Assembly: GCA_013361955.1 (NCBI GenBank)
Contig: JABFXA010000028.1
Coordinates: forward strand, 1 to 59,687
Length of the DNA stretch: 59,687 bases
From: Nocardioidaceae bacterium
GTDB taxonomy: Bacteria; Actinomycetota; Actinomycetes; Propionibacteriales; Nocardioidaceae
Reading direction: 5' to 3'
Shown here: positions 1 through 59,687 of the stretch, piece after piece
Layout of the letters: each line of letters starts with the position of its first letter
Numbering within the stretch: position 1 is the stretch's first letter
Notes under the pieces: model-generated
What the model saw: only the letters and a program-made list of their open reading frames with translations
The model's database searches: none
Told to the model about the DNA's origin: nothing
Program-made: the position numbers and the translations under genes

Positions 1-45
1 GATGGCATCCAGAGGTCGCAGGTTCAAATCCTGCCCCCGCTACCA
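1..45 (+). tRNA. 3' portion of an initiator-type tRNA (partial, probable att remnant)
   Basis: Bases 18-34 form a T arm (GCAGG stem, TTCAAAT loop, CCTGC stem), followed by an acceptor 3' strand CCCCGCT, discriminator A and an encoded CCA at 43-45. From base 9 onwards the sequence matches the 3' part of actinobacterial tRNA-fMet as I recall it. Bases 1-8 do not continue the expected CAU anticodon loop. Either the gene is another tRNA cut by the window edge, or only the 3' part of tRNA-fMet is present, as at the distal end of an element integrated by a tyrosine recombinase. I favour the second reading. Confidence 0.6.
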
Positions 46-48
46 TCG

Positions 49-75
49 CTGGCCTGGGGCTTTGCCCCAGGCCAG
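49..75 (+). terminator. Terminator behind the tRNA sequence
   Basis: A perfect 12-bp stem (49-60 with 64-75) closes a TTT loop and is followed by a pyrimidine-rich run (TTCTCATTTCC). It sits 4 nt after the CCA, the usual place for a tRNA terminator, so the flank to the right of the tRNA sequence looks like the native chromosomal context. Confidence 0.75.
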
Positions 76-511
76 TTCTCATTTCCTCCGTCTGTCATCT
101 CGGTGCGTCCCGAAATGCGTCCGTCGGCGTCCGACCCCATGATGAGCGCCGGTACCTGTCCGCCGCTGCACGGTCCATTCCGGGGATCACACGCGTGCAC
201 GTCTGCAGCGTGAATGCCGGCGTGGATTGCCCCAGCCGCCGGTTGATTACCTGGGCGCGATCCCAGCCTTGAGGGCGCCCGTCGCGGCGGCTGTCGTTCG
301 CGCATTTGAGCGCGCCAGACCCGATGGTGCGCTCTGGCAACAGTGGCCCATTGCCAGTTCCCTACCGCGGGTCAGCGACCGGCCAACGCGATGCGCAGAC
401 CATCTGCAAGAGGTGTGTTGGTGTCGGCGGTCTACCAACATCCATCCAAGGTTCACGGACAGCGGTGGGGTCTTGCGCGTGCGGCCTCCGTGACCTGCAG
501 GCATCAAATGG
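76..511. other. Non-coding stretch, no gene recognised
   Basis: About 436 bp between the tRNA terminator and the end of the leftmost flavin oxidase gene. Short open frames exist on both strands, but none has a ribosome-binding site, a recognisable domain or convincing composition. I see no integrase remnant. Confidence 0.5.
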
Positions 512-1642
512 TCAGGTGAGGAAGCGGTTCGGGTCGAGGTGCTCGATGGGCAGTGACGTCTTGCCGTCCACGGCGAGCTCCGCGGCGACCTGGCCGAAGG
601 CCGGGGCCATCTTGAACCCGTGGCCGGAGAACGCGCCGAGGAGCCATACGTTGGCGGTTCCGGGCATCTCACCGACAAGGGCGTGCCCGTCGGTGGTGTA
701 GGCGTCCATGTAGGCGGCGACCCGCACAGGGGTCGGCACCAGGCCGGGGAACAGTTCCGCAACCGCAGCGTTGATCGGCTCGAGGTCCGATGCGGCGACA
801 TTGTGGTCCAGGTGGTCGGCGTCGTCCATCTGGCCGAACGACGCGTGAGGGGCGACCTTGACGGACCCGCCGTCGAGAGTGGGGATGCCGAAGACGTGCA
901 CGTCATCGGTGTCCCGGATGAAGATCGGGAACCGGTCGGGGAGGTAGTCGGTGACGGAGCCGCTCGGGTGGTACCAGGTCATCACGAGTCGGCGTGGGTG
1001 GACGTGCTGCGCGAGCGACGGCACGAACCGGTTCGTCCACGGTCCGGCGGTGACGATTGCCTGCTCGACGGTCCAGGTCCGGTCCCCACAGTGGATTCGT
1101 ACGCCGTCGCCGTGCGGCTCCACGTCGGTGACGTGCGTGCCGGAGACGACCTGCGCGCCGCGCTGCTGGGCGGCGGTGGCGGCGGCCAGGACCGCGAACT
1201 CCGGCCGCAGCACGCCGGCCCACTCGTCGAAGAAGGCGATTTCGCCGTCGCGCATCGCGTGCTGGGGGTACTCACGCCGCATCTCCTCGACGCCCAGGAC
1301 GCGGTGCGGCAGGTCGAAGTTCCGGGCGGAGGCGAGGACGATGCGCATCGGCTCGGACTCCTGGTGGCCGATCATCAGGCCGCCGTTGAGGGTGAGCAGG
1401 TCGAATCCGGTCTCCTCCTCGAGCTCTCGCCACAGCTCGCGGGCGCGGAGCAGGAGAGGGACGTACTGAGGGCCCTCCAGGTAAGCGGTGCGGAAGATCC
1501 GCGACTCGCCGCCCGCGGCAGCCTGGTCGTGGCCGGGGGCGTACTGCTCGAAGCCAATGGCGTCGACGCCGGCGCGGGCGAGTTGCCACAGGGTCATCGA
1601 CCCGATGCTGCCGGTGCCGATCACGGCGATCTTTGCGTCCAT
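512..1642 (-). CDS. FAD-dependent oxidase, MSOX/MTOX (sarcosine/N-methyltryptophan oxidase) type
   Basis: A 376-residue DAO-fold protein. The dinucleotide-binding motif GTGSIG is at residues 9-14, the family's GGESRIFRTAY stretch follows near residue 43, and FSGHGFK lies at about 338-344. Monomeric members oxidise N-methyl amino acids to the amine plus formaldehyde and H2O2 in the cytoplasm. The family's covalent FAD cysteine (in a C-M-Y-T context) is replaced here by Tyr311 (AYMDAYTTD), so FAD is probably bound non-covalently; the lysine that activates oxygen appears conserved (SVKVAPH). The start is supported by GAAGGGAC upstream. It is the last gene of the MFS-oxidase-oxidase unit, 32 bp after its paralogue. 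The substrate cannot be read from sequence. Confidence 0.85.
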   Translation of the reverse strand: MDAKIAVIGTGSIGSMTLWQLARAGVDAIGFEQYAPGHDQAAAGGESRIFRTAYLEGPQYVPLLLRARELWRELEEETGFDLLTLNGGLMIGHQESEPMRIVLASARNFDLPHRVLGVEEMRREYPQHAMRDGEIAFFDEWAGVLRPEFAVLAAATAAQQRGAQVVSGTHVTDVEPHGDGVRIHCGDRTWTVEQAIVTAGPWTNRFVPSLAQHVHPRRLVMTWYHPSGSVTDYLPDRFPIFIRDTDDVHVFGIPTLDGGSVKVAPHASFGQMDDADHLDHNVAASDLEPINAAVAELFPGLVPTPVRVAAYMDAYTTDGHALVGEMPGTANVWLLGAFSGHGFKMAPAFGQVAAELAVDGKTSLPIEHLDPNRFLT

Positions 1643-1674
1643 CTTGGGGTCCCTTCGTCGAGTGGTCGGTGCGG

Positions 1675-2871
1675 TCAGCTGCCGACGGGTGTGGCCAGGT
1701 CGGCCATCACGGTGCGCAGGTCACCGAGCCCGTGGTCGTCGAGTGGCCTGCCGGGCGTGAGGTGCGCGACGGGGAGCGTCGTGCCTCCCTCGAGGACCTG
1801 GTCCGCCACCGCGGCTCCGACCGCCGGCGACATCTTGAAGCCGTGCCCGGAGAAGCCGCAGGCGAGGAACGTGTGCGGGACGGCGGGTGCCGGGCCGACC
1901 ACTGCGTGGTGGTCACTGGTGTAGCCGTCCATGTAGGCGCCGACGCGCACGGGTTCGGGGAACAGTCCCGGGAGCTGCTCGGCGACGGCCGCTCGGATCA
2001 CGCCGAGGAGCCGGTCGTCGACGGTGCGGTCGAGCAGGTCCGGGTCGGGCACCTGGTCGTAGCCGTAGTTGACGGCGACCTTGACGCTGGTCGCGTCGAG
2101 CGTGGGCCAACCGGAGATGTCGAAGCCGTCGCTGTGTCGGATGAAGATCGGGAACCGGTCGACGGCGAACTCGGCCGGGTCGCGAGCGGGGAACCAGGTC
2201 ATCACCAGCCGCTGTACGGCGAGCGGCGGCACCACGTGGGGCAGCAGGCGGCGGCTCCACGCCCCTGCGGCGAGCACGAGCTCGCGCACCCGCCAGGTCC
2301 GGTCGGCGGTCACGACGGTCACCCCGTCGGTGTCCGGCTCGAGCGCGAGCACCGGCTGGTGCCGGACGATCCGGGCGCCGAGGGTCTCGGCGCGCCAGCC
2401 GGCGACGGTGACGGCGAGCTCGGGACGGAGGAAGCCTGCCTGCTCGTCGAGGATCATCGCCTCGCCCGGTCGTAGCCGGTGCTGGGGGTAGGTCGCCGAG
2501 GCCTCGTCGTGGTCGAGCTCCCGGTGCGGCAGGTCGTGCTCGTGGATGCTCGCGCGCACGCTGGTGAGCAGCTCGCCGTCCGGTGCGCCGATCATCAGTC
2601 CGCCATTGAGGGTCAGCAGGTCGTGTCCGGTCTCGGCCTCGAGCTCGCGCCAGAGCCGTTGCGCGGCGAGCAGCAGCGGGACGTACTGGGCGCCCTCGAG
2701 GTAGGCGGTGCGGAACAGCCGGCTCTCACCCCCGGCGCCAGCCCGGTCGTGGCCGGGCGCGAACTGCTCGAAGCCGACGACCGACGCGCCGCGACGGGCG
2801 AGCTGCCAGCAGGTCATCGCGCCGACGGTGCCGACGCCGACCACGCCGACGTCCGCGTCGTATGCGGCCAT
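1675..2871 (-). CDS. FAD-dependent oxidase, second MSOX/MTOX-type paralogue
   Basis: A 398-residue DAO-fold protein closely similar to its downstream neighbour; the two share most motifs (EQFAPGHDRAGAGGESRLFR, LTLNGGLMIG), pointing to tandem duplication. GVGTVG at residues 12-17 binds the FAD ADP moiety. As in the neighbour, the position of the family's covalent flavin cysteine is a tyrosine (Y313, AYMDGYTSD); a cysteine at 338 just before GFSGHGFK is specific to this copy. The C terminus is about 20 residues longer than the neighbour's. Its start overlaps the MFS stop as TGATG, indicating translational coupling. Probably oxidises an N-methylated or related amine imported by that transporter. 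Confidence 0.85.
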   Translation of the reverse strand: MAAYDADVGVVGVGTVGAMTCWQLARRGASVVGFEQFAPGHDRAGAGGESRLFRTAYLEGAQYVPLLLAAQRLWRELEAETGHDLLTLNGGLMIGAPDGELLTSVRASIHEHDLPHRELDHDEASATYPQHRLRPGEAMILDEQAGFLRPELAVTVAGWRAETLGARIVRHQPVLALEPDTDGVTVVTADRTWRVRELVLAAGAWSRRLLPHVVPPLAVQRLVMTWFPARDPAEFAVDRFPIFIRHSDGFDISGWPTLDATSVKVAVNYGYDQVPDPDLLDRTVDDRLLGVIRAAVAEQLPGLFPEPVRVGAYMDGYTSDHHAVVGPAPAVPHTFLACGFSGHGFKMSPAVGAAVADQVLEGGTTLPVAHLTPGRPLDDHGLGDLRTVMADLATPVGS

Positions 2872-4238
2872 CAGGGCTCCCGGACGGCGGCGGCGGTGGC
2901 CGGGGCGGTGGCCTCGACGGGGGTGAGATCGTCGCCGGCGCTCGCCGAGGTGAGTGCGAGGTGCCGGGTCTCGGGGGCCCAGGCCCAGGAGACGACCGCG
3001 CCGAACAGAAGCACGAGGACACCGATCGCCATCGTCGTCTGGTTACCGAAGTGGTCCAGGCTCAGCGGGAGGAGGAAGGTGCCCACGGCAGCCCCGATCC
3101 GGCTCATCGACGCGGCGAACCCGACGCCGGTGGCGCGCAGCTCGGTCGGGAACAGCTCGGAGGGGTAGACCGTCTCCAGGTTGCCGGCAGCCGACACGGT
3201 GAACGCGAACACCGCGAAGGAGGCGATGACCACCGTCGCCGACGGGGACGACGCCAGCGCGAGCGGGAGCAGCGACAGCGCCAGCACCACGAACGACCAG
3301 ATCACGAAACCGCGGCGCGCGAGCCGGTTCATCACCACGACACCGACCACACCGCCGGCGAGCTGGAAGAGGTTGAGGGTCAGCCCGCCGGTGAACTCGT
3401 CCGCGAGGCCGAGGGCCTTCAGCACCGTGGGTGCGAAGGTGAACAGGGCGAAGAACGGCAGCACCTGACAGAACCAGAACAGCGAGGCAAACGCGGTCCG
3501 CCGCCGCCACCGTGGGGTGAACAGCTCCGCGATCCGCGCCCGGCGCGGCGACGGCGGCTCCGGGCCGAGCACCACGTCGGGGCCGAAGAACTCGCGCAGC
3601 ACCTGGTCGGCCTCCTCGTGACGGCCCTGAGCCGCAAGCCAGCGGGGCGACTCCGGCGTACCCAGCCGCAGGCACAGCACGACGATCGCGGGCACGGCCG
3701 AGGACGCGAGCATCCAGCGCCAGGACTCGTCGCCGAGGTCGCGCATCAGGTAGCCGACCACGAAGGCGACGACGAAGCCCACGGTCCACACCGCGTTGAG
3801 ACTGGCCAGCAGCGGTCCCCGCTGGCGCCGGGGCAGGAACTCGGAGAGCAGGGCGGCACCGATCGCATAATCGGCGCCGATGGCGATCCCCATCACCAGC
3901 CGCAGCACGGCCAACTGCCAGGGCTCGTCGACGAAGAACTGCAGCGCCGAGCCGATGATGAAGAGCACCAGGTCGGCGAGGTACATCGTCTGCCGGCCGA
4001 CCCGGTCGGTGATCGGGCCGAAGACCAGCGCGCCGAGAAAGATGCCGACCAGCGCTGAGGCGCCGATGAGCCCTTCCCACAGCGAGGTCAGGCCCACCTG
4101 TGGCGCCCACACCGCGAGCGCGATGCCGATCATGCCGAGGATGTAGCCGTCGCAGAACATCCCGCCGGTGGTGTACGCCGTGACCCGCAGGTGGAACGAC
4201 GAGAGCGGGACGTCATCGAGGAGCACGCGGTCAGCCAT
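2871..4238 (-). CDS. MFS transporter, sugar-porter/metabolite:H+ symporter type
   Basis: A 455-residue integral membrane protein with about 12 hydrophobic segments. The loop 2-3 signature GPITDRVGRQ and the mid-protein PESPRWL motif are typical of the sugar-porter/AAHS branches of the major facilitator superfamily. I start it at the ATG beginning MADRVLLDD rather than at longer upstream options that would run into the divergent regulatory region. It is first in a leftward operon with the two flavin oxidases, so its cargo is probably their substrate, an amine or N-methyl amino acid (inference). Expression is probably set by the divergent LysR gene 110 bp away. Confidence 0.85.
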   Translation of the reverse strand: MADRVLLDDVPLSSFHLRVTAYTTGGMFCDGYILGMIGIALAVWAPQVGLTSLWEGLIGASALVGIFLGALVFGPITDRVGRQTMYLADLVLFIIGSALQFFVDEPWQLAVLRLVMGIAIGADYAIGAALLSEFLPRRQRGPLLASLNAVWTVGFVVAFVVGYLMRDLGDESWRWMLASSAVPAIVVLCLRLGTPESPRWLAAQGRHEEADQVLREFFGPDVVLGPEPPSPRRARIAELFTPRWRRRTAFASLFWFCQVLPFFALFTFAPTVLKALGLADEFTGGLTLNLFQLAGGVVGVVVMNRLARRGFVIWSFVVLALSLLPLALASSPSATVVIASFAVFAFTVSAAGNLETVYPSELFPTELRATGVGFAASMSRIGAAVGTFLLPLSLDHFGNQTTMAIGVLVLLFGAVVSWAWAPETRHLALTSASAGDDLTPVEATAPATAAAVREP

Positions 4239-4348
4239 CGAGGGCCTCCAGGACTGGGGGGGTGGTCGCACCAGTGAAGGACCGCCGCGATGGATACGTC
4301 CAATACCAGTTCGTGCGCCCATCAAGACGATGTCGATATGGTTCCCGG
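4239..4348. promoter_or_regulatory. Divergent promoter region with a palindromic operator candidate
   Basis: The 110-bp gap between the MFS operon and the LysR gene contains ATGGATACGTCCAAT (4290-4304), whose core TGGA-TACG-TCCA is a perfect palindrome. A site of this kind between a LysR gene and its divergent target is the usual arrangement. No confident -10/-35 boxes are visible. Confidence 0.5.
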
Positions 4349-5287
4349 ATGGAGCTGCGGCATCTGCGCTACTTCGTGGCGGTGGCAGACGAGCTGAGCT
4401 TCACCCGCGCGGCGCAACGGCTGGGGATCGCCCAGCCACCGCTGTCCCAGCAGATCGCCCGGCTCGAGCGCGAGCTGGGCGTGCAGCTGCTGGAGCGTAG
4501 CTCGCGCTCGGTGGGCCTCACCCAAGCCGGCCGCGCACTTCTCGACGAGGCCCGCACCCTGCTGGCGCGGTCCGAGGAGACCAGGCGGATCGTGAGCCGG
4601 GTCAGCGCCGGCGAATCGGGCGCGCTGCGCGTCGCCAGCGTCGCCTCGGGTTTCTCGGGTCCCCTGGTCGAGTCGCTGCGCGTCTTCCGGACCACCTACC
4701 CGGACGTGCTCCCGCTCGTCTACGAGATGGAGGCGACTCCCCAGCTCGAGGCGCTCGAGCACCGCACCGTCGACATCGCCTTCCTGCGCAGTCCCGGCCC
4801 CTACTCGGGCCTCGACATGTGGCCCCTGGCCGACGAGACCCTGGTGGCGGCAGTGCCCGAACGCCACCCGGCACTCACCTCGTCGCCGACCACTCCGCTA
4901 CCGCTGTCCGCGCTCGCGAGCGAGCGCTTCGTGCTGTTCCCACGTGCGAGTGCGCCGGACGCATTCGACACCATCGTCGGCGCCTGTCGCACAGCCGGCT
5001 TCACGCCCGACGTCGTGTACGAGGCCCCGAACGACCACGTGCTCGTCTCCCTCGTCGCCGCGGGGCTCGGCGTCTCGCTGGTGCCGCACAGCACGAGCAA
5101 CCTCAACGTCCCTGGAGCGCACTACCGCCCCGTCACCCCGGCGTGCCAGGCGGCCACGCTCGCCGTGGCGCTCCCGCGGGTCAGCCCAGCGGAGCCGGCG
5201 CTCCATCTGCTCGAGATCGCCCGCCGACTGGCCGGACGCCCAATCTTCACGGCAGCGGGGTACCGGCGGCAGGCCGAGCCCGAGTGA
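4349..5287 (+). CDS. LysR-family transcriptional regulator
   Basis: A 312-residue protein that begins with the classic LysR winged helix-turn-helix (MELRHLRYFVAV, then TRAAQRLGIAQPPLSQQIARL at about residues 18-38) and continues with a periplasmic-binding-like effector domain. I chose the ATG at 4349 because the helix-turn-helix begins there; the longer frame starting at 4262 would cover the operator region. Divergent transcription from the MFS/oxidase operon makes that operon its likely target, with the oxidase substrate or product as probable inducer. The length is normal for the family. Confidence 0.9.
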   Translation: MELRHLRYFVAVADELSFTRAAQRLGIAQPPLSQQIARLERELGVQLLERSSRSVGLTQAGRALLDEARTLLARSEETRRIVSRVSAGESGALRVASVASGFSGPLVESLRVFRTTYPDVLPLVYEMEATPQLEALEHRTVDIAFLRSPGPYSGLDMWPLADETLVAAVPERHPALTSSPTTPLPLSALASERFVLFPRASAPDAFDTIVGACRTAGFTPDVVYEAPNDHVLVSLVAAGLGVSLVPHSTSNLNVPGAHYRPVTPACQAATLAVALPRVSPAEPALHLLEIARRLAGRPIFTAAGYRRQAEPE

Positions 5288-5292
5288 CTCGG

Positions 5293-5640
5293 TTACCCCC
5301 CGACTGATGCTCCGCCATCAACAAAGAGCGTCTGCCCGGTGATGAAGTCGGATCCCGGACTTGCCAAGAACACCGCGACAGGCACGATGTCGTCGACGGT
5401 GGCCATCCGGCCGAGCGGGACGAGGTCGCCAAGGTAATGTGCGCGGTCGGGGTCGTGGGCAAGTCGCTTCATCGGCGTGGCGGTAGCGGTGGCCGCCGGC
5501 GCGATCGCGTTGACCCGGACCCCGCTGGGCGCCCACTCAGCCCCCAGGGCTGAGGTGAGCTGATCGACACCCGCTGTCGCCGAGCTCTACGCGGCGCGTC
5601 CCTGGCCGACCCGGACCGCCCAGTGGGAGCTGACGTAGAG
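5293..5640 (-). pseudogene. 5'-truncated short-chain dehydrogenase remnant with both catalytic residues lost
   Basis: Read leftwards from about 5586, the frame gives a good SDR C-terminal half: GVDQLTSALGAEWAPSGVRV, NAIAPA, and ITGQTLFVDGGASVGG before the TAA at 5293-5295. The YxxxK position reads [stop]-S-S-A-T-A-G-V: the catalytic Tyr codon is TAG and the Lys position is Thr. Upstream, about 20 codons (VRVGQGRAA) still resemble the family, and then similarity is lost, with no NAD-binding GxxxGxG half. This is a decayed gene. It converges with the LysR gene. Confidence 0.8.
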
Positions 5641-6177
5641 CTCGACGTGGGTGAGTTGGATCCCGACCAAGGGATCGAGGGCGTTGGCTCGCACCAGGCG
5701 AACCAGCGGCGAAGCTGAACCGCATACAGGGCATGGGTGTGCCCGGAGTACCGGGCGAGATGGGAGACCGCAGCAAGCTGTGCCAGCGACATGGCTTCCC
5801 GCTGGAACGCGAGCAGGGTGGTGGTCATCGAGATTCACCTGGCGAGAGGCCAAGCCTCACCACTGTCCGGCGCACACGTCGTGAGGCTTGCCCAGACGTT
5901 AGGACTGCCGTGAGCCAAGGTTGTTGCGCCATGCGCCGCGGATGGTGTTCGAGGCCCGGGTCCAAACGGTCTCGCCGCACGCAAGGCTGCCACCACGCCG
6001 CGGATTGATGCAGCGCCGGACTCGGCAGCTCGCTGCGTCCGGCTGGTCACCGGACCACAATGCGTGGCGGACTCGACGGCGACAAACGAGGGCTGGCGTC
6101 GCGCAAGAAGTGCTCGATGGACGCGACCCGAATACGTGGGCTGACTCGACAGGGGCGTCGAGTCCGATGAGCGACGG
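5641..6177. other. Gene-free stretch with a perfect inverted repeat
   Basis: No supported gene. The one notable element is CAAGCCTCAC at 5851-5860 repeated as GTGAGGCTTG at 5881-5890 (10-bp perfect arms, 20-bp spacer). The stretch lies between an SDR remnant and an SRPBCC gene, in the gene-poor accessory zone. Confidence 0.5.
5851..5890. repeat. 10-bp perfect inverted repeat
   Basis: The arms CAAGCCTCAC and GTGAGGCTTG are separated by 20 bp and no T-run follows. It could be an operator whose regulator gene is gone, or an end structure of a lost mobile element. No flanking target duplication was identified. Confidence 0.6.
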
Positions 6178-6615
6178 TCAGCGGTTCCTCAACCGCCGCG
6201 AGAGGCGGTTGAGGTCGGTGACCATCGCGCGCTTCATGGTCATCGTCATCACCGGCGCGGCGGCCCTGGCGAAACCGCTGGGCTGGCCACGGTTGCGGAG
6301 CTTCATAAGGGTCCCGCCGGGACGTTGCTCCCAGGTGTAGGACGTCTCCATCGGGAATGGTCCGTCCGTCGTTCGCATGACAAGCCGTCGCCCGGGCTCG
6401 AGCTCGACAATTTCGTAGGTGTAGGCGAGTCGGCGGCCGAGGAACGTGGCCTCGAAGTCCATCTGCGACCCGATGGCTATCGGGGGCGGCGTCCGCCAGT
6501 TCACCGATCGGATGTTGGCGTACCACTCGGGTGCGTTCGACGGGTCACCCGCGTACAGGGCGACATCCTCAAGTGGAAACGGGATGAGCGCCTCGACCTC
6601 GACGTCGACGTCCAT
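6178..6615 (-). CDS. SRPBCC-family protein (polyketide cyclase/dehydrase-like)
   Basis: A 145-residue protein with the features of a START/SRPBCC fold: an N-terminal strand (VEVEALIPFPLEDVALYAGD), a WYANIRSVNW segment, alternating strands such as RRLAYTYEIVELEPGRRLVMRT, and a C-terminal helix rich in Met and Arg. I start it at the ATG at 6615 (MDVDVEVEAL) because the extended frame upstream is basic, low in structure and runs into intergenic sequence. These cytosolic proteins bind hydrophobic ligands in a deep cavity; the ligand is unknown. It stands alone, with no operon partner on its strand. Confidence 0.75.
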   Translation of the reverse strand: MDVDVEVEALIPFPLEDVALYAGDPSNAPEWYANIRSVNWRTPPPIAIGSQMDFEATFLGRRLAYTYEIVELEPGRRLVMRTTDGPFPMETSYTWEQRPGGTLMKLRNRGQPSGFARAAAPVMTMTMKRAMVTDLNRLSRRLRNR

Positions 6616-7054
6616 GCCGTGAGTATGCCTCGGCGCCGTCCGATCGTCGGGAGCGTGCTTGTTCACGACTGACCATGGGCCCATGTGCGAGGTCATACGA
6701 GACCGAGCTTCCGGCGGGCGTCTGCACATGCGGATGGACGTCCGTCCGGAATCGCCGGTCAGATTCGTCAGACGTCTAGGACGTAGGCGGTGGGAGTTGG
6801 ACGCCGAGGCAGTCGAGGTAGGCCCTCGCACCTCGGGTCCTGGGAACGGTGTTGGGCTCGTCGCCCTGCCAAAGTGAGCGGCCATCGCCTCAACCCGAAG
6901 CTTGGGTGCGCGAAGCACGGCACGCTCGCGAGCCGGTTTCCGCATCTGCTGGCCGCTCGGCGGACGTGACCACTCGTTGTCGACGGCTGGCGAAAGCTCG
7001 CGGTCGCGAAGGGTGAAGGGTCATGACTGCGTGCTCGGGGACCGTGCAGCGGGC
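6616..7054. other. Gap without a recognisable gene
   Basis: About 440 bp between two leftward genes. Open frames here lack ribosome-binding sites and domain signatures. I see no strong hairpin or repeat. Confidence 0.5.
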
Positions 7055-8950
7055 TCAGCGTAGGCCGGGGTATGGAAGGGCCTGACGGCCGAACTCGACG
7101 TACAGGAACTGCATCCGCTCGCCGGCCGGGTCCTTGTGCACCGCGTACCCGAACGCGCTGAAGAAGCGGCGGTCGGGGTGCGCGAGGCGGACGTGGACGT
7201 AGTCGCCCCAGCGTGAGTACATCAGCGGGGTGCCGTCCGGGTTGGTGAGCAGGTTCCCGTCGTCGTCCTGGGCCTGGCGGAGAGACGTCTCGTCACTGGC
7301 CTCGCCGTACCAGACCACGAAGTCGCCGAGGATGCCGACGGCGTGGCTGCCGTAGTACTTGCCGCCACCACCCCAGGCCAAGGAGATGCCCACCTCGTCG
7401 TCGGCGTTGGTGGTCAGAGACGGGTAGCAGTAGGCGTGGTCCGGGTTCCAGACCTGGGTCTGCTCGAGAAGCTTGTAGTCCTGGGTGAGGTCGAACTTCG
7501 CGATCTGCACGTGCGCGTGCGGGAACTTGAAGCCGCCGCCACCTCCGTCGCCGGTGCTGGCGCTCCAGGCGAACCAGAGCTCGTTGCGACGCCTGGTGGC
7601 ACCGATGATGCGATGGTCCTCGCTGACCCAGTCCTTCCAGTCCGGTGCCGCAGAGACGATGTCGTTGTCGGTTGTCATCGGCCAGTTGGCGAGGTTCCGG
7701 TCGCGCCAGTCGTAGTTGGGGTCACCACCGCGGGAGTGGAAGATCCGCATCGTCGAGTTGTTGATGTGCCCGGCGAAGTAGCTGTCGTCACCGGAGATGT
7801 TCTGGATCGGCGAGCCGACGCTGTCGGTCAGGACGGCGAACAAGAAGCTCAGGCTGCGTCCGGCGGCCAGGTCGGCGAGGGGCAGCTCCCAGAACAGCTT
7901 GCGGGACGTCCCGGCGATCAGGTTGGTGTTCACGAACAGGTAGTTCTGGCCGTAGCTGAGGTCCGGGAAGTCCAGCCAGGTGGCGCCGAGGCCGAACGTG
8001 TCACTGGTGAAGTTCCATTGCCGTCCCCAGGCGGCCTTGCCGCCCTTGTGCTTGATCAGGTCGGCGGGACTGGCGAGGGCGAGCTTGACGACGTTCTGGT
8101 TCTTCCTGGTCCCGGACTTCGGGGCGTAGGACTGCACGTACAGCACGAAGCAGTCGATCGACGGGACATAGATGACCACCTGGTCACCGGCCCAGCCGCC
8201 GTACGTCGTGTCGGCGGCGAACAGTTTCGTGAAGTCCAGGTCGGTGAACGTGACTCCGCGGTCGACCGACAGCTTCAGCCAGAGGTTGCCCGACATCAGC
8301 ACCACGTCCCCGCCGCGGGCGCCGCTGCAGTCCGGTGGCCAGGTCCCGCTTCGCTCGCTTCCAGTGAACGTGCGGAACGTGACCGGACCCTGGGCACCCG
8401 GAGCCGTGGTGCCCTGCATGAACTGCTGCGGAGAGGGCGTGTGAGCCGAGGGCTCGATGCGACCGACGAACGGGCCGTAGGTGAGCGTCGGCAGCTCGTC
8501 GTCCGCTTCGTGGTGCGGCTTGTCCTGGATCCGCCAGGCCTTGTGCGGCCGCTCGGACACCTCGAGGGCGTCCACGTAAGCGCGAGACTTCACCGACCAA
8601 CCGGTTCGACCCTCATCGTCCTCGCGTGTGCGCTCCCCGCGGTAGTGGCAGGGACCGCAGTCGTCCTCGGGCGGTGGCTGCTCCGGTGGACAGCACTCGT
8701 CGACCCGGCGCCGGAGCTCGGCCAACCGGTCGAGCTCGAGCGCTGCAGCCGGATTGGCACTGCGAGCGAGCTCGCGCATCTCCTCGAGGATGCGTCGGAT
8801 AGTCACCAGCTCGGCGCTCTGACGTTGGGTCTCCCGGTAGGTCCGGCACGTGTCCCGGGCGATGTCCTCGAGCAGGCAGAACAACGCGTCACGGTCCTGC
8901 GACGCCGAAACGCGACCGGCGAGCTCAGGGCTCTGGTCGTCGACCGACAT
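7055..8950 (-). CDS. Uncharacterised 631-residue protein: N-terminal coiled coil plus beta-propeller-like body
   Basis: I do not recognise this protein. Residues 1-95 are helical and charged (LLEDIARDTCRTYRETQRQS, then EEMRELARSA), consistent with a coiled coil. A Cys/Pro-rich linker follows (DECCPPEQPPPEDDCGPCHYRG). The remaining 500 residues are rich in aromatic residues, Gly and beta strands, with repeated blade-like stretches (GNLWLKLSVDRGVTF, ELWFAWSASTGDGGGGGF), as in sialidase-like or BNR propellers. There is no signal peptide or membrane segment, which is unusual for such folds in a Gram-positive. It may be co-transcribed with the two-helix membrane protein 64 bp upstream. Composition is normal coding. 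Confidence 0.6.
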   Translation of the reverse strand: MSVDDQSPELAGRVSASQDRDALFCLLEDIARDTCRTYRETQRQSAELVTIRRILEEMRELARSANPAAALELDRLAELRRRVDECCPPEQPPPEDDCGPCHYRGERTREDDEGRTGWSVKSRAYVDALEVSERPHKAWRIQDKPHHEADDELPTLTYGPFVGRIEPSAHTPSPQQFMQGTTAPGAQGPVTFRTFTGSERSGTWPPDCSGARGGDVVLMSGNLWLKLSVDRGVTFTDLDFTKLFAADTTYGGWAGDQVVIYVPSIDCFVLYVQSYAPKSGTRKNQNVVKLALASPADLIKHKGGKAAWGRQWNFTSDTFGLGATWLDFPDLSYGQNYLFVNTNLIAGTSRKLFWELPLADLAAGRSLSFLFAVLTDSVGSPIQNISGDDSYFAGHINNSTMRIFHSRGGDPNYDWRDRNLANWPMTTDNDIVSAAPDWKDWVSEDHRIIGATRRRNELWFAWSASTGDGGGGGFKFPHAHVQIAKFDLTQDYKLLEQTQVWNPDHAYCYPSLTTNADDEVGISLAWGGGGKYYGSHAVGILGDFVVWYGEASDETSLRQAQDDDGNLLTNPDGTPLMYSRWGDYVHVRLAHPDRRFFSAFGYAVHKDPAGERMQFLYVEFGRQALPYPGLR

Positions 8951-9014
8951 GGCCGGCTCCTCTCATGCCGCACAGTCGAACAGGCTCGAGGTGGTCGCGG
9001 GCGGCTCCTGGTCG

Positions 9015-9242
9015 TCAGGACCGATGGGGGGCCACGCGACCCCGGAGGCGGACGTGCTCGCGTCGGGCGAGCCACGCAAGCAGCAACGTGCCAGCCAGCC
9101 ACACCAGCGCAAGCAGTCGTTCGGCGGAGCCGGCACCGTCGTCCGGCGAGGCCCCGAGCAACGACTCGATCCAGGTCGGCCAGACCAGGGCAGCGACGGT
9201 GAGGACGCCGCAGACAACAGCCAGACCCGCCTCGACCCGCAT
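9015..9242 (-). CDS. Small membrane protein with two predicted helices (start uncertain)
   Basis: The C-terminal 75 residues of a longer open frame hold two clear hydrophobic segments, AVVCGVLTVAALVWPTW and ALVWLAGTLLLAWLA, separated by an acidic loop and ending in a basic tail. I start at the ATG at 9242. An alternative is the ATG at 9677, which has a reasonable upstream GAGGGAG but adds 145 poorly structured, Cys- and Arg-rich residues. It lies 64 bp upstream of the propeller-like gene on the same strand and could anchor it to the membrane, but nothing in the sequence proves an interaction. Confidence 0.45.
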   Translation of the reverse strand: MRVEAGLAVVCGVLTVAALVWPTWIESLLGASPDDGAGSAERLLALVWLAGTLLLAWLARREHVRLRGRVAPHRS

Positions 9243-9915
9243 CAGTACCTGGCGACCCACATCGGACTCCCGACCGAAGGCAGCAGCACAAACAAGGCGG
9301 CCCGAGCTCCGTCGTGTGACAACAACGATCCACCAGTCTTTACCGTCGTGTTGAAGACGGACAATGACTAGATGAGGCCATAGCGTCGTGGAGCGATAAT
9401 CCGGGCTTGCTCGAAGATCCCGCCTGGCTGACGTGGACGCGAAGCGCACATCCGCGTCCGAGGGATGTACGCGGTGGTAAGAACGCAGGTCGGCGAGCGC
9501 GCGGATCGCGGCTCCAGGTGGCCGTAGCCGCCCACAACAAGACACGACCGGATGTCCGCTGGAGGATGGGCAAAAGGAATCCTTACAAGACTCAGCCTGT
9601 ACGGCTTCGCGCAGGCCACGAACCCGTCGGCCGTGTGGGAAGTACAGGACGTTGCACGAATCGTCCGACTCAGCCATGGGCACTCCCTCTTCTTGATGGC
9701 GCCTCCCGTAGACGTCATTCGGCTCACATGACCGTGCGGGACGCCGTATCCGCGTGCGGGGCGCCTTTTCTGGTTGGCGCCCAAATCCGATGGATCTGCC
9801 CCCTTATCCGAGTCCGCGGATGGGCAGCACTGCGACCGAACCCGGCAGGCGGCGGCATGACGTAGCCCGCGGTCGGCACCGGATATGTGCCGATCGCGAA
9901 GGGGAAAGCAACCTC
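9243..9915. other. Gap with weak coding signal and one hairpin
   Basis: The leftward frame down from 9677 may extend the small membrane protein. At 9759-9782, GGGCGCC and GGCGCCC form a 7-bp perfect stem around TTTTCTGGTT, possibly a terminator or operator. No other gene is supported. Confidence 0.4.
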
Positions 9916-10871
9916 TCAGACGGTTCCCAGCGAGGATGGGGGCTCGGGGACGCCACCGACGGCGGTGAGTGCCTCGCGAAGTCGCGTTTGGACGATCTAG
10001 CAGCCAGTCCACATAGTCGTCCCACTCATCCTTCGCGTTCACATCCGCTGTTGAGCGATATTCAGCGATCCGGGTCGACTTGCGCTGCGGAAGGTCTTGC
10101 CAGTCCAACGGAGCGCCGTAGAGACGCTCGAAGTCGTCCCGGAGTGTGAGCAAAGCTTCGAAGCGGCTCGAGTTGACGTCCGGATTCGGAGACTCAAAGA
10201 CGAGCTCGCTTGACAATCCTCGGCGAGTCCAGGAGGTGTAGTAGGTCGCGCCGGAAACGCCGGTCGCTGTGACGAACCACGAGTCAGCTGGTGGACGGGT
10301 CGCGCGGGACCATCCGGGGCGGTCGCTGTGCATTCGGTCCAGGTAGCGCGCCCAAGAACTGCGGTAGAGCTCTTGCCGTTGGGACCGCGCACCAGCCTGG
10401 GTTGTCGCCGCCCGGACGGTCTTCTCCCAGTCGGGTGGGCTCAGCCACGAGTTTGAAAGCGGGGGCGGGCACCGAGTCGTCGATCTGCACTACACCCAGT
10501 TGCACGCCGAAGAACCTCGTGTCCTCGTCCGTGCGGTTGTTGAGCCAGTCGAGAGCGGCCCGATGCTCGGGTCGGAAGGATGCGGCGATCCAGACAATCG
10601 TGGTCGGTTCGGTTCCGGCAGCGTAGGTCAGCAACTGACCGAGATGGGTGTGGTCGGACACTTCGAGTTGATTCTCCACGATGACGACGTCCCCGGAGCT
10701 CTCATCCTTACCGATGAGGTCCAGGCTGAATCCGCCGACGGGGTGCTCGGCCACTTCAAGCGCGAGGTCCATCCCGAGCAAATCGCTGAGAACGTCCGCG
10801 TTCTGCAACAACCACGGAGTGAAGTGCTGCGCCTCGTTCGCCCATACCTCTCTCGGCGGTACGACGGTCAT
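9916..10871 (-). pseudogene. DUF4268-type protein with PD-(D/E)XK-like nuclease domain, disrupted by two frameshifts
   Basis: The start MTVVPPREVW and the region HPVGGFSLDLIG then DVVIVENQLE (an (E/D)-x(n)-E-x-Q nuclease-type core) match the N-terminal half of DUF4268 proteins, which often occur beside restriction-modification and other defence genes. Around 10432-10437 one extra base shifts the frame; reading on in the next frame gives DWEKTVRAATTQAGARSQRQ and RSSWARYLDRMHSDRPGW without a stop. A second shift near 9993-9998 is needed to reach TRLREALTAVGGVPEPPSSL and the TGA at 9916. With both repaired the protein is a normal-looking 300+ residues. Either a recent pseudogene or two sequencing errors. 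Confidence 0.8.
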
Positions 10872-11445
10872 GCGGCTCAATCGCGGCAAACGGCCGGGCA
10901 TGCACCATGATCCCACTCCTGTGGCGTTCCGCCACGGCGCCGGCGCCGCGCATCGTTTTCCTCAACATCTGCGCCCCTCCGCGTCAAACCGGGAGGGCGA
11001 ATTGCGCGCCGCAGACGGACTGCCCCGGTACTCGGTCTCGGCATAGGGGAGTTCGTATGGGGGGCGCCTACCAGGCTGTGCCTGGACGCATGCACGCGAG
11101 GATGTCCCCTTGCGGCGCAAACTCCGCCACTCGGTCACCGCGGCGCTCCGATCGAGATGACAGCCCGGACTTCATGGCAACGAGCCGCGGTTGCGATCCT
11201 CCCCGCCAGACTCCACGCTGAGTCTTGTGTTGACGACTCCGAAGGCAGGCGCTCTTCGTCGTTTCCTCGTGAGTGTCGTGCGCGACGAGGGCGGCCGGCT
11301 GGTCATTTATGGATAAGTGAGCCGAGCCATCGGCCACCCACCGAACTTCCTCACGCCATACCTGGACGAGGTCGCTCAGGACTGGGAGCCTGACCCGGTA
11401 GCCCGGACACCTTGAAAGGCGTCGCGTCGGGCTGTCGTTGCTTAC
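10872..11445. other. Gap without a supported gene
   Basis: About 570 bp. A GTG-started 32-codon frame on the + strand ending at 11415 (MSRAIGHPPNFLTPYLDEVA...) has protein-like composition but no ribosome-binding site and may be a fragment. Nothing else is convincing on either strand. Confidence 0.4.
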
Positions 11446-12309
11446 ATGGGTAGGCCCCGACCATGGGACTATCTAATGGTGTCAACTGAGGACGCCTGGG
11501 TGTCGGAGCGTCTTCACGTCGGCGGAATGGCCATTCACTCTCAACGTAGTTCGGGTGGCGACGGCATACCGATCGTCCACGTCCACGGCTTCGCGATCTC
11601 CGGTGAGTACCTCATGCCGACCGCTCGTCTGCTTGCCCAGCGGTGGGTCAACGTGGTGCCGGATCTTCCGGGCTACGGCCGAAGCGCCAAGCCGGACCAC
11701 GTCATGGGCATCCCTGCCCTCGCCGAGGCACTCATGGCGATTCTTGACGCCCTCGGCATTAGGAAGGCCGTTCTGGTCGGCAACTCGATGGGCTGCCCGG
11801 TAGCTCTTGAGGTGGCGCACGCGGCCCCCGAGCGGGTGCACCGCCTCGTGCTCGTGTCGCCCGCGGGCGGCGCTCAGAACCGACCCCTATCCCGAGCGCT
11901 CGGCCAACTGGTGCTCGACGGGCTGCGGGAGAGTCCGAGGATGCTGCCCGTGGCGGTGCCGGACTATGTGAGGTTCGGGCCGCTGAACGGACTACGTCTG
12001 TTCCGCGAGCTCACCTTGTTCCCATCGTTGGAACGCCTCGTACGAGCGCCGACGCCCACGCTCGCCGTGCTCGGTCGGCGAGATCCCCTGATGCCCTCTC
12101 CAAGCCGCGTCCGCGAGGTTGCACGACAGTCTGCGCAACTCGTCGTGGTGGCGATCGTTGACCAGGCGGCGCACGCCGTGAACTTCAGCCACCCACTGGA
12201 GCTGGCGGCCACGGTCGAGGCGTGGTTGGACGACAAGCTCGGTTCGGACGCCGCCCTCCCCAAAGGGGTCCAATTGTTTCAGGTGCACGGGGAAGACGCC
12301 GAGGGTTAA
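11446..12309 (+). CDS. Alpha/beta-fold hydrolase
   Basis: A protein of up to 287 residues with the canonical alpha/beta hydrolase order: oxyanion HVHGF at about residues 40-45, nucleophile elbow GNSMG (Ser114), acidic residue in LGRRDPLMP, and catalytic His in DQAAHAVNFSHP. This supports an esterase, lipase, epoxide hydrolase or C-C hydrolase acting in the cytoplasm; the substrate is not evident. Alternative starts are the ATG at 11446 and the ATG at 11476 (MVSTEDAW); neither has a strong Shine-Dalgarno sequence. It stands alone in the accessory zone. Confidence 0.8.
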   Translation: MGRPRPWDYLMVSTEDAWVSERLHVGGMAIHSQRSSGGDGIPIVHVHGFAISGEYLMPTARLLAQRWVNVVPDLPGYGRSAKPDHVMGIPALAEALMAILDALGIRKAVLVGNSMGCPVALEVAHAAPERVHRLVLVSPAGGAQNRPLSRALGQLVLDGLRESPRMLPVAVPDYVRFGPLNGLRLFRELTLFPSLERLVRAPTPTLAVLGRRDPLMPSPSRVREVARQSAQLVVVAIVDQAAHAVNFSHPLELAATVEAWLDDKLGSDAALPKGVQLFQVHGEDAEG

Positions 12310-13028
12310 CTGTCGCGGTCTCCTCCACGCTCGAGCCCAGCGGGCAGCTCTGCAGTGCGCAGTGCTCGCTCCGCCACATCCATGGGGATTAGGGGGCTGC
12401 GGAATGCAGAACAAGGCGACACTGAGGGCTAGGTAAGGCAGCAGGACGACGTAGCCGAGACCGGCGGTCGACGTCGTGTGAGCGACGGATCGAGCGATGC
12501 AGATGCCCAACAGGAGCGGTACGCGGAAGACGCGGCGGATCACGCCGGGGCGCCCCCGGAGTCGCCACAGAGAAGGGTGCGGGGAGGACACGGTGAGTGG
12601 AATAGTCAGTGGCTACCCGGTCTATCGAATCCGAGGCGACCGGGTGGGCGATATCAACAGCGGCAACGGGTATACCGGATTCGAGAGTGGGCAGAAAACG
12701 ACTACTCAATTGCACGAGGTACGGCTTGGTTCGCGCCATGCGGCGGAATGACCCATTCCCAGGGAGCCTCGCGGCCCGAGCGCATGCGGAAGGCACACGT
12801 CACTTGGCGCCGTCAGTAAGTCATTCGCAACGACGGTAAGACGCGCAGTTGAGCAACCCACGGACGGCGGCAGCATCTGTTGCCATGCGCGTACTACGCG
12901 TTCTGTGCGACAGCGAGCTTGATCAGGCGCTGCTGCTGTTCCGTCGAGGCATGGTGCGTGGACGACGCAGCGGTGTCCGCGCCGTTGTGGACGCCCGCGC
13001 TGCATCCGCTCTGGCACACTGACGCGGC
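12310..13028. other. Long gap with interlocking inverted repeats
   Basis: No gene is well supported. On the minus strand, a GTG frame from 12591 encodes two hydrophobic stretches (VPLLLGICIARSVAH and VVLLPYLALSVALFCI) but lacks a ribosome-binding site and runs into the hydrolase gene, so I leave it uncalled. Between 12615 and 12684 two perfect inverted repeats interlock, described separately. Confidence 0.4.
12615..12684. repeat. Two interlocking perfect inverted repeats (pseudoknot-like)
   Basis: ACCCGGTC (12615-12622) pairs with GACCGGGT (12638-12645), an 8-bp stem. Inside its 15-nt loop, TCGAATCCG (12625-12633) pairs with CGGATTCGA (12676-12684), a 9-bp stem. As RNA this is the topology of an H-type pseudoknot; as DNA it would be two nested operator-like dyads. 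The next gene downstream is the methyltransferase, about 345 bp away. Confidence 0.45.
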
Positions 13029-13757
13029 ATGACCTCCGAGACCCGGCCCGTCGAGCAGCAGTCGGACCACTATGACCGGTTCGCCGAGGCGTACGCGCGG
13101 GAGAACGAGAACGGTCTGTTCAACCGTTGGTACGCCCGACCAGCGGTAGTGGATCTGCTCGGTGAGGTGACGGGGCGCCACATCCTGGATGCTGCCTGCG
13201 GCTCGGGGCCGCTCGTCGCCGAGCTGCAGGACCTGGGTGCCAGCGTGGCCGGGTTCGACGCGAGCCCCGCGATGATCCGGCTTGCCCGGGAGCGACTCGG
13301 GGACGGGGCCGACCTGAAGGTGGCCGACCTGACCCGGCCCCTTCCATATGCGGACGTTCTTTTCGACGACGCGTTGGCGGTGCTGGTGCTGCACTACCTC
13401 GAAGACTGGTCAGGGCCGCTGGCCGAGCTGCACCGAGTGCTGAAGCCTGGCGGTCGGCTGATCGTGGTCGTCAACCACCCAGTGATCCCGCCGGTGATGT
13501 ACCCCGAGGTCGACTACTTCGCGACCGTGCCGAACCAGGAGGAGTACGACTTCGACGGCGTCTCGGCGACACTCACGATCTGGTACCGCTCGCTGAGCGC
13601 GATGTCGGAGTCGTTCACCGCCGCGGGCTTCAGAATCTCGACAATCAGCGAGCCGCCGGTGTCCGCGGACACACCGCCGGAGCTGCTGCCGCCGAGCCGA
13701 ACCGACCCCACCCGGTTCCTCGGCTTCATCTTCTTCGCCCTCGAGGCCATCTCCTAG
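13029..13757 (+). CDS. Class I SAM-dependent methyltransferase
   Basis: A 242-residue cytosolic protein of the Methyltransf_11/25 type. Motif I is HILDAACGSGPL at about residues 50-60, motif II ends in VAGFDASPAM, and the post-I/IV region is ADLTRPLPYADVLFDDALAVLVLHYLED, followed by the usual LHRVLKPGGRLIVVV. The N-terminal YDRFAEAYARENE is the common small-molecule methyltransferase lead-in. The acceptor is unknown. It starts after a poor ribosome-binding site and no operon partner follows. The stop is at 13757. Confidence 0.85.
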   Translation: MTSETRPVEQQSDHYDRFAEAYARENENGLFNRWYARPAVVDLLGEVTGRHILDAACGSGPLVAELQDLGASVAGFDASPAMIRLARERLGDGADLKVADLTRPLPYADVLFDDALAVLVLHYLEDWSGPLAELHRVLKPGGRLIVVVNHPVIPPVMYPEVDYFATVPNQEEYDFDGVSATLTIWYRSLSAMSESFTAAGFRISTISEPPVSADTPPELLPPSRTDPTRFLGFIFFALEAIS

Positions 13758-13919
13758 CGTCTCGCCTCCGGATCGCGCCCAGTTGGCGCGGGCCTGGAGC
13801 GGCGGCTCGACACGCACGCTCATCGTCTGTGAGTGCACGTCGGCGACGACGTCTTTAGCCGACAGGCGGCGGAGCGTCGCAGGCGCTCGGGGCTGACGCC
13901 GGGGCGCCGCATCCGCGCC

Positions 13920-14216
13920 TCAGGCTTGTTCCTCCACTACGTCGTACCAGACAGTGCTGGACGGTCCGTCCTCGAGTCCGGCGAGTTCCGCGCGGGTTGC
14001 CTTGAACGTCTCATCGTCGTGCCAGTTGGCCCAGTGCTCACGGGTCTGCCACGTGCCAATGATGGCGCGCCGTCGCGGCTCGCTGGCGTCCCGAAGGAGC
14101 TGCACGGCAACCCATCCATCCATGCCAGACGCTGCCCGGACGCGCTCGTGCATCGCGCGATCCCACTGGCTCCTTGCCTCGTCTTTCAAGGTCACTGTCG
14201 TCACGATGGTCATCAT
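13920..14216 (-). CDS. Antibiotic biosynthesis monooxygenase (ABM) domain protein
   Basis: A 98-residue single-domain protein: TIVTTVTLKDEARSQWDRAM, then VAVQLLRDASEPRRRAIIGTW and EHWANWHDDETFKATRAEL match the dimeric ferredoxin-like ABM fold, whose members are cofactor-free monooxygenases or heme-degrading enzymes. Two adjacent ATG codons (14216, 14213) begin the domain; the longer frame upstream is not domain-like. Its substrate is unknown. It lies between a rightward methyltransferase and a leftward quinone oxidoreductase without an obvious shared operon. Confidence 0.7.
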   Translation of the reverse strand: MMTIVTTVTLKDEARSQWDRAMHERVRAASGMDGWVAVQLLRDASEPRRRAIIGTWQTREHWANWHDDETFKATRAELAGLEDGPSSTVWYDVVEEQA

Positions 14217-14485
14217 GGCTTCGGCTCCTCGCGTCCCTGTCAGATCTGCAATGACTATGCCCAGATCCTGCAGCGGCACGCCCACGACGGAGGCGAGTCG
14301 ACCAACAGGCCACCGTTCCGAGGAGGTTGGGATGTCGCACGCGGCGGTGGTAAGACGCACATTGCGGGGGCTTCCTGGGACGCGCGGATCGCGGCTGCCG
14401 GACTTCTCATTAGCGGTGTTTGACGAAACCCTTTGAGGCCCTGCGTGTACTCGGGGGCGTGCGCGATCTCGGGGTTGGCAGGTGC

Positions 14486-15403
14486 TCAGGTGCGAACGTG
14501 GATGATTGTCTTTCCCGTGAGCCGTTCGCGCGAGTTGAAGGTTGCGACGGCGTCGTCGATGGAGGCCGTGACTCCGATGTTCGTCCGCAGCCGTCCGTCA
14601 CTGACCCGCGCCGCGATCTCGATCAGCTGTGCGCGGTCGGCCTCGACGACGAAGTCCACGGCCCGGCCGTGGGTGGGGTGGGCCTCGGCCGGGCCGACGA
14701 TGGAGACGAGCGTGCCTCCATCCCTGATCAGGGCCGCGGACCGCTTCTGGACCTCGCCCCCGATGACGTCGAAGACCACATCGACATCGCCGATGGCTTG
14801 CAGGTTCTCGTGCTCGAGATCGACGAACTCCTGGGCGCCGAAGTCGCGCGCCTTTCCTCGGTCGGCGGCGCGTCCGGTGCCGATGACGTGGGCGCCGGCC
14901 TCGGTTGCCAGCTGGGTCACCATCGCTCCGACTGCGCCGGCCGCGCCGTGGGCGAGGACGCGCTGCCCGGGCTGAAGGCGTCCGTGGACGAACAGTCCCT
15001 GCCAGGCGGTCAGACCCGAGATCGGCAGGGAGGCGGCGACGGTGAAGTCGACCTCGTCGGGCAGGGGCGCGAGGTTGCGTGCCTCGATCGCCACGTACTC
15101 CGCCAGTGCGCCGTCGCGGTGCCAGTCGGCGAGGCCGAACACCCGCTGTCCTACCGAGAGCCCCGTCGTGCCGTAGCCAAGGGCCGTGACGACGCCGGCC
15201 AGCTCGTGGCCCGGGATCGAGGGTGTCCGGTCACGGTGGGCGCGATCGGTCCAGGTCGATGGCCACTCGAGCTCGGTCGAGACCCATCCCGCTGCGTGGA
15301 CCTGGACCACGACGTCGTTGATCGCTGCCATCGGCTCGGATCGCTCTGCAACGGTCATCCCGGCCGTTCCCGCAGCCTGATCCGTCACCACGATTGCCTT
15401 CAT
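14486..15403 (-). CDS. NADPH:quinone reductase-like zinc-free alcohol dehydrogenase
   Basis: A 305-residue MDR-superfamily enzyme. The GroES-like N-terminal domain includes PGHELAGVVTALG (about residues 59-71); the nucleotide-binding motif HGAAGAVGAMVTQL marks the Rossmann domain, and FDVIGGEV follows. Zinc-binding cysteines are absent, as in quinone oxidoreductases (zeta-crystallin group), which pass electrons from NADPH to quinones or enones. The ATG at 15403 begins the conserved MKAIVV. It is divergent from a TetR gene, with a strong dyad between them, so it is the probable TetR target. Confidence 0.85.
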   Translation of the reverse strand: MKAIVVTDQAAGTAGMTVAERSEPMAAINDVVVQVHAAGWVSTELEWPSTWTDRAHRDRTPSIPGHELAGVVTALGYGTTGLSVGQRVFGLADWHRDGALAEYVAIEARNLAPLPDEVDFTVAASLPISGLTAWQGLFVHGRLQPGQRVLAHGAAGAVGAMVTQLATEAGAHVIGTGRAADRGKARDFGAQEFVDLEHENLQAIGDVDVVFDVIGGEVQKRSAALIRDGGTLVSIVGPAEAHPTHGRAVDFVVEADRAQLIEIAARVSDGRLRTNIGVTASIDDAVATFNSRERLTGKTIIHVRT

Positions 15404-15481
15404 GTGAGACACCTTCTCCCTGCGCCCTCTCTGCGCCAGTCCTCGCTTGACCACGATGGCTGCTTCTGCATCGCAAGAGAG

Positions 15482-15544
15482 CAGTTCCGTTACGGTGACT
15501 GTATGTAACGTTTCTAGTTAAGGCAAGACGCTGTAACGGAACTG
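15482..15544. promoter_or_regulatory. TetR-type operator between divergent genes
   Basis: CAGTTCCGTTAC (15482-15493) and GTAACGGAACTG (15533-15544) are perfect 12-bp inverted arms. A third GTAACG at 15505-15510 makes a closer dyad with the first arm (CGTTAC, 11-bp spacer, GTAACG). The element sits in the 179-bp gap between the quinone oxidoreductase and the TetR gene, so it may control both genes. Confidence 0.75.
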
Positions 15545-15582
15545 GCTACGATGCGGTGCAGGCACTGATTGCGAGGTGGTAC

Positions 15583-16206
15583 ATGACCCCGAGTGAGACA
15601 GCGAGCGGGCCCGACGGCACCGAGTCTCGCGCCGGCGGACGGCCGCGAGACCCCACCCTCGACGAAGCGATCATCCTGGCTACCCGCGCCCGCCTCGTCC
15701 GGGACGGCTATTCGCGGATGACGCTGGGCGACATTGCGGCCGACGCGGGTGTCAGCCGCCCCACGCTCTACCGGAGGTGGGCCAACAAGCTCGACCTCGT
15801 GGCCGACGCACTCGACTACGGCTTCCGCAAGCAGCGCGACCTGTACGACATCGACCTCAGCGACTTGCAACCACGCGAAGCTCTCGTCGAGGCCGTCCGT
15901 CGTTTGGACCCCGCGTACTTCAACCCGGACGCGATGGTGCTGATGGGCAACTTCGCCGGTGAGGTGAGCCACACGCCGGAACTGTTCGAGATGCTGCGCA
16001 AGCACGCGGTCGAACCTCGGGTCACACTCGTCGAAACTGTGCTGTCCCAGCTACAAGAACGCGGGGCCGTCTCCGACATCATCGACAAGCACACCATCGC
16101 GACCATCTGCTTCGGAAGCTACTTCGGGGCGTTCTACCGAGGCGATCGCAGGGAGCAGATCCCCGAGAGTGTCGTCGCCGTCATATGGCCCGCGATCGCT
16201 GCCTGA
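15583..16206 (+). CDS. TetR/AcrR-family transcriptional regulator
   Basis: A 207-residue repressor-type protein. The N-terminal helix-turn-helix MTLGDIAADAGVSRPTLYRR lies at about residues 47-66, followed by a helical ligand-binding domain (ALDYGFRKQRDLYDIDLSD onwards) with a C-terminal region like that of many small-molecule-sensing TetR proteins. I take the ATG at 15583, preceded by GCGAGGTGG; an in-frame ATG at 15556 would sit closer to the operator. The divergent quinone oxidoreductase is the likely target, and a quinone or electrophile a plausible inducer. Confidence 0.88.
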   Translation: MTPSETASGPDGTESRAGGRPRDPTLDEAIILATRARLVRDGYSRMTLGDIAADAGVSRPTLYRRWANKLDLVADALDYGFRKQRDLYDIDLSDLQPREALVEAVRRLDPAYFNPDAMVLMGNFAGEVSHTPELFEMLRKHAVEPRVTLVETVLSQLQERGAVSDIIDKHTIATICFGSYFGAFYRGDRREQIPESVVAVIWPAIAA

Positions 16207-16312
16207 CGGACGCAACAATCGCACATCGGCTATGAGTGCGTTCGGGAAGGCCGCTGACACGCGGCGGAACGACACGGTCGATGGCCGAGCCGCCAGACGT
16301 CGGCGGGTGCCT

Positions 16313-16780
16313 TCAGAGCTGGACCGCCACCCGCTGGTCAGAGCCGGTCCCGTCACCGAAGTCTCGTCCGCGGACGTGGATCTCCGAGGCCGTGACGCGC
16401 GCCCGGTACAGCACGAACGGCTCGTGCCGCAGGGTCTCCGGGGTGTAGGAGAGCTCGTCGTCGACGTCGCGGAACGCCTTCGCGCACGCGTCAGCGAGCT
16501 CGTCGTCGGGCACCCGGCCGGCGGTGGCCTCCAGGTAGACCGCCTGCCCTGTGTGTGGGTCAGCATCTGAGCTGTAGACCACCATGCTCACCTCGGGTCG
16601 TTGCTCGACGTTCCGCGAGTGGTGGGCGACGGGCGACGACAGCCAGTACACATCCCGCTGGTCGACCAGCGAGAACCACACCGGCGACACCCGTGGCCGA
16701 CCCGACGGGTCGACGGTTCCGAGGACCATGAAGCGATTGCGAGCGAGCGTCGTGCGGGCGAGCTGTGCAAGGTCGGCCAT
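16313..16780 (-). CDS. PPOX-class (pyridoxamine 5'-phosphate oxidase-like) F420- or FMN-binding protein
   Basis: A 155-residue split-barrel protein. The N-terminal strand NRFMVLGTVDPSGRPRVSPVWF is the signature of the PPOX/F420-dependent reductase fold. VYLEATAGRVPDDELADACAKAF carries the helix between strands, and RARVTASEIHV closes the barrel. Members bind FMN, F420 or heme and reduce or oxidise diverse substrates; actinobacteria often carry many copies. It is a single gene converging on the TetR gene, 106 bp from its stop, with no clear operon partner. Confidence 0.8.
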   Translation of the reverse strand: MADLAQLARTTLARNRFMVLGTVDPSGRPRVSPVWFSLVDQRDVYWLSSPVAHHSRNVEQRPEVSMVVYSSDADPHTGQAVYLEATAGRVPDDELADACAKAFRDVDDELSYTPETLRHEPFVLYRARVTASEIHVRGRDFGDGTGSDQRVAVQL

Positions 16781-17109
16781 GGGGTCAGTCTGGCTCGCCG
16801 GGCCGCGGGATGTCCTAGCACGCTCCGTCCACGACCCCGGTGGGCCGAGGCATGCGCAAGCACCAGTTCGCGATCGGCGCCATGACGCGGCGATACGACG
16901 CTCGCTCTGCGAGAACGTGACTCACAGAGGTGGACGTCGATCGCAATCTCCGCCCCTGCGGATCCCACCGCGATCTTCGGGCCAAACCTGCGTGGGGGTC
17001 ACTAGGACGCGTCGCCCTCGCGAGGATGCTGGCGGCCCGGCTGGGACAACGCCTGCGGTCCCACGCTCAGACGTGGTTCAACATGCAGGTCGGCCGGCGC
17101 GGCGGTCGG
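16781..17109. other. Gap without a gene
   Basis: About 330 bp. No frame has a ribosome-binding site or protein-like composition, and I see no strong hairpin. Confidence 0.5.
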
Positions 17110-18129
17110 TCAGCGCCAGCCCAGTTCCGGTGCGACGTGCCTGACGATGCTGTCCAGCAGGTGCGCGTTGTAGTCGACGCCGAGCTGATTCGGGATCGTC
17201 AGCAGCAGCGTGTCCGCGGCGGCGATGGCCTCGTCCCCGGCGAGCTCCTTGACGAGCTGGTCGGGCTCCCCGGCGTATGTCTTGCCGAATCGGGCCGCGC
17301 CGCCGTCGATGAAACCGACCTGGTCCTCACTGCGCGACTCCGCGCCGAAGTACGCGCGGTCGGTGCTGTTGACGATCGGGAAGATGCTGCGGCTGACGGA
17401 CACCCGTGGCTCGCGCTCGTGGCCGGCTTCCTTCCATGCGCGCCGGAACATGTGGATCTGCTCGGCTTGGAGTTGATGGAACGGCACCCCGGTGTCCTCG
17501 GTGAGCAGCGTCGAGCTCATCAGGTTCATGCCCTGCTCCGCCGTCCAGACGGCGGTCTTGCGTGTGCCGGCACCCCACCAGATCCGGTCCCGAAGGCCGG
17601 GCGACTGCGGCTCGATACCCAGTAAGCCGGGCGGGTTGGGGAACATGGGCCGCGGGTTCGGCTCGGCGAACCGGTGTCCGTTGATCACGTCGAGGAACAC
17701 CCGGGCGTGCTCGCGCGCCATGTCGGCGTGGTCGTTGCCCTCGCCCGGGTCGTAGCCGAAGTACTTGTAACCCTCGACCACCTGTTCCGGTGACCCCCGG
17801 CTGATGCCGAGCTGCAACCTGCCGCCGGCGATCAGGTCAGCGGCGCCGGCGTCCTCGGCCATGTAGAGCGGGTTCTCGTAGCGCATGTCGATGACGCCGG
17901 TGCCGAGCTCGATGCGACTTGTCCTTGCGCCCGCCGCCGCAAGGAGCGGGAACGGCGAGGCGAGCTGCCGGGCGAAGTGGTGCACGCGGAAGTAGGCGCC
18001 GTCCGCGCCGACCTCCTCGGCAGCGACCGCCAGGTCGATGGACTGCAACAGAACGTCGGAGGCCGTCCGCGCCTGCGTGTGCGGCGAGGGGTTCCAGTGC
18101 CCGAAGGACAGGAAGCCGATCTTCTTCAT
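17110..18129 (-). CDS. LLM-class flavin-dependent oxidoreductase (luciferase-like)
   Basis: A 339-residue TIM-barrel flavoenzyme. The N-terminal MKKIGFLSFGHW, the VGADGAYFRVHHF strand-helix unit and RIELGTGVIDMRYENPLYMAEDAGAAD are diagnostic of the bacterial luciferase-like monooxygenase fold; GRLQLGISRGSPEQVVEGYKYFG is the usual phosphate-binding region. It uses FMNH2 or F420H2; the substrate cannot be told. The length is typical. It is an isolated leftward gene followed by sparse sequence. Confidence 0.88.
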   Translation of the reverse strand: MKKIGFLSFGHWNPSPHTQARTASDVLLQSIDLAVAAEEVGADGAYFRVHHFARQLASPFPLLAAAGARTSRIELGTGVIDMRYENPLYMAEDAGAADLIAGGRLQLGISRGSPEQVVEGYKYFGYDPGEGNDHADMAREHARVFLDVINGHRFAEPNPRPMFPNPPGLLGIEPQSPGLRDRIWWGAGTRKTAVWTAEQGMNLMSSTLLTEDTGVPFHQLQAEQIHMFRRAWKEAGHEREPRVSVSRSIFPIVNSTDRAYFGAESRSEDQVGFIDGGAARFGKTYAGEPDQLVKELAGDEAIAAADTLLLTIPNQLGVDYNAHLLDSIVRHVAPELGWR

Positions 18130-18292
18130 GTATCAACAACCGGCGACGCCGGCACCTTCTTCCCACCGCCCACGAGACGTGAGCCTCGCACGAAATCCGG
18201 CGTACCCTGTCGAGTCGCGCTAGCCGACTGGCGGCGAGACGACGCAATACGAAAGGAGCGCCAATCGCGGCGACCCGAACGCGGGAGCAGTC

Positions 18293-18721
18293 CTACGAGC
18301 GCTCGAATGTGAGGTCGAAGTCCTTCCGCCACGTGGATCCCTGATCCTCAGATGCTTCCCAGCGGCCCGCGATTCGGTCCCGCTCAACATCAGCAATGAA
18401 CCGCTGGAACATGTCGGGGTCCTCGCGACTCAGGATCCAGCGCGACCCGTCGAACGCCATGGCGAAGATCCGGCAGACACCTCGTTCGTCGTGGTAGAGC
18501 GCCGTAAAGGCGTCACGCGCGTCGCTGCGACCGAGAACCAGCACCATCTCACTCGTGGCCGGTCCGACATCGCCGCCCATCGTCCACCGAAAGACCACGA
18601 ACGCGTCGGAGAGCCACTCGACTGTCGCCGAGCCCGGCACCTCTTGGTCGGCCGGCTGCAGAAACCACGCGTTGCGCATGGTCGTCCGCCACCTGCCCAC
18701 CAGCGCGTCCAACTGCGCCAT
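18293..18721 (-). CDS. DUF1579-like lipocalin-fold protein
   Basis: A protein of about 142 residues. AQLDALVGRWRTTMRNAWF at the N terminus, the W-x-S-DAFVVFRWTMGGD segment, then MVLVLGRSDARDAFTALYHDERGVCRIFAMAF give the alternating beta-barrel pattern of DUF1579/lipocalin-like actinobacterial proteins. Function unknown; probably a ligand-binding cytosolic protein. A start at 18721 (MAQL) or 18736 (MRSEAM) is possible. It lies 163 bp upstream of the LLM gene on the same strand, a loose pairing. Confidence 0.65.
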   Translation of the reverse strand: MAQLDALVGRWRTTMRNAWFLQPADQEVPGSATVEWLSDAFVVFRWTMGGDVGPATSEMVLVLGRSDARDAFTALYHDERGVCRIFAMAFDGSRWILSREDPDMFQRFIADVERDRIAGRWEASEDQGSTWRKDFDLTFERS

Positions 18722-19158
18722 CGCCTCGCTGCGCACCCGCTACCTCCTCAACGCCAACGCTGGTCGCATGCTCTCACCCGAGAGACGCGCGGAGCGCCTT
18801 CCGATGCGACACGTCTCCCAAAGGCCAGCCAGTCCTGACCCACGTCCGGCCCAAGCCATGGACTCCGCAGCTCGTGCCCGAGCCAGTGAGGACGCAGGGG
18901 GAGCTCATCTGGTGAACGCCCATGGTGGCCGCCATTCCCGGAGCGCACCCCGGCAACCTGTCGTTGGTGCCGTCTGTGAGTCATGCGCAAGCGGCGGAGG
19001 GATGACGCACATGTCGAGTGTCCGAAGGGTGCCGTCACATAGGTGTCCGAGACGTCTCGTCACCACGCAAGTGACGTCCGCGCGTGGCGTGTGCGGGTCG
19101 AGCTCAGGTGCGCGGTGCTTGTTCACGGGCCCATTGCCAACGCGTCTAGGCTCGACCA
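18722..19158. other. Gap without a supported gene
   Basis: About 435 bp between divergent genes. It presumably holds the promoter of the ASCH gene, but no -10/-35 pair is convincing, and no repeats or hairpins stand out. Confidence 0.45.
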
Positions 19159-19953
19159 GTGCTGATTCGACCGGCCGAGCTCGACGCCATCCGCCGCGGT
19201 GAGATCGACCTGGCCTTCCGTCGCTGGGATCGGCCGCGGGTCAAGGTAGGGACGCGCCTGCGGACCGCGGTGGGTCTGCTCGAGGTGGTCAGCGTCGACC
19301 GGGTGGCCCTCTCGTCGTTGCGTGCCGAGGACGCTCACAGGGCCGGAGCGCGGTCGCTGTCAGCCCTCAAGGACGCGCTGGCGGCCAAGTCCGACCGGCC
19401 GATCTTCCGCGTCCGCCTCCGGTACGCCGGCGCCGACCCGCGAGACGCCCTCCGTGAGAGCCTGCCTGAGCCTCAGGAGCTGCACGGCATCGTCGACGCG
19501 CTCGACCGGCTCGATGCCGCGTCGCCGATCGGGCCCTGGACGCGCCAGACACTGCGCCTTATCGACGAGAACCCAGAGGTCCGGGCGCCGGAGCTTGCGG
19601 CGCGGATGGCGAGACCGACACCGGAGTTCAAGCGGGACGTCCGCAAGCTCAAGGAGCGCGGGCTGACCGAGTCGCTCGCGATCGGCTATCGCCTGTCGCG
19701 GCGTGGCGAGGCGGTGCTGGACCACGAGGAGGGACCGCGTCAGCGCGCGCCGCGCCGTGAGGGTACTCCGCTGCCGCGCAACATCGGGGCTGCGGCCACC
19801 GGCGCCCTGCGCCTGGTCGGGGTGCACACGCTCGAAGGAGTGAGCACCTGGTGCCGCCGCGACCTGGCTGCGCTGCACGGCGTCGGGCCGATCGCGCTTG
19901 ACCGGCTTCAGGCCGCGCTGGCAGAACGAGGGCTGTGCTATGCCGACGAGTGA
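19159..19953 (+). CDS. ASCH-domain protein with central winged-helix-like and C-terminal HhH-like regions
   Basis: A 264-residue protein starting with GTG. Residues 1-90 (LIRPAELDAIRRGEIDLAFR, then RPRVKVGTRLRTAVGLLEVVSV) match the ASCH beta-barrel, an RNA-binding fold related to PUA. Residues 125-185 (TLRLIDENPEVRAPELAARM, FKRDVRKLKERGL) resemble a winged helix, and the last 60 residues (LVGVHTLEGVS, AALHGVGPIALDRLQAAL) resemble the helix-hairpin-helix of RNAP alpha-CTD-like or PCNA-binding modules. It is probably a nucleic-acid-binding protein; its exact role is unknown. It is a single gene in the accessory zone. Confidence 0.7.
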   Translation: MLIRPAELDAIRRGEIDLAFRRWDRPRVKVGTRLRTAVGLLEVVSVDRVALSSLRAEDAHRAGARSLSALKDALAAKSDRPIFRVRLRYAGADPRDALRESLPEPQELHGIVDALDRLDAASPIGPWTRQTLRLIDENPEVRAPELAARMARPTPEFKRDVRKLKERGLTESLAIGYRLSRRGEAVLDHEEGPRQRAPRREGTPLPRNIGAAATGALRLVGVHTLEGVSTWCRRDLAALHGVGPIALDRLQAALAERGLCYADE

Positions 19954-20340
19954 AGCTCGGCCCAAGGCGCGGATGACCGGCGCGGTTCATTGCCGCCACC
20001 TCGGGTCGGTGTCCAACGCGCGATCGCAGTCGGGGCGTTCCGCGGCGGCGTTCGAGGAGCAGGATCGCCAGTCGACCGAGGACGTCCCGCTGGCTAGCGA
20101 CGGAAAGACGCATGCGCGGGCGGCCGGTGAGGATATGAGGCGTCGCCTGAACCGGCCGTGCGGCGGTGGCGACGGCCATCACCGCCAGCCCGACAGGGCC
20201 TCGGGTTCCGGACCGATCGTGGTGGGCTCATGACGGGCGTTGGAGAGCGCCCGGGGTCCTCATCGGACGACTCGAAGCGGCGGTCGGCGGGTGCAGTCGC
20301 GTCGGCTCGGGCGCCGTGACCGGCGGTCTAGGTTGGGGGG
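19954..20340. other. Gap without a supported gene
   Basis: About 390 bp between two rightward genes. Open frames on both strands are Arg-rich shadows. No ribosome-binding site or hairpin is notable. Confidence 0.45.
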
Positions 20341-21273
20341 ATGGCACAGCACTGGATCGCGCGCCGGCCGGGTGACCTGGACGTCTTCGTGTTCGAGGAG
20401 TACCAGGTTCGTCCGCCACAGCCGGGGGAGGTCAGCATCGTGGTCCGGGCGGCTGGCATGAATCCCGCCGACGCCAAGCATGTGGCCCGTGGCGACGCGC
20501 GGGACTTCCCGAAGGCGATCGGCTACGAGGTCGCGGGCGTGGTCAGCGCGGTCGGCGCGAACACCGAGATCGGATCGGGGCGCGTCGCGGTGGGCGACGA
20601 GGTGCTTGCGTATCGCATCAGCGGCGGCTGGGCCACCGAGGTGACCGTCGCGGCGCGGGACGTGTTCGCCAAGCCGGCGTCACTGTCGTTCGGAGAGGCG
20701 GCCAACCTGCTGCTCGCCGGGTGTACTGCCTCCGAGATGCTGCACGTGACCGACGTCGGCAAAGGCGACGTGATCCTGGTGCACGGCGCGTCCGGGGCGG
20801 TCGGCGTCAGCGTGCTCCAGCAGGCCGCGATGCTCGGCGCGCGGGTCGTCGGGACAGCGAGCCGGAACAACTTCGAGGTGGTCACCCGGTACGGCGGGGT
20901 GCCGATCGCTCACGGCGACGGGCTCGAGCAGCGGGTGCGGGAAGCGGCGCCCGAGGGAGTGGTGGCCGCGCTGGACTGCGTGGGCACCGACGAGGCGGTC
21001 GATGTCTCCCTCGCGCTGGTCGCCGACCGCAACCGGATCGTCACCATCGCCGCCGCCGAGCGGGCGAAGGCCGCGGGCTTCACCGCCATCGCGGGAGCGA
21101 TGCCGGCCAGCCAGGCCTACCGCGACTCGGTGCGAGCCGATCTGGTCCGGTTGGCCGGCGCGGGGCGGCTCGTCGTGCCCGTCGCCCGAACCTTCCCGCT
21201 CGTCGACGCCCTGGACGCCACCGAGCTGCTGATGAGCCAACACCCGGGCGGGAAGCTGGTCCTCGAGCCGTGA
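20341..21273 (+). CDS. NADP-dependent quinone oxidoreductase-like MDR enzyme
   Basis: A 310-residue zinc-free medium-chain dehydrogenase. The N-terminal domain carries GMNPADAKHVARGD and YEVAGVVSAVG; the Rossmann motif HGASGAVGVSVLQQA is at about residues 145-160, and ALDCVGTDEAVDVSLAL follows. It has the same family layout as the enzyme at 14.5-15.4 kb but differs throughout, so it is not a recent duplicate. Function: NADPH-dependent reduction of quinones, enones or similar carbonyls. It is preceded by GGTTGGGGGG, a weak ribosome-binding site, and has no operon partner. Confidence 0.85.
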   Translation: MAQHWIARRPGDLDVFVFEEYQVRPPQPGEVSIVVRAAGMNPADAKHVARGDARDFPKAIGYEVAGVVSAVGANTEIGSGRVAVGDEVLAYRISGGWATEVTVAARDVFAKPASLSFGEAANLLLAGCTASEMLHVTDVGKGDVILVHGASGAVGVSVLQQAAMLGARVVGTASRNNFEVVTRYGGVPIAHGDGLEQRVREAAPEGVVAALDCVGTDEAVDVSLALVADRNRIVTIAAAERAKAAGFTAIAGAMPASQAYRDSVRADLVRLAGAGRLVVPVARTFPLVDALDATELLMSQHPGGKLVLEP

Positions 21274-22292
21274 CATCGCTGAGAGCGGGACGGGACCCGG
21301 CTCCGAGGCAGGGGTGAACCTGGACGCGTCGTGCTCGGATGGTGGGTTCGGCCCCTCGCCCCGGGACGACCTCCGCGCCAAAGGCTCCGGACGTTCCGTC
21401 AAGCCGATCGCGGCGGTACGACGCATCCTCTCGGCCGCGCGGGCCGCGGCAGATCGGCACACAGCGGCCAGAAGTGTGGGGCGGTGCTGGGCCTGGCCCG
21501 CTGCCTTCTTGACAAGCTGGCGAATCCGCTTCTCCTCGGCTGGCCGACCTCGATCACCGCGTCAGAGGTCACCCACATCGCGCCGTCGTCGAGCGGGCAG
21601 CCTCCTCGAAGCCGAGGGTGGTGTCGGCTCTGACGTGGCTGGAGTCGTGCCAGCCCGCACCAGCCCGGGGCGCGTCGCCGGAGCGGTGCACGGAGACCAT
21701 CCAGCACTGCCAGCGGCAGCGACAGTCGCCCATCCCGGCCGGATGCCAGGTCCCGTCAACGAGGACCTCTGCCTGCATCTGCCCGCCGATCGGGAGCCTG
21801 ACGCTCATCGAGTGGTCCACGACGCAGGAGGCCAGCCGCGGAACCGACGCGACAGGTAGGAACCACCAAACTCGAGCGGCTCAACCTGTGCGCGGTGGAG
21901 CGACGCAGCTCTCGGGGTGATGAGGTGGCGAGCGGCCCCATGGGCTGCACGGGCCGCCCGCCCCCACCACGTGCCGGACACGGGACAGCAGCAGATGCCC
22001 GGTACTGACGCGCACTCCCAGGCCGTCACCGGAGTGATCGCACCCGACGCGCCTGGGGTTACGTTTGCGACGAAACCGGTCAAAAGTCACTCACCTGGAC
22101 CCAGCTCGGAGCCCAGTCGGCATGGCAACGGCCCCGACGACAGGCAGGTGGGCGGGGGCGCTGCGGAGAACCCCACCGCGGGCATGCGGGTCGTGCCGCG
22201 GGCGGTTCGTTGCCCAGGCGCGAGAGCGGGGATCAACTCGGACCCGGACCGGACCCGACCGCCGAGCTAGGGGGGAGAAGACCGGCGAGTGA
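21274..22292. other. One-kilobase gene-poor stretch
   Basis: The only frame with any merit is on the minus strand (21569-21820, at most 83 codons): VLVDGTWHPAGMG...GWHDSSHVRAD resembles the short 'LVDGTWH...GW' proteins common in actinobacterial accessory regions, but there is no ribosome-binding site and it may be a remnant. The remainder is non-coding by composition. Confidence 0.4.
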
Positions 22293-22489
<197 letters not shown>

Positions 22490-22637
22490 ACTGAGCGCCT
22501 GCGGATCGCCTTCGAGGACCAGCACTGGGTCTCGCCCGATCCGGCACGACGCGGTCGCGCACGTGCTGACGGCGCTGTGCAGACAGGGAGCCGGCGCATC
22601 AGCGGTGGGGGCGACGGATGATGTGATGCAGGCCACC

Positions 22638-22676
22638 CTTGTCTTCAAGTGCTCGAAGTTCCTACCGTCGAAGACG
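22638..22676 (+). promoter_or_regulatory. MerR-type promoter with dyad, probably leaderless
   Basis: The -35 TTGTCT (22639-22644) and -10 TACCGT (22663-22668) are separated by 18-19 bp, the long spacer typical of MerR-controlled promoters. The imperfect dyad CTTCAAGTGCTCGAAG (22643-22658) fills the spacer. The predicted start point falls at about 22675-22676, exactly at the GTG of the MerR gene, so the mRNA is probably leaderless. Confidence 0.65.
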
Positions 22677-23137
22677 TGAGCACAGCAATCACCGGGCACA
22701 CCTACTCGATCAGGGAGGCGGCGGCGCTGACCGGCCTCCCGGCCAGCACGCTGCGCTACTACGAGTCGATCGGGGTGATCGAGCCGATCGGTCGCGGCGC
22801 GAGCAGCAAGCACCGCGTCTACACCGACGACGACCTCGACCAGCTCACCTGGATCGCGTGCCTGAGCGCGACCGGCATGTCGGTGAGCGACATGCGCCGC
22901 TACGTCGCCAACGGTGCGCTCGGCCCGGATGCGGCCGGCGAGCAGATCGACCTGTTGCGGACGCAACAGGAGCAGCTGTCGCGAGAGGCCGAGTCCGTCG
23001 CGCTCCGGCAGAAGTATGTCCGCCTGAAGATCGACTACTGGCAAGCGGTCGAGGCAGGCGACGACGCCCGGTCCCAGGAGCTGTCCGACCAGGCCCGTGC
23101 GCTGGCCGACGAGCTGAAGAAGACCAAGACGAGCTGA
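22676..23137 (+). CDS. MerR-family transcriptional regulator
   Basis: A 153-residue regulator. The N-terminal helix-turn-helix and wing are YSIREAAALTGLPASTLRYYESIG, GRGASSKHRVYTDDDLDQL, followed by the dimerisation helix RTQQEQLSREAESVALRQKYVRLKIDYWQA. There are no metal-binding cysteines, so it senses an organic ligand or stress, not a metal. I chose the GTG at 22676, since translation from the earlier ATG at 22649 would start inside the dyad. It heads a rightward unit with a cupin, an alcohol dehydrogenase and an acetyltransferase and probably controls itself and them. Confidence 0.88.
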   Translation: MSTAITGHTYSIREAAALTGLPASTLRYYESIGVIEPIGRGASSKHRVYTDDDLDQLTWIACLSATGMSVSDMRRYVANGALGPDAAGEQIDLLRTQQEQLSREAESVALRQKYVRLKIDYWQAVEAGDDARSQELSDQARALADELKKTKTS

Positions 23138-23206
23138 CCCTCGCACCCGACGGCGGACCTCCCGGTCCGCAGGTCGAGCGCGCCGTCAGACAGGAAGGAA
23201 GACACC

Positions 23207-23620
23207 ATGAAGCTCACCCGCAGCGGCGGCCAGACCGCCACCGGACCGGAGACCTGGTTCACCGGCACCGTCTACGTCGACGGGATCCGCAACCCCGACG
23301 AGCAGTCCGCCATCGGCTGCGCCCACGTGCGTTTCACGCCCGGCGCCCGCACCGCCTGGCACACCCACCCGAAGGGTCAGACCCTCTACGTCACCGACGG
23401 GATCGGCTACGTCGCCCGCCGCGGCGCCAACGGCCAGGACGTCAGCGCGCAGGAGATCCGGCCCGGCGACGTCGTCTACATCGAGCCGAACGAGGAGCAC
23501 TGGCACGGCGCCACCCCCGACCGGTTCATGGCACACGTCGCCATCCAGGAAGCGGACGACCGCGGCGAGGTCGTCGCCTGGGGCGACCACGTCACGGACC
23601 ACGAGTACGACCAGCGCTGA
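23207..23620 (+). CDS. Cupin-domain protein
   Basis: A 137-residue single cupin. Motif 1 is GARTAWHTHPKGQTLYVTDGIGYV, giving the metal ligands H-x-H and an extended Q in place of the usual Glu; motif 2 is PGDVVYIEPNEEHWHGA with the third His. Small cupins of this class are often described as quercetin-dioxygenase-like or carboxymuconolactone-linked proteins. It has a strong ribosome-binding site (AGGAAGGA) and lies 69 bp after the MerR gene and 50 bp before the alcohol dehydrogenase, hence the same operon. The reaction is unknown; metal binding is expected. Confidence 0.85.
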   Translation: MKLTRSGGQTATGPETWFTGTVYVDGIRNPDEQSAIGCAHVRFTPGARTAWHTHPKGQTLYVTDGIGYVARRGANGQDVSAQEIRPGDVVYIEPNEEHWHGATPDRFMAHVAIQEADDRGEVVAWGDHVTDHEYDQR

Positions 23621-23670
23621 GCCCGCACGGGCGCCGGAACCAACACACGAGACGAGAAGAGGAAGAACAC

Positions 23671-24690
23671 ATGCGCGGAGTCGTGATGCACAGCGCAGGC
23701 GACGTACGGGTCGAGGAACGCGACGACCCCAAGATCATCGAACCCACCGACGCGATCATCCGGTTGACCGCCAGCTGCATCTGCGGGTCGGACCTGTGGC
23801 CCTACCGAGGCGTCGAACCCGTCGACCACCAGGTGATGGGCCACGAGTACGTCGGGGTGGTCGAGGAGATCGGGCCGGAGGTGCAGTCCATCAAGGTCGG
23901 CGACTTCGTCGTCGGCTCGTTCTGGGCCTCCGACAACACCTGCGAGATCTGCCGCGCGGGCTACCAGGCCTACTGCGTGCACAGGGTCCTGATGGGGACG
24001 ATCGGCACCCAGTCCGAGCTCGCTCGGATCCCGCTCGCCGACGGCACCCTCGTGGCCACCCCCGGCCAACCGGACGCCGACCTGGTCCCGTCCCTGATGG
24101 CCGCCTCGGACGTGCTCGGGACCGGCTGGTTCGCCGCCGTCGCCGCCGAGGCGGGCCCCGGCAAGACCGTCGCAGTCGTCGGTGACGGAGCGGTCGGCCT
24201 GCTCGGCATCCTCGCCGCGAAGCAGCTCGGGGCCGAGCGCATCATCGCGTTCAGCCGCCACGCGGACCGACAGGCTCTCGCCCGCGAGTTCGGCGCCACC
24301 GACATCGTCGAGGAGCGCGGAGACGCAGGCGTGGCCCGGGTCAAGGACCTCACCGGCGGCCTCGGGGCGAGCTCGGTGATCGAGGCCGTCGGCACCCAGG
24401 AGGCCATGATGCAGGCGATCCACTCCACCCGCCCCGGCGGTCATGTCGGCTTCGTCGGGGTCTCGCACGATGTCGCCATCCCCGGCGACGAGCTGTTCAT
24501 GGCCGGCGTGCACATCCACGGCGGACCCGCCCCGGTGCGGCAGTACCTGCCGGAGCTGATCCGGCTGATCTGGGACCGCACGATCGACCCCGGCAAGGTC
24601 TTCGACCTCACCCTCCCGCTGGAGAAGGCCGCCGAGGGCTACCAGGCGATGCACGAGCGCCGCGCCACCAAGGTGCTCCTGACGTTCTGA
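23671..24690 (+). CDS. Zinc-dependent alcohol dehydrogenase
   Basis: A 339-residue MDR-family enzyme. The catalytic-zinc Cys lies in [25 protein letters not shown] supplies the second ligand, and the structural zinc lobe is reduced to [13 protein letters not shown]. The NAD-binding motif [11 protein letters not shown] is at about residues 170-180, followed by [16 protein letters not shown]. It oxidises an alcohol or reduces an aldehyde with NAD(P). The ATG at 23671 follows AAGAGGAAG. Operon position after MerR and cupin suggests a stress- or substrate-induced detoxification step. Confidence 0.9.
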
Positions 24691-24704
24691 CGAGGAAAGG
24701 ATCG

Positions 24705-25295
24705 ATGGTGGAGCTGCAGCACTTCTTGGACCACGTGAGCCGCAGGCTGGTCATCGAGGGAGGGTCCGAACAGCACCGATTCATGCACCGGACGGCCCAG
24801 GACGCCCTGCGCGTGATCGCGGACCTGAACGACGGCACCCGGTCACCCGAGGAGGTGCGCGCGCTGCTCGCCCTGCTCACCGGAAAGCCCGTCGAGGAGT
24901 CGGTCACGGTCTTTCCACCGTTCTACTGCGAGTTCGGCAAGAACCTGACCCTGGGCAGGGACGTGTTCATCAACATGGGATGCAGCTTCCAGGACACCGG
25001 TGGCATCACCATCGGAGACGGGACGCTCGTCGGGCACGGCAGCACCCTGACCACGCTGAACCACGCCGTCGACCCCGACAGGCGCGCGGACGTGCTCCCG
25101 GCGCGGGTGACGATCGGCCGCAACGTGTGGCTCGGCGCCAACGTCACGGTCGTGCCCGGCGTGACGATCGGCGACGGCGCCATCATCGGCGCCGGGGCCG
25201 TCGTGACCAGGGACGTGCCGGCCGACGCGATTGCAGTCGGCGTTCCGGCGCACGTCATCGGCACGACCGGATTCGACGCCTCGGCCGGGTCGTGA
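24705..25295 (+). CDS. Sugar O-acetyltransferase, left-handed beta-helix (maltose/galactoside acetyltransferase type)
   Basis: A 196-residue hexapeptide-repeat acetyltransferase. A helical N terminus ([16 protein letters not shown]) precedes [26 protein letters not shown], then repeats such as [15 protein letters not shown] and [22 protein letters not shown] and the terminal [11 protein letters not shown]. The catalytic His is in LTTLNHAVD. It uses acetyl-CoA; the acceptor is a sugar or a sugar-like hydroxyl. It starts 14 bp after the alcohol dehydrogenase behind AGGAAAGGATCG, so it is the last gene of the MerR operon. Confidence 0.88.
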
Positions 25296-25418
25296 GTGGC
25301 CCCGGGCCGTGGTGAGGGACGTCCCGACAGGGCCACCCGCATCGGGTGAAGCGGTCGGGTGGTCGGCGGCGAAGCCTCGACGTACGTCTCAACGAACCCG
25401 CAGAAACGGAGGGGCACC

Positions 25419-25988
25419 ATGCCGGATGACCGGAACGTCGAAACCTCGGAGACCACATCCGTCTCCGCAGCAGCGTTGTCGGACGGCGCCTACACCCTGA
25501 TCGTCGCCGACTTCAGCGACACCGACCTCGCCTGGCGCGCCTTCGAGGCGCTGGAGGAGGTCGAGGACGGGCACACCGTCGAGATCGAGGGCGTGATCGT
25601 GGTCAAGCGGTCGGCCGAGGGCGAGCTGGAGATCCAGAAGGCCACCGACCACAGCACCAAGTCCGGCCTCAAATGGGGCGTCGTAGGCGGGATCGCCCTC
25701 GGCGTGGTCTTCCCGCCGTCGATCATCGGCAGTGCGGGCGTGCTGGGCGCCGGCGGCGCGGCGGTCGGCAAGCTGCGCCAGCGCCATCACCGCAAGGAGC
25801 TCGCTGCCTCGCTCCAGGACGCCGTGGCCCCGGGGCACTCCGGGATCCTGGCCCTCGTCTCCGACCCCGGCGAGGTCAAGATCCGCAAGGCGCTGGCCCG
25901 GGCCGACCGGATCGTCGAGAACGCGATCACCCAGGTGGAGGCCGACGACATCAAGGCCGCCGCCAAGGAGACGCAGGAGTCCCGCTAG
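25419..25988 (+). CDS. DUF1269/DUF6325-like membrane-associated protein
   Basis: A 189-residue protein. The N-terminal half has the ferredoxin-like pattern of DUF1269 (YTLIVADFSDTDLAWRAFEAL, HTVEIEGVIVVKRSAEGEL). A glycine-rich hydrophobic hairpin (WGVVGGIALGVVFPPSIIGSAGVLGAGG) is flanked by basic residues, and the tail is helical and charged (IRKALARADRIVENAI). The hydrophobic hairpin probably inserts in or spans the membrane. It is preceded by ACGGAGGGGC. Related proteins occur with general stress genes; the role is unknown. Confidence 0.75.
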   Translation: MPDDRNVETSETTSVSAAALSDGAYTLIVADFSDTDLAWRAFEALEEVEDGHTVEIEGVIVVKRSAEGELEIQKATDHSTKSGLKWGVVGGIALGVVFPPSIIGSAGVLGAGGAAVGKLRQRHHRKELAASLQDAVAPGHSGILALVSDPGEVKIRKALARADRIVENAITQVEADDIKAAAKETQESR

Positions 25989-26393
25989 GCGCAACCCACG
26001 GGTCTCGGACCACGCCAGAGCCTAGGAGACGCGCCATCCCGGGAACCCGCTGGCGGATGGCTTCCAACTCGGCCTCGTCGGAGACGCCCTGCCAGTCGTA
26101 CCGGGGCGTGTACGGCGCCGTGAGGGCGCCGCAAGCACGGCCTCGGGGATGCCTGACCCCCAGCGCGCACACGTCGGTGGCGGAGCAGCCGGCAAGGCCA
26201 CCGGTGACATCCGCAGTGACGCGGAGGCCGGTGACGTCCTGCAGCTGACCGAGCACTCTGGCGCGCATCGTCGGAGCCGGAGGACCGCGCGCCGCTGAGC
26301 TCGCTCGCCGCGGTCCACGGTCAGGCGGACGGTGTGAGGAAACGCTATAAAATAAGTATTGGTACTGCACATACCGATCCGTACGTTGGGACG
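25989..26393. promoter_or_regulatory. Intergenic region with AT-rich promoter and palindromic operator
   Basis: The sequence GCTATAAAATAAGT near 26341 is the most AT-rich stretch nearby and a likely -10 region. Just downstream, ATTGGTA-CTGCACA-TACCGAT (26354-26374) is an imperfect palindrome (6 of 7 pairs). The preceding 350 bp may hold a leftward protein remnant (YDWQGVSDEAELEAIRQRV) but no complete gene. Confidence 0.5.
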
Positions 26394-27230
26394 ATGAGGA
26401 CTCGAACTCACGTGAACCGTGCCCTCCGCAAGATGACCGGATATCAGCTGGTGCGCGGCGGCTCGTCGGCGGCGGTAGCGAAACCGCCCGCACCGGCACC
26501 GCGACGGAACCGGAAGGGAAGCCTTCCCAGCGACTACGACCAGGAGACGCGAGAGATCTGGGAGGCGGTCCGTGACCGAACGATGACCCACCACTCGAGG
26601 GTCCAGTTCCTGATCCAGGCGGTGCGCTACATCGACCGTCACCGGGTTCCCGGCGCCATCGTGGAGTGCGGGGTATGGCGAGGTGGTTCGATGCTCACCG
26701 CCGCCCACACGCTGCTCCGGCGAGGTGTCACCGACCGCGACCTCCACCTGTTCGACACGTTCTCGGGCATGACGGCGCCGACCGAGAAGGACGTCCGCAT
26801 CACCCAGGGCAAGCACGCCGACGAGCTCCTCGCATCCACAGCACCGGGGCCGATGGCCTGGGCACGGCCGGGCAGCTTCGTGGCCACGCTCGACGACGTC
26901 AAGGAGGGGTTCGCTGCCCTCGACTACCCCGAGGACCGGGTGCACTTCGTCCCCGGGCGCGTGGAGGAGACCGTGCCGCAGCATGCTCCCGGAACCATCG
27001 CGATCCTGCGGCTCGACACCGACTGGTACGAGTCGACCAAGCACGAGCTGACCCACCTGTACCAGCGGCTCGCGCCGGGTGGGGTGCTGATCGTCGACGA
27101 CTACGGGACCTGGCACGGATCGAGGGAGGCCACCGACGAGTTCCTCGCCGAGACCGGTGAGCCGCTGTTGCTGACCAGGGTCGCCCGAGCGGCGGTCGCC
27201 GTGAAGCCTGGCCTCCAGTCGGTCTGCTGA
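26394..27230 (+). CDS. TylF/macrocin O-methyltransferase-like protein
   Basis: A 278-residue SAM-dependent methyltransferase. IVECGVWRGGSMLTAAHTLL at about residues 93-112 is the SAM-binding motif of the TylF family, LHLFDTFSGMTAPTEKD is motif II with the acid, and IAILRLDTDWYESTKHELTHLY is the family's metal-binding DTDWY region; LIVDDYGTWHGSREA closes it. Such enzymes methylate sugar hydroxyls in secondary metabolites or surface glycans. The N-terminal VNRALRKMTGYQLVR recurs at the C terminus of the methyltransferase ending at 45819. The ATG at 26394 is chosen over 26334, which would begin inside the operator region. Confidence 0.82.
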   Translation: MRTRTHVNRALRKMTGYQLVRGGSSAAVAKPPAPAPRRNRKGSLPSDYDQETREIWEAVRDRTMTHHSRVQFLIQAVRYIDRHRVPGAIVECGVWRGGSMLTAAHTLLRRGVTDRDLHLFDTFSGMTAPTEKDVRITQGKHADELLASTAPGPMAWARPGSFVATLDDVKEGFAALDYPEDRVHFVPGRVEETVPQHAPGTIAILRLDTDWYESTKHELTHLYQRLAPGGVLIVDDYGTWHGSREATDEFLAETGEPLLLTRVARAAVAVKPGLQSVC

Positions 27231-27258
27231 CCGGCGCTGGAGGACGCGCCCCGCGCGG

Positions 27259-28182
27259 CTAGCGTCCGGTCCCGGCGAGGTCGACGACCCACAGGATCCC
27301 GAGCATGGCGGCGAACGCGCCGCCGACGACGAGCAGCACCCCGCCGAGCAGCGCCATCACGGTCACCGGCGTGCTCGTCGCGTCGTGCGCGACCAGCGCG
27401 AGCAGCACCGACACCGCCGCACCGGCGCCGCCGCCGACGAGGGCGATCGTCGCGGTGCGACCCGGTGGCCGCCAGCGGTCCCTGCTGGGCACCGCCTGGT
27501 CCCCGCCGCGCAACACCACCCACGCCGCGACCACGGACCAGAAGCCGACCACGCAGAACGCCGCGAGCGCGTCGCCCGCGCGGTGCCACCCGGCCGACAT
27601 CGTGGCGACCGCGACGAGCGCGCCGACGGCGGCACCGGTGACGGCGGCGACCCCGCGCAGCGCGACCGGGACCACGAGGACGAGCGCCGCCGCCGCGCTG
27701 AACGCGGCGGTGGCATGCCCGGACGGCAGGCTGTTCAGCGTCTCCGGGGCGGCCTCGCGCAGGCCCAGGTCGGGACGGGAGAACAGGTAGCTCTTGAGCA
27801 GCCAGGTGCTGACGTTGGCCGCGGCCAGCAGACCGATCGAGACGACGGCCGCGCGACCGGCCAGCCGAAGCAGCGCGATCACCACGACGACGGGCGTCGT
27901 CACCGCGAGCGAGCCCACCGACACCACGTCGAGGACCGCGTGCACGCTGTCCGAGACGGCCGATCGGGTGCTCAGCGCACCGCGCAGCGCCGCGTCGCTG
28001 ACCAGCCGGCCCGGGACGGTGCGCACCGTCAGCACGTAGACGGCGACGAGCGCGACCAGATAGCCGGCACCGATCCCGGCGAGCACCAGTCGGGGGCGGG
28101 TGCGGTCGGGCACGGGCAGGGTCGGCAGCAGCTGCGTGGGCACGAGACCCCGTATACCCCCGGGGACCGCGCCTTCACCCAC
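27259..28182 (-). CDS. PAP2-family membrane phosphatase
   Basis: A 307-residue integral membrane protein with about six hydrophobic segments and the three PAP2 signature motifs: K-x6-RP (LLKSYLFSRPDLG), PSGH (LNSLPSGHATAAF) and a third motif ending in H-R-x-G-D (MSAGWHRAGD). These enzymes dephosphorylate phosphatidic acid, undecaprenyl pyrophosphate or phosphorylated glycolipids at the outer membrane face. The third motif lacks the first arginine of the usual SR-x5-H-x3-D (SAGWH here), a moderate deviation. It lies 66 bp downstream of the aldehyde dehydrogenase on the same strand. Confidence 0.85.
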   Translation of the reverse strand: MGEGAVPGGIRGLVPTQLLPTLPVPDRTRPRLVLAGIGAGYLVALVAVYVLTVRTVPGRLVSDAALRGALSTRSAVSDSVHAVLDVVSVGSLAVTTPVVVVIALLRLAGRAAVVSIGLLAAANVSTWLLKSYLFSRPDLGLREAAPETLNSLPSGHATAAFSAAAALVLVVPVALRGVAAVTGAAVGALVAVATMSAGWHRAGDALAAFCVVGFWSVVAAWVVLRGGDQAVPSRDRWRPPGRTATIALVGGGAGAAVSVLLALVAHDATSTPVTVMALLGGVLLVVGGAFAAMLGILWVVDLAGTGR

Positions 28183-28248
28183 CGTCTCACGACCGGGGCG
28201 CGACCAGGCGCCGGTCAGCGCGAGAGTGAGAGTCTCCGCGGTCGAGCC

Positions 28249-29706
28249 TCAGAACGGGTACGGCGCGATCTCCGCGCGGACGGTCAGCCACTGGTTCTCG
28301 GTGAACGCCTCGATGTTCGCCTGGGCGCCTCCGAACCGGGAGCCGGTGCCGGAGGCGGCGACCCCGCCGAAGGGGGCGTTCGCCTCGTCCGCGACGGTCT
28401 GCTCGTTGATGTGCACGATGCCGCTGGGCACAGCGTCGGCCACCGTCATCGCCTCCCCGACGTCGCCGAGGATGCCGAGCGACAGCCCGTAGTCGTTCTC
28501 CCTGGCGAGGGCGATCGCCTCCTCGGTGGTGTGGAAGGTGCGGACCGGCGCGACCGGTCCGAAGATCTCCTCACGCCAGGCTGGCATGGTGCCGTCGACG
28601 TCGGCCAGGACGGTCGGGCGGTAGAACAGGTCCTCGTGCGACCCGCCGGCGACGAGTCGTGCTCCGCTGCCGACCGACGACTGGACGAGGCCGTCGATCT
28701 TGGCGAGCTGGCTGCCGTCGATGATCGGTCCCAGCGCGACCTGCGACGTCGCGGGGTCGCCGACCGGGAGGGCGTCGGCGGTGGCGCCGAGCCGCTCGAC
28801 GTACTCGTCGTGGAGCGACTCGTGCACGAGGTGACGGCCCGTGGTCATGCAGACCTGGCCCTGGTGCATGAAGGAGCCGAAGGCACCCGCCGAGACGGCC
28901 TTCGCGACGTCCGCGCCCGGCAGCACGACCAGTGCGCTGTTGCCACCGAGCTCGAGGTGGGTGCGCTTGAGGTGCTGGGCCCCGAGCGCCCCGACCGCGC
29001 GGCCGGCGGCGGTCGAGCCGGTGAAGGACACCACGCGTACCTCCGGTGCTGCGACCGCGGCCTCTCCGGTCTCGCGACCGCCGGGCACGAGCTGGAGCAC
29101 GCCGTCGGGCAGCCCGGCCTCGCGGAGGACCTGGACGATCGACACGCCGCCCGAGACAGAGGTGCGCGGGTCGGGCTTCAGCAGCACCGCGTTGCCCAGG
29201 GCCAGTGCCGGCGCCACCGAGCGGATGGAGAGGATGAGCGGGAAGTTGAACGGCGAGATGACGGTCACGACGCCGGCCGGCCGCCGGCGGGCGAAGCTCC
29301 AGTGCGCCTCGTTGCTGGCCAGCACGTCGCCGAGCGGGTGGGAGGGGAGGGCGGAGGCCTCGTAGCACTCCTCCGCGGCGATGTGCGTCTCCAGGCCGGC
29401 CTTCGGCGGGATCGCGCCGGTCTCCTTGACGATCCACTCGCCGATCTCCTCGGCGTGCTCCTCCCACAGGTGCCCGGCGCGGCGGAGCACGGCGGCCCGC
29501 TCGGACGGCGTACGGGCGGCCCAGTCGGCCTGGGCGTCCGCGGCCTGCGTCGCCGCGGCGTCGACGTCCGCCGGGCTGGCCGATGCGAGGGCACCGAGCA
29601 CCTCGCCGCTGGCCGGGGCGACCACCTTGAGGGTGTCGCCGCTTCCGGGGCGCCACGCCCCGCCGACGTACATCTTGTCCTGCCAGTCGGTCCCGATGAT
29701 GCCCAT
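28249..29706 (-). CDS. Aldehyde dehydrogenase (aromatic/benzaldehyde dehydrogenase-like)
   Basis: A 485-residue NAD(P)-dependent aldehyde dehydrogenase of normal length. ISPFNFPLILSIRSVAPALALG gives the cofactor loop, FTGSTAAGRAVG the Rossmann turn, HLELGGNSALVVL the general base Glu, and HQGQVCMTTGR the nucleophilic Cys. The cofactor-loop and FMHQGQVCMTT variants are frequent in vanillin/benzaldehyde dehydrogenases, so an aromatic aldehyde is a plausible substrate (inference). The ATG at 29706 has GAGAGAGG upstream. PAP2 follows 66 bp downstream. Confidence 0.9.
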   Translation of the reverse strand: MGIIGTDWQDKMYVGGAWRPGSGDTLKVVAPASGEVLGALASASPADVDAAATQAADAQADWAARTPSERAAVLRRAGHLWEEHAEEIGEWIVKETGAIPPKAGLETHIAAEECYEASALPSHPLGDVLASNEAHWSFARRRPAGVVTVISPFNFPLILSIRSVAPALALGNAVLLKPDPRTSVSGGVSIVQVLREAGLPDGVLQLVPGGRETGEAAVAAPEVRVVSFTGSTAAGRAVGALGAQHLKRTHLELGGNSALVVLPGADVAKAVSAGAFGSFMHQGQVCMTTGRHLVHESLHDEYVERLGATADALPVGDPATSQVALGPIIDGSQLAKIDGLVQSSVGSGARLVAGGSHEDLFYRPTVLADVDGTMPAWREEIFGPVAPVRTFHTTEEAIALARENDYGLSLGILGDVGEAMTVADAVPSGIVHINEQTVADEANAPFGGVAASGTGSRFGGAQANIEAFTENQWLTVRAEIAPYPF

Positions 29707-29849
29707 GCTGCGCCTCTCTCGTCGCGTTGCGTCCTGCGGTGATGGCCTTCGACGTCGCCCTCACCGGGTTGCCCGGTCAGCCGTGCCCATCATGTCGCGC
29801 GAACCTGTGGGTGCGCCCCGATGGTGGCCGACTTTCGATGGGCGTCGGC

Positions 29850-30284
29850 TCAGTCCTCGATGCGTGCCGCGCCCTCACGCTTCAGTGCCTCGAGCCCGTC
29901 CCGCATGGCCTGCCTCTTCTCCGGTGAGTGGCCGACCCAGTCGAGGAGCTCACCCACCACGCGCAGCGGTTCGCGGCTGCGGAAGGACTGGGTCGGGTTC
30001 CCGGGGAACCGCTTGTCGGTGACGTTGGGGTCGTCCTCGAACTCGCCTTGGGGCTCGACGAGGTAGATGCGTCCGCGGGTCTCGCCCGCGGCGAGCTCGG
30101 CGCCCCAGACCGCGGCGTCGAGGGTCGCGGTGAAGTAGACGTAGCTCATCACCCGGCCCGTCTCGAAGTTCGACTCGCGGCCGGGCACCAGCAGGTCGCC
30201 CTCGGCGAGGTCCGCCTTCGTGCCGTGCAGGTACACGCCGTCCCGGTAGACCTCGAACGGCACCGGCTCACTCGTCGCGCTCAT
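29850..30284 (-). CDS. arr: Rifampin ADP-ribosyltransferase, Arr family
   Basis: A 144-residue protein matching the Arr fold across its length: YRDGVYLHGTKADLAEGDLL (NAD-binding His-Gly-Thr), MSYVYFTATLDAAVWGAELA, then RIYLVEPQGEFEDDPNVTDK and FPGNPTQSFRSREPLRVVGE (catalytic D in NVTD). Arr enzymes transfer ADP-ribose from NAD+ to the C23 hydroxyl of rifamycins and inactivate them; chromosomal copies are common in actinobacteria and can confer intrinsic resistance. It is a single gene, divergent from the hydrolase at 30.3 kb; no mobile element adjoins it, so it looks like a resident gene. Confidence 0.9.
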   Translation of the reverse strand: MSATSEPVPFEVYRDGVYLHGTKADLAEGDLLVPGRESNFETGRVMSYVYFTATLDAAVWGAELAAGETRGRIYLVEPQGEFEDDPNVTDKRFPGNPTQSFRSREPLRVVGELLDWVGHSPEKRQAMRDGLEALKREGAARIED

Positions 30285-30345
30285 GCGCCGACCCTAGTTC
30301 TGCAGGCGGTGGCCGCGGCCGTCCGCAGGGTGCTTCGATGAGGCG

Positions 30346-31218
30346 ATGGGGAGCCGAGGGAGGTCCGAGGTCGACATCAGCTCGAAGGCCGGACCGGTCG
30401 CCGCGATGGACTGGGGAGGCTCCGGGGACCCGATCCTGTTCCTGCACGGCGGCGGATCGAACGCCGCCGAGTGGGTTCAGGTGGTGGGTCATCTGACGGA
30501 CGACTTCCGGTGCGTCGCCGTCGACTTCCACGGCCACGGCAGGACGCCGGCGCACCAGGAACCGACGTACGAGACGTACCTGGACGAGATCGACGCAGTG
30601 GTCGACCACCTCGGGATCGCCCGCGACCGCCTCACGCTGGTCGGCAGCTCGTTCGGCGGCGCGGTCGCGGTCTGCTACGAGGCACGGCGTCCCGGCTGTC
30701 GAGCGATCGTGGGTGACGACTCGGCGCCCAGCGCGGTGCACGTCGGTCTCCGGCCGAACCCGGACGGGGTCGAGCACACCGCAGAGGAGTACGACGCGCT
30801 CGGCTGGGGCTGGTCCGGCGACGAGGCGGCGTACGAGGCCCGGGTGGCGGCGTGGGTCGCCGACGGCAGCGGCCCGGAGCCGTACGTCCGGCGGTGCCAC
30901 CAGCTCGGGGCCGACGGCCGGTACCACCAGGTCCCGGCCACGGCGGTCATCGCCGCCATGCACAACCTCGGGCTCCGCCCGGAGAACCCGTACCTCCGGG
31001 TGAACAACTACGCCGAGGTCGGGTGCCCGGTGCTCCTGCTGTGCGCCACGGAGGGGACGGCGTCCGACAACCGGCGGTTCGTCGACTCGATGCCGACGCG
31101 GTTCCCGATGGTGACGGTCACCTGGGTCGAGGGTGGGCACGGGCTGCACCGGCAGCTCCCCGAGCTGGTCGCCCAGCACGTGACCAAGGCAACGGAGGCC
31201 GCGCGCGTTCGGAGGTGA
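30346..31218 (+). CDS. Alpha/beta-fold hydrolase
   Basis: A 290-residue enzyme: oxyanion LFLHGGGSNAAEW (about residues 33-45), nucleophile elbow LVGSSFGGAVAVCY, and a C-terminal catalytic His in VEGGHGLHRQLPE. The lid region (GWGWSGDEAAYEARVAAW) is acidic and aromatic. It is cytosolic, without a signal peptide; epoxide hydrolase, esterase and dehalogenase-like activities are all possible. The UbiB-like gene starts 60 bp after it, so the two may be co-transcribed. It begins 62 bp from the divergent arr gene. Confidence 0.82.
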   Translation: MGSRGRSEVDISSKAGPVAAMDWGGSGDPILFLHGGGSNAAEWVQVVGHLTDDFRCVAVDFHGHGRTPAHQEPTYETYLDEIDAVVDHLGIARDRLTLVGSSFGGAVAVCYEARRPGCRAIVGDDSAPSAVHVGLRPNPDGVEHTAEEYDALGWGWSGDEAAYEARVAAWVADGSGPEPYVRRCHQLGADGRYHQVPATAVIAAMHNLGLRPENPYLRVNNYAEVGCPVLLLCATEGTASDNRRFVDSMPTRFPMVTVTWVEGGHGLHRQLPELVAQHVTKATEAARVRR

Positions 31219-31277
31219 GAGCGGCGGGAGGACGGGTACAGACGGTGCGGCGCCCGACCCCGTCGAAGGAGCACCCG

Positions 31278-32939
31278 ATGTCCCGCAGCCTCAAGGTCCG
31301 TCACGGGGCCCGGTACGCCCGGCTCGCCGCGCTCCTCGTCAAGCACGCGCGCAGCGGCATGATCCGTCCCGGGGGAGCCGAGCCGACGGCGGCCGCCGGT
31401 GCGGACCTGGCCGACGGCGATCCCGAGGCAGCGGCCGAGCTGGCCCGTGAGCTGGAGTCGCTCGGCCCGACGTACGTCAAGCTCGGCCAGATGATGTCCA
31501 CCCGGGTGGACCTGATCAGCCCGGCGTACGTCGAGGGGCTGTCCCGGCTGCAGGACGACGTCGAGCCGTTCGGGTACGACGAGGTCGAGCGCATCGTCAC
31601 CTCCGAGCTGGGCGTGCGGCTGCCGACGCTGTTCCCGGAGTTCGAGCGCAAGCCGCTGGCGTCCGCGTCCCTGGGACAGGTGCACCGGGCCACCCTGCGC
31701 GACGGGCGCAAGGTCGTGGTGAAGGTGCAGCGACCCGACGTGCGCGAACGGGTGGTGCGGGACATGGAGGTGCTGGGCGAGATCGTCGACGTGGTCGACG
31801 CGCACACCGAGCTCGGGTCCCGGTTCGCGGTCGCGGAGCTGCTCGAGGAGTTCCGCCGCACGCTGTTCGACGAGCTCGACTACCGCCGCGAGGGCGAGAA
31901 CCTGCTCACCCTGCGCGAGATCCTGTCCGGCTGGGAGCGGCTGGCGGTGCCCGAGGCGTACCTGGACCTGTGCACCGAGCGGGTGCTCACGATGGAGTAC
32001 CTGCCGGGGCGCAAGGTCACCGAGCTCGGCCCGCTCGCCCGGCTGGAGATCGAGGGCGAGGCGCTGGCGGACGACCTCTTCGGTGCGTACGTCGAACAGG
32101 TGCTCGTCGAGGGCGTCTTCCACGCCGACCCGCACCCGGGCAACGTGCTGGTCACCGACGACGGGCGGCTGGTGCTGCTCGACGTCGGCATGGTCTCGCG
32201 GGTGACTCCGGCCCGCCAGGAGAAGCTGCTCAAGCTCCTGCTGGCCCTGGCCGACACCCGGCCGGACGAGGTGGTCCGGGTGGCGCGCACGCTCGGCGAG
32301 GAGCGGCCGGGCTACGACCAGGCCCGGTTCGAGCGGGCGGTCGCCCGTGTGGTCCGGCAGGCCGCCACCTCCTCCCTCGAGCAGATCGACCTCGGCGTCC
32401 TGCTGCTGCGGCTGATCCGCGACGCCGGCGACTGCGGCCTGCGGATGGACCCGGAGCTGACCATGCTGGGCAAGGCCATCTTGAACTTGGACCAGGTGGC
32501 GACCGTCCTCGACCCGGACTTCCAGCCGATCGAGGCGCTGCACCGGCACGGTGGCCGACTCATGCGCTCGTCGATGCGGGCCTCGCCCGCCGCGCTGCTG
32601 TCGTCGATGCTGGAGGCGAAGGAGTTCGCGGAGGCTCTGCCGGGTCGCGTGAACCGGGCGTTCGACGCCATCGGCGAGGGCCGCTTCGAACTGCGGATCA
32701 AGGCGTTCGACGAGCACGAGTTCCTGCGCGGCCTGCACAAGCTCGCCAACGTGATCGCCGCCGGGCTGGTGCTCGCGGCGATCATCCTGGCCTCGGCGCT
32801 GCTCGCCCGGCCGGGCGACAAGGGGCCGTCGACGGTGAACACGATCGCGTTCGTCGTGTTCGTCATCGCGGTGGCGACCGCGCTGGTCATGCTCGCCCGC
32901 AACGCCTGGCAGTCGCACCGGCTGCGGCGCCGACGCTGA
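31278..32939 (+). CDS. UbiB/ABC1-family atypical kinase with C-terminal membrane anchor
   Basis: A 553-residue UbiB-like protein. The signature KLGQ (residues 68-71) and the alanine-rich loop ASASLGQVHRA are followed by VVVKVQRPD, YRREGENLL, FHADPHPGNVL and LLDVGMVSRV. The family metal-binding triad is usually DFG-like; here the Phe is Val (LDVGM). Two hydrophobic helices close the protein (VIAAGLVLAAIILASALLA, TIAFVVFVIAVATALVMLA). UbiB proteins are ATPases that support quinone or lipid metabolism at the membrane. The ATG follows GAAGGAG, which fixes the start at 31278. Confidence 0.88.
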   Translation: MSRSLKVRHGARYARLAALLVKHARSGMIRPGGAEPTAAAGADLADGDPEAAAELARELESLGPTYVKLGQMMSTRVDLISPAYVEGLSRLQDDVEPFGYDEVERIVTSELGVRLPTLFPEFERKPLASASLGQVHRATLRDGRKVVVKVQRPDVRERVVRDMEVLGEIVDVVDAHTELGSRFAVAELLEEFRRTLFDELDYRREGENLLTLREILSGWERLAVPEAYLDLCTERVLTMEYLPGRKVTELGPLARLEIEGEALADDLFGAYVEQVLVEGVFHADPHPGNVLVTDDGRLVLLDVGMVSRVTPARQEKLLKLLLALADTRPDEVVRVARTLGEERPGYDQARFERAVARVVRQAATSSLEQIDLGVLLLRLIRDAGDCGLRMDPELTMLGKAILNLDQVATVLDPDFQPIEALHRHGGRLMRSSMRASPAALLSSMLEAKEFAEALPGRVNRAFDAIGEGRFELRIKAFDEHEFLRGLHKLANVIAAGLVLAAIILASALLARPGDKGPSTVNTIAFVVFVIAVATALVMLARNAWQSHRLRRRR

Positions 32940-32942
32940 CGG

Positions 32943-33903
32943 TCAGCGCCGGATCAGCAGGGCGTCGCCGACGGGCCGCTCACCGGTGGCGTCCGACGGG
33001 TGCGCGATGACCCGACCGTCGACGACCATCGTGGTCGATCCGCCGCCGTCGAGGTTGACCGCGTCGACGAGTCCGAGGCAGCGGGCCACGTCCGCGGCCT
33101 CGGGACCGACAGCCCCAGGTCGTCGGCGGTCCGGCCGTCGACGGTGACGAGGACGGTGCGGCCCTGCGCGTCGATCCCGGCGAGCGTGCGCGGGTTGCGC
33201 TCGATGACGAAGCCGTACTGGAAGCTCGGGTCCCCCGGGTGCACGAACCCGTCGCGGCGCTGCGTGACCTCGACGTCGCCGACCCCGACGTGGAGCAGCG
33301 AGGAGTCGTCGCCGGTGGCCTGCACCGAGGTCTGGCCGGGCGCCAAGACCCGGCCGCGGCTGTCGTGGACGGCGACGACCACGCCGTGCTCGAGGACGAC
33401 CTCGCGGCCCCGTCCCGACGGGGTGCTGGCGCCGTACTCGGGTGTGAAGGCCACCAGCTCGCTGCCGTCGGTGCGGGTGACGTCGTGCAGCGGCAGCTGG
33501 GTGGGGGAGTCGGTGCGGTCGCCGCCGCAGTTGCGGATCAGGCCGGGCCCCCGGTCGACGGCGTCCAGCGGCGTGCTCGTGCCGGCGATGGTGGCGGTGC
33601 CGGCCCAGGTGAGCCGCTTCACGGCGCTGCTACGGGCGTCGTCGTGCAGCACCAGCGTCGGTCGGCCGTTCACGGCGTCGGACAGCACCCTGCCGTCGTA
33701 CACGCCCGCGCCCGGCCCGCGTCCGCCTCGGACCGGGCGCTGGCCCGGTCGGAGATCGAACGCGGCGGAGCGTCGGGGTCGGGTGAGGTGGTCCAGAAGA
33801 GGTGTGCGTCGCTGCCGCCGCGGTCGATGCGGGTCAGCGTCACGCCCGGCTGGAGGGTGGTCGTCGTACGCCGGGTCTCCTGCAGGTCCGCGAACCTAGG
33901 AGC
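32943..33903 (-). pseudogene. Phosphodiester glycosidase (NAGPA-domain) gene, truncated, internally deleted and frameshifted
   Basis: Three fragments of one protein lie in order on the minus strand. At the 5' end, FADLQETRRTTTTLQPGVTL...RIDRGGSDAH (33770-33900) resembles the N-terminal part after a lost signal peptide. A jump in frame near 33715 leads to GAGVYDGRVLSDAVNGRPTLVLHD and VDRGPGLIRNCGGD, the NAGPA domain, without the preceding SPOR-like and NGGFF segments. Near 33109 a second shift (GTCCCGAGGCC) joins to DVARCLGLVDAVNLDGGGS and DGRVIAHPSD before TGA at 32943. An intact protein would be several hundred residues longer. It converges on UbiB. Confidence 0.8.
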
Positions 33904-34006
33904 CGAAGTTACGGGCCAGGGCGAGGAGGTGGCCTCCCGATGAACGGACGTGCGGGTCGTCCTGCTCCAGCAGCAGCACCTGTGGCCGGCTGCCTAGGGT
34001 GGACGC

Positions 34007-34789
34007 GTGGGTCACCCAGGCGTCGAGCCCGTCTCCCCGATCGCGCCGGAGCTGACCGGCCCGGTGATGATGAACCAGGCCTGGCGGGACCTCACGTTCC
34101 TGCACTGGGCCGTCGACCCGGAGGAGGTCGCACGCCGGATGCCGCCGGGCGTGCGGCCGGACATTCTCGACGGTGTCACCTACGTCGGGCTGGTCCCGTT
34201 CCGGATGGTCGGCGCCGGCCTCGCGCACGGCCCCGGCGTCCCGTGGTGGGGCTCGTTCCTGGAGACCAACGTGCGGTTGTACTCGGTCGATGACACCGGG
34301 CGCCGCGGCATCGTGTTCCTCAGCCTCGACGCCAGCCGGGCCGCGGTGGTGGCCGGCGCGCAGGTGGCGTTCGGGTTGCCCTACCGCTGGGCGCGCATGC
34401 ACTACCAGGAGTGCGGCGGCGTGCACTCGTACGACGCACGCCTCCGCCGTCCCGCGAGACCCGTCCGGAGCCACGTCGTCGTCCGCGCAGGTCCGCGACG
34501 CGCCAGCACCGAGCTCGACGACTTCCTCAGCGCCCGCTGGGGACTGCACGTGCGCTGGTGGGGCCGGACGCTCTACGTCCCCAACCACCACGAGGTCTGG
34601 CCGCTGCACGACGCCGAGGTGCTGGCGCTGGACGACGGGCTGGTCGCGGCGGCGGGGCTGCCCGACGTGACCGCTCGGGCGCCCGACCACGTGGCGTTCA
34701 GCCCCGGGGTGCGCACCGAGTTCGGGTTCCCCGGTGACGCGACCCGTCCGCGGCGTCACCAGCGCATGGACGGACGGGCCCGCGGGTAA
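34007..34789 (+). CDS. DUF2071 (YqjF-like) protein
   Basis: A 260-residue cytosolic protein that starts at GTG. MNQAWRDLTFLHWAVDPEEV, RRMPPGVRPDILDGVTYVGLVPFRM and WWGSFLETNVRLYSVDDTGRRGIVF are the conserved blocks of DUF2071, a beta-rich fold related to acetoacetate decarboxylase. The residues MHYQECGGVHSYDARL and LDDFLSARWGLHVRWWG complete it. Function unknown; related proteins sit among actinobacterial redox genes. The methyltransferase gene begins 31 bp downstream behind AGGAGGGG, likely in the same transcript. Confidence 0.8.
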   Translation: MGHPGVEPVSPIAPELTGPVMMNQAWRDLTFLHWAVDPEEVARRMPPGVRPDILDGVTYVGLVPFRMVGAGLAHGPGVPWWGSFLETNVRLYSVDDTGRRGIVFLSLDASRAAVVAGAQVAFGLPYRWARMHYQECGGVHSYDARLRRPARPVRSHVVVRAGPRRASTELDDFLSARWGLHVRWWGRTLYVPNHHEVWPLHDAEVLALDDGLVAAAGLPDVTARAPDHVAFSPGVRTEFGFPGDATRPRRHQRMDGRARG

Positions 34790-34820
34790 CCCGGTGTCCC
34801 GTTGGCAGGAGGGGCGTCCC

Positions 34821-35441
34821 ATGGCCGCACACCGGGTCACCGACTTCGGTGGGCTCCAGATCGAGTACGACGACCGGGTGCTCGCGCCGCGGCAGTGGAC
34901 GACGGCGCAGGCCCGGTGGATGGCCGACGTGCTGCGCCGGCTGCCGGACGGACCGGTGCTGGAGCTGTGCTCGGGAGCCGGTCACATCGGTCTGCTCGCC
35001 GGCGTCTACACCGGCCGCGACCTGGTCATGGTCGATGCCAGCGAGGCCGCGTGCGAGATGGCGGAGCGCAACGTGGCCGCCAACCCGGTCAAGGGCTCGG
35101 TCGACGTACGCCGGGGCCGGGTCGACGAGGCGATCGCCCCGGAGGAGAGGTTCGTGGGGATCATCGCGGACCCGCCGTGGGTCCCGAGCGCACGGACCTC
35201 GACGTTCCCGGAGGATCCGGTGACCGCGATCGACGGGGGTGAGGACGGCCTGGCCCTGGCTCTGGTGTGCGTCGACGTGATCGACCGCCATCTCGCGCCG
35301 GACGGAGCCGCGATCCTCCAGGTGGGCACGGTCGAGCAGGCGGAAGCCGTGCGGGAGCGGCTGAGGACCGGCCTTCGGGTCGTCGAGACCCGCACGTTCG
35401 GCGACCGCGGCGTGCTGGTCCGTCTCGACCGCCGCGGCTAG
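34821..35441 (+). CDS. N5/N6-type methyltransferase (HemK/TrmN6-like small-domain)
   Basis: A 206-residue Rossmann-fold methyltransferase. VLELCSGAGHIGLLAGVYTG (about residues 40-60) binds SAM, DLVMVDASEAACEMAERN is motif II, and IIADPPWVPSARTSTFPED carries the (D/N)PP(Y/W) motif of enzymes that methylate planar nitrogens (bases or glutamine). The rest, including LVCVDVIDRHLAPDGAAIL, is consistent with PrmC- or TrmN6-like proteins. The ATG has a strong SD (AGGAGGGG). Its stop overlaps by 4 nt the end of the convergent DAO oxidase gene. The acceptor is unknown. Confidence 0.82.
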   Translation: MAAHRVTDFGGLQIEYDDRVLAPRQWTTAQARWMADVLRRLPDGPVLELCSGAGHIGLLAGVYTGRDLVMVDASEAACEMAERNVAANPVKGSVDVRRGRVDEAIAPEERFVGIIADPPWVPSARTSTFPEDPVTAIDGGEDGLALALVCVDVIDRHLAPDGAAILQVGTVEQAEAVRERLRTGLRVVETRTFGDRGVLVRLDRRG

Positions 35442-36598
35442 ACGATGTTGAGCTCGGGACGAGTGCTGCTGGTGCGGAACCTGCCGACGTCGAGCCCGCT
35501 GACGTCGACGGCGGGTGGCCGGCCGAGGTACAGGTCGCGCATCACCTCGCCGACCGCCGGCCCCATCAGGAAGCCGTGGCCCGAGAAGCCGGTGGCGTAG
35601 AGGAACCGGGACGGCTCGGCGGACTCGCCGATGAGCGCGTTGTGGTCCGGAGTCATCTCGTAGAGACCGGACCAGCCGCCGGCGATCCCGACGTCCGCGA
35701 TGCTCGGGGCGCGGTGCTCGATCACCGCCCCCAGGCGCGGCAGCCAGTCGTCGGAGCGTTGCAGCTTGAAGCCGGGCGTCTCGTCCGGGTCCGACATCCC
35801 GAGCAGCAGGCCGCGGCCCTCGCCGTGGAAGTAGAAGCTGGTCGCGAAGTCGATGGTGAAGGGGGTGTGCGGATCCAACCCCTCCACCGGTTCGGTCGTC
35901 AGGATCTGCCGGCGTACGGGGGTGACCGGCAGGTCGACCCCGGCCATCTCGCCGATCGCCCGGGACCAGGGGCCGGCCGTGCAGACGACGACCTCGGTGC
36001 GGATCGTCCCCCGGCTGGTGACCACCGACGTGATCGTGCGTCCGTCCCGCTCGACCGCCTCGACGGTGGTGCCCCGTAGCAGCGTCGCGCCCGCGCGTCG
36101 CGCCGCCGACGCGTAGCCCAGCACGACGGACTCCGGGGTGCAGTGCCCGTCGGCGGGGGACCACGTGGCGGCCAGCAGGCCGGCGGTGGAGATCAACGGG
36201 GAGAGGCGCCTCGCCTCGGCCACGTCGATCATCCGACTATCGACGCCGAGCTCGTTCTGGAGTGCGACGTTCCTCTCGAACGCCTCGACGTGCTCGGGCC
36301 GGTCGAGCAGGAAGAGATAGCCGACCTGACGCAGGTCGATCTCCTGACCGAACGTCGACCGGAAGCTCTCGAAGGTCCGCAGGCTCCGCTGCCCGAGCTC
36401 GATGTTGACGGCGTCGGAGAACTGCGCGCGCACGCCGCCGGCCGCCCGGCACGTCGAGCCGGAGCCGAGCTCACCCTTCTCGACCAGGACGACGTCGCGG
36501 ACACCCGACCTCGCCAGCTGGTACGCCGTGCTGAGGCCCACGACCCCACCGCCGATGACGACGACCGACGCGGCGGCGGGCAGCTCGGCAGCGGGCAA
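35438..36598 (-). CDS. FAD-dependent oxidoreductase, DAO/sarcosine oxidase beta-like
   Basis: A 386-residue flavoprotein. VVVIGGGVVGLSTAYQLA (residues 12-29) binds FAD, LVEKGELGSGSTCRAAGGVRAQF is the usual second loop, and YATGFSGHGFLMGPAVGEV is the C-terminal flavin contact. It lacks the MSOX-specific C-M-Y-T covalent cysteine, as expected for SoxB/dimethylglycine-oxidase-like members. It is clearly distinct from the two paralogues at 0.5-2.9 kb. The substrate is probably an amino acid or amine. It is the only gene of its unit; it converges with the methyltransferase and overlaps its 3' end by 4 nt. Confidence 0.87.
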   Translation of the reverse strand: MPAAELPAAASVVVIGGGVVGLSTAYQLARSGVRDVVLVEKGELGSGSTCRAAGGVRAQFSDAVNIELGQRSLRTFESFRSTFGQEIDLRQVGYLFLLDRPEHVEAFERNVALQNELGVDSRMIDVAEARRLSPLISTAGLLAATWSPADGHCTPESVVLGYASAARRAGATLLRGTTVEAVERDGRTITSVVTSRGTIRTEVVVCTAGPWSRAIGEMAGVDLPVTPVRRQILTTEPVEGLDPHTPFTIDFATSFYFHGEGRGLLLGMSDPDETPGFKLQRSDDWLPRLGAVIEHRAPSIADVGIAGGWSGLYEMTPDHNALIGESAEPSRFLYATGFSGHGFLMGPAVGEVMRDLYLGRPPAVDVSGLDVGRFRTSSTRPELNIV

Positions 36599-36671
36599 CG
36601 GTGGTTCCTTCCGGCTGGGTCGGTCCGCACAGCGTGCCTCTGCTCACGCGCCGTTCACAACCGGGCTCCGG

Positions 36672-36932
36672 TCAGGAGGTGGGGACCGGAGCAGCGGTGG
36701 AGGGGGACCGGACCTCGACCGAGTCCTGCGACGGCATCAGGATCCACAGGATCGGGTAGATCAGGACCTGGCTGCCGGGGATGACCATCAGCAGCAGCAC
36801 GAAGAGGATCCGTGCGGGCCACGGGGCGATCCCGAAGCGGCGGCCGAGGCCGGCGCACACGCCGCCGAGCACCCGCCCCTCGCGCGGCCGGACCAGCCCC
36901 TGCCGGGTCATGTTCTGGTGGATGTCGTTCAT
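36672..36932 (-). CDS. PspC-domain membrane protein
   Basis: An 86-residue protein. LVRPREGRVLGGVCAGLGRRFGI, PWPARILFVLLLMVIPGSQVLIYPILWILMP matches the PspC domain: an amphipathic/basic start, GGVCAGLG, and one or two membrane helices. PspC proteins sense or stabilise membrane stress. The start at 36932 (MNDIHQN) is preceded by GGAG; the longer frame upstream is not domain-like. The C-terminal tail is Ser/Pro-rich. It stands alone between the DAO oxidase and GNAT genes. Confidence 0.82.
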   Translation of the reverse strand: MNDIHQNMTRQGLVRPREGRVLGGVCAGLGRRFGIAPWPARILFVLLLMVIPGSQVLIYPILWILMPSQDSVEVRSPSTAAPVPTS

Positions 36933-37070
36933 GGTGGGTGTGCTCCTGGGGTCGGTGTGCCGGGGCGTCTCCCCGACACCTCCACCCTGGATCGGCGGGC
37001 CCTGTCGGCACATCGGGTACCGCCCTGGCCCGACCCCGGTCTGCCGGCCCGGAGTCTCAGGGGCCGGGCC

Positions 37071-37526
37071 TCAGCGACCGCAGCGGTCCACCCGCTTCCA
37101 GGGCCAGTCGGCGGCCAGCCAGCGGACGACAGCGTCGGCGAGGGGTACGTCGAGGCTCGACCTGTCGGCCCGGACCCAGGACTGCACCGTGACGTCCCAC
37201 TCCTCGGCGGCCGAGGGGTACAGGTACACGCAGCCGATGACGTCGTGGTCGTCCGGGTCCAGGACGGTGAAGGTGAAGCCGGCGCCCCGCGCGAAGTCGT
37301 CGGCATGGCGCCGGAGGTCGGAGAGGTTCCGCTCGAGCGTCATGCCGTCCGGGGGCGGCCACCTGCCGTCGGGGTAGCCGGGCGTGGAGCGGATGTGCTC
37401 GATGCTCGACGTCCACGCGGCATGGTCGGCCTCGTTGTGCTGTGGGCCCAGTGGTTCGAGGTGGAACCGCTCGGTGACCAGCGACGTCGGCGGTTCGAAG
37501 CCGAGGGGGACGAACTCCGCGCTCAT
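37071..37526 (-). CDS. GNAT-family N-acetyltransferase
   Basis: A 151-residue acyltransferase. LVTERFHLEPLGPQHNEAD is the N-terminal beta1-alpha1 region, FTFTVLDPDDHDVIGCVYLYPS is the beta4 strand, and the acetyl-CoA-binding segment is short (VRADRSSLDVPLADAVVRWL), a variant of the usual Q/R-x-x-G-x-G/A, so cofactor binding is less certain. The ATG at 37526 (MSAEFVPLG) is 53 bp from the divergent microprotein gene at 37580, so they share a compact promoter region. The substrate is unknown. Confidence 0.72.
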   Translation of the reverse strand: MSAEFVPLGFEPPTSLVTERFHLEPLGPQHNEADHAAWTSSIEHIRSTPGYPDGRWPPPDGMTLERNLSDLRRHADDFARGAGFTFTVLDPDDHDVIGCVYLYPSAAEEWDVTVQSWVRADRSSLDVPLADAVVRWLAADWPWKRVDRCGR

Positions 37527-37579
37527 GTCGGGGACCGTACTGGCTTGCCAGACCTGCTGCACGCGGGTTTCCTGCTGCC

Positions 37580-37801
37580 ATGGCTCGCAAGCAGAAGCAT
37601 CCGAAGAAGCCGAGGGGCAGCTACCTGAGCCCCGGTGTGTACGTCGAGGAGGTCTCCAGCGGAGCCCGGCCCCTCGAGGCGGTCGGCACCGCGGTGGCGG
37701 CGTTCGTCGGGTTCGCGCGACGTGACCCGGTGCGCGCGGCGGTGACGGCGGCGGCGGTCCTGGCAGCGGCCGCCGTCGTGGTGCGGGCGATCCGCCGCTG
37801 A
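37580..37801 (+). CDS. 73-residue protein: contractile tail-sheath N terminus fused to a membrane helix
   Basis: Residues 1-13 are basic (MARKQKHPKKPRG). Residues 14-43, SYLSPGVYVEEVSSG then ARPLEAVGTAVAAFVGFA, are the N-terminal signature of phage and contractile-injection-system tail sheath proteins. Instead of a 350-500-residue sheath there follow RRDPVRAA, a hydrophobic helix (VTAAAVLAAAAVVVRA) and a stop. No frameshift is visible and no sheath-like sequence continues downstream in any frame. The ATG is the natural start, although the SD is weak. Neighbours are not phage genes. It may be a membrane-tethered sheath mimic that docks or caps a contractile assembly encoded elsewhere (inference). 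Confidence 0.7.
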   Translation: MARKQKHPKKPRGSYLSPGVYVEEVSSGARPLEAVGTAVAAFVGFARRDPVRAAVTAAAVLAAAAVVVRAIRR

Positions 37802-37819
37802 CGCAGGACGAGGAGAGGC

Positions 37820-38977
37820 ATGGACAACCTGTCCGCGGAGGAGGTCGCGATCGTCAGGCTGGTGCGCGACTGGGTCGCCTCCGAGGTGCGGCCGGTCGTG
37901 CGGGAGCTCGAGCACGCCGACACCTATCCCGAGGACCTCATCGAGCAGATGAAGCGGATGGGCATCTTCGGTCTGGCCATCGGGGAGCCGTGGGGCGAGA
38001 CCAGGGTGAGCCTGCCCTGCTACGTGCTCGTCACCGAGGAGCTGGCGCGCGGCTGGATGAGCCTGGCCGGCGCGATGGGCGGGCACACCGTCGTCGCCAC
38101 GCTGGTCCAGACCTTCGGCACCGACGAGCAGAAGGACCGCTACCTGCCCGCGATGGCCACCGGTGAGCTCCGGGCGACGATGGCGCTGACCGAGCCGGGC
38201 GGCGGCTCCGACCTGCAGGCGATGCGCACCACCGCCGTACGCGACGGCGCGGAGTACGTCGTCAACGGCTCGAAGATGTGGATCACCAACGCCCGGCGGT
38301 CCGGCCTCGTCGCGCTGCTGTGCAAGACGGACCCACGGGCCGAGCCGGCGCACCGGGGGATCAGCATCCTGCTGGTGGAGAAGGGCGAGGGTTGCACGGT
38401 CTCGCGCGACCTTCCCAAGCTCGGCTACAGGGGTGTGGAGACCTGCGAGCTGTCCTTCGACGCGATGCGGGTGCCGGCCGGTCAGCTGCTCGGCGCCCAG
38501 GAGGGCAAGGGGTTCGCGCAGATGATGAAGGGTCTCGAGGTGGGGCGGCTGCAGGTCGCCGCCCGGGCGCTGGGCGTCGGCCGGGCCGCCCTCGAGGACT
38601 CCCTCGCGTACGCGCAGCAGCGGGAGAGCTTCGGCAAGCCGATCTGGCAGCACCAGTCGGTCGGGAACTACCTGGCCGACATGGCGACCAAGCTGGAGGC
38701 GGCTCGTCAGCTGACCCAGATGGCCGCCCGCCGGGCCGAGGGGTCCGAGCGGGCGGACCTGGAAGCCGGGATGGCCAAGCTGTTCGCGAGCGAGACCGCC
38801 ATGGAGATCGCTCTCGACGCTGTCCGCATCCACGGCGGGTACGGCTACTCCACGGAGCTCGACGTGGAGCGCTACTTCCGAGACGCACCGCTGATGATCG
38901 TCGGTGAGGGCACCAACGAGATCCAGCGCAACGTGATCGCCGGCGAGCTGGTCCGACGCGGGAGCGTCGCCCCGTGA
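37820..38977 (+). CDS. Acyl-CoA dehydrogenase
   Basis: A 385-residue ACAD. The FAD signature is ATMALTEPGGGSDLQAMRT, with the matching MWITNARRSGLVAL strand. The C-terminal helix bundle carries RESFGKPIWQHQSVGNYLADM and the catalytic base in MIVGEGTNEIQRNVIA. It oxidises an acyl-CoA at the alpha-beta bond and passes electrons to ETF. The ATG follows GAGGAGAGGC, a strong SD, 18 bp after the small sheath-like gene. Probably in one transcript with it. Substrate chain length is not predictable from the motifs. Confidence 0.9.
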   Translation: MDNLSAEEVAIVRLVRDWVASEVRPVVRELEHADTYPEDLIEQMKRMGIFGLAIGEPWGETRVSLPCYVLVTEELARGWMSLAGAMGGHTVVATLVQTFGTDEQKDRYLPAMATGELRATMALTEPGGGSDLQAMRTTAVRDGAEYVVNGSKMWITNARRSGLVALLCKTDPRAEPAHRGISILLVEKGEGCTVSRDLPKLGYRGVETCELSFDAMRVPAGQLLGAQEGKGFAQMMKGLEVGRLQVAARALGVGRAALEDSLAYAQQRESFGKPIWQHQSVGNYLADMATKLEAARQLTQMAARRAEGSERADLEAGMAKLFASETAMEIALDAVRIHGGYGYSTELDVERYFRDAPLMIVGEGTNEIQRNVIAGELVRRGSVAP

Positions 38978-39105
38978 GGCGCGCTCCCGGAGAGGGCGAG
39001 AGCCGCTCGCAGCGCCCGGTCGCATGCGGCGACGTCGTGCGGGTACGACGCGGACCATGGTCTCATGGGCCACGAGAATCAGGTGGGACGGTGAGCTAGT
39101 CGGCG

Positions 39106-41067
39106 GTGGACACGAGACCCGGCAACGCGAAGGCAACGGTCGTCCTGGTCGACGACTCGTCGGACCTGCGCGCGGTCGTCGCGCGGAGCCTGGAGTCGTC
39201 CGGGTTGTTCGAGGTCGTCGCCGAGGCGGGGGACGGCGACGAGGCGTTCCGACAGGTGCACCTCCATCGGCCGGCGCTGCTGCTGATCGACGTCTCGATG
39301 CCGACCGTGGACGGTCTGGAGGCCCTGCCGTCGATCACGGCCCTCTGCCCGGAGACGACCGTCGTGGTCCTCACCGGCTTCGAGGAGCCCGGGCTCGTCG
39401 CGCTGGCGGGTGAGCTCGGGGCTGCCGACGTCGTCGACAAGTCGATCGACCTCCGCGAGCTCCCACAGCGGCTGATGCGGACCCTGGTGCGGGTGGCGGC
39501 CGGCGCGGCCAAGGAGCCGGGACCGCGGCTCCGGCTGGTGGACGGGTCCCCGGGCGCCACGCCGCCGGCCCTCAGCCCGGAGCAGGAGGTGCTCAACGAG
39601 CACGTCCAGCAGTTCCGGCAGCTGTTCGACCAGGCGGCGATCGGGATGGCCACCCTGACCGTGGCGGGCACCGTCGTGCGGGCCAACCCCGCCCTGGCCA
39701 GGCTGATGTCCTGCGAGCCCGACGACCTGGTCGGGGTCGACTACGGCCGGCTGACTCTCGGCGCGGGCGACAGGCTCGACCGCGGTCTGGCGTCCATCAG
39801 CGCGTCCGGCGCCGAGCTCACGACGTTCGAGCATCGCCTCCCCGCCCGGCCCGGTGACCGCCCCGACCGGCTCGTGCGCGTCACCCTCGCCCCGATCCGC
39901 GAGTCGTCGGGACAGGTGCTCTACGTCTTCGCCCAGGTGCAGGACATCACCGCACAGCGCACCATGGAGGGGGACCTGCGACGCAGTGAGGAGAACTTCA
40001 GGCTGCTGGTCACCGCCGTCGAGGAGTACGCGATCTTCATGCTCGACGTCAAGGGGAACGTGGTCAGCTGGAACGCGGGAGCCCAACGCATCAAGGGGTA
40101 CGCCGCCGACGAGATCGTCGGTCGTTCCTTCCGGGTCTTCTACCCCGAACCGGAGCAGGCGTCGGGGCATCCGGAGCGCAACCTGCAGGTCGCGCTGCGC
40201 ACGGGTGGGTTCGCCGAGGAGGGCTGGCGGGTGCGCAAGGACGGCAGCCGGTTCTGGGCCAGCGTGGTGATCAGCCCGGTCTTCGACGACGCCGGGACCC
40301 ACATCGGCTTCGCCAAGGTCACCCGGGACCAGACCAAGCAGCGCGAGCACGAGGAGGAGCGGAAGAACGCGGTCCTCCAGCAGACCCAGCTGCTGGCCGT
40401 GACCGCCCACGAGCTGCGGACCCCGATGGCGGTGATCGACGGCTCCGCCAGCGCACTGCAGGCGTCGTGGAACGACATCCCGGTGCAGCAGCGCGACGAG
40501 CTCGTGGCCGGGATCCGCACCAGCGCCCACCGCCTCCGCCGGCTCGTCTCCGACCTCACGATGGCCTCGCGGGTGTCCGCCCGGACGCTCCAGCTGCGAC
40601 GCGACGACCTGTCGCTGTCGGAGACGCTGCGCCTCGCCGTGGCACGTTCGCACGCGGTCGACCCCGGCGCCGACGTCACCTGGGAGGTGCCCCGTGAGGC
40701 CGTCGTGCACGCCGACGAGGGTCGCCTCGGCCAGGCCCTCGACAACCTGCTCGACAACGCGCTGCGCCACGGGACGTCTCCTGTCGTCGTCACGGGTGCC
40801 GTCGGGCACGACACCGTGCACATCCGGGTCACCGACGCCGGGCCGGGAGTCCCGTCCGCGGTGGTGCCGCGCCTCTTCGACCGGCTGGCCAGTGCCGGCA
40901 GGTCGCGAGGCACCGGCCTCGGCCTGTTCCTCGTCCGCGAGATCGCGCGCAGGCACGGCGGCGAGGCGACGTACCACCCGCCCGGCGCGGGACGTCCGAC
41001 CGCGTTCGAGCTCACGCTTCCCTGGCAGAACCCCGGCGCCCGCCGCGCGCCCCGGCCCGTCGGCTGA
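39106..41067 (+). CDS. Hybrid sensor histidine kinase: REC-PAS-PAS-HisKA-HATPase
   Basis: A 653-residue cytosolic kinase starting at GTG. REC domain at residues 10-130 with DD at 16-17 and phosphoacceptor D62 (LLLIDVSMP). Two PAS domains follow: RQLFDQAAIGMATLTVAGTV (about 165-280) and LLVTAVEEYAIFMLDVKGN with WNAGAQRIKGYAADEIVG (about 300-420). H435 sits in LLAVTAHELRTPM; the N box is LDNLLDNALRHG and the G boxes are VTDAGPGVP and GTGLGLFLV. No membrane segment. An N-terminal receiver ahead of the sensor domains is an uncommon order. No partner response regulator is adjacent. Confidence 0.9.
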   Translation: MDTRPGNAKATVVLVDDSSDLRAVVARSLESSGLFEVVAEAGDGDEAFRQVHLHRPALLLIDVSMPTVDGLEALPSITALCPETTVVVLTGFEEPGLVALAGELGAADVVDKSIDLRELPQRLMRTLVRVAAGAAKEPGPRLRLVDGSPGATPPALSPEQEVLNEHVQQFRQLFDQAAIGMATLTVAGTVVRANPALARLMSCEPDDLVGVDYGRLTLGAGDRLDRGLASISASGAELTTFEHRLPARPGDRPDRLVRVTLAPIRESSGQVLYVFAQVQDITAQRTMEGDLRRSEENFRLLVTAVEEYAIFMLDVKGNVVSWNAGAQRIKGYAADEIVGRSFRVFYPEPEQASGHPERNLQVALRTGGFAEEGWRVRKDGSRFWASVVISPVFDDAGTHIGFAKVTRDQTKQREHEEERKNAVLQQTQLLAVTAHELRTPMAVIDGSASALQASWNDIPVQQRDELVAGIRTSAHRLRRLVSDLTMASRVSARTLQLRRDDLSLSETLRLAVARSHAVDPGADVTWEVPREAVVHADEGRLGQALDNLLDNALRHGTSPVVVTGAVGHDTVHIRVTDAGPGVPSAVVPRLFDRLASAGRSRGTGLGLFLVREIARRHGGEATYHPPGAGRPTAFELTLPWQNPGARRAPRPVG

Positions 41068-41164
41068 GCGCCGCACCGCGGACCCGGCCCTCATCGCCGG
41101 TGGGTGCATGGCGGCCCGGGAGAGGGGGTACGACGCGGCCCCGAGGGAGAGGAGGGGCGCGGGG

Positions 41165-42148
41165 ATGGAGCTGCCCACGCCGCGTGGACCGGTCAGCGCG
41201 CACGTCGTGCACGCGCTGCGGTCCGGGGACGCGTTCGAACCTGCGGTCGCGGCGTCGGCCGACGTGCTCGGCGACGACGCCCAGGTCGCCCTGTGGGTGT
41301 TGCTGCAGCTGCACTACCGCGACTTCGACGACGCCGCCCGCGACGCCGAGTGGGACGTCGGCGCGGTCGCGTTGCGGCAGACCTTGGCGGAGTCCTTCGT
41401 GGACCGCCTGCGCGGGCTCGTGACCGAGCGGGTCGCCCTCGCCCGGGACGCGGCCGACGACGTGCCCGGACAGGTGATGGCGATGATCGGGGCCGCGGAC
41501 GGGCCGTCGCTGGCGGCGTACCTGCACCGGGAGGCGACCCGCGAGCAGGTGCTGTCGTTCCTGAGACAGCGCAGCCTCTACGCCCTCAAGGAGTCCGACG
41601 CGCACTCGTTCGTGCTGCCCCGGGTGCACGGGTCCGTGAAGGTGGCCCTCGCCGAGCTGCAGTACGACGAGTACGGCGCCGGGCGGCCGGACCGCCTACA
41701 CGCGGGGATGTACGCCGAGGCTCTCGTCGCGGCCGGTCTCGACCCCCGCTACGGGAGGTATGTCGACGAGGTGGCCGGCCCGGTGCTGGCGGTGGACAAC
41801 CTGATCTCGGTGCTGGCGCTGCAGCGTCGGACGCGCGCAGCGTCGCTCGGTCAGCTGGCGGCGTTCGAGGCAACCAGCTCGCTGCCGAGCCGCAGGATCG
41901 CCGCCGGGATCGAGCGGGTCGGCCTGCCGAGGGCCGTGGCGGCGTACTTCGACGAGCACGTGGAGGCCGATGCGGCGCACGAGCAGATCGCGTTGCGTGC
42001 CGTGTGCGGCGCTCTCGTCGCGGCCGAACCCGAGCTCGCCGACGACGTGCTCTTCGGGGCGGCGGCGTACCTCGAGCTCGACGAGCGCTCGGCCGTGCAC
42101 CTGCTGGCCCGGTGGCGCGACGACGAGGTCGTGGAGGCCGCGTCGTGA
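41165..42148 (+). CDS. Iron-containing redox enzyme (heme-oxygenase-like diiron protein)
   Basis: A 327-residue all-helical protein. LWVLLQLHYRDFDDAARDAEWD, then QRSLYALKESDAHSF, KVALAELQYDEYGAGRPDRLHAGMYAEAL and YFDEHVEADAAHEQIALRAV fit the heme-oxygenase-like diiron fold (HDO), where H/E/H and E/H residues from several helices bind iron. Known members are oxygenases that fragment or N-oxygenate amines and fatty acids. The ATG at 41165 follows GAGAGGAGGGG; an ATG at 41108 is less likely. It overlaps the CDGSH gene (GTGA), so both are translationally coupled. Confidence 0.8.
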   Translation: MELPTPRGPVSAHVVHALRSGDAFEPAVAASADVLGDDAQVALWVLLQLHYRDFDDAARDAEWDVGAVALRQTLAESFVDRLRGLVTERVALARDAADDVPGQVMAMIGAADGPSLAAYLHREATREQVLSFLRQRSLYALKESDAHSFVLPRVHGSVKVALAELQYDEYGAGRPDRLHAGMYAEALVAAGLDPRYGRYVDEVAGPVLAVDNLISVLALQRRTRAASLGQLAAFEATSSLPSRRIAAGIERVGLPRAVAAYFDEHVEADAAHEQIALRAVCGALVAAEPELADDVLFGAAAYLELDERSAVHLLARWRDDEVVEAAS

Positions 42149-42336
42149 CCGGCCCGGTGCGCGTGACGCCCTGTCCCGACGGACCCCTGCTGGTCCGCGG
42201 TGCCGACGTCGTGACCGACGAGGACGGCACCGACCACCCGGTCACCCGACCGGTCGTCGCGCTGTGCGTCTGCGGCAAGTCCGGCCGCCGGCCGTGGTGC
42301 GACGACACCCACCGATCGATCAGGAGGTCGACATGA
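42145..42336 (+). CDS. CDGSH iron-sulfur-domain protein
   Basis: A 63-residue protein whose C-terminal half holds the CDGSH signature: LCVCGKSGRRPWCDDTHRS, giving C-x-C-x8-C-x3-H ligands for a [2Fe-2S] cluster. The N-terminal VTPCPDGPLLVRGADVVTD is the usual lead-in of short bacterial CDGSH proteins. GTG start overlapping the TGA of the diiron enzyme; its own stop overlaps the next ATG. Probably an electron donor or iron-sulfur accessory for the heme-oxygenase-like enzyme (inference from coupling). Confidence 0.88.
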   Translation: MTGPVRVTPCPDGPLLVRGADVVTDEDGTDHPVTRPVVALCVCGKSGRRPWCDDTHRSIRRST

Positions 42337-42434
42337 CGCATCGTCCCGACGCCCGCCCCGACCTCGAGGGCCTGCCCACCGAGGAGGAGCCGGGCCAGGC
42401 CCTGGCCGACTGGGACCTGCCGGAGGAGTCGTGA
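42333..42434 (+). CDS. 33-residue acidic micropeptide, translationally coupled
   Basis: MTHRPDARPDLEGL then PTEEEPGQALADWDLPEES: no known domain, strongly acidic, probably disordered. Its ATG overlaps the CDGSH stop (ATGA) and is preceded by AGGAGG with a 5-nt spacer inside the CDGSH gene, a much better SD than chance would give. Its stop overlaps the next GTG. I therefore believe it is translated. Function unknown; it may be an accessory or maturation factor of the iron enzyme pair. Confidence 0.65.
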   Translation: MTHRPDARPDLEGLPTEEEPGQALADWDLPEES

Positions 42435-42586
42435 GCGACGACGGCAACGTCCGCACCCTGCGCGAGCGCGCGGGCGAGGGCGACGTGGTGTTCACGGACT
42501 GCCGGGGTGAGCCGCAGGCCGTCGGGCCCTCCGGTCACGACCCCGATGACGACGACCCGAGGGCGTTCGCCGTCGTGGGTGCGTAA
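42431..42586 (+). CDS. 51-residue acidic micropeptide, last gene of the coupled unit
   Basis: MSDDGNVRTLRERAGEGDVV then FTDCRGEPQAVGPSGH and a run of acidic residues (DPDDDDPRAFAVVGA). The GTG overlaps the previous stop (GTGA) and follows GGAGGAG. There is one Cys and no membrane segment. No recognised family. With the preceding three genes it forms a chain joined by 4-nt overlaps; a strong hairpin lies about 107 bp after its stop. Confidence 0.6.
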   Translation: MSDDGNVRTLRERAGEGDVVFTDCRGEPQAVGPSGHDPDDDDPRAFAVVGA

Positions 42587-42692
42587 CGCGGAAAGCAAAG
42601 AGACGTTGACCAGGTGCGGCGTCTCGTGAACGGCGGGCCACTCGCCCCGCCGAGACGCCGAGCGTCGGCCCACCCCCCGGAGTCCGATGCTC

Positions 42693-42733
42693 GCGGCGGG
42701 CGGGTCCTCGCAGGGAGGCGACCCGCCCGCCGC
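42693..42733 (+). terminator. Long GC-rich hairpin between two operons
   Basis: A perfect 14-bp stem: GCGGCGGGCGGGTC (42693-42706) with GACCCGCCCGCCGC (42720-42733), loop 13 nt. No T-run follows, which is usual for actinobacterial terminators. It separates the iron-enzyme unit from the lipoprotein unit; a second, weaker hairpin (CCGG-GCAGCTCC...GGAGC-CCGG) follows near 42768-42793 in the leader of the lipoprotein gene. Confidence 0.65.
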
Positions 42734-42809
42734 TGCAGTCTTGGAATGCCTGCCGATGGGTACGCACCCGGGCAGCTCCGGAAGGGAGCCCGGCGAGAAG
42801 TAGGTCGTC

Positions 42810-43220
42810 ATGCGTGAGCTGACCAGGTACGGCGTGGTCGTGGTGCTGGCCGCGGTCCTGCTCGCGGGCCTGTCCGGGTGCAGCCAGCCGGACGCGCCGG
42901 CGGTCGACTCCGTGGCGCGCGAGTTCCGGAGCACCGCCGCGGACGGCGACACCGCGCGCGCCTGCTCGCTCCTCGCACCAGGCACCCGGGCCGAGCTCGA
43001 GCAGTCGGCCGGCCGGCCGTGTCCGCAGGCACTGGGCCCGGAGGTTCGTCCCGCGGCGGGACGGGTGCGGGGCACCCAGGTGTTCGGCACCATGGCGAAG
43101 GTCGCCTTCGAGCACGACACCGTGTTCCTGGCCGAGTACCGCGGCGGGTGGAAGGTGCTGGCTGCCGCATGCACCCGGGTGCCGGGACATCCGTACGACT
43201 GTCACCTGCAAGGAGGCTGA
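42810..43220 (+). CDS. Small lipoprotein
   Basis: A 136-residue secreted lipoprotein. MRELTRYGVVVVLAAVLLAGLSGC is a type II signal peptide with the lipobox Cys at 24. The mature part (AVDSVAREFRSTAADGDTARACSLLAPGTRAELE) resembles the small actinobacterial NTF2-like/hypothetical lipoproteins in which a conserved Cys pair (RACSLL...GRPCPQ) probably forms a disulfide, plus a later pair (AACTRV...YDCHL). Anchored on the outer face of the membrane. First gene of a unit with a 27-residue peptide and a DUF6766-type protein. Confidence 0.8.
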   Translation: MRELTRYGVVVVLAAVLLAGLSGCSQPDAPAVDSVAREFRSTAADGDTARACSLLAPGTRAELEQSAGRPCPQALGPEVRPAAGRVRGTQVFGTMAKVAFEHDTVFLAEYRGGWKVLAAACTRVPGHPYDCHLQGG

Positions 43221-43221
43221 C

Positions 43222-43305
43222 GTGCGCGCCCTCTTCGTGGTCTACCTGGTCGTGATCTTCGGTGGCCTGGCCGCCATGTTCGTGCTGGGGATGGTGCACA
43301 CATGA
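43222..43305 (+). CDS. 27-residue single-helix membrane peptide
   Basis: VRALFVVYLVVIFGGLAAM then FVLGMVHT: almost entirely hydrophobic, one membrane helix with a G-G-x-x-A packing motif. GTG start preceded by AAGGAGG at 5-nt spacing, an excellent SD; the stop overlaps the next ATG (ATGA). Too short for ordinary gene prediction. It may be an assembly subunit or regulator of the adjacent DUF6766-type membrane protein (inference). Confidence 0.65.
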   Translation: MRALFVVYLVVIFGGLAAMFVLGMVHT

Positions 43306-43991
43306 GTGCCAGGACTCGCTCGCGGCCCTTCCGGGAGTCGTCGCTCGGGATCTTCTTCGGGGTCATCTTCCTGGCCGCGCTGGTCGGCCAGGCGGTCGCC
43401 GGCTGGCTGGCGTTCAACGACGAGCAGCTCGCCCAGGGGCTCGGTCGGATCGGGCTCGCCGACTACCTCGGCTCGGCCCCCTTCGCCGCCGACGTCGCGG
43501 AGAACTGGCAGAGCGAGTACCTCCAGTTCCTGCTCTACATCACCGCCACGATCTGGCTGCTGCAGAAGGGCTCCCCGGAGTCCAAGGAGCTGGACAAGCA
43601 GGGGCTGGAGAGCGACGAGGACCAGAAGGTGGGGCGGTACGCCGACCCCGACTCGCCGGCGTGGGCCCGCGTCGGCGGGCTGAGGACCACGGTGTTCGCC
43701 TGGTCGTTGACGATCGTGATGGGCCTCGTCTTCGTGCTCTCCTGGCTGGCACAGTCGGTGGCCGGGTGGGCGTCGTACAACGAGACCAGCCTGCAGCAGC
43801 TGCAGGACCCGATCAGCTGGCCGGCGTACCTGCACAATCCCGACTTCTGGTCCCGCACGTTGCAGAACTGGCAGTCGGAGTTCCTGGCCGTGGGTTCGAT
43901 GGCCGTGCTCAGCATCTACCTGCGCCAACGCGGGTCACCGGAGAGCAAGCCCGTCGGCGCCCCGCACGCGAGCACCGGGGTCGAGGGGTGA
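43302..43991 (+). CDS. DUF6766-type membrane protein with internal duplication
   Basis: A 229-residue integral membrane protein with four hydrophobic helices. Residues 17-95 (LVGQAVAGWLAFNDEQL ... ENWQSEYLQFLLYITATIWL and KGSPESK) are repeated at about residues 140-215 (LAQSVAGWASYNETSL ... QNWQSEFLAVGSMAVLSIYL and RGSPESK). Both copies keep SVAGW/AVAGW, NWQSE and GSPESK, so the protein arose by duplication of a two-helix module. Function unknown. Coupled by ATGA to the 27-residue peptide. Confidence 0.78.
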   Translation: MSARTRSRPFRESSLGIFFGVIFLAALVGQAVAGWLAFNDEQLAQGLGRIGLADYLGSAPFAADVAENWQSEYLQFLLYITATIWLLQKGSPESKELDKQGLESDEDQKVGRYADPDSPAWARVGGLRTTVFAWSLTIVMGLVFVLSWLAQSVAGWASYNETSLQQLQDPISWPAYLHNPDFWSRTLQNWQSEFLAVGSMAVLSIYLRQRGSPESKPVGAPHASTGVEG

Positions 43992-44077
43992 TGGTGCGCG
44001 GGCCGGTCCATACCAGTCACGTCGAGGCCGGGCTCGACACGCGAAGGCGCTGGCCAGACGCCGCCGGCGAGCCGTGA

Positions 44078-44407
44078 ATGCCGCGCGGTCTGTCGGGGTA
44101 CCCAGTGGGTGTGGGTGTCGACCCAGCCTTGATCCGCATGATTCGCGCCGGACGCGACGAAGGCGCCGAGCTCGAGCAGGCGCTGGAGGGCCTGGCCCGT
44201 ATCTTCGGCCGCGCCGGCCCTGCGGAACGGGTCGGCCCGCACTTCACCTGCCGGGAGGCGAACCTCATCGCCTACGTCCTGGTGCTCAGCCGGCACGTGG
44301 ACGCCGCGATCGTCTGGCTGGACGAGCACGCGGCCAGCGACACCGACGAGGACCTGCACGGCGGGGCCGACTTCGACGCGGCGCAGTACATCACCGGGGG
44401 CCGGTGA
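44078..44407 (+). CDS. Uncharacterised 109-residue protein
   Basis: I do not recognise it. PALIRMIRAGRDEGAELEQALEGLARIF is helical, followed by HFTCREANLIAYVLVLSRHVDAAIVWLDEH, amphipathic and helical, and an acidic tail (DTDEDLHGGADFDAA). The composition is that of a real small cytosolic protein. A GTG a few codons downstream (near 44111) could also start it, since the N-terminal MPRGLSGYPVGVG looks unstructured. No SD is convincing. Lies between a membrane-protein operon and a convergent small gene. Confidence 0.5.
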   Translation: MPRGLSGYPVGVGVDPALIRMIRAGRDEGAELEQALEGLARIFGRAGPAERVGPHFTCREANLIAYVLVLSRHVDAAIVWLDEHAASDTDEDLHGGADFDAAQYITGGR

Positions 44408-44445
44408 CCCGACGCCGCCAGGAGCTCGTCCGTCGAGCACGACGT

Positions 44446-44616
44446 TCAGTGGGCCCGGCCGGACCTGGTCGGGAAGGTCGGGGTCGGGAGCTTCGCCAGC
44501 GCCGAGCGCGCGGTGGCCGTGCTCACCGGCTTGCGGGTGAAGTCCCCCGCGTAGTACCCGTTGTGCCGCCGGAGGGATCCGGTGTAGGTGCCGCTGTCTT
44601 CCTCGATGGTGAACAT
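44446..44616 (-). CDS. 56-residue basic hypothetical protein
   Basis: MFTIEEDSGTYTGSLRRHNG then YYAGDFTRKPVSTATARSAL and AKLPTPTFPTRSGRAH. Start at 44616 with GAGGAG 9 nt upstream, which supports translation. The frame has no known domain; the beginning is beta-like, the end Ser/Thr/Pro-rich and basic. It converges on the gene ending at 44407 and lies divergent from the methyltransferase at 44869, with a 12-bp perfect inverted repeat in between. Confidence 0.5.
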   Translation of the reverse strand: MFTIEEDSGTYTGSLRRHNGYYAGDFTRKPVSTATARSALAKLPTPTFPTRSGRAH

Positions 44617-44712
44617 CTCAGTGTCTCCTCGGGCCGCTGCTGGTAGCTCCTCTCATCACTGCCACGAACGGGACCGGCCGAGATCGACACCTGGGCCGCG
44701 ACGACTTTGCCA

Positions 44713-44766
44713 CCGAGTTGTCAGGTGCCGCGCGCGCCTGGGCGCCCCCAGCGGCTGACAACTCGG
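44713..44766. repeat. 12-bp perfect inverted repeat in a divergent promoter region
   Basis: CCGAGTTGTCAG (44713-44724) and CTGACAACTCGG (44755-44766) with 30 bp between, which themselves hold GCGCC-TG-GGCGC. It lies between the 56-residue gene (start 44616, leftward) and the methyltransferase (start 44869, rightward). As DNA it would make a pair of operator half-sites; as RNA it forms a long hairpin upstream of the methyltransferase. Confidence 0.65.
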
Positions 44767-44868
44767 CGGCGACGGTGGCGAAGCGCTGTCTAGGTGCCTC
44801 TTGTGGTGGGGGATGCGGTCCGGTTGCATGGCGGCAACCGAGATCGTGTGAGGGCAGCAGGGGGACGC

Positions 44869-45819
44869 GTGTTCGCGGACGACTACCCACGGTTCGTCGA
44901 GGTCAGCGACCTGACCAGAGATCTCACCTCTCCACCACCCCCGCCGGGCCAACGCCGGCGGCGCCCGGGCCGCAGTGCCGTCCAGCAGCGGAACCGGATG
45001 AACGAGCGCTACGAGGCGCTGTTCGCCAGCAACCGGGACATCTTCGACGGGGCGCGGGTGCTCGATCTGGCCAGCCACGACGGGCGGTACTCGTTCGCGG
45101 CGCTGAAGACCGGCGCGGCGCACGTGACCGGGGTGGAGGTCCGGCAGAGCCTCATCGAGAAGGCCGAGGAGACCTTCGCCTTCTACGGACAGGACCCGGA
45201 CACCTACCGCTTCGTCTGCGGCGACGTCTTCGACGTGCTGGCCCGCGAGCAGCTCGACGTCGACGTGGTGCTGTGCCTCGGGTACCTGTACCACACGTAT
45301 CGGCACACCGAGCTGATGTACCGCCTCCACCACCTGGCCCCGCAGCACCTGGTCGTCGACACGATGGTCGTGCCCGGGACGAAGCCGACCCTCAAGCTGC
45401 ATCGCGAGCGAGACGCCGAGGACATCCGCAGCGCCGCCCAGGACGCCTGGTCGGTGGGTCGGGTGCTGGTCGCGTGGCCGACGGTGCCCGCGCTGCAGCT
45501 GCTGCTGCGCGCGTACGGGTTCGAGATCGAGTCCCGGTACGACTGGACGGGCAGGCTGGCCGGCCGACCGCCGGTCCCGGGTCTCGAGGGCTATGCGAGG
45601 GGCAGACGCGTGACGCTGCGATGCCGCTCCCGCCAGGCGGCGGTCGCGGCGGGGTGGGACCCGGTCGCTCCTCTCCCGGGCGCCGCCGACCCGTCACCTC
45701 GTCCGCGCAACCGACCCCGCGCGCGGCCCGTCGGTGGGTGGAGGTGGCGCAAGCGGGTCAACAAGGTGCTGGCCAGGGTCACGGGCTACGAGCTGCGCCG
45801 AGCGGCCACCAGGCGTTGA
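44869..45819 (+). CDS. SAM-dependent methyltransferase with C-terminal VN-x-L-x3-TGY motif
   Basis: A 316-residue protein. GARVLDLASHDGRYSFAAL (about residues 60-78) is motif I with the unusual SHDG loop of the tRNA uridine/mycosamine-like methyltransferases; VTGVEVRQSLIEKAEETFAFYG and DVVLCLGYLYHTYRHTELMYRL follow. A basic linker (PRPRNRPRARPVGGWRWRK) leads to VNKVLARVTGYELRR at the very end, a short motif also found at the N terminus of the TylF-like protein at 26394. I chose the GTG at 44869, preceded by AGGGGGA; GTGs at 44794 and 44848 are alternatives. The substrate is probably a small molecule or glycan (inference). Confidence 0.75.
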   Translation: MFADDYPRFVEVSDLTRDLTSPPPPPGQRRRRPGRSAVQQRNRMNERYEALFASNRDIFDGARVLDLASHDGRYSFAALKTGAAHVTGVEVRQSLIEKAEETFAFYGQDPDTYRFVCGDVFDVLAREQLDVDVVLCLGYLYHTYRHTELMYRLHHLAPQHLVVDTMVVPGTKPTLKLHRERDAEDIRSAAQDAWSVGRVLVAWPTVPALQLLLRAYGFEIESRYDWTGRLAGRPPVPGLEGYARGRRVTLRCRSRQAAVAAGWDPVAPLPGAADPSPRPRNRPRARPVGGWRWRKRVNKVLARVTGYELRRAATRR

Positions 45820-45823
45820 CGGC

Positions 45824-46198
45824 TCAGCGGAGCGGCGGCCGCTGCACGAGCTCGGCGAGCTGGCGCGGGGCCTGCAGGCAGTAGGAGTCGGTGAGCAGCT
45901 CGCCCAGCTCGTCCCAGTCCGTGCGGTCGTCGAGCAGCAGCCCGACCACGTTGCGACCCCAGCCCGCCCGGAAGTACGGGTCACCGAGGTGCTGGAGCGC
46001 CATCACCTCGTCCGGCTCGGCGCGGAAGACCACCCGGAACAGCTGGTCCTCCCCGCCGAAGACGTGTGCCACCGTCGCGTCCCGCACCCGCCACCGGACA
46101 CCGACCCACGCCGCCTCCGGGAAGCACTCCGGCAGAGCGGCGAGCGTCGTCGCGATCCGCTGCACCCTCCAGTCGGGTACGTCGGGTCGCTCGGCCAC
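45824..46198 (-). CDS. MmcQ/YjbR-family protein
   Basis: A 124-residue protein, GTG start. VQRIATTLAALPECFPEAAWVGVRWRV, ATVAHVFGGEDQLFRVVFRAEPDEVMALQHL and YFRAGWGRNVVGLLLDDRTDWDELGELLTDSYCLQAP match the DUF419 fold (CyaY-like), which binds DNA or acts as an accessory protein; the family has no settled function. Length is usual. It ends 4 bp from the convergent end of the methyltransferase gene, so the two share a terminator region. Confidence 0.85.
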   Translation of the reverse strand: MAERPDVPDWRVQRIATTLAALPECFPEAAWVGVRWRVRDATVAHVFGGEDQLFRVVFRAEPDEVMALQHLGDPYFRAGWGRNVVGLLLDDRTDWDELGELLTDSYCLQAPRQLAELVQRPPLR

Positions 46199-46241
46199 AC
46201 CTGGAGCCTGCCACGCCCCTCACGGGGACGCGTCGGTGCGC

Positions 46242-46706
46242 TCAGTACGTGCCCTTGATGACGAAGAAGGAACCCCGGATGGTGCCGGCCAGCTTCGACC
46301 TCTGCCGCGCGAACTTGAACCGCTCGGCGAGCTCGGCGGGGACCTCCATTCCGTCGGAGAGCTTGAACCCGACGGCACGCTTGCCCGCCTCGGCGACCGT
46401 GTACATCACGTTGATCGACAGACCGGACTCGTAGAACACGTACGCCATCCGGATCCCGTCGACCTCGAACGCCGTCGCCTCCAGCGGGCGCGAGGCGATC
46501 TGGAGGTCGCGCTCCTCCTCGAGGATGTGGTGCACCCAGTCGACGACCGCCGTCGCGTCGTCGGCGGGGTCGACGGTGAACGTGTGGGAGTACTTGTTCT
46601 TGAAGTAGCGGGCCTCGTTCGCCCGCAGCCCGGCGAGCGCCTCGGCGACCGGCGAGGACTCCAGCCCGACCGTGGACACGTTCACGAAGTCGACGACGTA
46701 GGTCAT
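46242..46706 (-). CDS. Conserved-looking hypothetical protein, 154 residues
   Basis: I do not recognise the family. MTYVVDFVNVSTVGLESSPV, ALAGLRANEARYFKNKYSHTFTV and DWVHHILEEERDLQIASRPL then RMAYVFYESGLSINVMYTVAEAGKRAVGFKL read like a compact alpha/beta cytosolic protein. The ATG at 46706 has CGGGAGGTGGTC upstream (GGAGG), a good SD, although a much longer frame is open. It lies 36 bp downstream of an SDR gene on the same strand and is probably co-transcribed with it. Confidence 0.65.
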   Translation of the reverse strand: MTYVVDFVNVSTVGLESSPVAEALAGLRANEARYFKNKYSHTFTVDPADDATAVVDWVHHILEEERDLQIASRPLEATAFEVDGIRMAYVFYESGLSINVMYTVAEAGKRAVGFKLSDGMEVPAELAERFKFARQRSKLAGTIRGSFFVIKGTY

Positions 46707-46741
46707 GACCACCTCCCGGAGCAGCGCTTGTGGAGGCAACG

Positions 46742-47497
46742 CTAGCGGTGCTGCGACACGGGACTGATGACGAGCTCGTCGACGCGCACGTACGCCGGGG
46801 AGTCGAGCACGAACCGGACCGCCCGGGCGATGTCGTGCGGCGTCAGCATGGCGCTGCGCGCATCGGCCTCGGGGACCTCGGGGCGCTGGGCCAGGAAGTC
46901 CGTGTCGACGTCTCCGGGACAGAGGTGGCAGGCCCGCACGCCTGACGCGGCCTCCTGCGCGTTCACCGTCTCGCACAAGGACGCCAGCGCCGTCTTGCTG
47001 GCGCTGTAGGCCACGCCCGCTCCGGGAGAGAACCGCCAGCCCGCGTACGAGGAGACGACGACGATCGCTCCCGCGCTGCTCCGGAGGTGGGGGAGTGCGA
47101 GCTGCACGACCCGGGCGACCGAGACGAGGTTGGTCTCGACGATGTCGCCGAGCTCGTCGAGGTCCTGGTCGCTCCAGGTACGTCGCGGCGTGTTCGTGCC
47201 CGCGGCCAGCACCAGGCCGTCGAGCCGGCCCCACCTCCGTTCGATCGCCGCGGCAGACTTCGTGACGTCCTCGACGCGGCGTACGTCGCCGGGGAGGGCC
47301 AGCGCCTCGGCGCCCGACGCCTCGACCTCCTGCGCGACCGCGTGCACCCGGTCGGGCCGACGCCCGCTGACGGCGACCCGCCAGCCGCCCGCTGCCGCTG
47401 CCAACGCGGACGCCCGGCCGATGCCGCTGCCTCCGCCGGTCACCCACACCACCCGGCCACCCGGCTCGTGCTGGTCTTCGGCGGTCACCTGGTGCAT
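46742..47497 (-). CDS. Short-chain dehydrogenase/reductase
   Basis: A protein of about 251 residues. WVTGGGSGIGRASALAAAAG binds the cofactor, DGLVLAAGTN replaces the common NNAG (LAAG), VVVSSYAGWRFSPGAGVAYSASKTAL holds the catalytic Ser, Tyr and Lys (Y-S-A-S-K). Complete catalytic set, so an active NAD(P)-dependent oxidoreductase is expected. The ATG at 47497 follows GAAAGAG; an in-frame GTG six bases upstream is the alternative. Divergent from a second SDR gene with 52 bp between the starts. Confidence 0.85.
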   Translation of the reverse strand: MHQVTAEDQHEPGGRVVWVTGGGSGIGRASALAAAAGGWRVAVSGRRPDRVHAVAQEVEASGAEALALPGDVRRVEDVTKSAAAIERRWGRLDGLVLAAGTNTPRRTWSDQDLDELGDIVETNLVSVARVVQLALPHLRSSAGAIVVVSSYAGWRFSPGAGVAYSASKTALASLCETVNAQEAASGVRACHLCPGDVDTDFLAQRPEVPEADARSAMLTPHDIARAVRFVLDSPAYVRVDELVISPVSQHR

Positions 47498-47549
47498 GCT
47501 CACTCTTTCGTCGCATTGGTCGGACTCTCGTCAGAGCCGGAGGGCTCCC

Positions 47550-48302
47550 ATGTTGGTGGACGTCGCCGGAAAAGTCGTGCTGGTGACCGGTGGCGGGCGG
47601 GGGATCGGCCGCGTCCTCACCGAGCGGTTCCACGCCGAGGGAAGCCGGGTCGTCGCCCTCGACGTCGCGTTCGGCGACGCACCCCCCGACCACCTCTCGC
47701 TGCGGTGCGACGTCAGCGACCAGGAGTCGGTGCGGCAGGCGGTGGGCGAGGTCCTGGACCGGTTCGGCGCCGTCGACGTCCTGGTCAACAACGCCGGGAT
47801 CAACGTGGAGGGGCCGGTCGCCGACCTCGACCCGGAGCAGTGGCGCCGGGCCTTCGACGTCAACGTGACCGGGACGTTCCTGATGTCGCAGGCGGTGATC
47901 CCGACCATGAAGAGCCGGCGCAGCGGACGCATCATCAACGCCGCGTCGTTCGCGGCCATCGTGCCCAGCGTGGGGAGCGCGGCGTACGCCGCGTCGAAGG
48001 CCGCCGTCGTGCAGCTGACCCGCGTGCTGGCGAGCGAGCTGGGGCCGTGGGACGTGACCGTCAACGCCTACGCGCCCGGGATGATCCCCACCGCGATGAA
48101 CGGCTTCGCCGACCTGCCGGAGCCAGACCAGGCGCGGTTGCTCGACATGTTGTCCCTACGGCGGTGGGGCCGGCCCGAGGACGTCGCGGACCTCGTCTGC
48201 TTCCTGGCCAGCGACGCGGCGCAGTACATCACCGGCACCCTCGTCGACGTGAGCGGCGGAAAGCTCAGCACCCAGATGCCGCAGCGGGCCTACGACCTCT
48301 GA
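47550..48302 (+). CDS. Short-chain dehydrogenase/reductase
   Basis: A 250-residue SDR. VVLVTGGGRGIGRVLTERFH, the NNAG motif in DVLVNNAGINVEGP, and SAAYAASKAAVVQLTRVLA (YxxxK) show a complete classical SDR; the C terminus ITGTLVDVSGGKLSTQ is the usual specificity end. It resembles FabG/3-oxoacyl reductase-type or sugar dehydrogenases; the exact substrate is not evident. Divergent from the first SDR gene. The ATG at 47550 has AGAGCCGGAGGGCTC upstream. It is followed, 90 bp later, by the giant peroxidase gene. Confidence 0.87.
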   Translation: MLVDVAGKVVLVTGGGRGIGRVLTERFHAEGSRVVALDVAFGDAPPDHLSLRCDVSDQESVRQAVGEVLDRFGAVDVLVNNAGINVEGPVADLDPEQWRRAFDVNVTGTFLMSQAVIPTMKSRRSGRIINAASFAAIVPSVGSAAYAASKAAVVQLTRVLASELGPWDVTVNAYAPGMIPTAMNGFADLPEPDQARLLDMLSLRRWGRPEDVADLVCFLASDAAQYITGTLVDVSGGKLSTQMPQRAYDL

Positions 48303-48392
48303 GGATCGGGGCCCGGCCGGCCACGCAAGATCGGCGCAAGGTGCGGCGCGGAGCATCCGGGGCGTCCGTTCCCGACAAGGGGTTGAGGTGCC

Positions 48393-51300
48393 ATGAGGCT
48401 GCTTGCGCGAAAGATGTCCAGACGCGGTGAAACCCGAGGCAAGGCCGGTCCTCGCCACCGCATCCGACGGTTCCGGCCGCCCGACAGGAAGCGGGTGGTG
48501 GCCACGGTCAGTGCGCTGATGATCCCGAGCGCGCTGATCATGCAGGTCACCGGCGTACCGGCGACGAACGCGGCGGTGGCCCCGGTCGGCAACGGCTTCG
48601 TCGTGACCGCCGGTGACCTCAGCTTCATCCTCAAGCAGATCAAGATCGCCGAGCGGCACTCCGCGACGCTGACGCCGGCCAACCCCTGTGGGACGCTCGT
48701 CGGCCCCGCGGCGGACCAGATCCCGGACCGGCTGACGTCGTACGGCCTGCGCACCACGGACGGGTCGTGCAACAACCTCTTCCCGGGCCGCGAGACGTTC
48801 GCCGCCGCGGACGTGCCGTTCCCGCACCTGTCCACGCCGAAGTTCCGTGACGCCGAGCCGATCACGGCGTCCTTCCCGGTGGGACCTCCCGGACCCACGA
48901 GCTACAAGCAGTTCAACCCCGGCAACGTCGTCGTCGACTCCCAGCCGCGCATCGTCAGCAACCTGGTCGTCGACCAGACCTCCACCAACCCCGCCGCGAT
49001 CGCCGCTGCGGGGTTCCCGGTGCGCACCCAGGGCAACCCCGGCGTGTTCCCGTGCAAGACCGACCCGGACCCGCTGGCGAACCCGCCCGTGGACGGCGTC
49101 CCCGCCGGCTGCGTGCCCTCGCACCACACCCTGTTCATCCCGAACGTGACCACCGACGTCGGCCTCTCGCCGCCGTTCAACTCGCTGTTCACGTTCTTCG
49201 GCCAGTTCTTCGACCACGGCGTCGACCAGACGGTCAAGAACCAGGGCACCGTGTTCGTGCCGCTCAAGGCGGACGACCCGCTGCGCACGCTCGGCCCGGA
49301 CGGCAAGGCCAACACCGGTGACGAGGTGCCTGCCTCGCAGGCCTTCATGGTGCTGTCCCGCGCCCAGGTCCGGCCCGGTCCCGACGGGAAGTTCAACGAC
49401 GACCCGGCCACGGCCGTCGACGAGACCGCCGACAACATCCCGGCCGACAACACCGACTCCCCGTGGGTCGACCAGAGCCAGACCTACACCTCGCACTCCT
49501 CGCACCAGGTCTTCCTGCGCGAGTACTCCCTGGTCAACGGAAAGCCCGTCTCGACCGGCAAGTTCCTCGGTGGACTGCCGGCCGGCCAGACCTACCCGGG
49601 CTCTCCCGACGGCACCGACGGCATCTCCACCTGGGCCTCGGTCAAGAAGCAGGCCGCGGAGAAGCTGGGTCTGCAGCTCGTCGACCGGGACGTGACCGAC
49701 ATCCCGATGCTGGCCACCGACCCGTACGGCAACTTCATCCCCGGCCCGGCGCGTGGTCTCCCGCAGTACGTGACGACCACCGGTCTGGTCGAGGGTGACA
49801 TCGCGAACCCGGTGCCGGTGCCGGCGAACGTGGAGCACTTCAACACGCCGTTCCTCACCGACATCGCGCACAACGCCGACCCGTCGCCGGTGGACACGAA
49901 CAACGACGGGATCCCGGACACCGCTCCGACGCCGGACGCCGACAACACGCCGTCGGCGGACTTCGCGGCCCAGCCGGCCGGTACCTACGACGACGAGATG
50001 CTCGACGCGCACTTCGCCTGCGGTGACGGGCGATGCAACGAGAACATCGCGCTGTCCATGATCCACCAGGTGTTCCACTCCGAGCACAACCGCCTGGTGG
50101 ACGACATCACGAACACCCTGAACGACCCGGCCAACGCCAGCCTGCTGGCTGCCTACCAGGCCGCGCACGTGTTCAACGGTCAGGACATCAGCTACGGGTT
50201 CGGCGGTCGACTCTTCCAGGCCGCTCGCTTCGTCACCGAGATGGAGTACCAGCACCTGGTGTTCGAGGAGTTCGCCCGCAAGATGGTGCCGGCGATCCGG
50301 CCGTTCCACGTCTACTCGCCCGACATCAACCCGGCCATCGAGGCGGAGTTCGCGCACGCCGTCTACCGCTTCGGCCACTCGATGCTCGACGACGACGTGG
50401 CGCGCACCAGCACGAAGGCGGACGGCTCGAAGGTGGAGAACAACCTCAAGCTGTTGAACGCCTTCTTGAACCCGCCCGAGTACTTCGACAACAAGGTCGA
50501 TCCGGCGCACCCGGTCTACACGCCGCAGGAGGCGGCCGGTGCGATCGCGATGGGCTCGTCGGACCAGGCGGGCAACGAGATCGACGAGTTCGTGACGGAG
50601 ACCCTGCGCAACAACCTGCTGGGTCTGCCGCTCGACCTGCCGACGATCAACATGACGCGCGCCCGGGACGCCGGTGTTCCCCGGCTCAACGAGTTCCGTC
50701 GCGCCGTCTTCGCCGACACCCAGGACGGTCAGCTCGCGCCGTACACCAGCTGGCAGGACTACGGGCAGCACCTCAAGCACCCGGAGTCGCTGATCAACTA
50801 CGTGGCTGCGTACGGCACCCACGACTCGATCACGACGGCCACCACCCTCGAGGGCAGGCGCAACGCCGCTCGGGCGATCGTCGACCCGCGTCCGGTCCAG
50901 CCAGGTCCGGACGGGGTGCTGGGCACCGCCGACGACATCCCCGCGGACGTGCAGCCTGCCGACGCCGGTGACTTCATGTTCCACACCGGGACGTGGGCGA
51001 ACCGGGAGACCGGGCTGAACGACGTCGACCTGTGGGTCGGCGGTCTCGGTGAGGTGACGAACCTGTTCGGCGGCCTGCTGGGCAGCACCTTCAACTACGT
51101 CTTCCAGACGCAGCTGGAGAAGCTCCAGGACGGCGACCGGCTCTACTACCTGGCCCGGACGCCCGGCATGAACCTGCGCACGCAGCTCGAGGGCAACTCG
51201 TTCTCCGAGATGATCCAGCGCAACACCGACGGGGCGAACACGCTGAAGGCCGACGCGTTCGCGACCGCCGACTGCAAGTTCCAGATCGGCAACATCACGC

Positions 51301-53930
51301 CGTTCACGGCCGGCTCGCCGACCAGCTCGGGGCTGCCGCCGATCACCTCGGCGGGTGCGGTCAACGACGACCCGACCACGCCGGACTGCGACGAGAACCA
51401 GCTCCTCGTCCGGTCGCCGGACGGCACGATCTCGTACCGGCAGCGGAACGCCATCGATCCGTCCGGCATCAACGGCCAGGGTGTCTACAACGGCACGCCG
51501 GCTGCTGACCGGGTCCAGGGTGGCAACGACAACGACACCTTCTGGGGCGGCGACGGCAACGACGTCGTCGACGGCCAGGGTGGTGACGACGTCACGCTCG
51601 GTGGCAACGGCAACGACATCATCACCGACCTGGACGGCGCGGACACGCCCAAGGGCGGACCCGGGAACGACGCCATCGACGGCGGTCCCGGCGACGACAT
51701 CCCGATGGGCAACGCGGGTCAGGACTTCATCAACGGCGGTGCCAACGACAACGAGTCGTTCGCCGGTCCTGGAGCCGACTTCGTGAACGCCGGTCAGGGC
51801 GCCGACGCCGTGTTCGGTGACGGTGGCGACGACTGGATCGAGGGTGGCTCCGGGCAGGACCTGCTCCAGGGCGACCACGGTGCGCCGTTCTTCGACGACC
51901 CCGCCGAGACGGCTCCTGGCAACGACATCTTCGTCGGTCAGGTCGGTGAGAACGACTACGACACCGAAGGTGGCGACGACATCATGTCGCAGAACGCTGC
52001 CATCGACCGCAACGCCGGCGCCGGCGGCTTCGACTGGGCCATCCACCAGTACGACACCGTCGGGGCGGACGACGACCTGAAGATCAACCAGCAGCTGGCC
52101 GGGCTTCCGCTTCCCGTGGTCGTGAACCGCGACCGCTGGCAGGAGACCGAGGCCGACTCGGGGTCGGCGTTCGACGACGTCATGCGTGGCGACGACATGG
52201 AGCGGGTCACCGGTGGGTTCGGGTTCAGCGGCTGTGACGCGCTCGACCCCGCAGGTGTGGCGAGGATCTCCGGCCTGAACAAGCTGGTGACCACCTTCCC
52301 GTCGCCGCTGCAGCCCGTCTTCGACGTCTCGCCCTTCGGGTTCTGCCCGTTGGTCGGTGACGGCGGGACCCCGGGCAACCCGGGCAGCGGCAACGTCTGG
52401 GCCGAGGGCAACATCCTGCTCGGTGGCGGCGGCAACGACGTCATCGAGGGTCGTGGCAACAACGACATCATCGACGGCGACCACGCGTTGAGCGTCGCGA
52501 TCAGTGTCCGCGACCACACCAACCACACCGTCGAGCTCGGTCGGACCGACCTCATGGAGAACAAGGCCACGTCCGGGACCTTCGGTCCCGGGACCGCGGG
52601 CATGACGCTCCAGCAGGCCGTGTTCGCGGGTCTCGTCGACCCGGGTGACCTGGAGTCGGTCCGCCAGATCGACATCCCGGCTGCCAACAGCACGCCGGAC
52701 TCCGCTCGGGCCGGAGACTGCCCCGCGGTCGACCCGGCGGACCACATGGTCCACCCGACCGCTACGACGACCAACTGCGACACGGCCGTCTACTCCCAGG
52801 CACCGGACGCCTACACCGTCACGTCCAACGCGGACGGCAGCGTCACGGTGACCGACAACGCCTTCGCGGCCGCCGCGGACCTGTTCGCCAAGGGCGACGG
52901 GATCGACACCCTGTGGAACGTCGAGAACCTGCGGTTCTGCACGGGCAACGACCCGGTGACCAAGAACTGCAACGCGTTCACCGACGTGCCGGTGACCCCG
53001 GCGTCGAGCGTGACGCAGTCCAGCCTGGCGTTCGGGAGCTCGAACGTCGGGACGACGTCGGCGACGCAGCAGATCGCCGTCAACAACACCGGTGCCACCA
53101 CCGTGCACGTGACCAACGTGACGGTGACCGGTCCGGACGCGACGCAGTTCAGCGCCACCGCCGGCGCCGGTTGCGCCTCGATCCCGGGCGGCGGCTCGTG
53201 CAACGTCGGCGTGACCTTCTCGCCGACCAGTGCGGGTGCCAAGACGGCGACCGTGACGATCACCGACACCGGTGGCACACACACCGTCACGGTGACCGGG
53301 ACGGGCGTCGCGGTCGTGCCGGGCGCGCCGACGATCGGCGCGGTCACCCGCGGCAACGCGTCCGCGACCGTGAACTGGACCGCTCCGGCAAGCGACGGTG
53401 GGTCCGCGATCACCGGGTACAGCGTTCGGGTGGTCGACGCCGCCACGAACGCCCAGGTGGGCGTGCTCCGGCCGGCGGGAGCGGCGGCGACCAGCCTGGT
53501 CGTCACCGGGCTGACCAACGGGACGTCGTACCGGTTCCAGGTCCGGGCCGACAACGCCATCGGCAGCGGCGCGTTCTCGGCGCTGTCCGCCGCGGTCACC
53601 CCGGCCACCACGCCGGGCGCCCCGGTGATCGGCAACGCCGCGAACGGCGCCAACGGTGGCGCGATCACGGCGACGGCGCGGTGGACACCACCGGCGAGCA
53701 ACGGCGGCTCGGCCATCACCGGGTACGTCGTGCGGGCGCTGCGGATGAGCGGTGCCGGTGCCGGTGCCACGGTCCTCGGGACGACCGTCTCGGCGACCCA
53801 GCCGGCCGGTGCGCGGACGCTCAGCATGACCCTGCCGCAGACCGGGACCTACCGGTTCACCGTGCAGGCCGTCAACGCCGTGGGCCCGGGCCCGCAGTCG
53901 GCTCGCTCCAACGCCGTCCTGGGACGGTGA
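48393..53930 (+). CDS. Secreted giant heme peroxidase with RTX-like, choice-of-anchor and FN3 modules
   Basis: An 1845-residue secreted protein. An extended signal peptide with a 34-residue basic n-region precedes the hydrophobic core (VVATVSALMIPSALIMQ) and a cleavage site near ATNAA. The animal-type heme peroxidase domain (about 75-1000) has distal FGQFFDHGVDQT (His about 274), MIHQVFHSEHNRLVDDI and proximal AVYRFGHSMLDDDV (His about 663). Residues 1037-1160 are glycine/Asp-rich nonapeptides (GGDGNDVVDGQGGDD) like RTX calcium-binding repeats. Residues 1537-1640 form a choice-of-anchor D-type Ig domain and 1642-1845 two FN3 domains. No sortase motif. Bacterial relatives oxidise halides or organic substrates outside the cell. 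Complete; closed by a terminator. Confidence 0.85.
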   Translation: MRLLARKMSRRGETRGKAGPRHRIRRFRPPDRKRVVATVSALMIPSALIMQVTGVPATNAAVAPVGNGFVVTAGDLSFILKQIKIAERHSATLTPANPCGTLVGPAADQIPDRLTSYGLRTTDGSCNNLFPGRETFAAADVPFPHLSTPKFRDAEPITASFPVGPPGPTSYKQFNPGNVVVDSQPRIVSNLVVDQTSTNPAAIAAAGFPVRTQGNPGVFPCKTDPDPLANPPVDGVPAGCVPSHHTLFIPNVTTDVGLSPPFNSLFTFFGQFFDHGVDQTVKNQGTVFVPLKADDPLRTLGPDGKANTGDEVPASQAFMVLSRAQVRPGPDGKFNDDPATAVDETADNIPADNTDSPWVDQSQTYTSHSSHQVFLREYSLVNGKPVSTGKFLGGLPAGQTYPGSPDGTDGISTWASVKKQAAEKLGLQLVDRDVTDIPMLATDPYGNFIPGPARGLPQYVTTTGLVEGDIANPVPVPANVEHFNTPFLTDIAHNADPSPVDTNNDGIPDTAPTPDADNTPSADFAAQPAGTYDDEMLDAHFACGDGRCNENIALSMIHQVFHSEHNRLVDDITNTLNDPANASLLAAYQAAHVFNGQDISYGFGGRLFQAARFVTEMEYQHLVFEEFARKMVPAIRPFHVYSPDINPAIEAEFAHAVYRFGHSMLDDDVARTSTKADGSKVENNLKLLNAFLNPPEYFDNKVDPAHPVYTPQEAAGAIAMGSSDQAGNEIDEFVTETLRNNLLGLPLDLPTINMTRARDAGVPRLNEFRRAVFADTQDGQLAPYTSWQDYGQHLKHPESLINYVAAYGTHDSITTATTLEGRRNAARAIVDPRPVQPGPDGVLGTADDIPADVQPADAGDFMFHTGTWANRETGLNDVDLWVGGLGEVTNLFGGLLGSTFNYVFQTQLEKLQDGDRLYYLARTPGMNLRTQLEGNSFSEMIQRNTDGANTLKADAFATADCKFQIGNITPFTAGSPTSSGLPPITSAGAVNDDPTTPDCDENQLLVRSPDGTISYRQRNAIDPSGINGQGVYNGTPAADRVQGGNDNDTFWGGDGNDVVDGQGGDDVTLGGNGNDIITDLDGADTPKGGPGNDAIDGGPGDDIPMGNAGQDFINGGANDNESFAGPGADFVNAGQGADAVFGDGGDDWIEGGSGQDLLQGDHGAPFFDDPAETAPGNDIFVGQVGENDYDTEGGDDIMSQNAAIDRNAGAGGFDWAIHQYDTVGADDDLKINQQLAGLPLPVVVNRDRWQETEADSGSAFDDVMRGDDMERVTGGFGFSGCDALDPAGVARISGLNKLVTTFPSPLQPVFDVSPFGFCPLVGDGGTPGNPGSGNVWAEGNILLGGGGNDVIEGRGNNDIIDGDHALSVAISVRDHTNHTVELGRTDLMENKATSGTFGPGTAGMTLQQAVFAGLVDPGDLESVRQIDIPAANSTPDSARAGDCPAVDPADHMVHPTATTTNCDTAVYSQAPDAYTVTSNADGSVTVTDNAFAAAADLFAKGDGIDTLWNVENLRFCTGNDPVTKNCNAFTDVPVTPASSVTQSSLAFGSSNVGTTSATQQIAVNNTGATTVHVTNVTVTGPDATQFSATAGAGCASIPGGGSCNVGVTFSPTSAGAKTATVTITDTGGTHTVTVTGTGVAVVPGAPTIGAVTRGNASATVNWTAPASDGGSAITGYSVRVVDAATNAQVGVLRPAGAAATSLVVTGLTNGTSYRFQVRADNAIGSGAFSALSAAVTPATTPGAPVIGNAANGANGGAITATARWTPPASNGGSAITGYVVRALRMSGAGAGATVLGTTVSATQPAGARTLSMTLPQTGTYRFTVQAVNAVGPGPQSARSNAVLGR

Positions 53931-53975
53931 GGCGAGGCTGACGACAGTCACTGCCTGACCCACAACTGAAGACGG

Positions 53976-54007
53976 CAAGGGGCGGTCCACGCCAGGACCG
54001 CCCCTTG
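53976..54007. terminator. Strong bidirectional terminator
   Basis: A perfect 13-bp stem, CAAGGGGCGGTCC (53976-53988) with GGACCGCCCCTTG (53995-54007), around the loop ACGCCA. It sits between the convergent peroxidase and methyltransferase genes. A 13-bp tandem duplicate (TCATGTCCTCGAG at 54008-54020 and 54021-54033) abuts it. Confidence 0.85.
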
Positions 54008-54044
54008 TCATGTCCTCGAGTCATGTCCTCGAGCGCCTCAGCTC

Positions 54045-54773
54045 TCAGCCGCGTGGGGTGCGGCGCAGCAGGTGCAGGAGCGACCGGTAGTGCTCGGTGA
54101 CGCGGCCGCCCAGGTCGTCGGCCGCCTGCTCCGCGGCCGCTGCCTCAGCCGGGGTCCAGTTGCTGAACGTCGCGAAGAGGCGGCCGACCTGCCGGGCGCT
54201 CAGGTCGATGGACCAGCGCCAGTGCTCGGTGCGCACCGGCTCGAACCAGCCGCCGGCCGCGAGCTCGTCCACGGTGGGCCGCAGCTCCCCGGCCGGCTCG
54301 TCGCGCTGGTCGCGCCTGGACACGATCTCGTGCACGCGGTCCCGGAACGGCGTCCGCACGTCGTCGTCCCCGAAGACCGTCCGCCAGACGGCGAGCCAGC
54401 CGTGCGGGCGCAGCGCTCCGTGGATCACGGGCAGCCCGACCGACAGGTCGACCCAGTGCAGGGAGGTCGCGGCCACCACGGAGTCGAACCCGCCCGCGTC
54501 GAGGTGCGCGTCCTCGAGCCGTACGGGCAGGACGTCGCGCACGGCGGGGACGGCGTCCCGGATCAGCGCAGCGAGTCGCGGGCCGGGTTCGAGAGCCGTG
54601 ACCTCGCTGCCTCGGCGGACGAGCTCCTCGGTCGCCAGCCCGGCGCCGGCGCCGATCTCGAGGACGCGGCGGCCGTCGCCGATGACGCCGGCGGTCTCGA
54701 GGGTGTCGAAGACGACGCCCGGGTACGGCGGGCGGGCCCCGGCGTACTCGGCTGCCATCCGCTCGAAGTGCAT
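54045..54773 (-). CDS. Class I SAM-dependent methyltransferase
   Basis: A 242-residue enzyme. FERMAAEYAGARPPYPGVVFDTL is the usual lead of this UbiE/MenG-like group; RRVLEIGAGAGLATEELVRRG binds SAM, VTALEPGPRLAALIRDAVP follows, and the region SVVAATSLHWVDLSVGLPVIHGALRPHGWLAVWR contains the motif IV/V pattern. The C terminus (VGRLFATFSNWTPAEAAAAE) is helical. ATG at 54773 chosen because the homologous start is there; an in-frame GTG lies three codons upstream. Converges with the peroxidase; acceptor unknown. Confidence 0.85.
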   Translation of the reverse strand: MHFERMAAEYAGARPPYPGVVFDTLETAGVIGDGRRVLEIGAGAGLATEELVRRGSEVTALEPGPRLAALIRDAVPAVRDVLPVRLEDAHLDAGGFDSVVAATSLHWVDLSVGLPVIHGALRPHGWLAVWRTVFGDDDVRTPFRDRVHEIVSRRDQRDEPAGELRPTVDELAAGGWFEPVRTEHWRWSIDLSARQVGRLFATFSNWTPAEAAAAEQAADDLGGRVTEHYRSLLHLLRRTPRG

Positions 54774-54843
54774 GCCGGACACCCGTCGACCATAGGGGCG
54801 ACTCCTCCCTACCGGGCGAGCGGACCTGTGGCAGTCTGCGGAG

Positions 54844-55965
54844 GTGAGTCTTCCCCGCCGCGACGTCGATCCCGATGGACTGCTCGAGTACTCGGTCGTC
54901 TTCACCGACCGGTCCCTGAACCACATGTCCCGGCGCTTCGTCGGAGTGATGAACGACGTCATCGACGTGCTGCGCAGGACGTACGCCGCGGAGACCGTCG
55001 CGGTGGTGCCCGGAGGCGGCACCTACGCCATGGAGGCAGTGGCCCGGCAGCTGGCGACCGGGCGGCGGTGCCTCGTGGTCCGCAACGGCCTGTTCTCCTA
55101 CCGCTGGTCCCAGATCCTCGACGCCGGGTCGGTGGCGAGCGACACGACCGTGTGCAGGGCCCGCCCGGTGTCCGACGAGCACCAGGCGCCGTGGGTGCCG
55201 ACCCCGGTCGCCGAGGTGGTCGAGGCGATCGAGCGCGACCGTCCCGAGTTGGTCTTCGCGGCGCACGTGGAGACCGCGGCGGGCATGCTGCTGCCCGACG
55301 ACTACGTCCGTGCCGTCGCGGCGGCGACGCACGGAGTCGGTGGGCTCTTCGTCCTGGACTGCATCGCGTCGGGGGCGCTGTGGGTGGACATGACCGACCT
55401 CGGCGTCGACGTCCTGCTGAGTGCCCCGCAGAAGGGCTGGAGCGGGTCACCGTGCGCGGGCTACGTGATGCTGGGCGAGGCCGGTCGGGCCCAGGTCATG
55501 TCGACCACCTCGACCAGCTTCGCGGTCGACCTGCAGAAGTGGTTGACGATCACCGAGGCGTACACCCAGGGGCAGACGCCGTACCACGCCACGATGCCGA
55601 CGGACACGCTCGCCCACGACGCCGCGATGATGCTCGAGACCCGGGCCGCCGGGCTCGGCGAGCTGCGCGAGGCCCAGGTCTCCCTCGGCACCCGGGTGCG
55701 CGCCCTGCTCGCGGAGCGCGGGTTCGGCTCCGTCGCCGCGGAGGGGTTCGCGGCACCGAGCGTGGTGGTGGCCTTCACCGACGACCCCGAGATCCGCAGC
55801 GGCGCGAAGCTCAAGCAGCGGGGGATCCAGGTGGCCGCCGGCGTCCCCCTGATGTGCGGCGAGGGCGACGACTTCTCCACCTTCCGCGTGGGGCTCTTCG
55901 GCCTCGACAAGCTCACCGACGTCGACGGCACCGTGGAGCGGCTCGCCGCGCACCTCGGCAGCTGA
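54844..55965 (+). CDS. Class V aminotransferase (alanine-glyoxylate aminotransferase-like)
   Basis: A 373-residue PLP enzyme of the AGT/serine-pyruvate type. MNDVIDVLRRTYAAETVAVVPGGGTYAMEAVARQL is the small-domain start; FVLDCIASGALWVDMTDLGVDVLL has the cofactor Asp region, and LLSAPQKGWSGSPCAGYVML the Schiff-base lysine (QKGW). The C-terminal FSTFRVGLFGLDKL is the usual small-domain ending. GTG start at 54844 with GGAGGTGAG. It transaminates an amino acid/keto acid pair such as Ala-glyoxylate; pairing to neighbours is unclear. Convergent with nagA, with the stops directly adjacent. Confidence 0.87.
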   Translation: MSLPRRDVDPDGLLEYSVVFTDRSLNHMSRRFVGVMNDVIDVLRRTYAAETVAVVPGGGTYAMEAVARQLATGRRCLVVRNGLFSYRWSQILDAGSVASDTTVCRARPVSDEHQAPWVPTPVAEVVEAIERDRPELVFAAHVETAAGMLLPDDYVRAVAAATHGVGGLFVLDCIASGALWVDMTDLGVDVLLSAPQKGWSGSPCAGYVMLGEAGRAQVMSTTSTSFAVDLQKWLTITEAYTQGQTPYHATMPTDTLAHDAAMMLETRAAGLGELREAQVSLGTRVRALLAERGFGSVAAEGFAAPSVVVAFTDDPEIRSGAKLKQRGIQVAAGVPLMCGEGDDFSTFRVGLFGLDKLTDVDGTVERLAAHLGS

Positions 55966-57129
55966 TCACCGGACCCAGTCGCCTCCGCGCATCACCCGCT
56001 GGACCCGCCAGTCGCGGTCGAGCAGCACGAGGTCGGCGCGCAGTCCGGTGCTGAGGCTGCCGCGGTCGTCCAGGCCGAGCAGGGCGGCGGGCGTCGAGGT
56101 GGCCGCCGCCACCGCCGCCACGGGGTCGACACCGGCGTGCACCACGCAGCGGCGGACCAGGTCGGCGGCGTGCGAGGTGCCTCCCGCGAGCGACGGCGGC
56201 TCGGTGCGCGTCCACGCCCGGCCGTCCGCGACCCGGACCCGCATGGACCCCAGCTCGAAGTCGCCGTCCGGCATCCCGGCGGCCACCATCGCGTCGCTGA
56301 CGAGCACGACATGCCGCCCGGGGTCCACCGCGAACACCAGGTGCACCGTCTCGTCGGCGAGGTGCACGCCGTCCGTGATCAGCTCCACGTACGTCGCCCC
56401 GTCGGCCAGCGCGTCCAGGGAGGCGGCGACCGGCCCCGGCCGGCGGTGGTGCAGGGGCTCCATGCCGTTGAACAGGTGCGTGACCAGGGGGCGGCGCAGT
56501 GCTCGCAGGGCCTCGCCGAACCCGCCCGCGTCGGCGCCGGTGTGGCCGAGGCCCACCACCACCCCGGAGCGCTCGAGGAGCTCGGCGGCCGCGGCCGCAC
56601 CGGGCAGCTCCGGGGCGAGCGTCACCATCCGCACCGTCGGGCGGCCGGCGTCGTCGACGCCGGCGGCCAGCCAGGCCTCGAGCTCGTCGGACCCGGGCAG
56701 GCGCAGGTGCGCGGGGTCGTGCGCGCCCCGGTGCGCCGGGTCCAGGAACGGCCCCTCGACGTGGCAGCCGACGACGGGTGACCCCGACCCCGTGACCACG
56801 GCGATCGCGCTGATCGCGGCGACCAGCTCGGCGGCCGGCGCGCTCACCAGGCTGGCCAGCATCGTCGTGGTGCCGCGTGCGAGGTGGTGCGCGGCGACCG
56901 CGGCGACGTCGGCCGGGTCGCCCGAGGTGACGGTGTGGCCCCCGCCGCCGTGACAGTGGATGTCGACGTACCCGGGCGCGACCGTGTCGACCGGCTCGGG
57001 GGCCGGGCCGGACCAGCCGGAGGCCGCGCCGACGTACCCGAGGGTGCCGTCGTCGCGGACCTCGAGCACGCCGTCGTCCACGATCCCGGCTGTCGTCACG
57101 AGCCGCCCGGCCAGCGCTACGGCGGTCAC
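55966..57129 (-). CDS. nagA: N-acetylglucosamine-6-phosphate deacetylase
   Basis: A 387-residue amidohydrolase. PGYVDIHCHGGGGHTVTSGD gives the HxH-type metal site near residues 57-62 (the second histidine is followed by GGGGH), VVGCHVEGPFLDPAHRGAHD is the NagA signature with the metal-binding Glu, GLGHTGADAGGFGEAL and THLFNGMEPLHHRRPG add the remaining ligands, and VLVSDAMVAAGMPDG carries the catalytic Asp. It removes acetate from GlcNAc-6-phosphate to form GlcN-6-phosphate. GTG start overlaps the stop of the upstream ROK gene by GTGA, so the two enzymes are made together. Confidence 0.92.
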   Translation of the reverse strand: MTAVALAGRLVTTAGIVDDGVLEVRDDGTLGYVGAASGWSGPAPEPVDTVAPGYVDIHCHGGGGHTVTSGDPADVAAVAAHHLARGTTTMLASLVSAPAAELVAAISAIAVVTGSGSPVVGCHVEGPFLDPAHRGAHDPAHLRLPGSDELEAWLAAGVDDAGRPTVRMVTLAPELPGAAAAAELLERSGVVVGLGHTGADAGGFGEALRALRRPLVTHLFNGMEPLHHRRPGPVAASLDALADGATYVELITDGVHLADETVHLVFAVDPGRHVVLVSDAMVAAGMPDGDFELGSMRVRVADGRAWTRTEPPSLAGGTSHAADLVRRCVVHAGVDPVAAVAAATSTPAALLGLDDRGSLSTGLRADLVLLDRDWRVQRVMRGGDWVR

Positions 57130-58034
57130 GACTCGGACGCCCAGCCGTCGCGGGCCAGCAGCGCGGCACCGACCACGCCACCCCGGTCGCCGAGGGTCGA
57201 CACGGTCACCTCGGCCGGTTGCACGACGGTGGCCCGGTCACGGACCGCGACCCGCAGCGGGTCGAGAAGTGCGTCGCCGGCCCGGCTGAGCCCACCGCCG
57301 ATCACCACCAGGGCCGGGCCGACGACCAGCGAGAGGACGCCGAGCGCGTCCGCGAGCGCTTCCACCGCCTCCTGCCAGACCTGGCGCGCGGTGGCGTCCG
57401 TACCCAGTCGGGCGGCGACGTCGCCGGCACCGGTCACCTGCTCCCCGCTCAGACCGGTGTAGCGGCGGGCGATCGCCGACGCGGACGCGATCGCCTCGAG
57501 GCACCCGTCCCGGCCGCACGCACACCTGGGGCCGGGCCGGACGGCCAGGTGCCCGATCTCCGACGTCTCGCCGCGATGCCCGGTCACCAGGTGCCCGCCG
57601 GAGACGATCGACGCGGCGATGCCGGTGCCGATCGGCACGAACGCGAGGTCCTCCGTGCCCGCACCCGCGCCGAGGCGGTACTCGGCCACGCCGCCGGAGG
57701 CGACGTCGTTGCCGATCCGCACCGGCAGCCGCCACGCGGCGCCGAGCGGGCGGACCAGCTCGAGGTCGCGCCACCCGATGTTCGCGCTGTAGGTCGCGAC
57801 GCCGGCCGCGCGGTCGACGAGGCCCGGGACGACGACGCCGGCACCCACCACGGGGGCGTCGGACCGCTGCGCCAGCAGCGCGTGCCCGACCTCGGCGACC
57901 GCCTCGCGGGCGAGGTCCCCGTGCGGGGTCGGACGGTGCTCGGAGGCCAGCACCGCCCCCGCGCGGTCGACCAGCTCCGCCTTGATGGTCGTGCCGCCGA
58001 CGTCCACGGCCAGGGCCAGCTCCTCGTCTGCCAT
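57126..58034 (-). CDS. ROK-family sugar kinase, probable N-acetylglucosamine kinase
   Basis: A 302-residue kinase. LALAVDVGGTTIKAELVDRAG holds the ATP phosphate loop, RIGNDVASGGVAEYRLGAG supplies the catalytic Asp, VPIGTGIAASIVSGG and GETSEIGHLAVRPGPRCACGRDGCLE give the E-x-G-H and the Zn cluster C-x-C-G-x2-G-C of ROK kinases. It is probably a GlcNAc kinase because it is translationally coupled to nagA, but glucokinase activity is not excluded. Single promoter presumably at 58035-58106, which also holds the start of the divergent DUF5107 gene. Confidence 0.85.
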   Translation of the reverse strand: MADEELALAVDVGGTTIKAELVDRAGAVLASEHRPTPHGDLAREAVAEVGHALLAQRSDAPVVGAGVVVPGLVDRAAGVATYSANIGWRDLELVRPLGAAWRLPVRIGNDVASGGVAEYRLGAGAGTEDLAFVPIGTGIAASIVSGGHLVTGHRGETSEIGHLAVRPGPRCACGRDGCLEAIASASAIARRYTGLSGEQVTGAGDVAARLGTDATARQVWQEAVEALADALGVLSLVVGPALVVIGGGLSRAGDALLDPLRVAVRDRATVVQPAEVTVSTLGDRGGVVGAALLARDGWASES

Positions 58035-58106
58035 CACGGGTCCAAGGATGGTGGATCGGGGACCGGTCTGTCCGGTCTGTCCGGCGCGGCGCAAGAATGG
58101 CCGACG
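58035..58106. promoter_or_regulatory. Divergent gap with tandem 9-bp repeat
   Basis: The 72-bp gap between the ROK kinase and the DUF5107 gene contains CCGGTCTGT twice in tandem followed by CCGG (about 58062-58083). A tandem direct repeat between divergent sugar genes is a candidate operator for a shared regulator. No convincing -10/-35 pair. Confidence 0.45.
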
Positions 58107-59687
58107 ATGACCGACGACCGCCCTCTCCAGCCGACGACCGTGCGCCGCAGCGTCGTGACCGTGGCGGCGGCGACCCTCGGTCCCGAGAGCCCGCTGCCCC
58201 GCTTCACCCGGCTGCGCGAGCTGCCCTTCCCGGACGTCGGCCCCGGCGCCTCGCCGGAGATGCTCGAGCGGATCGGCTACGGCCGGCTGGAGAGCCCGCT
58301 GCCGTACCGCGTCCAGGAGGACTACGACCGGTCGCTGTGCGAGGTCGAGCTCCCGGCCTACGAGCTCGACAACGGGGTGCTGCGCGCGACCGTGCTGCCG
58401 ACGCTCGGCGGTCGGGTCTGGTCGTTGTACGACGTCGTCCGCGGACGGGAGCTGCTGTTCCGCAACCCGGTGCTGCAGCCGGCGAACTTCGGGCTGACCA
58501 ACGCCTGGTTCGCCGGCGGCATCGAGTGGAACGTCGGCTCGACCGGCCACACCACGCTGACCTGCCGGCCGGTGCACGCCGGCGTGGTGGCCGGTCCGGA
58601 CGGTGACGTGCTGCGGCTGTGGGAGTGGGAGCGGACCCGCGACCTGGTGCTGCAGGTCGACGTCTCCCTGCCCCCGGGGTCGGACCGGTTGTACGCCTCG
58701 ACCCGCGTGCTCAACCCCGACCCGGAGGACAAGCCGCTCTACTACTGGACCAACATCGCGGTGCCCGAGACCCCGGGGACCCGCGTGGTCACCACGGCGG
58801 ACGCCGCCTGGCGCACGGAGTACGCCGGCGCGTTGCGACGGGTGCCCCTCCCGCACCCGGACCGCCCGGACGTCGACATCAGCCACCCGATGGCCTCGAC
58901 GTTCCCCGCCGACTACTTCTACGAGGTGGAGGGTCAGCGCGGCGCGCACATCGTGGCCGTCGAGCCCGACGGCGCCGGCTTCGCGCAGACCTCCACCCGC
59001 GGGCTGCGGGGCCGCAAGCTGTTCCTGTGGGGGAGCGGGCCGGCCGGCGCGCGGTGGCAGGAGTGGCTCTGCGGCCCGGGCGCGCGGTACGCCGAGATCC
59101 AGGCGGGCTGGTGCCCGACGCAGCTCGAGCACGACCGGCTGACGGGCGGGGCCAGCGTGTCGTGGACCGAGGCGTTCGGTGGCGTCGACCTCGACCCGGC
59201 AGCGGTGGCCGGCGGGTACGCCGAGGCCTGCGCGGCCGCACGCGACGCCGTGCACGAGGCGACGCACCCCGACCACCTCGACGCCGTCCACGAGCGCTGG
59301 CTCGCGGAGGTGGCCGACGCCGCGGTCGCCGAGCAGCTGAGCACCGGGTCGGGCTGGGGTCACGTCGAGCTCGAGCTCCGGGACGCCCCGGCGACGCCCG
59401 CCCTGCCGTTCCCACCGGTCGACGACGACAGCGTCCCGGCCCGCCACCTGCTCGACGGTGACACCGACGGGCTCGCGAAGTCGGTCCACCGGCTGCCGGT
59501 GCCGCCGGTCTCCGACCGCTGGTCTGCCGTCCTCGAGGAGGCTCCGGACTCCGAGTGGGTGCACCTGGCCCGTGCGGTCAACGCCCACGTCCGGGGCGAC
59601 GAGGCGCGCGCCGCCGCGCAGTACGACGCCAGCCTGGCGCTGCACGAGAACCCGTGGGCGCTGCGCGGGCTGGCGCTGCTCGCCGCC
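58107..59687 (+). CDS. DUF5107-domain protein with TPR-like C terminus (partial, runs off the window)
   Basis: At least 527 residues, no stop before the window end. RFTRLRELPFPDVGPG leads; LDNGVLRATVLPTLGGRVWSLYD and LLFRNPVLQPANFGLTNAWFAGGIEWN are the conserved core of DUF5107, a galactose-mutarotase-like fold; YYWTNIAVPETPGTRVVTTAD and QAGWCPTQLEHD follow. The last residues (ARAAAQYDASLALHENPWAL) start a TPR-like helix. Members occur in sugar-catabolic loci and probably bind or remodel oligosaccharides. Opposite to the ROK-nagA pair, so a shared GlcNAc/glycan role is likely. ATG at 58107 with weak SD. Confidence 0.8.
   Translation, partial: MTDDRPLQPTTVRRSVVTVAAATLGPESPLPRFTRLRELPFPDVGPGASPEMLERIGYGRLESPLPYRVQEDYDRSLCEVELPAYELDNGVLRATVLPTLGGRVWSLYDVVRGRELLFRNPVLQPANFGLTNAWFAGGIEWNVGSTGHTTLTCRPVHAGVVAGPDGDVLRLWEWERTRDLVLQVDVSLPPGSDRLYASTRVLNPDPEDKPLYYWTNIAVPETPGTRVVTTADAAWRTEYAGALRRVPLPHPDRPDVDISHPMASTFPADYFYEVEGQRGAHIVAVEPDGAGFAQTSTRGLRGRKLFLWGSGPAGARWQEWLCGPGARYAEIQAGWCPTQLEHDRLTGGASVSWTEAFGGVDLDPAAVAGGYAEACAAARDAVHEATHPDHLDAVHERWLAEVADAAVAEQLSTGSGWGHVELELRDAPATPALPFPPVDDDSVPARHLLDGDTDGLAKSVHRLPVPPVSDRWSAVLEEAPDSEWVHLARAVNAHVRGDEARAAAQYDASLALHENPWALRGLALLAA

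Follow-up and report, generated by a model that had tools for sequence, protein, structure and literature searches.

The locus analysed here raises the question of whether an oxygenase, an iron-sulfur protein and two acidic micropeptides, encoded by overlapping genes of a Nocardioidaceae bacterium, belong to one conserved complex, and of what the conserved part of that unit does. The window, meaning the whole stretch of DNA that was analysed, is 59,687 nucleotides long (assembly GCA_013361955.1, contig JABFXA010000028.1).

Organization of the locus

The window shows four ORFs on the + strand, of 327, 63, 33 and 51 amino acids, chained by GTGA, ATGA and GTGA overlaps. The first (41165..42148, ATG start) encodes a heme-oxygenase-like diiron oxygenase (HDO, PF14518) and the second (42145..42336, GTG start) a CDGSH [2Fe-2S] protein (PF09360), followed by two orphan acidic micropeptides: mp33 (42333..42434, ATG start, pI 4.05) and mp51 (42431..42586, GTG start, pI 4.17). 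The overlaps are located at 42145-42148 between HDO and CDGSH, at 42333-42336 between CDGSH and mp33, and at 42431-42434 between mp33 and mp51. Each ORF has its own Shine-Dalgarno (SD) sequence: AGGAGG at 41150..41155 for HDO, GGAGG at 42133..42137 within HDO for CDGSH, AGGAGG at 42322..42327 within CDGSH for mp33, and GGAGG at 42422..42426 within mp33 for mp51. Coordinates and SD sequences thus confirm the four-gene overlap chain, with an SD inside each preceding gene, that the preliminary description had reported. The chain is flanked upstream by a gene encoding a hybrid histidine kinase, and downstream by a lipoprotein-like ORF and then a DUF6766 gene (42810-43991). Neither an intrinsic terminator nor a promoter for the unit was found by consensus, and the region 3' of mp51 folds into a hairpin no better than shuffled sequences do.

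The oxygenase and its predicted metal site

The HDO matches PF14518 with 2.2e-51 and 174.6 bits, against a curated cut-off of 28.9. Its AlphaFold2 model (pLDDT 96.3) shows the seven-helix heme-oxygenase fold, with Foldseek matches to HrmI, SznF, RohS, FlcD, CADD and UndA; the top ones, HrmI (TM 0.76), SznF and RohS, are all N-oxygenases. The same three are the closest solved structures by profile (HrmI 4.8e-22, RohS 4.7e-18 and SznF 1.5e-14). Across 54 sequences, seven ligand residues never vary: E169, H179, E235, H265, D269 and H272 form the 3 His/3 carboxylate diiron set of the HDO superfamily, and E143 aligns with LSEA of SznF and LTEA of RohS, as the predicted extra glutamate, on the auxiliary helix, which defines the 3H/4C class in a review of HDOs (PMC13108848). 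In SznF, the counterparts of the seven residues lie in the motifs LxE, DEYG, H, E and EHxxxDxxH. Since they fall on the metal-site motifs of SznF, extra glutamate included, the predicted metal site assigns the enzyme to the SznF/RohS ligand type (3H/4C), non-heme diiron enzymes that activate O2. Judged on its closest relatives, it most likely oxygenates the nitrogen of a small amine, and fatty-acid oxygenation appears less likely than amine N-oxygenation. The family match, the fold and the invariant ligands all bear out the earlier naming of this gene product as a heme-oxygenase-like diiron enzyme. Only about a dozen of more than 10,000 HDOs have been characterised (PMC13108848).

Conservation of the HDO-CDGSH pair

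To place the pair among its relatives, 110 loci were collected, 30 from genome searches of relatives and 80 from a species-level genome collection, two sets that partly overlap. A CDGSH sequence lies downstream of HDO on the same strand in 97 actinobacterial loci, as a separate gene in 95 and in one ORF with HDO in two. The start codon is placed at a 4-nt HDO/CDGSH overlap in 71 of the 97 loci (43 ATGA and 28 GTGA), and the spacing is within 60 nt in 15 further loci; the translational coupling of HDO to CDGSH seen in the window is therefore kept across actinobacteria. HDO is present in 250 of the 295 Nocardioidaceae genomes sampled, most of them giving a second match that would fit the CDGSH gene, and in the 20 listed Nocardioidaceae genomes without an HDO match the CDGSH match is absent too at the cut-off used. 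The family and class genomes are samples rather than exhaustive sets. In some genomes, including some of the same order, CDGSH instead lies opposite to HDO in a divergent or convergent arrangement, which counts against the two-protein unit proposed below. HDO and CDGSH are a real, deeply conserved pair in actinobacteria, near-core in Nocardioidaceae.

Two candidate HDO::CDGSH fusions were set aside as Rosetta-stone evidence. Locus L012 (genome G018) has a run of G that is longer by one G than in the 90%-identical genome G053, for which reason it was given no weight as evidence; its single ORF could reflect a real fusion or an error of sequencing. The sequence of L132 is truncated. A search of an open library turned up no paper that connects CDGSH proteins with HDOs. 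A near-core actinobacterial HDO coupled to CDGSH offers each of the two families a testable partner, and serves two questions: the role of bacterial CDGSH proteins and how an HDO is re-reduced.

Neighbours of the pair are less constant. A gene encoding a class I methyltransferase follows CDGSH in the closest relatives; elsewhere this place is taken by a zinc alcohol dehydrogenase gene, an unrelated gene or nothing. By tblastn, a methyltransferase with a DPPW/Y motif lies within a few kb of HDO-CDGSH in 36 of 109 loci. The ortholog in the window (DPPW motif, 34821..35441, + strand, about 5.7 kb upstream of HDO) is the best match in its genome, with 211 bits vs 39, and this methyltransferase may belong to the module as a loosely linked third component. 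The zinc alcohol dehydrogenase, of 393 aa, is found 3' of CDGSH, often with a 4-nt overlap, in a Nocardioides group (L082, L084, L085, L087, L094 and L104). A glycosyltransferase-like protein of about 340 aa, without a Pfam match, is encoded between HDO and CDGSH in L013, L079 and L126 and after CDGSH in L121; it was not found in the genome of the window.

The CDGSH protein and the role of the pair

The CDGSH protein matches PF09360 with 1.3e-13 and PDB 3TBM with 8.2e-14, and its ligands C41, C43, C52 and H56 are invariant in 30 sequences, the window protein having CDDTH; the 63-residue CDGSH protein of the preliminary description is well founded on this match and these ligands. It shows the type 4 pattern: the motif CxCx2(S/T)x3PxCDx(S/T)H in a single copy, within about 60-75 aa. 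Over 94 loci, HDO has a mean pI of 4.95 and CDGSH one of 7.83. Since CDGSH lacks any flavin or NAD(P)H domain, it must itself receive electrons from a reductase; no reductase gene is linked to HDO-CDGSH.

The region 41165-42336 would encode a two-protein redox unit, an HDO N-oxygenase with a CDGSH partner that is most likely its electron donor, a reading to which we give slightly better than even chances. HDO would activate O2 at the diiron site and oxygenate the nitrogen of a small amine, and CDGSH, supplied through translational coupling, would act as its dedicated [2Fe-2S] partner, passing the electrons that make the site diferrous again after each turnover; the acidic HDO may dock the neutral-to-basic CDGSH. 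To our knowledge, CDGSH proteins have no established donor role to oxygenases, which counts against this model. Precedent for an HDO partner comes from MboA, which needs a dedicated reductase with a [2Fe-2S] cluster and flavin, MboB, for multiple turnovers, in what may be the first case of an HDO with a redox partner of its own; against the donor model, most HDOs run on chemical reductants in vitro (PMC13185094).

The conserved coupling would be just as expected of a maturation partner, and the main mechanistic rival of electron donation is that CDGSH serves as an iron or cluster donor, or as a repair factor, which loads a labile HDO diiron site. CDGSH proteins of the mitoNEET type are able to pass on clusters, which counts for metal loading. 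So do the labile diiron clusters of many HDOs (PMC13108848), but other HDOs take up their iron unaided; we consider metal loading unlikely, and electron donation is favoured.

What the electron-donation unit is for is a separate matter, and the confidences held for its chemistry and for its biological role are not mutually exclusive. The pair is near-core in Nocardioidaceae, unlike a niche biosynthetic cluster, and some relatives have genes nearby for SigB/F-type sigma factors and for regulators with PAS and ANTAR domains, as well as catalase-like genes. DtpC, an HDO co-transcribed with katE, protects dried cells of A. baumannii (PMC13232832). These points would suit a unit for protection from oxidative or desiccation stress, in which HDO detoxifies or senses without making a product and CDGSH is its redox sensor or partner. 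Against this, the neighbourhoods vary and have no single stress gene in common, the DtpC paper does not mention CDGSH, and the likeness to DtpC is one of description; such a stress unit is therefore put forward as a tentative possibility. Owing to the near-core distribution and to some stress-type neighbours, a physiological or protective role in general is about as plausible for HDO-CDGSH as a dedicated product.

The micropeptides mp33 and mp51

Neither mp33 nor mp51 matches a Pfam, NCBIfam or PHROGs family. Their GC by codon position (0.85/0.49/0.94 for mp33 and 0.82/0.51/0.92 for mp51) shows strong actinobacterial periodicity: a GC3-GC2 difference as in mp33 occurs in 0.00015 (0.015%) of Markov sequences of 33 codons, and one as in mp51 in none of 20,000 Markov sequences of 51 codons. 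With the ATGA given, a two-ORF overlap chain with SD sequences arises in 199 of 60,000 simulations (0.3%), and the chain, the SD sequences and the codon periodicity together in none of 60,000. The codon log-odds of both ORFs lie in about the top 1-4% of those of the short non-coding ORFs of the window, and above that of the CDGSH gene. Since the codon periodicity and the chain geometry go beyond chance, translation of mp33 and mp51 is likely, probably from the 3' end of the HDO-CDGSH mRNA. Their acidity would in part be expected of GC-rich coding frames anyway. Prodigal has a minimum gene length of 90 nt, which mp33 (102 nt) and mp51 (156 nt) exceed, so that it is not strictly right to place them below the usual gene-calling limits, as had been done.

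Searches across related genomes returned no counterparts of either peptide in about 95 related HDO-CDGSH loci, the window itself apart, and no relatives in the genus, in 294 other genomes of the family or in 394 other genomes sampled at class level; mp51 also has no relative in plasmids. Weak search matches to mp33 and mp51 sit inside long unrelated frames. The closest HDO relative compared has about 58% identity, and peptide conservation was judged at or beyond that distance. Nocardioides sp. Root140 (L064) shows the same downstream order as the window, namely HDO, CDGSH, the lipoprotein-like ORF (46%) and DUF6766 (72%), but CDGSH and the lipoprotein-like ORF are separated by 48 nt, compared with the 473 nt that hold both peptides in the window.

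The coupled start-stop overlaps, the SD sequences and the coding statistics would be compatible with mp33 and mp51 as conserved accessory subunits of the oxygenase. Set against their absence from the related loci and the sampled family and class genomes, and against the 48-nt gap of L064, this reading is scarcely credible, and the conserved stoichiometric complex with two accessory peptides that had been proposed is not upheld; the comparison of neighbourhoods across actinobacteria, suggested for finding conserved coupled micro-ORFs, gave no mp33 or mp51 counterparts in related loci. Genomes with the same enzyme and CDGSH gene but without the peptides had been named in advance as evidence against that proposal; Root140, with its 48 nt, is such a genome, so the general claim falls and what is left of it is a role confined to this lineage. 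It would be a further step to see HDO-CDGSH as a widespread two-component monooxygenase with CDGSH as obligatory donor, in which the two new acidic micropeptides of this lineage gate the transfer of electrons as effector subunits, bound either to the oxygenase or to the basic surface of CDGSH; we hold this to be very unlikely.

The adjacent frames and similar composition of the two peptides, in a fragmented assembly of 478 contigs, could also come from a single 84-aa gene frameshifted by assembly or sequencing, or from the remains of some larger gene, for example the methyltransferase. However, mp33 and mp51 meet at a regular GTGA overlap that is preceded by an SD, and the 84-aa join has no family match, so a split gene or remnant is quite unlikely. 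A broken methyltransferase in particular was rejected: no remnant is found at 42300-42820, and the intact ortholog lies 5.7 kb upstream, at 34821-35441. From their distribution, mp33 and mp51 are probably recent, lineage-restricted genes outside the ancestral HDO-CDGSH machine. They look like recently born coupled genes, and are of less weight than the HDO-CDGSH pair.

Comparison with known systems

SznF (PDB 6VZY) and RohS (9PFX) have the HDO fold in common with the window enzyme, whose E143 aligns with the extra SznF carboxylate (3H/4C), and their remaining E, H, E, H, D and H ligands are as in the window, at 16-19% structural identity. SznF has a cupin domain and the window HDO does not; SznF and RohS are encoded in known biosynthetic clusters, whereas the window HDO adjoins a CDGSH gene. 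The lysine N-oxygenase HrmI (PDB 9N1A/9N1X) is the best match by both profile and fold, over nearly the whole HDO (TM 0.76), with about 21% identity, but it lacks an equivalent of E143 (3H/3C). DtpC of Acinetobacter baumannii is an HDO with a candidate non-biosynthetic role, and the spacing of its described E143 and H153 equals that of E169 and H179 in the window HDO; DtpC is co-transcribed with katE, which is not the partner in the window, and not with CDGSH.

Like the window protein, the type 4 CDGSH proteins (Lin et al., 2011, PMC3174974; 3TBM) are small, prokaryotic, single-motif proteins that are common in Actinobacteria, and Lin et al. (2011) mention no oxygenase or operon partner for them. 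MboB is a flavin and Fe2S2 NAD(P)H reductase, whereas the CDGSH partner in the window, of 63 aa, has no reductase domain, which sets the window pair apart from the MboA-MboB type; MboA is the only HDO with a reported dedicated redox partner. Both pairs nevertheless join an HDO to a dedicated [2Fe-2S] partner, and in both the enzyme is acidic and the partner basic.

Follow-up and report, generated by a model that had tools for sequence, protein, structure and literature searches.

The window, a 59,687-nucleotide stretch of DNA from a Nocardioidaceae bacterium, contains an operon of three genes encoding, in order, a lipoprotein, a single-helix membrane peptide of 27 residues (VRALFVVYLVVIFGGLAAMFVLGMVHT) and a membrane protein of the DUF6766 family (Table 1). 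A single base separates the stop codon of the lipoprotein gene from the GTG start of the peptide gene, the Shine-Dalgarno sequence of which lies within the lipoprotein gene. The stop codon of the peptide gene then overlaps the DUF6766 start as ATGA. Re-reading of the sequence returned this gene layout as an earlier note on the same DNA had described it, together with the AAGGAGG sequence and the overlap. It also confirmed the duplication that the note had proposed for the membrane protein, the two halves of which are 38% identical over 84 amino acids (BLASTP E 2e-18). An inverted repeat with perfectly matched arms of 14 bp (GCGGCGGGCGGGTC / GACCCGCCCGCCGC), a loop of 13 nt and no T run lies just ahead of a candidate promoter and may be the terminator of the genes before it.

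Table 1. Features of the operon and of the region ahead of it (positions are those of the window).
Feature	Position	Strand	Remarks
Haem-oxygenase-like gene (PF14518), then overlapping CDGSH iron-sulfur gene (PF09360)	40694-42336		Ahead of the operon; CDGSH gene at 42145-42336, E 1.3e-13
Inverted repeat	42693-42733		
Candidate SigB-type promoter	42738-42763	+	GTCT (42738-42741)-N16-GGGTAC (42758-42763); 46 nt ahead of lipoprotein ATG
Lipoprotein gene	42810-43220	+	136 aa; stop TGA 43218-43220
Shine-Dalgarno AAGGAGG of the peptide gene	43210-43216	+	Within lipoprotein gene; 5 nt from GTG
27-codon gene, single-helix membrane peptide	43222-43305	+	Start GTG 43222; stop TGA 43303-43305
DUF6766 (PF20554) gene	43302-43991	+	229 aa; ATG 43302-43304; two repeats with four predicted membrane helices in all
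DUF6766 repeat 1	43341-43592	+	aa 14-97; motifs ENWQSE, QKGSPESK; from BLASTP of halves and conserved columns
DUF6766 repeat 2	43704-43955	+	aa 135-218; motifs QNWQSE, QRGSPESK; from BLASTP of halves and conserved columns

The DUF6766 protein and its two clades

The membrane protein belongs to DUF6766 over its full length, matching positions 3-220 of the 221 in the profile (E 9.3e-96, 319.8 bits against a cut-off of 27). Both repeats contain an NWQSE motif, which starts the second helix, and a QxGSPESK motif after this helix. By the positive-inside rule the termini would be cytoplasmic and the NWQSE motifs would lie near the outer face. Four membrane helices (2 + 2) are seen in the AF2 model, for which the peptide and DUF6766 of Nocardioides jensenii were read through as one chain, with the stop codon taken as Gly and the linker taken from the DNA. 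This model is moderately confident (pLDDT 77.8, pTM 0.61, peptide approximately 70), and its scores are not informative on contacts. Comparison of the DUF6766 model with solved structures gave no clear fold match (Foldseek E >2, VIA Z at most 4.1), the sequences of solved structures held no match for either DUF6766 or the lipoprotein, and a literature search of partial coverage found no paper naming DUF6766.

DUF6766 proteins form two separate clades in the tree (split support 1.0), one accompanied by the peptide and one that we refer to as solo. The solo clade includes proteins from Rhizobium, Sinorhizobium, Azospirillum, Microvirga, Deinococcus, Spirosoma and a few actinobacteria, which are 35-43% identical to the window protein. 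The peptide was found at none of approximately 20 solo-type loci and the lipoprotein is likewise absent from this clade; by this distribution the peptide is an accessory of one DUF6766 clade. A single locus (L006) of the 97 of the peptide type contains neither the peptide nor the lipoprotein, even though its DUF6766 protein is 64% identical to that of the window and belongs to the peptide clade, apparently as the result of a secondary loss. The DUF6766 fold as such does not depend on the peptide, as the solo clade and this locus together indicate. Two genomes contain DUF6766 matches broken up between different reading frames, one with L015, L017 and L018 and the other with L012 and L016; these are apparently pseudogenes or sequencing errors.

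Conservation and coding status of the peptide

Eighty loci were collected by DUF6766 similarity alone, the peptide playing no part in the selection, from genera that include Nocardioides, Kribbella, Arthrobacter, Actinoplanes, Nonomuraea, Curtobacterium and Streptomyces. A hydrophobic short open reading frame (ORF) lies directly upstream of DUF6766 in all 80. When further loci are added the peptide is found in this position in 96 of the 97 peptide-type loci, which disposes of the possibility, allowed for in the earlier note, that it is not conserved upstream of homologues of the membrane protein. This comparative evidence strongly supports two proposals, namely the coupling of the three genes in one unit and a conserved partnership of the peptide with the membrane protein.

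With three added records included, 83 peptides were tabulated and 78 of them are exactly 27 amino acids long. Among these 78, Gly15 is invariant, Arg2 is found in 77, and Phe5, Leu9, Ile12 and Leu16 are strongly conserved, giving the consensus MRxxFxxYLxVIxxGLAYFxxxGLxHR. The conservation profile peaks at 100 degrees per residue (permutation p 0.012), which fits a helix with one functional face. Across 30 independent pairs pN/pS is approximately 0.41 and third codon positions take half of the differences, an excess. By this pattern of substitution the ORF is a protein-coding gene under selection at the protein level. A Shine-Dalgarno core of at least four bases precedes the peptide gene in 91% of loci, compared with 30% for random control places.

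A different explanation of the short ORF is that it serves as a leader or translational-coupling device, in which passage of the ribosome into the DUF6766 start is what matters and the peptide itself is inert. Its spacing is typical of coupling: a four-base overlap between the peptide stop and the DUF6766 start is found in 42 of 82 loci, and in 81 the two are no more than 15 nt apart. However, such a device needs neither selection on amino acids nor a fixed length of 27 residues nor a helical period of conservation, and it has no need of an invariant Gly15 or of near-invariant residues at positions 2, 5, 9, 12 and 16. At other loci, moreover, the start codons do not overlap, and we regard this explanation as improbable.

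No family for the peptide was found in Pfam or NCBIfam, and in the public plasmid records examined, where the plasmid gene table is incomplete, it has no gene annotation of its own. On the comparative evidence the 27-residue membrane peptide is real, conserved and unannotated in the public records examined. A natural fusion of peptide and DUF6766, suggested by one plasmid annotation (H44), was rejected because the annotated coding sequence begins only where the peptide match ends, at its last base.

The partner of the peptide

A search of 392 actinobacterial genomes with the peptide profile gave eight matches, all of them directly upstream of DUF6766 and none elsewhere. The size and hydrophobicity of the peptide, its occurrence on plasmids and its patchy distribution would also fit a small hydrophobic toxin, similar to those of type I, or a free effector of membrane stress similar to YohP. 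Against this reading, which is very unlikely, the peptide was never found away from DUF6766 in these genomes, its gene is tightly coupled with others and its amino acids are conserved along one face of the helix.

The peptide gene stands ahead of DUF6766 in many soil actinobacteria, and the lipoprotein gene usually precedes it. The two are found together in most loci and both are absent from the solo clade, as they would be if the peptide were a partner of the lipoprotein (for example a membrane anchor or an export helper) and DUF6766 a mere neighbour. Three loci that were checked singly (L103, L105 and L107) retain peptide and DUF6766 without the lipoprotein, which makes DUF6766 the likelier partner and the lipoprotein dispensable in some loci. 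The reverse arrangement, a lipoprotein-peptide pair without DUF6766, was not seen in the searches with the peptide and lipoprotein profiles. The lipoprotein, furthermore, has a signal peptide and lipobox of its own, and a partnership restricted to these two products is unlikely. Judged from its gene associations, the peptide is very probably a functional partner of one DUF6766 clade. A physical complex of the three products may be envisaged, as may stabilization or regulation of DUF6766 by the peptide.

The lipoprotein

The signal peptide of the lipoprotein leads to the lipobox LSGC, which ends at Cys24, as in bacterial lipoproteins, and lipidation is predicted; the score against PF08139 is 11.5, below the cut-off of 20. 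In an alignment of 66 relatives the residues C24, C52, C71, F106, W114, C121 and C131 are invariant. The two further conserved cysteine pairs, C52/C71 and C121/C131, suggest disulfides outside the membrane. The AF2 model of the lipoprotein has a pLDDT of 90.9. It superimposes on the ketosteroid-isomerase-like protein 3d9r with a VIA-align Z of 10.2 (rmsd 3.8, 95 residues), and NTF2-like and ketosteroid-isomerase-like proteins are found throughout and at the top of the VIA-align list. Foldseek matches of the model are weak (E 0.035 and weaker). An NTF2-like fold is thus predicted for the lipoprotein from its model.

The predicted NTF2 fold is reminiscent of DUF4878-type lipoproteins, and two of the 66 members match DUF4878 at E 0.0019 or weaker. 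The present group differs from NTF2-like and DUF4878-type proteins in its four further invariant cysteines and in a C-terminal AAGC...PYDC motif. It differs too in that strong matches of its profile occur at DUF6766 loci only. When the best ten candidates per genome were scored, the profile gave seven strong matches (E <1e-28), separated by a gap from a wider lipoprotein family that starts at 2e-10. Six are in genomes with a peptide match, and the locus of the seventh (G178) contains a divergent peptide that was recognized by eye.

Promoter motif and gene neighbourhood

Promoters of the SigB type in S. coelicolor have a GNNT or GTTT -35 element and a GGGWA -10 element (PMC8346170). The candidate promoter of the window has both elements of this consensus ahead of the operon. 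A motif of the form GNNT-N15/16-GGGTA[CGT] is found upstream of the operon in approximately 23 of 81 loci, that of the window included, compared with four when the opposite strand of these regions is read; these loci are related and the occurrences are not independent events. The narrower form GCAT-N15-GGGTA is found upstream in ten loci and never on the other strand, a spacer of 15 being sharply preferred, and is approximately 57 times denser upstream of the operon than in the rest of the loci. GTTT as the -35 element was found in none of the loci. For the motif survey the lipoprotein starts were set automatically, in some loci wrongly (the window copy as entered in the survey among them), so its distances are approximate. 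Outside Nocardioidaceae and the group of Nonomuraea and its relatives, most loci do not have the motif. Where present, it suggests that the operon is probably stress-induced under the control of a SigB-type sigma factor.

Between most loci only the lipoprotein, peptide and DUF6766 genes are conserved and the remaining neighbourhood varies. Genes that recur in the flanks encode haem-oxygenase-like proteins (10 loci), hemerythrin (9), GAF-ANTAR proteins (10) and zinc alcohol dehydrogenase (11), which hint at stress islands. In the window a response regulator-PAS-histidine kinase gene lies upstream of the haem-oxygenase-like gene. The neighbourhood and the promoter motif would suit a general-stress role for the operon, and it may act in redox or envelope stress.

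Comparison with known small subunits and proposed role

The peptide resembles KdpF, CydX and AcrZ in being a tiny one-helix membrane protein that is co-encoded with a large membrane partner and is often unannotated. CydX tracks one clade of CydA (PMC4325964), and the peptide described here similarly follows one clade of its partner. On the other hand, no sequence relation between the peptide and these proteins was found, CydX is longer (37 amino acids against 27) and the partner of the peptide, DUF6766, is uncharacterized. As far as its sequence goes, the peptide has the properties of a KdpF/CydX-like subunit, namely a hydrophobic helix, selection at the protein level and one co-encoded partner. 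Its best profile matches, both insignificant, are to MetS and MetS-like small subunits of NSS transporters (NF033494, E 0.034; NF033493, E 0.12). An assignment as such a subunit was rejected, as the scores are 13.9 and 12.1 bits against cut-offs of 70 and 25, and the gene behind the peptide encodes DUF6766 and not an NSS transporter.

We consider it fairly likely that the operon encodes a probably stress-inducible envelope module of three products, with the peptide as an accessory helix of DUF6766 in the manner of KdpF and CydX. The duplicated inner-membrane protein DUF6766, with its 2 + 2 helices, would form the core. The peptide would pack against the membrane domain of DUF6766 via its conserved face (F5, L9, I12, G15/L16 and G23) and, by analogy with KdpF and CydX in their complexes, may stabilize or tune it. 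The lipoprotein, with its predicted NTF2 fold, would be an optional member on the outer face, where it would probably touch the conserved extracytoplasmic helix ends of DUF6766. Translational coupling, through the Shine-Dalgarno sequence inside the preceding gene and the ATGA overlap, would keep the amounts of the products in step. A more far-reaching proposal, possible and on balance doubtful, is that the peptides are a new family of membrane subunits of 27 residues, obligatory for one DUF6766 clade. With the NTF2-fold lipoprotein these would form an undescribed stress-induced envelope complex (a channel, transporter or sensor) that has spread horizontally among actinobacteria.

Tiny helices that serve larger membrane proteins as accessory subunits are a known kind; this peptide family and its partner system are undescribed in the sources searched. 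They add a well-conserved family of 27-residue proteins and give a first lead on DUF6766. One DUF6766 clade has the accessory helix and the other does not, a natural comparison by which a role of the peptide as a subunit can be tested directly. In the solo clade, three rhizobial DUF6766 genes (L125, L137 and L142) have an EcfG-like GGAAC-N16/17-GTT sequence 55-69 nt upstream; for the solo alphaproteobacterial genes as a group, EcfG-type control (3 of 13 loci against 4.4% expected) is too weak to claim. Several alphaproteobacterial DUF6766 copies adjoin general-stress genes, which encode DUF982, ferritin-like, YihY and general stress proteins.
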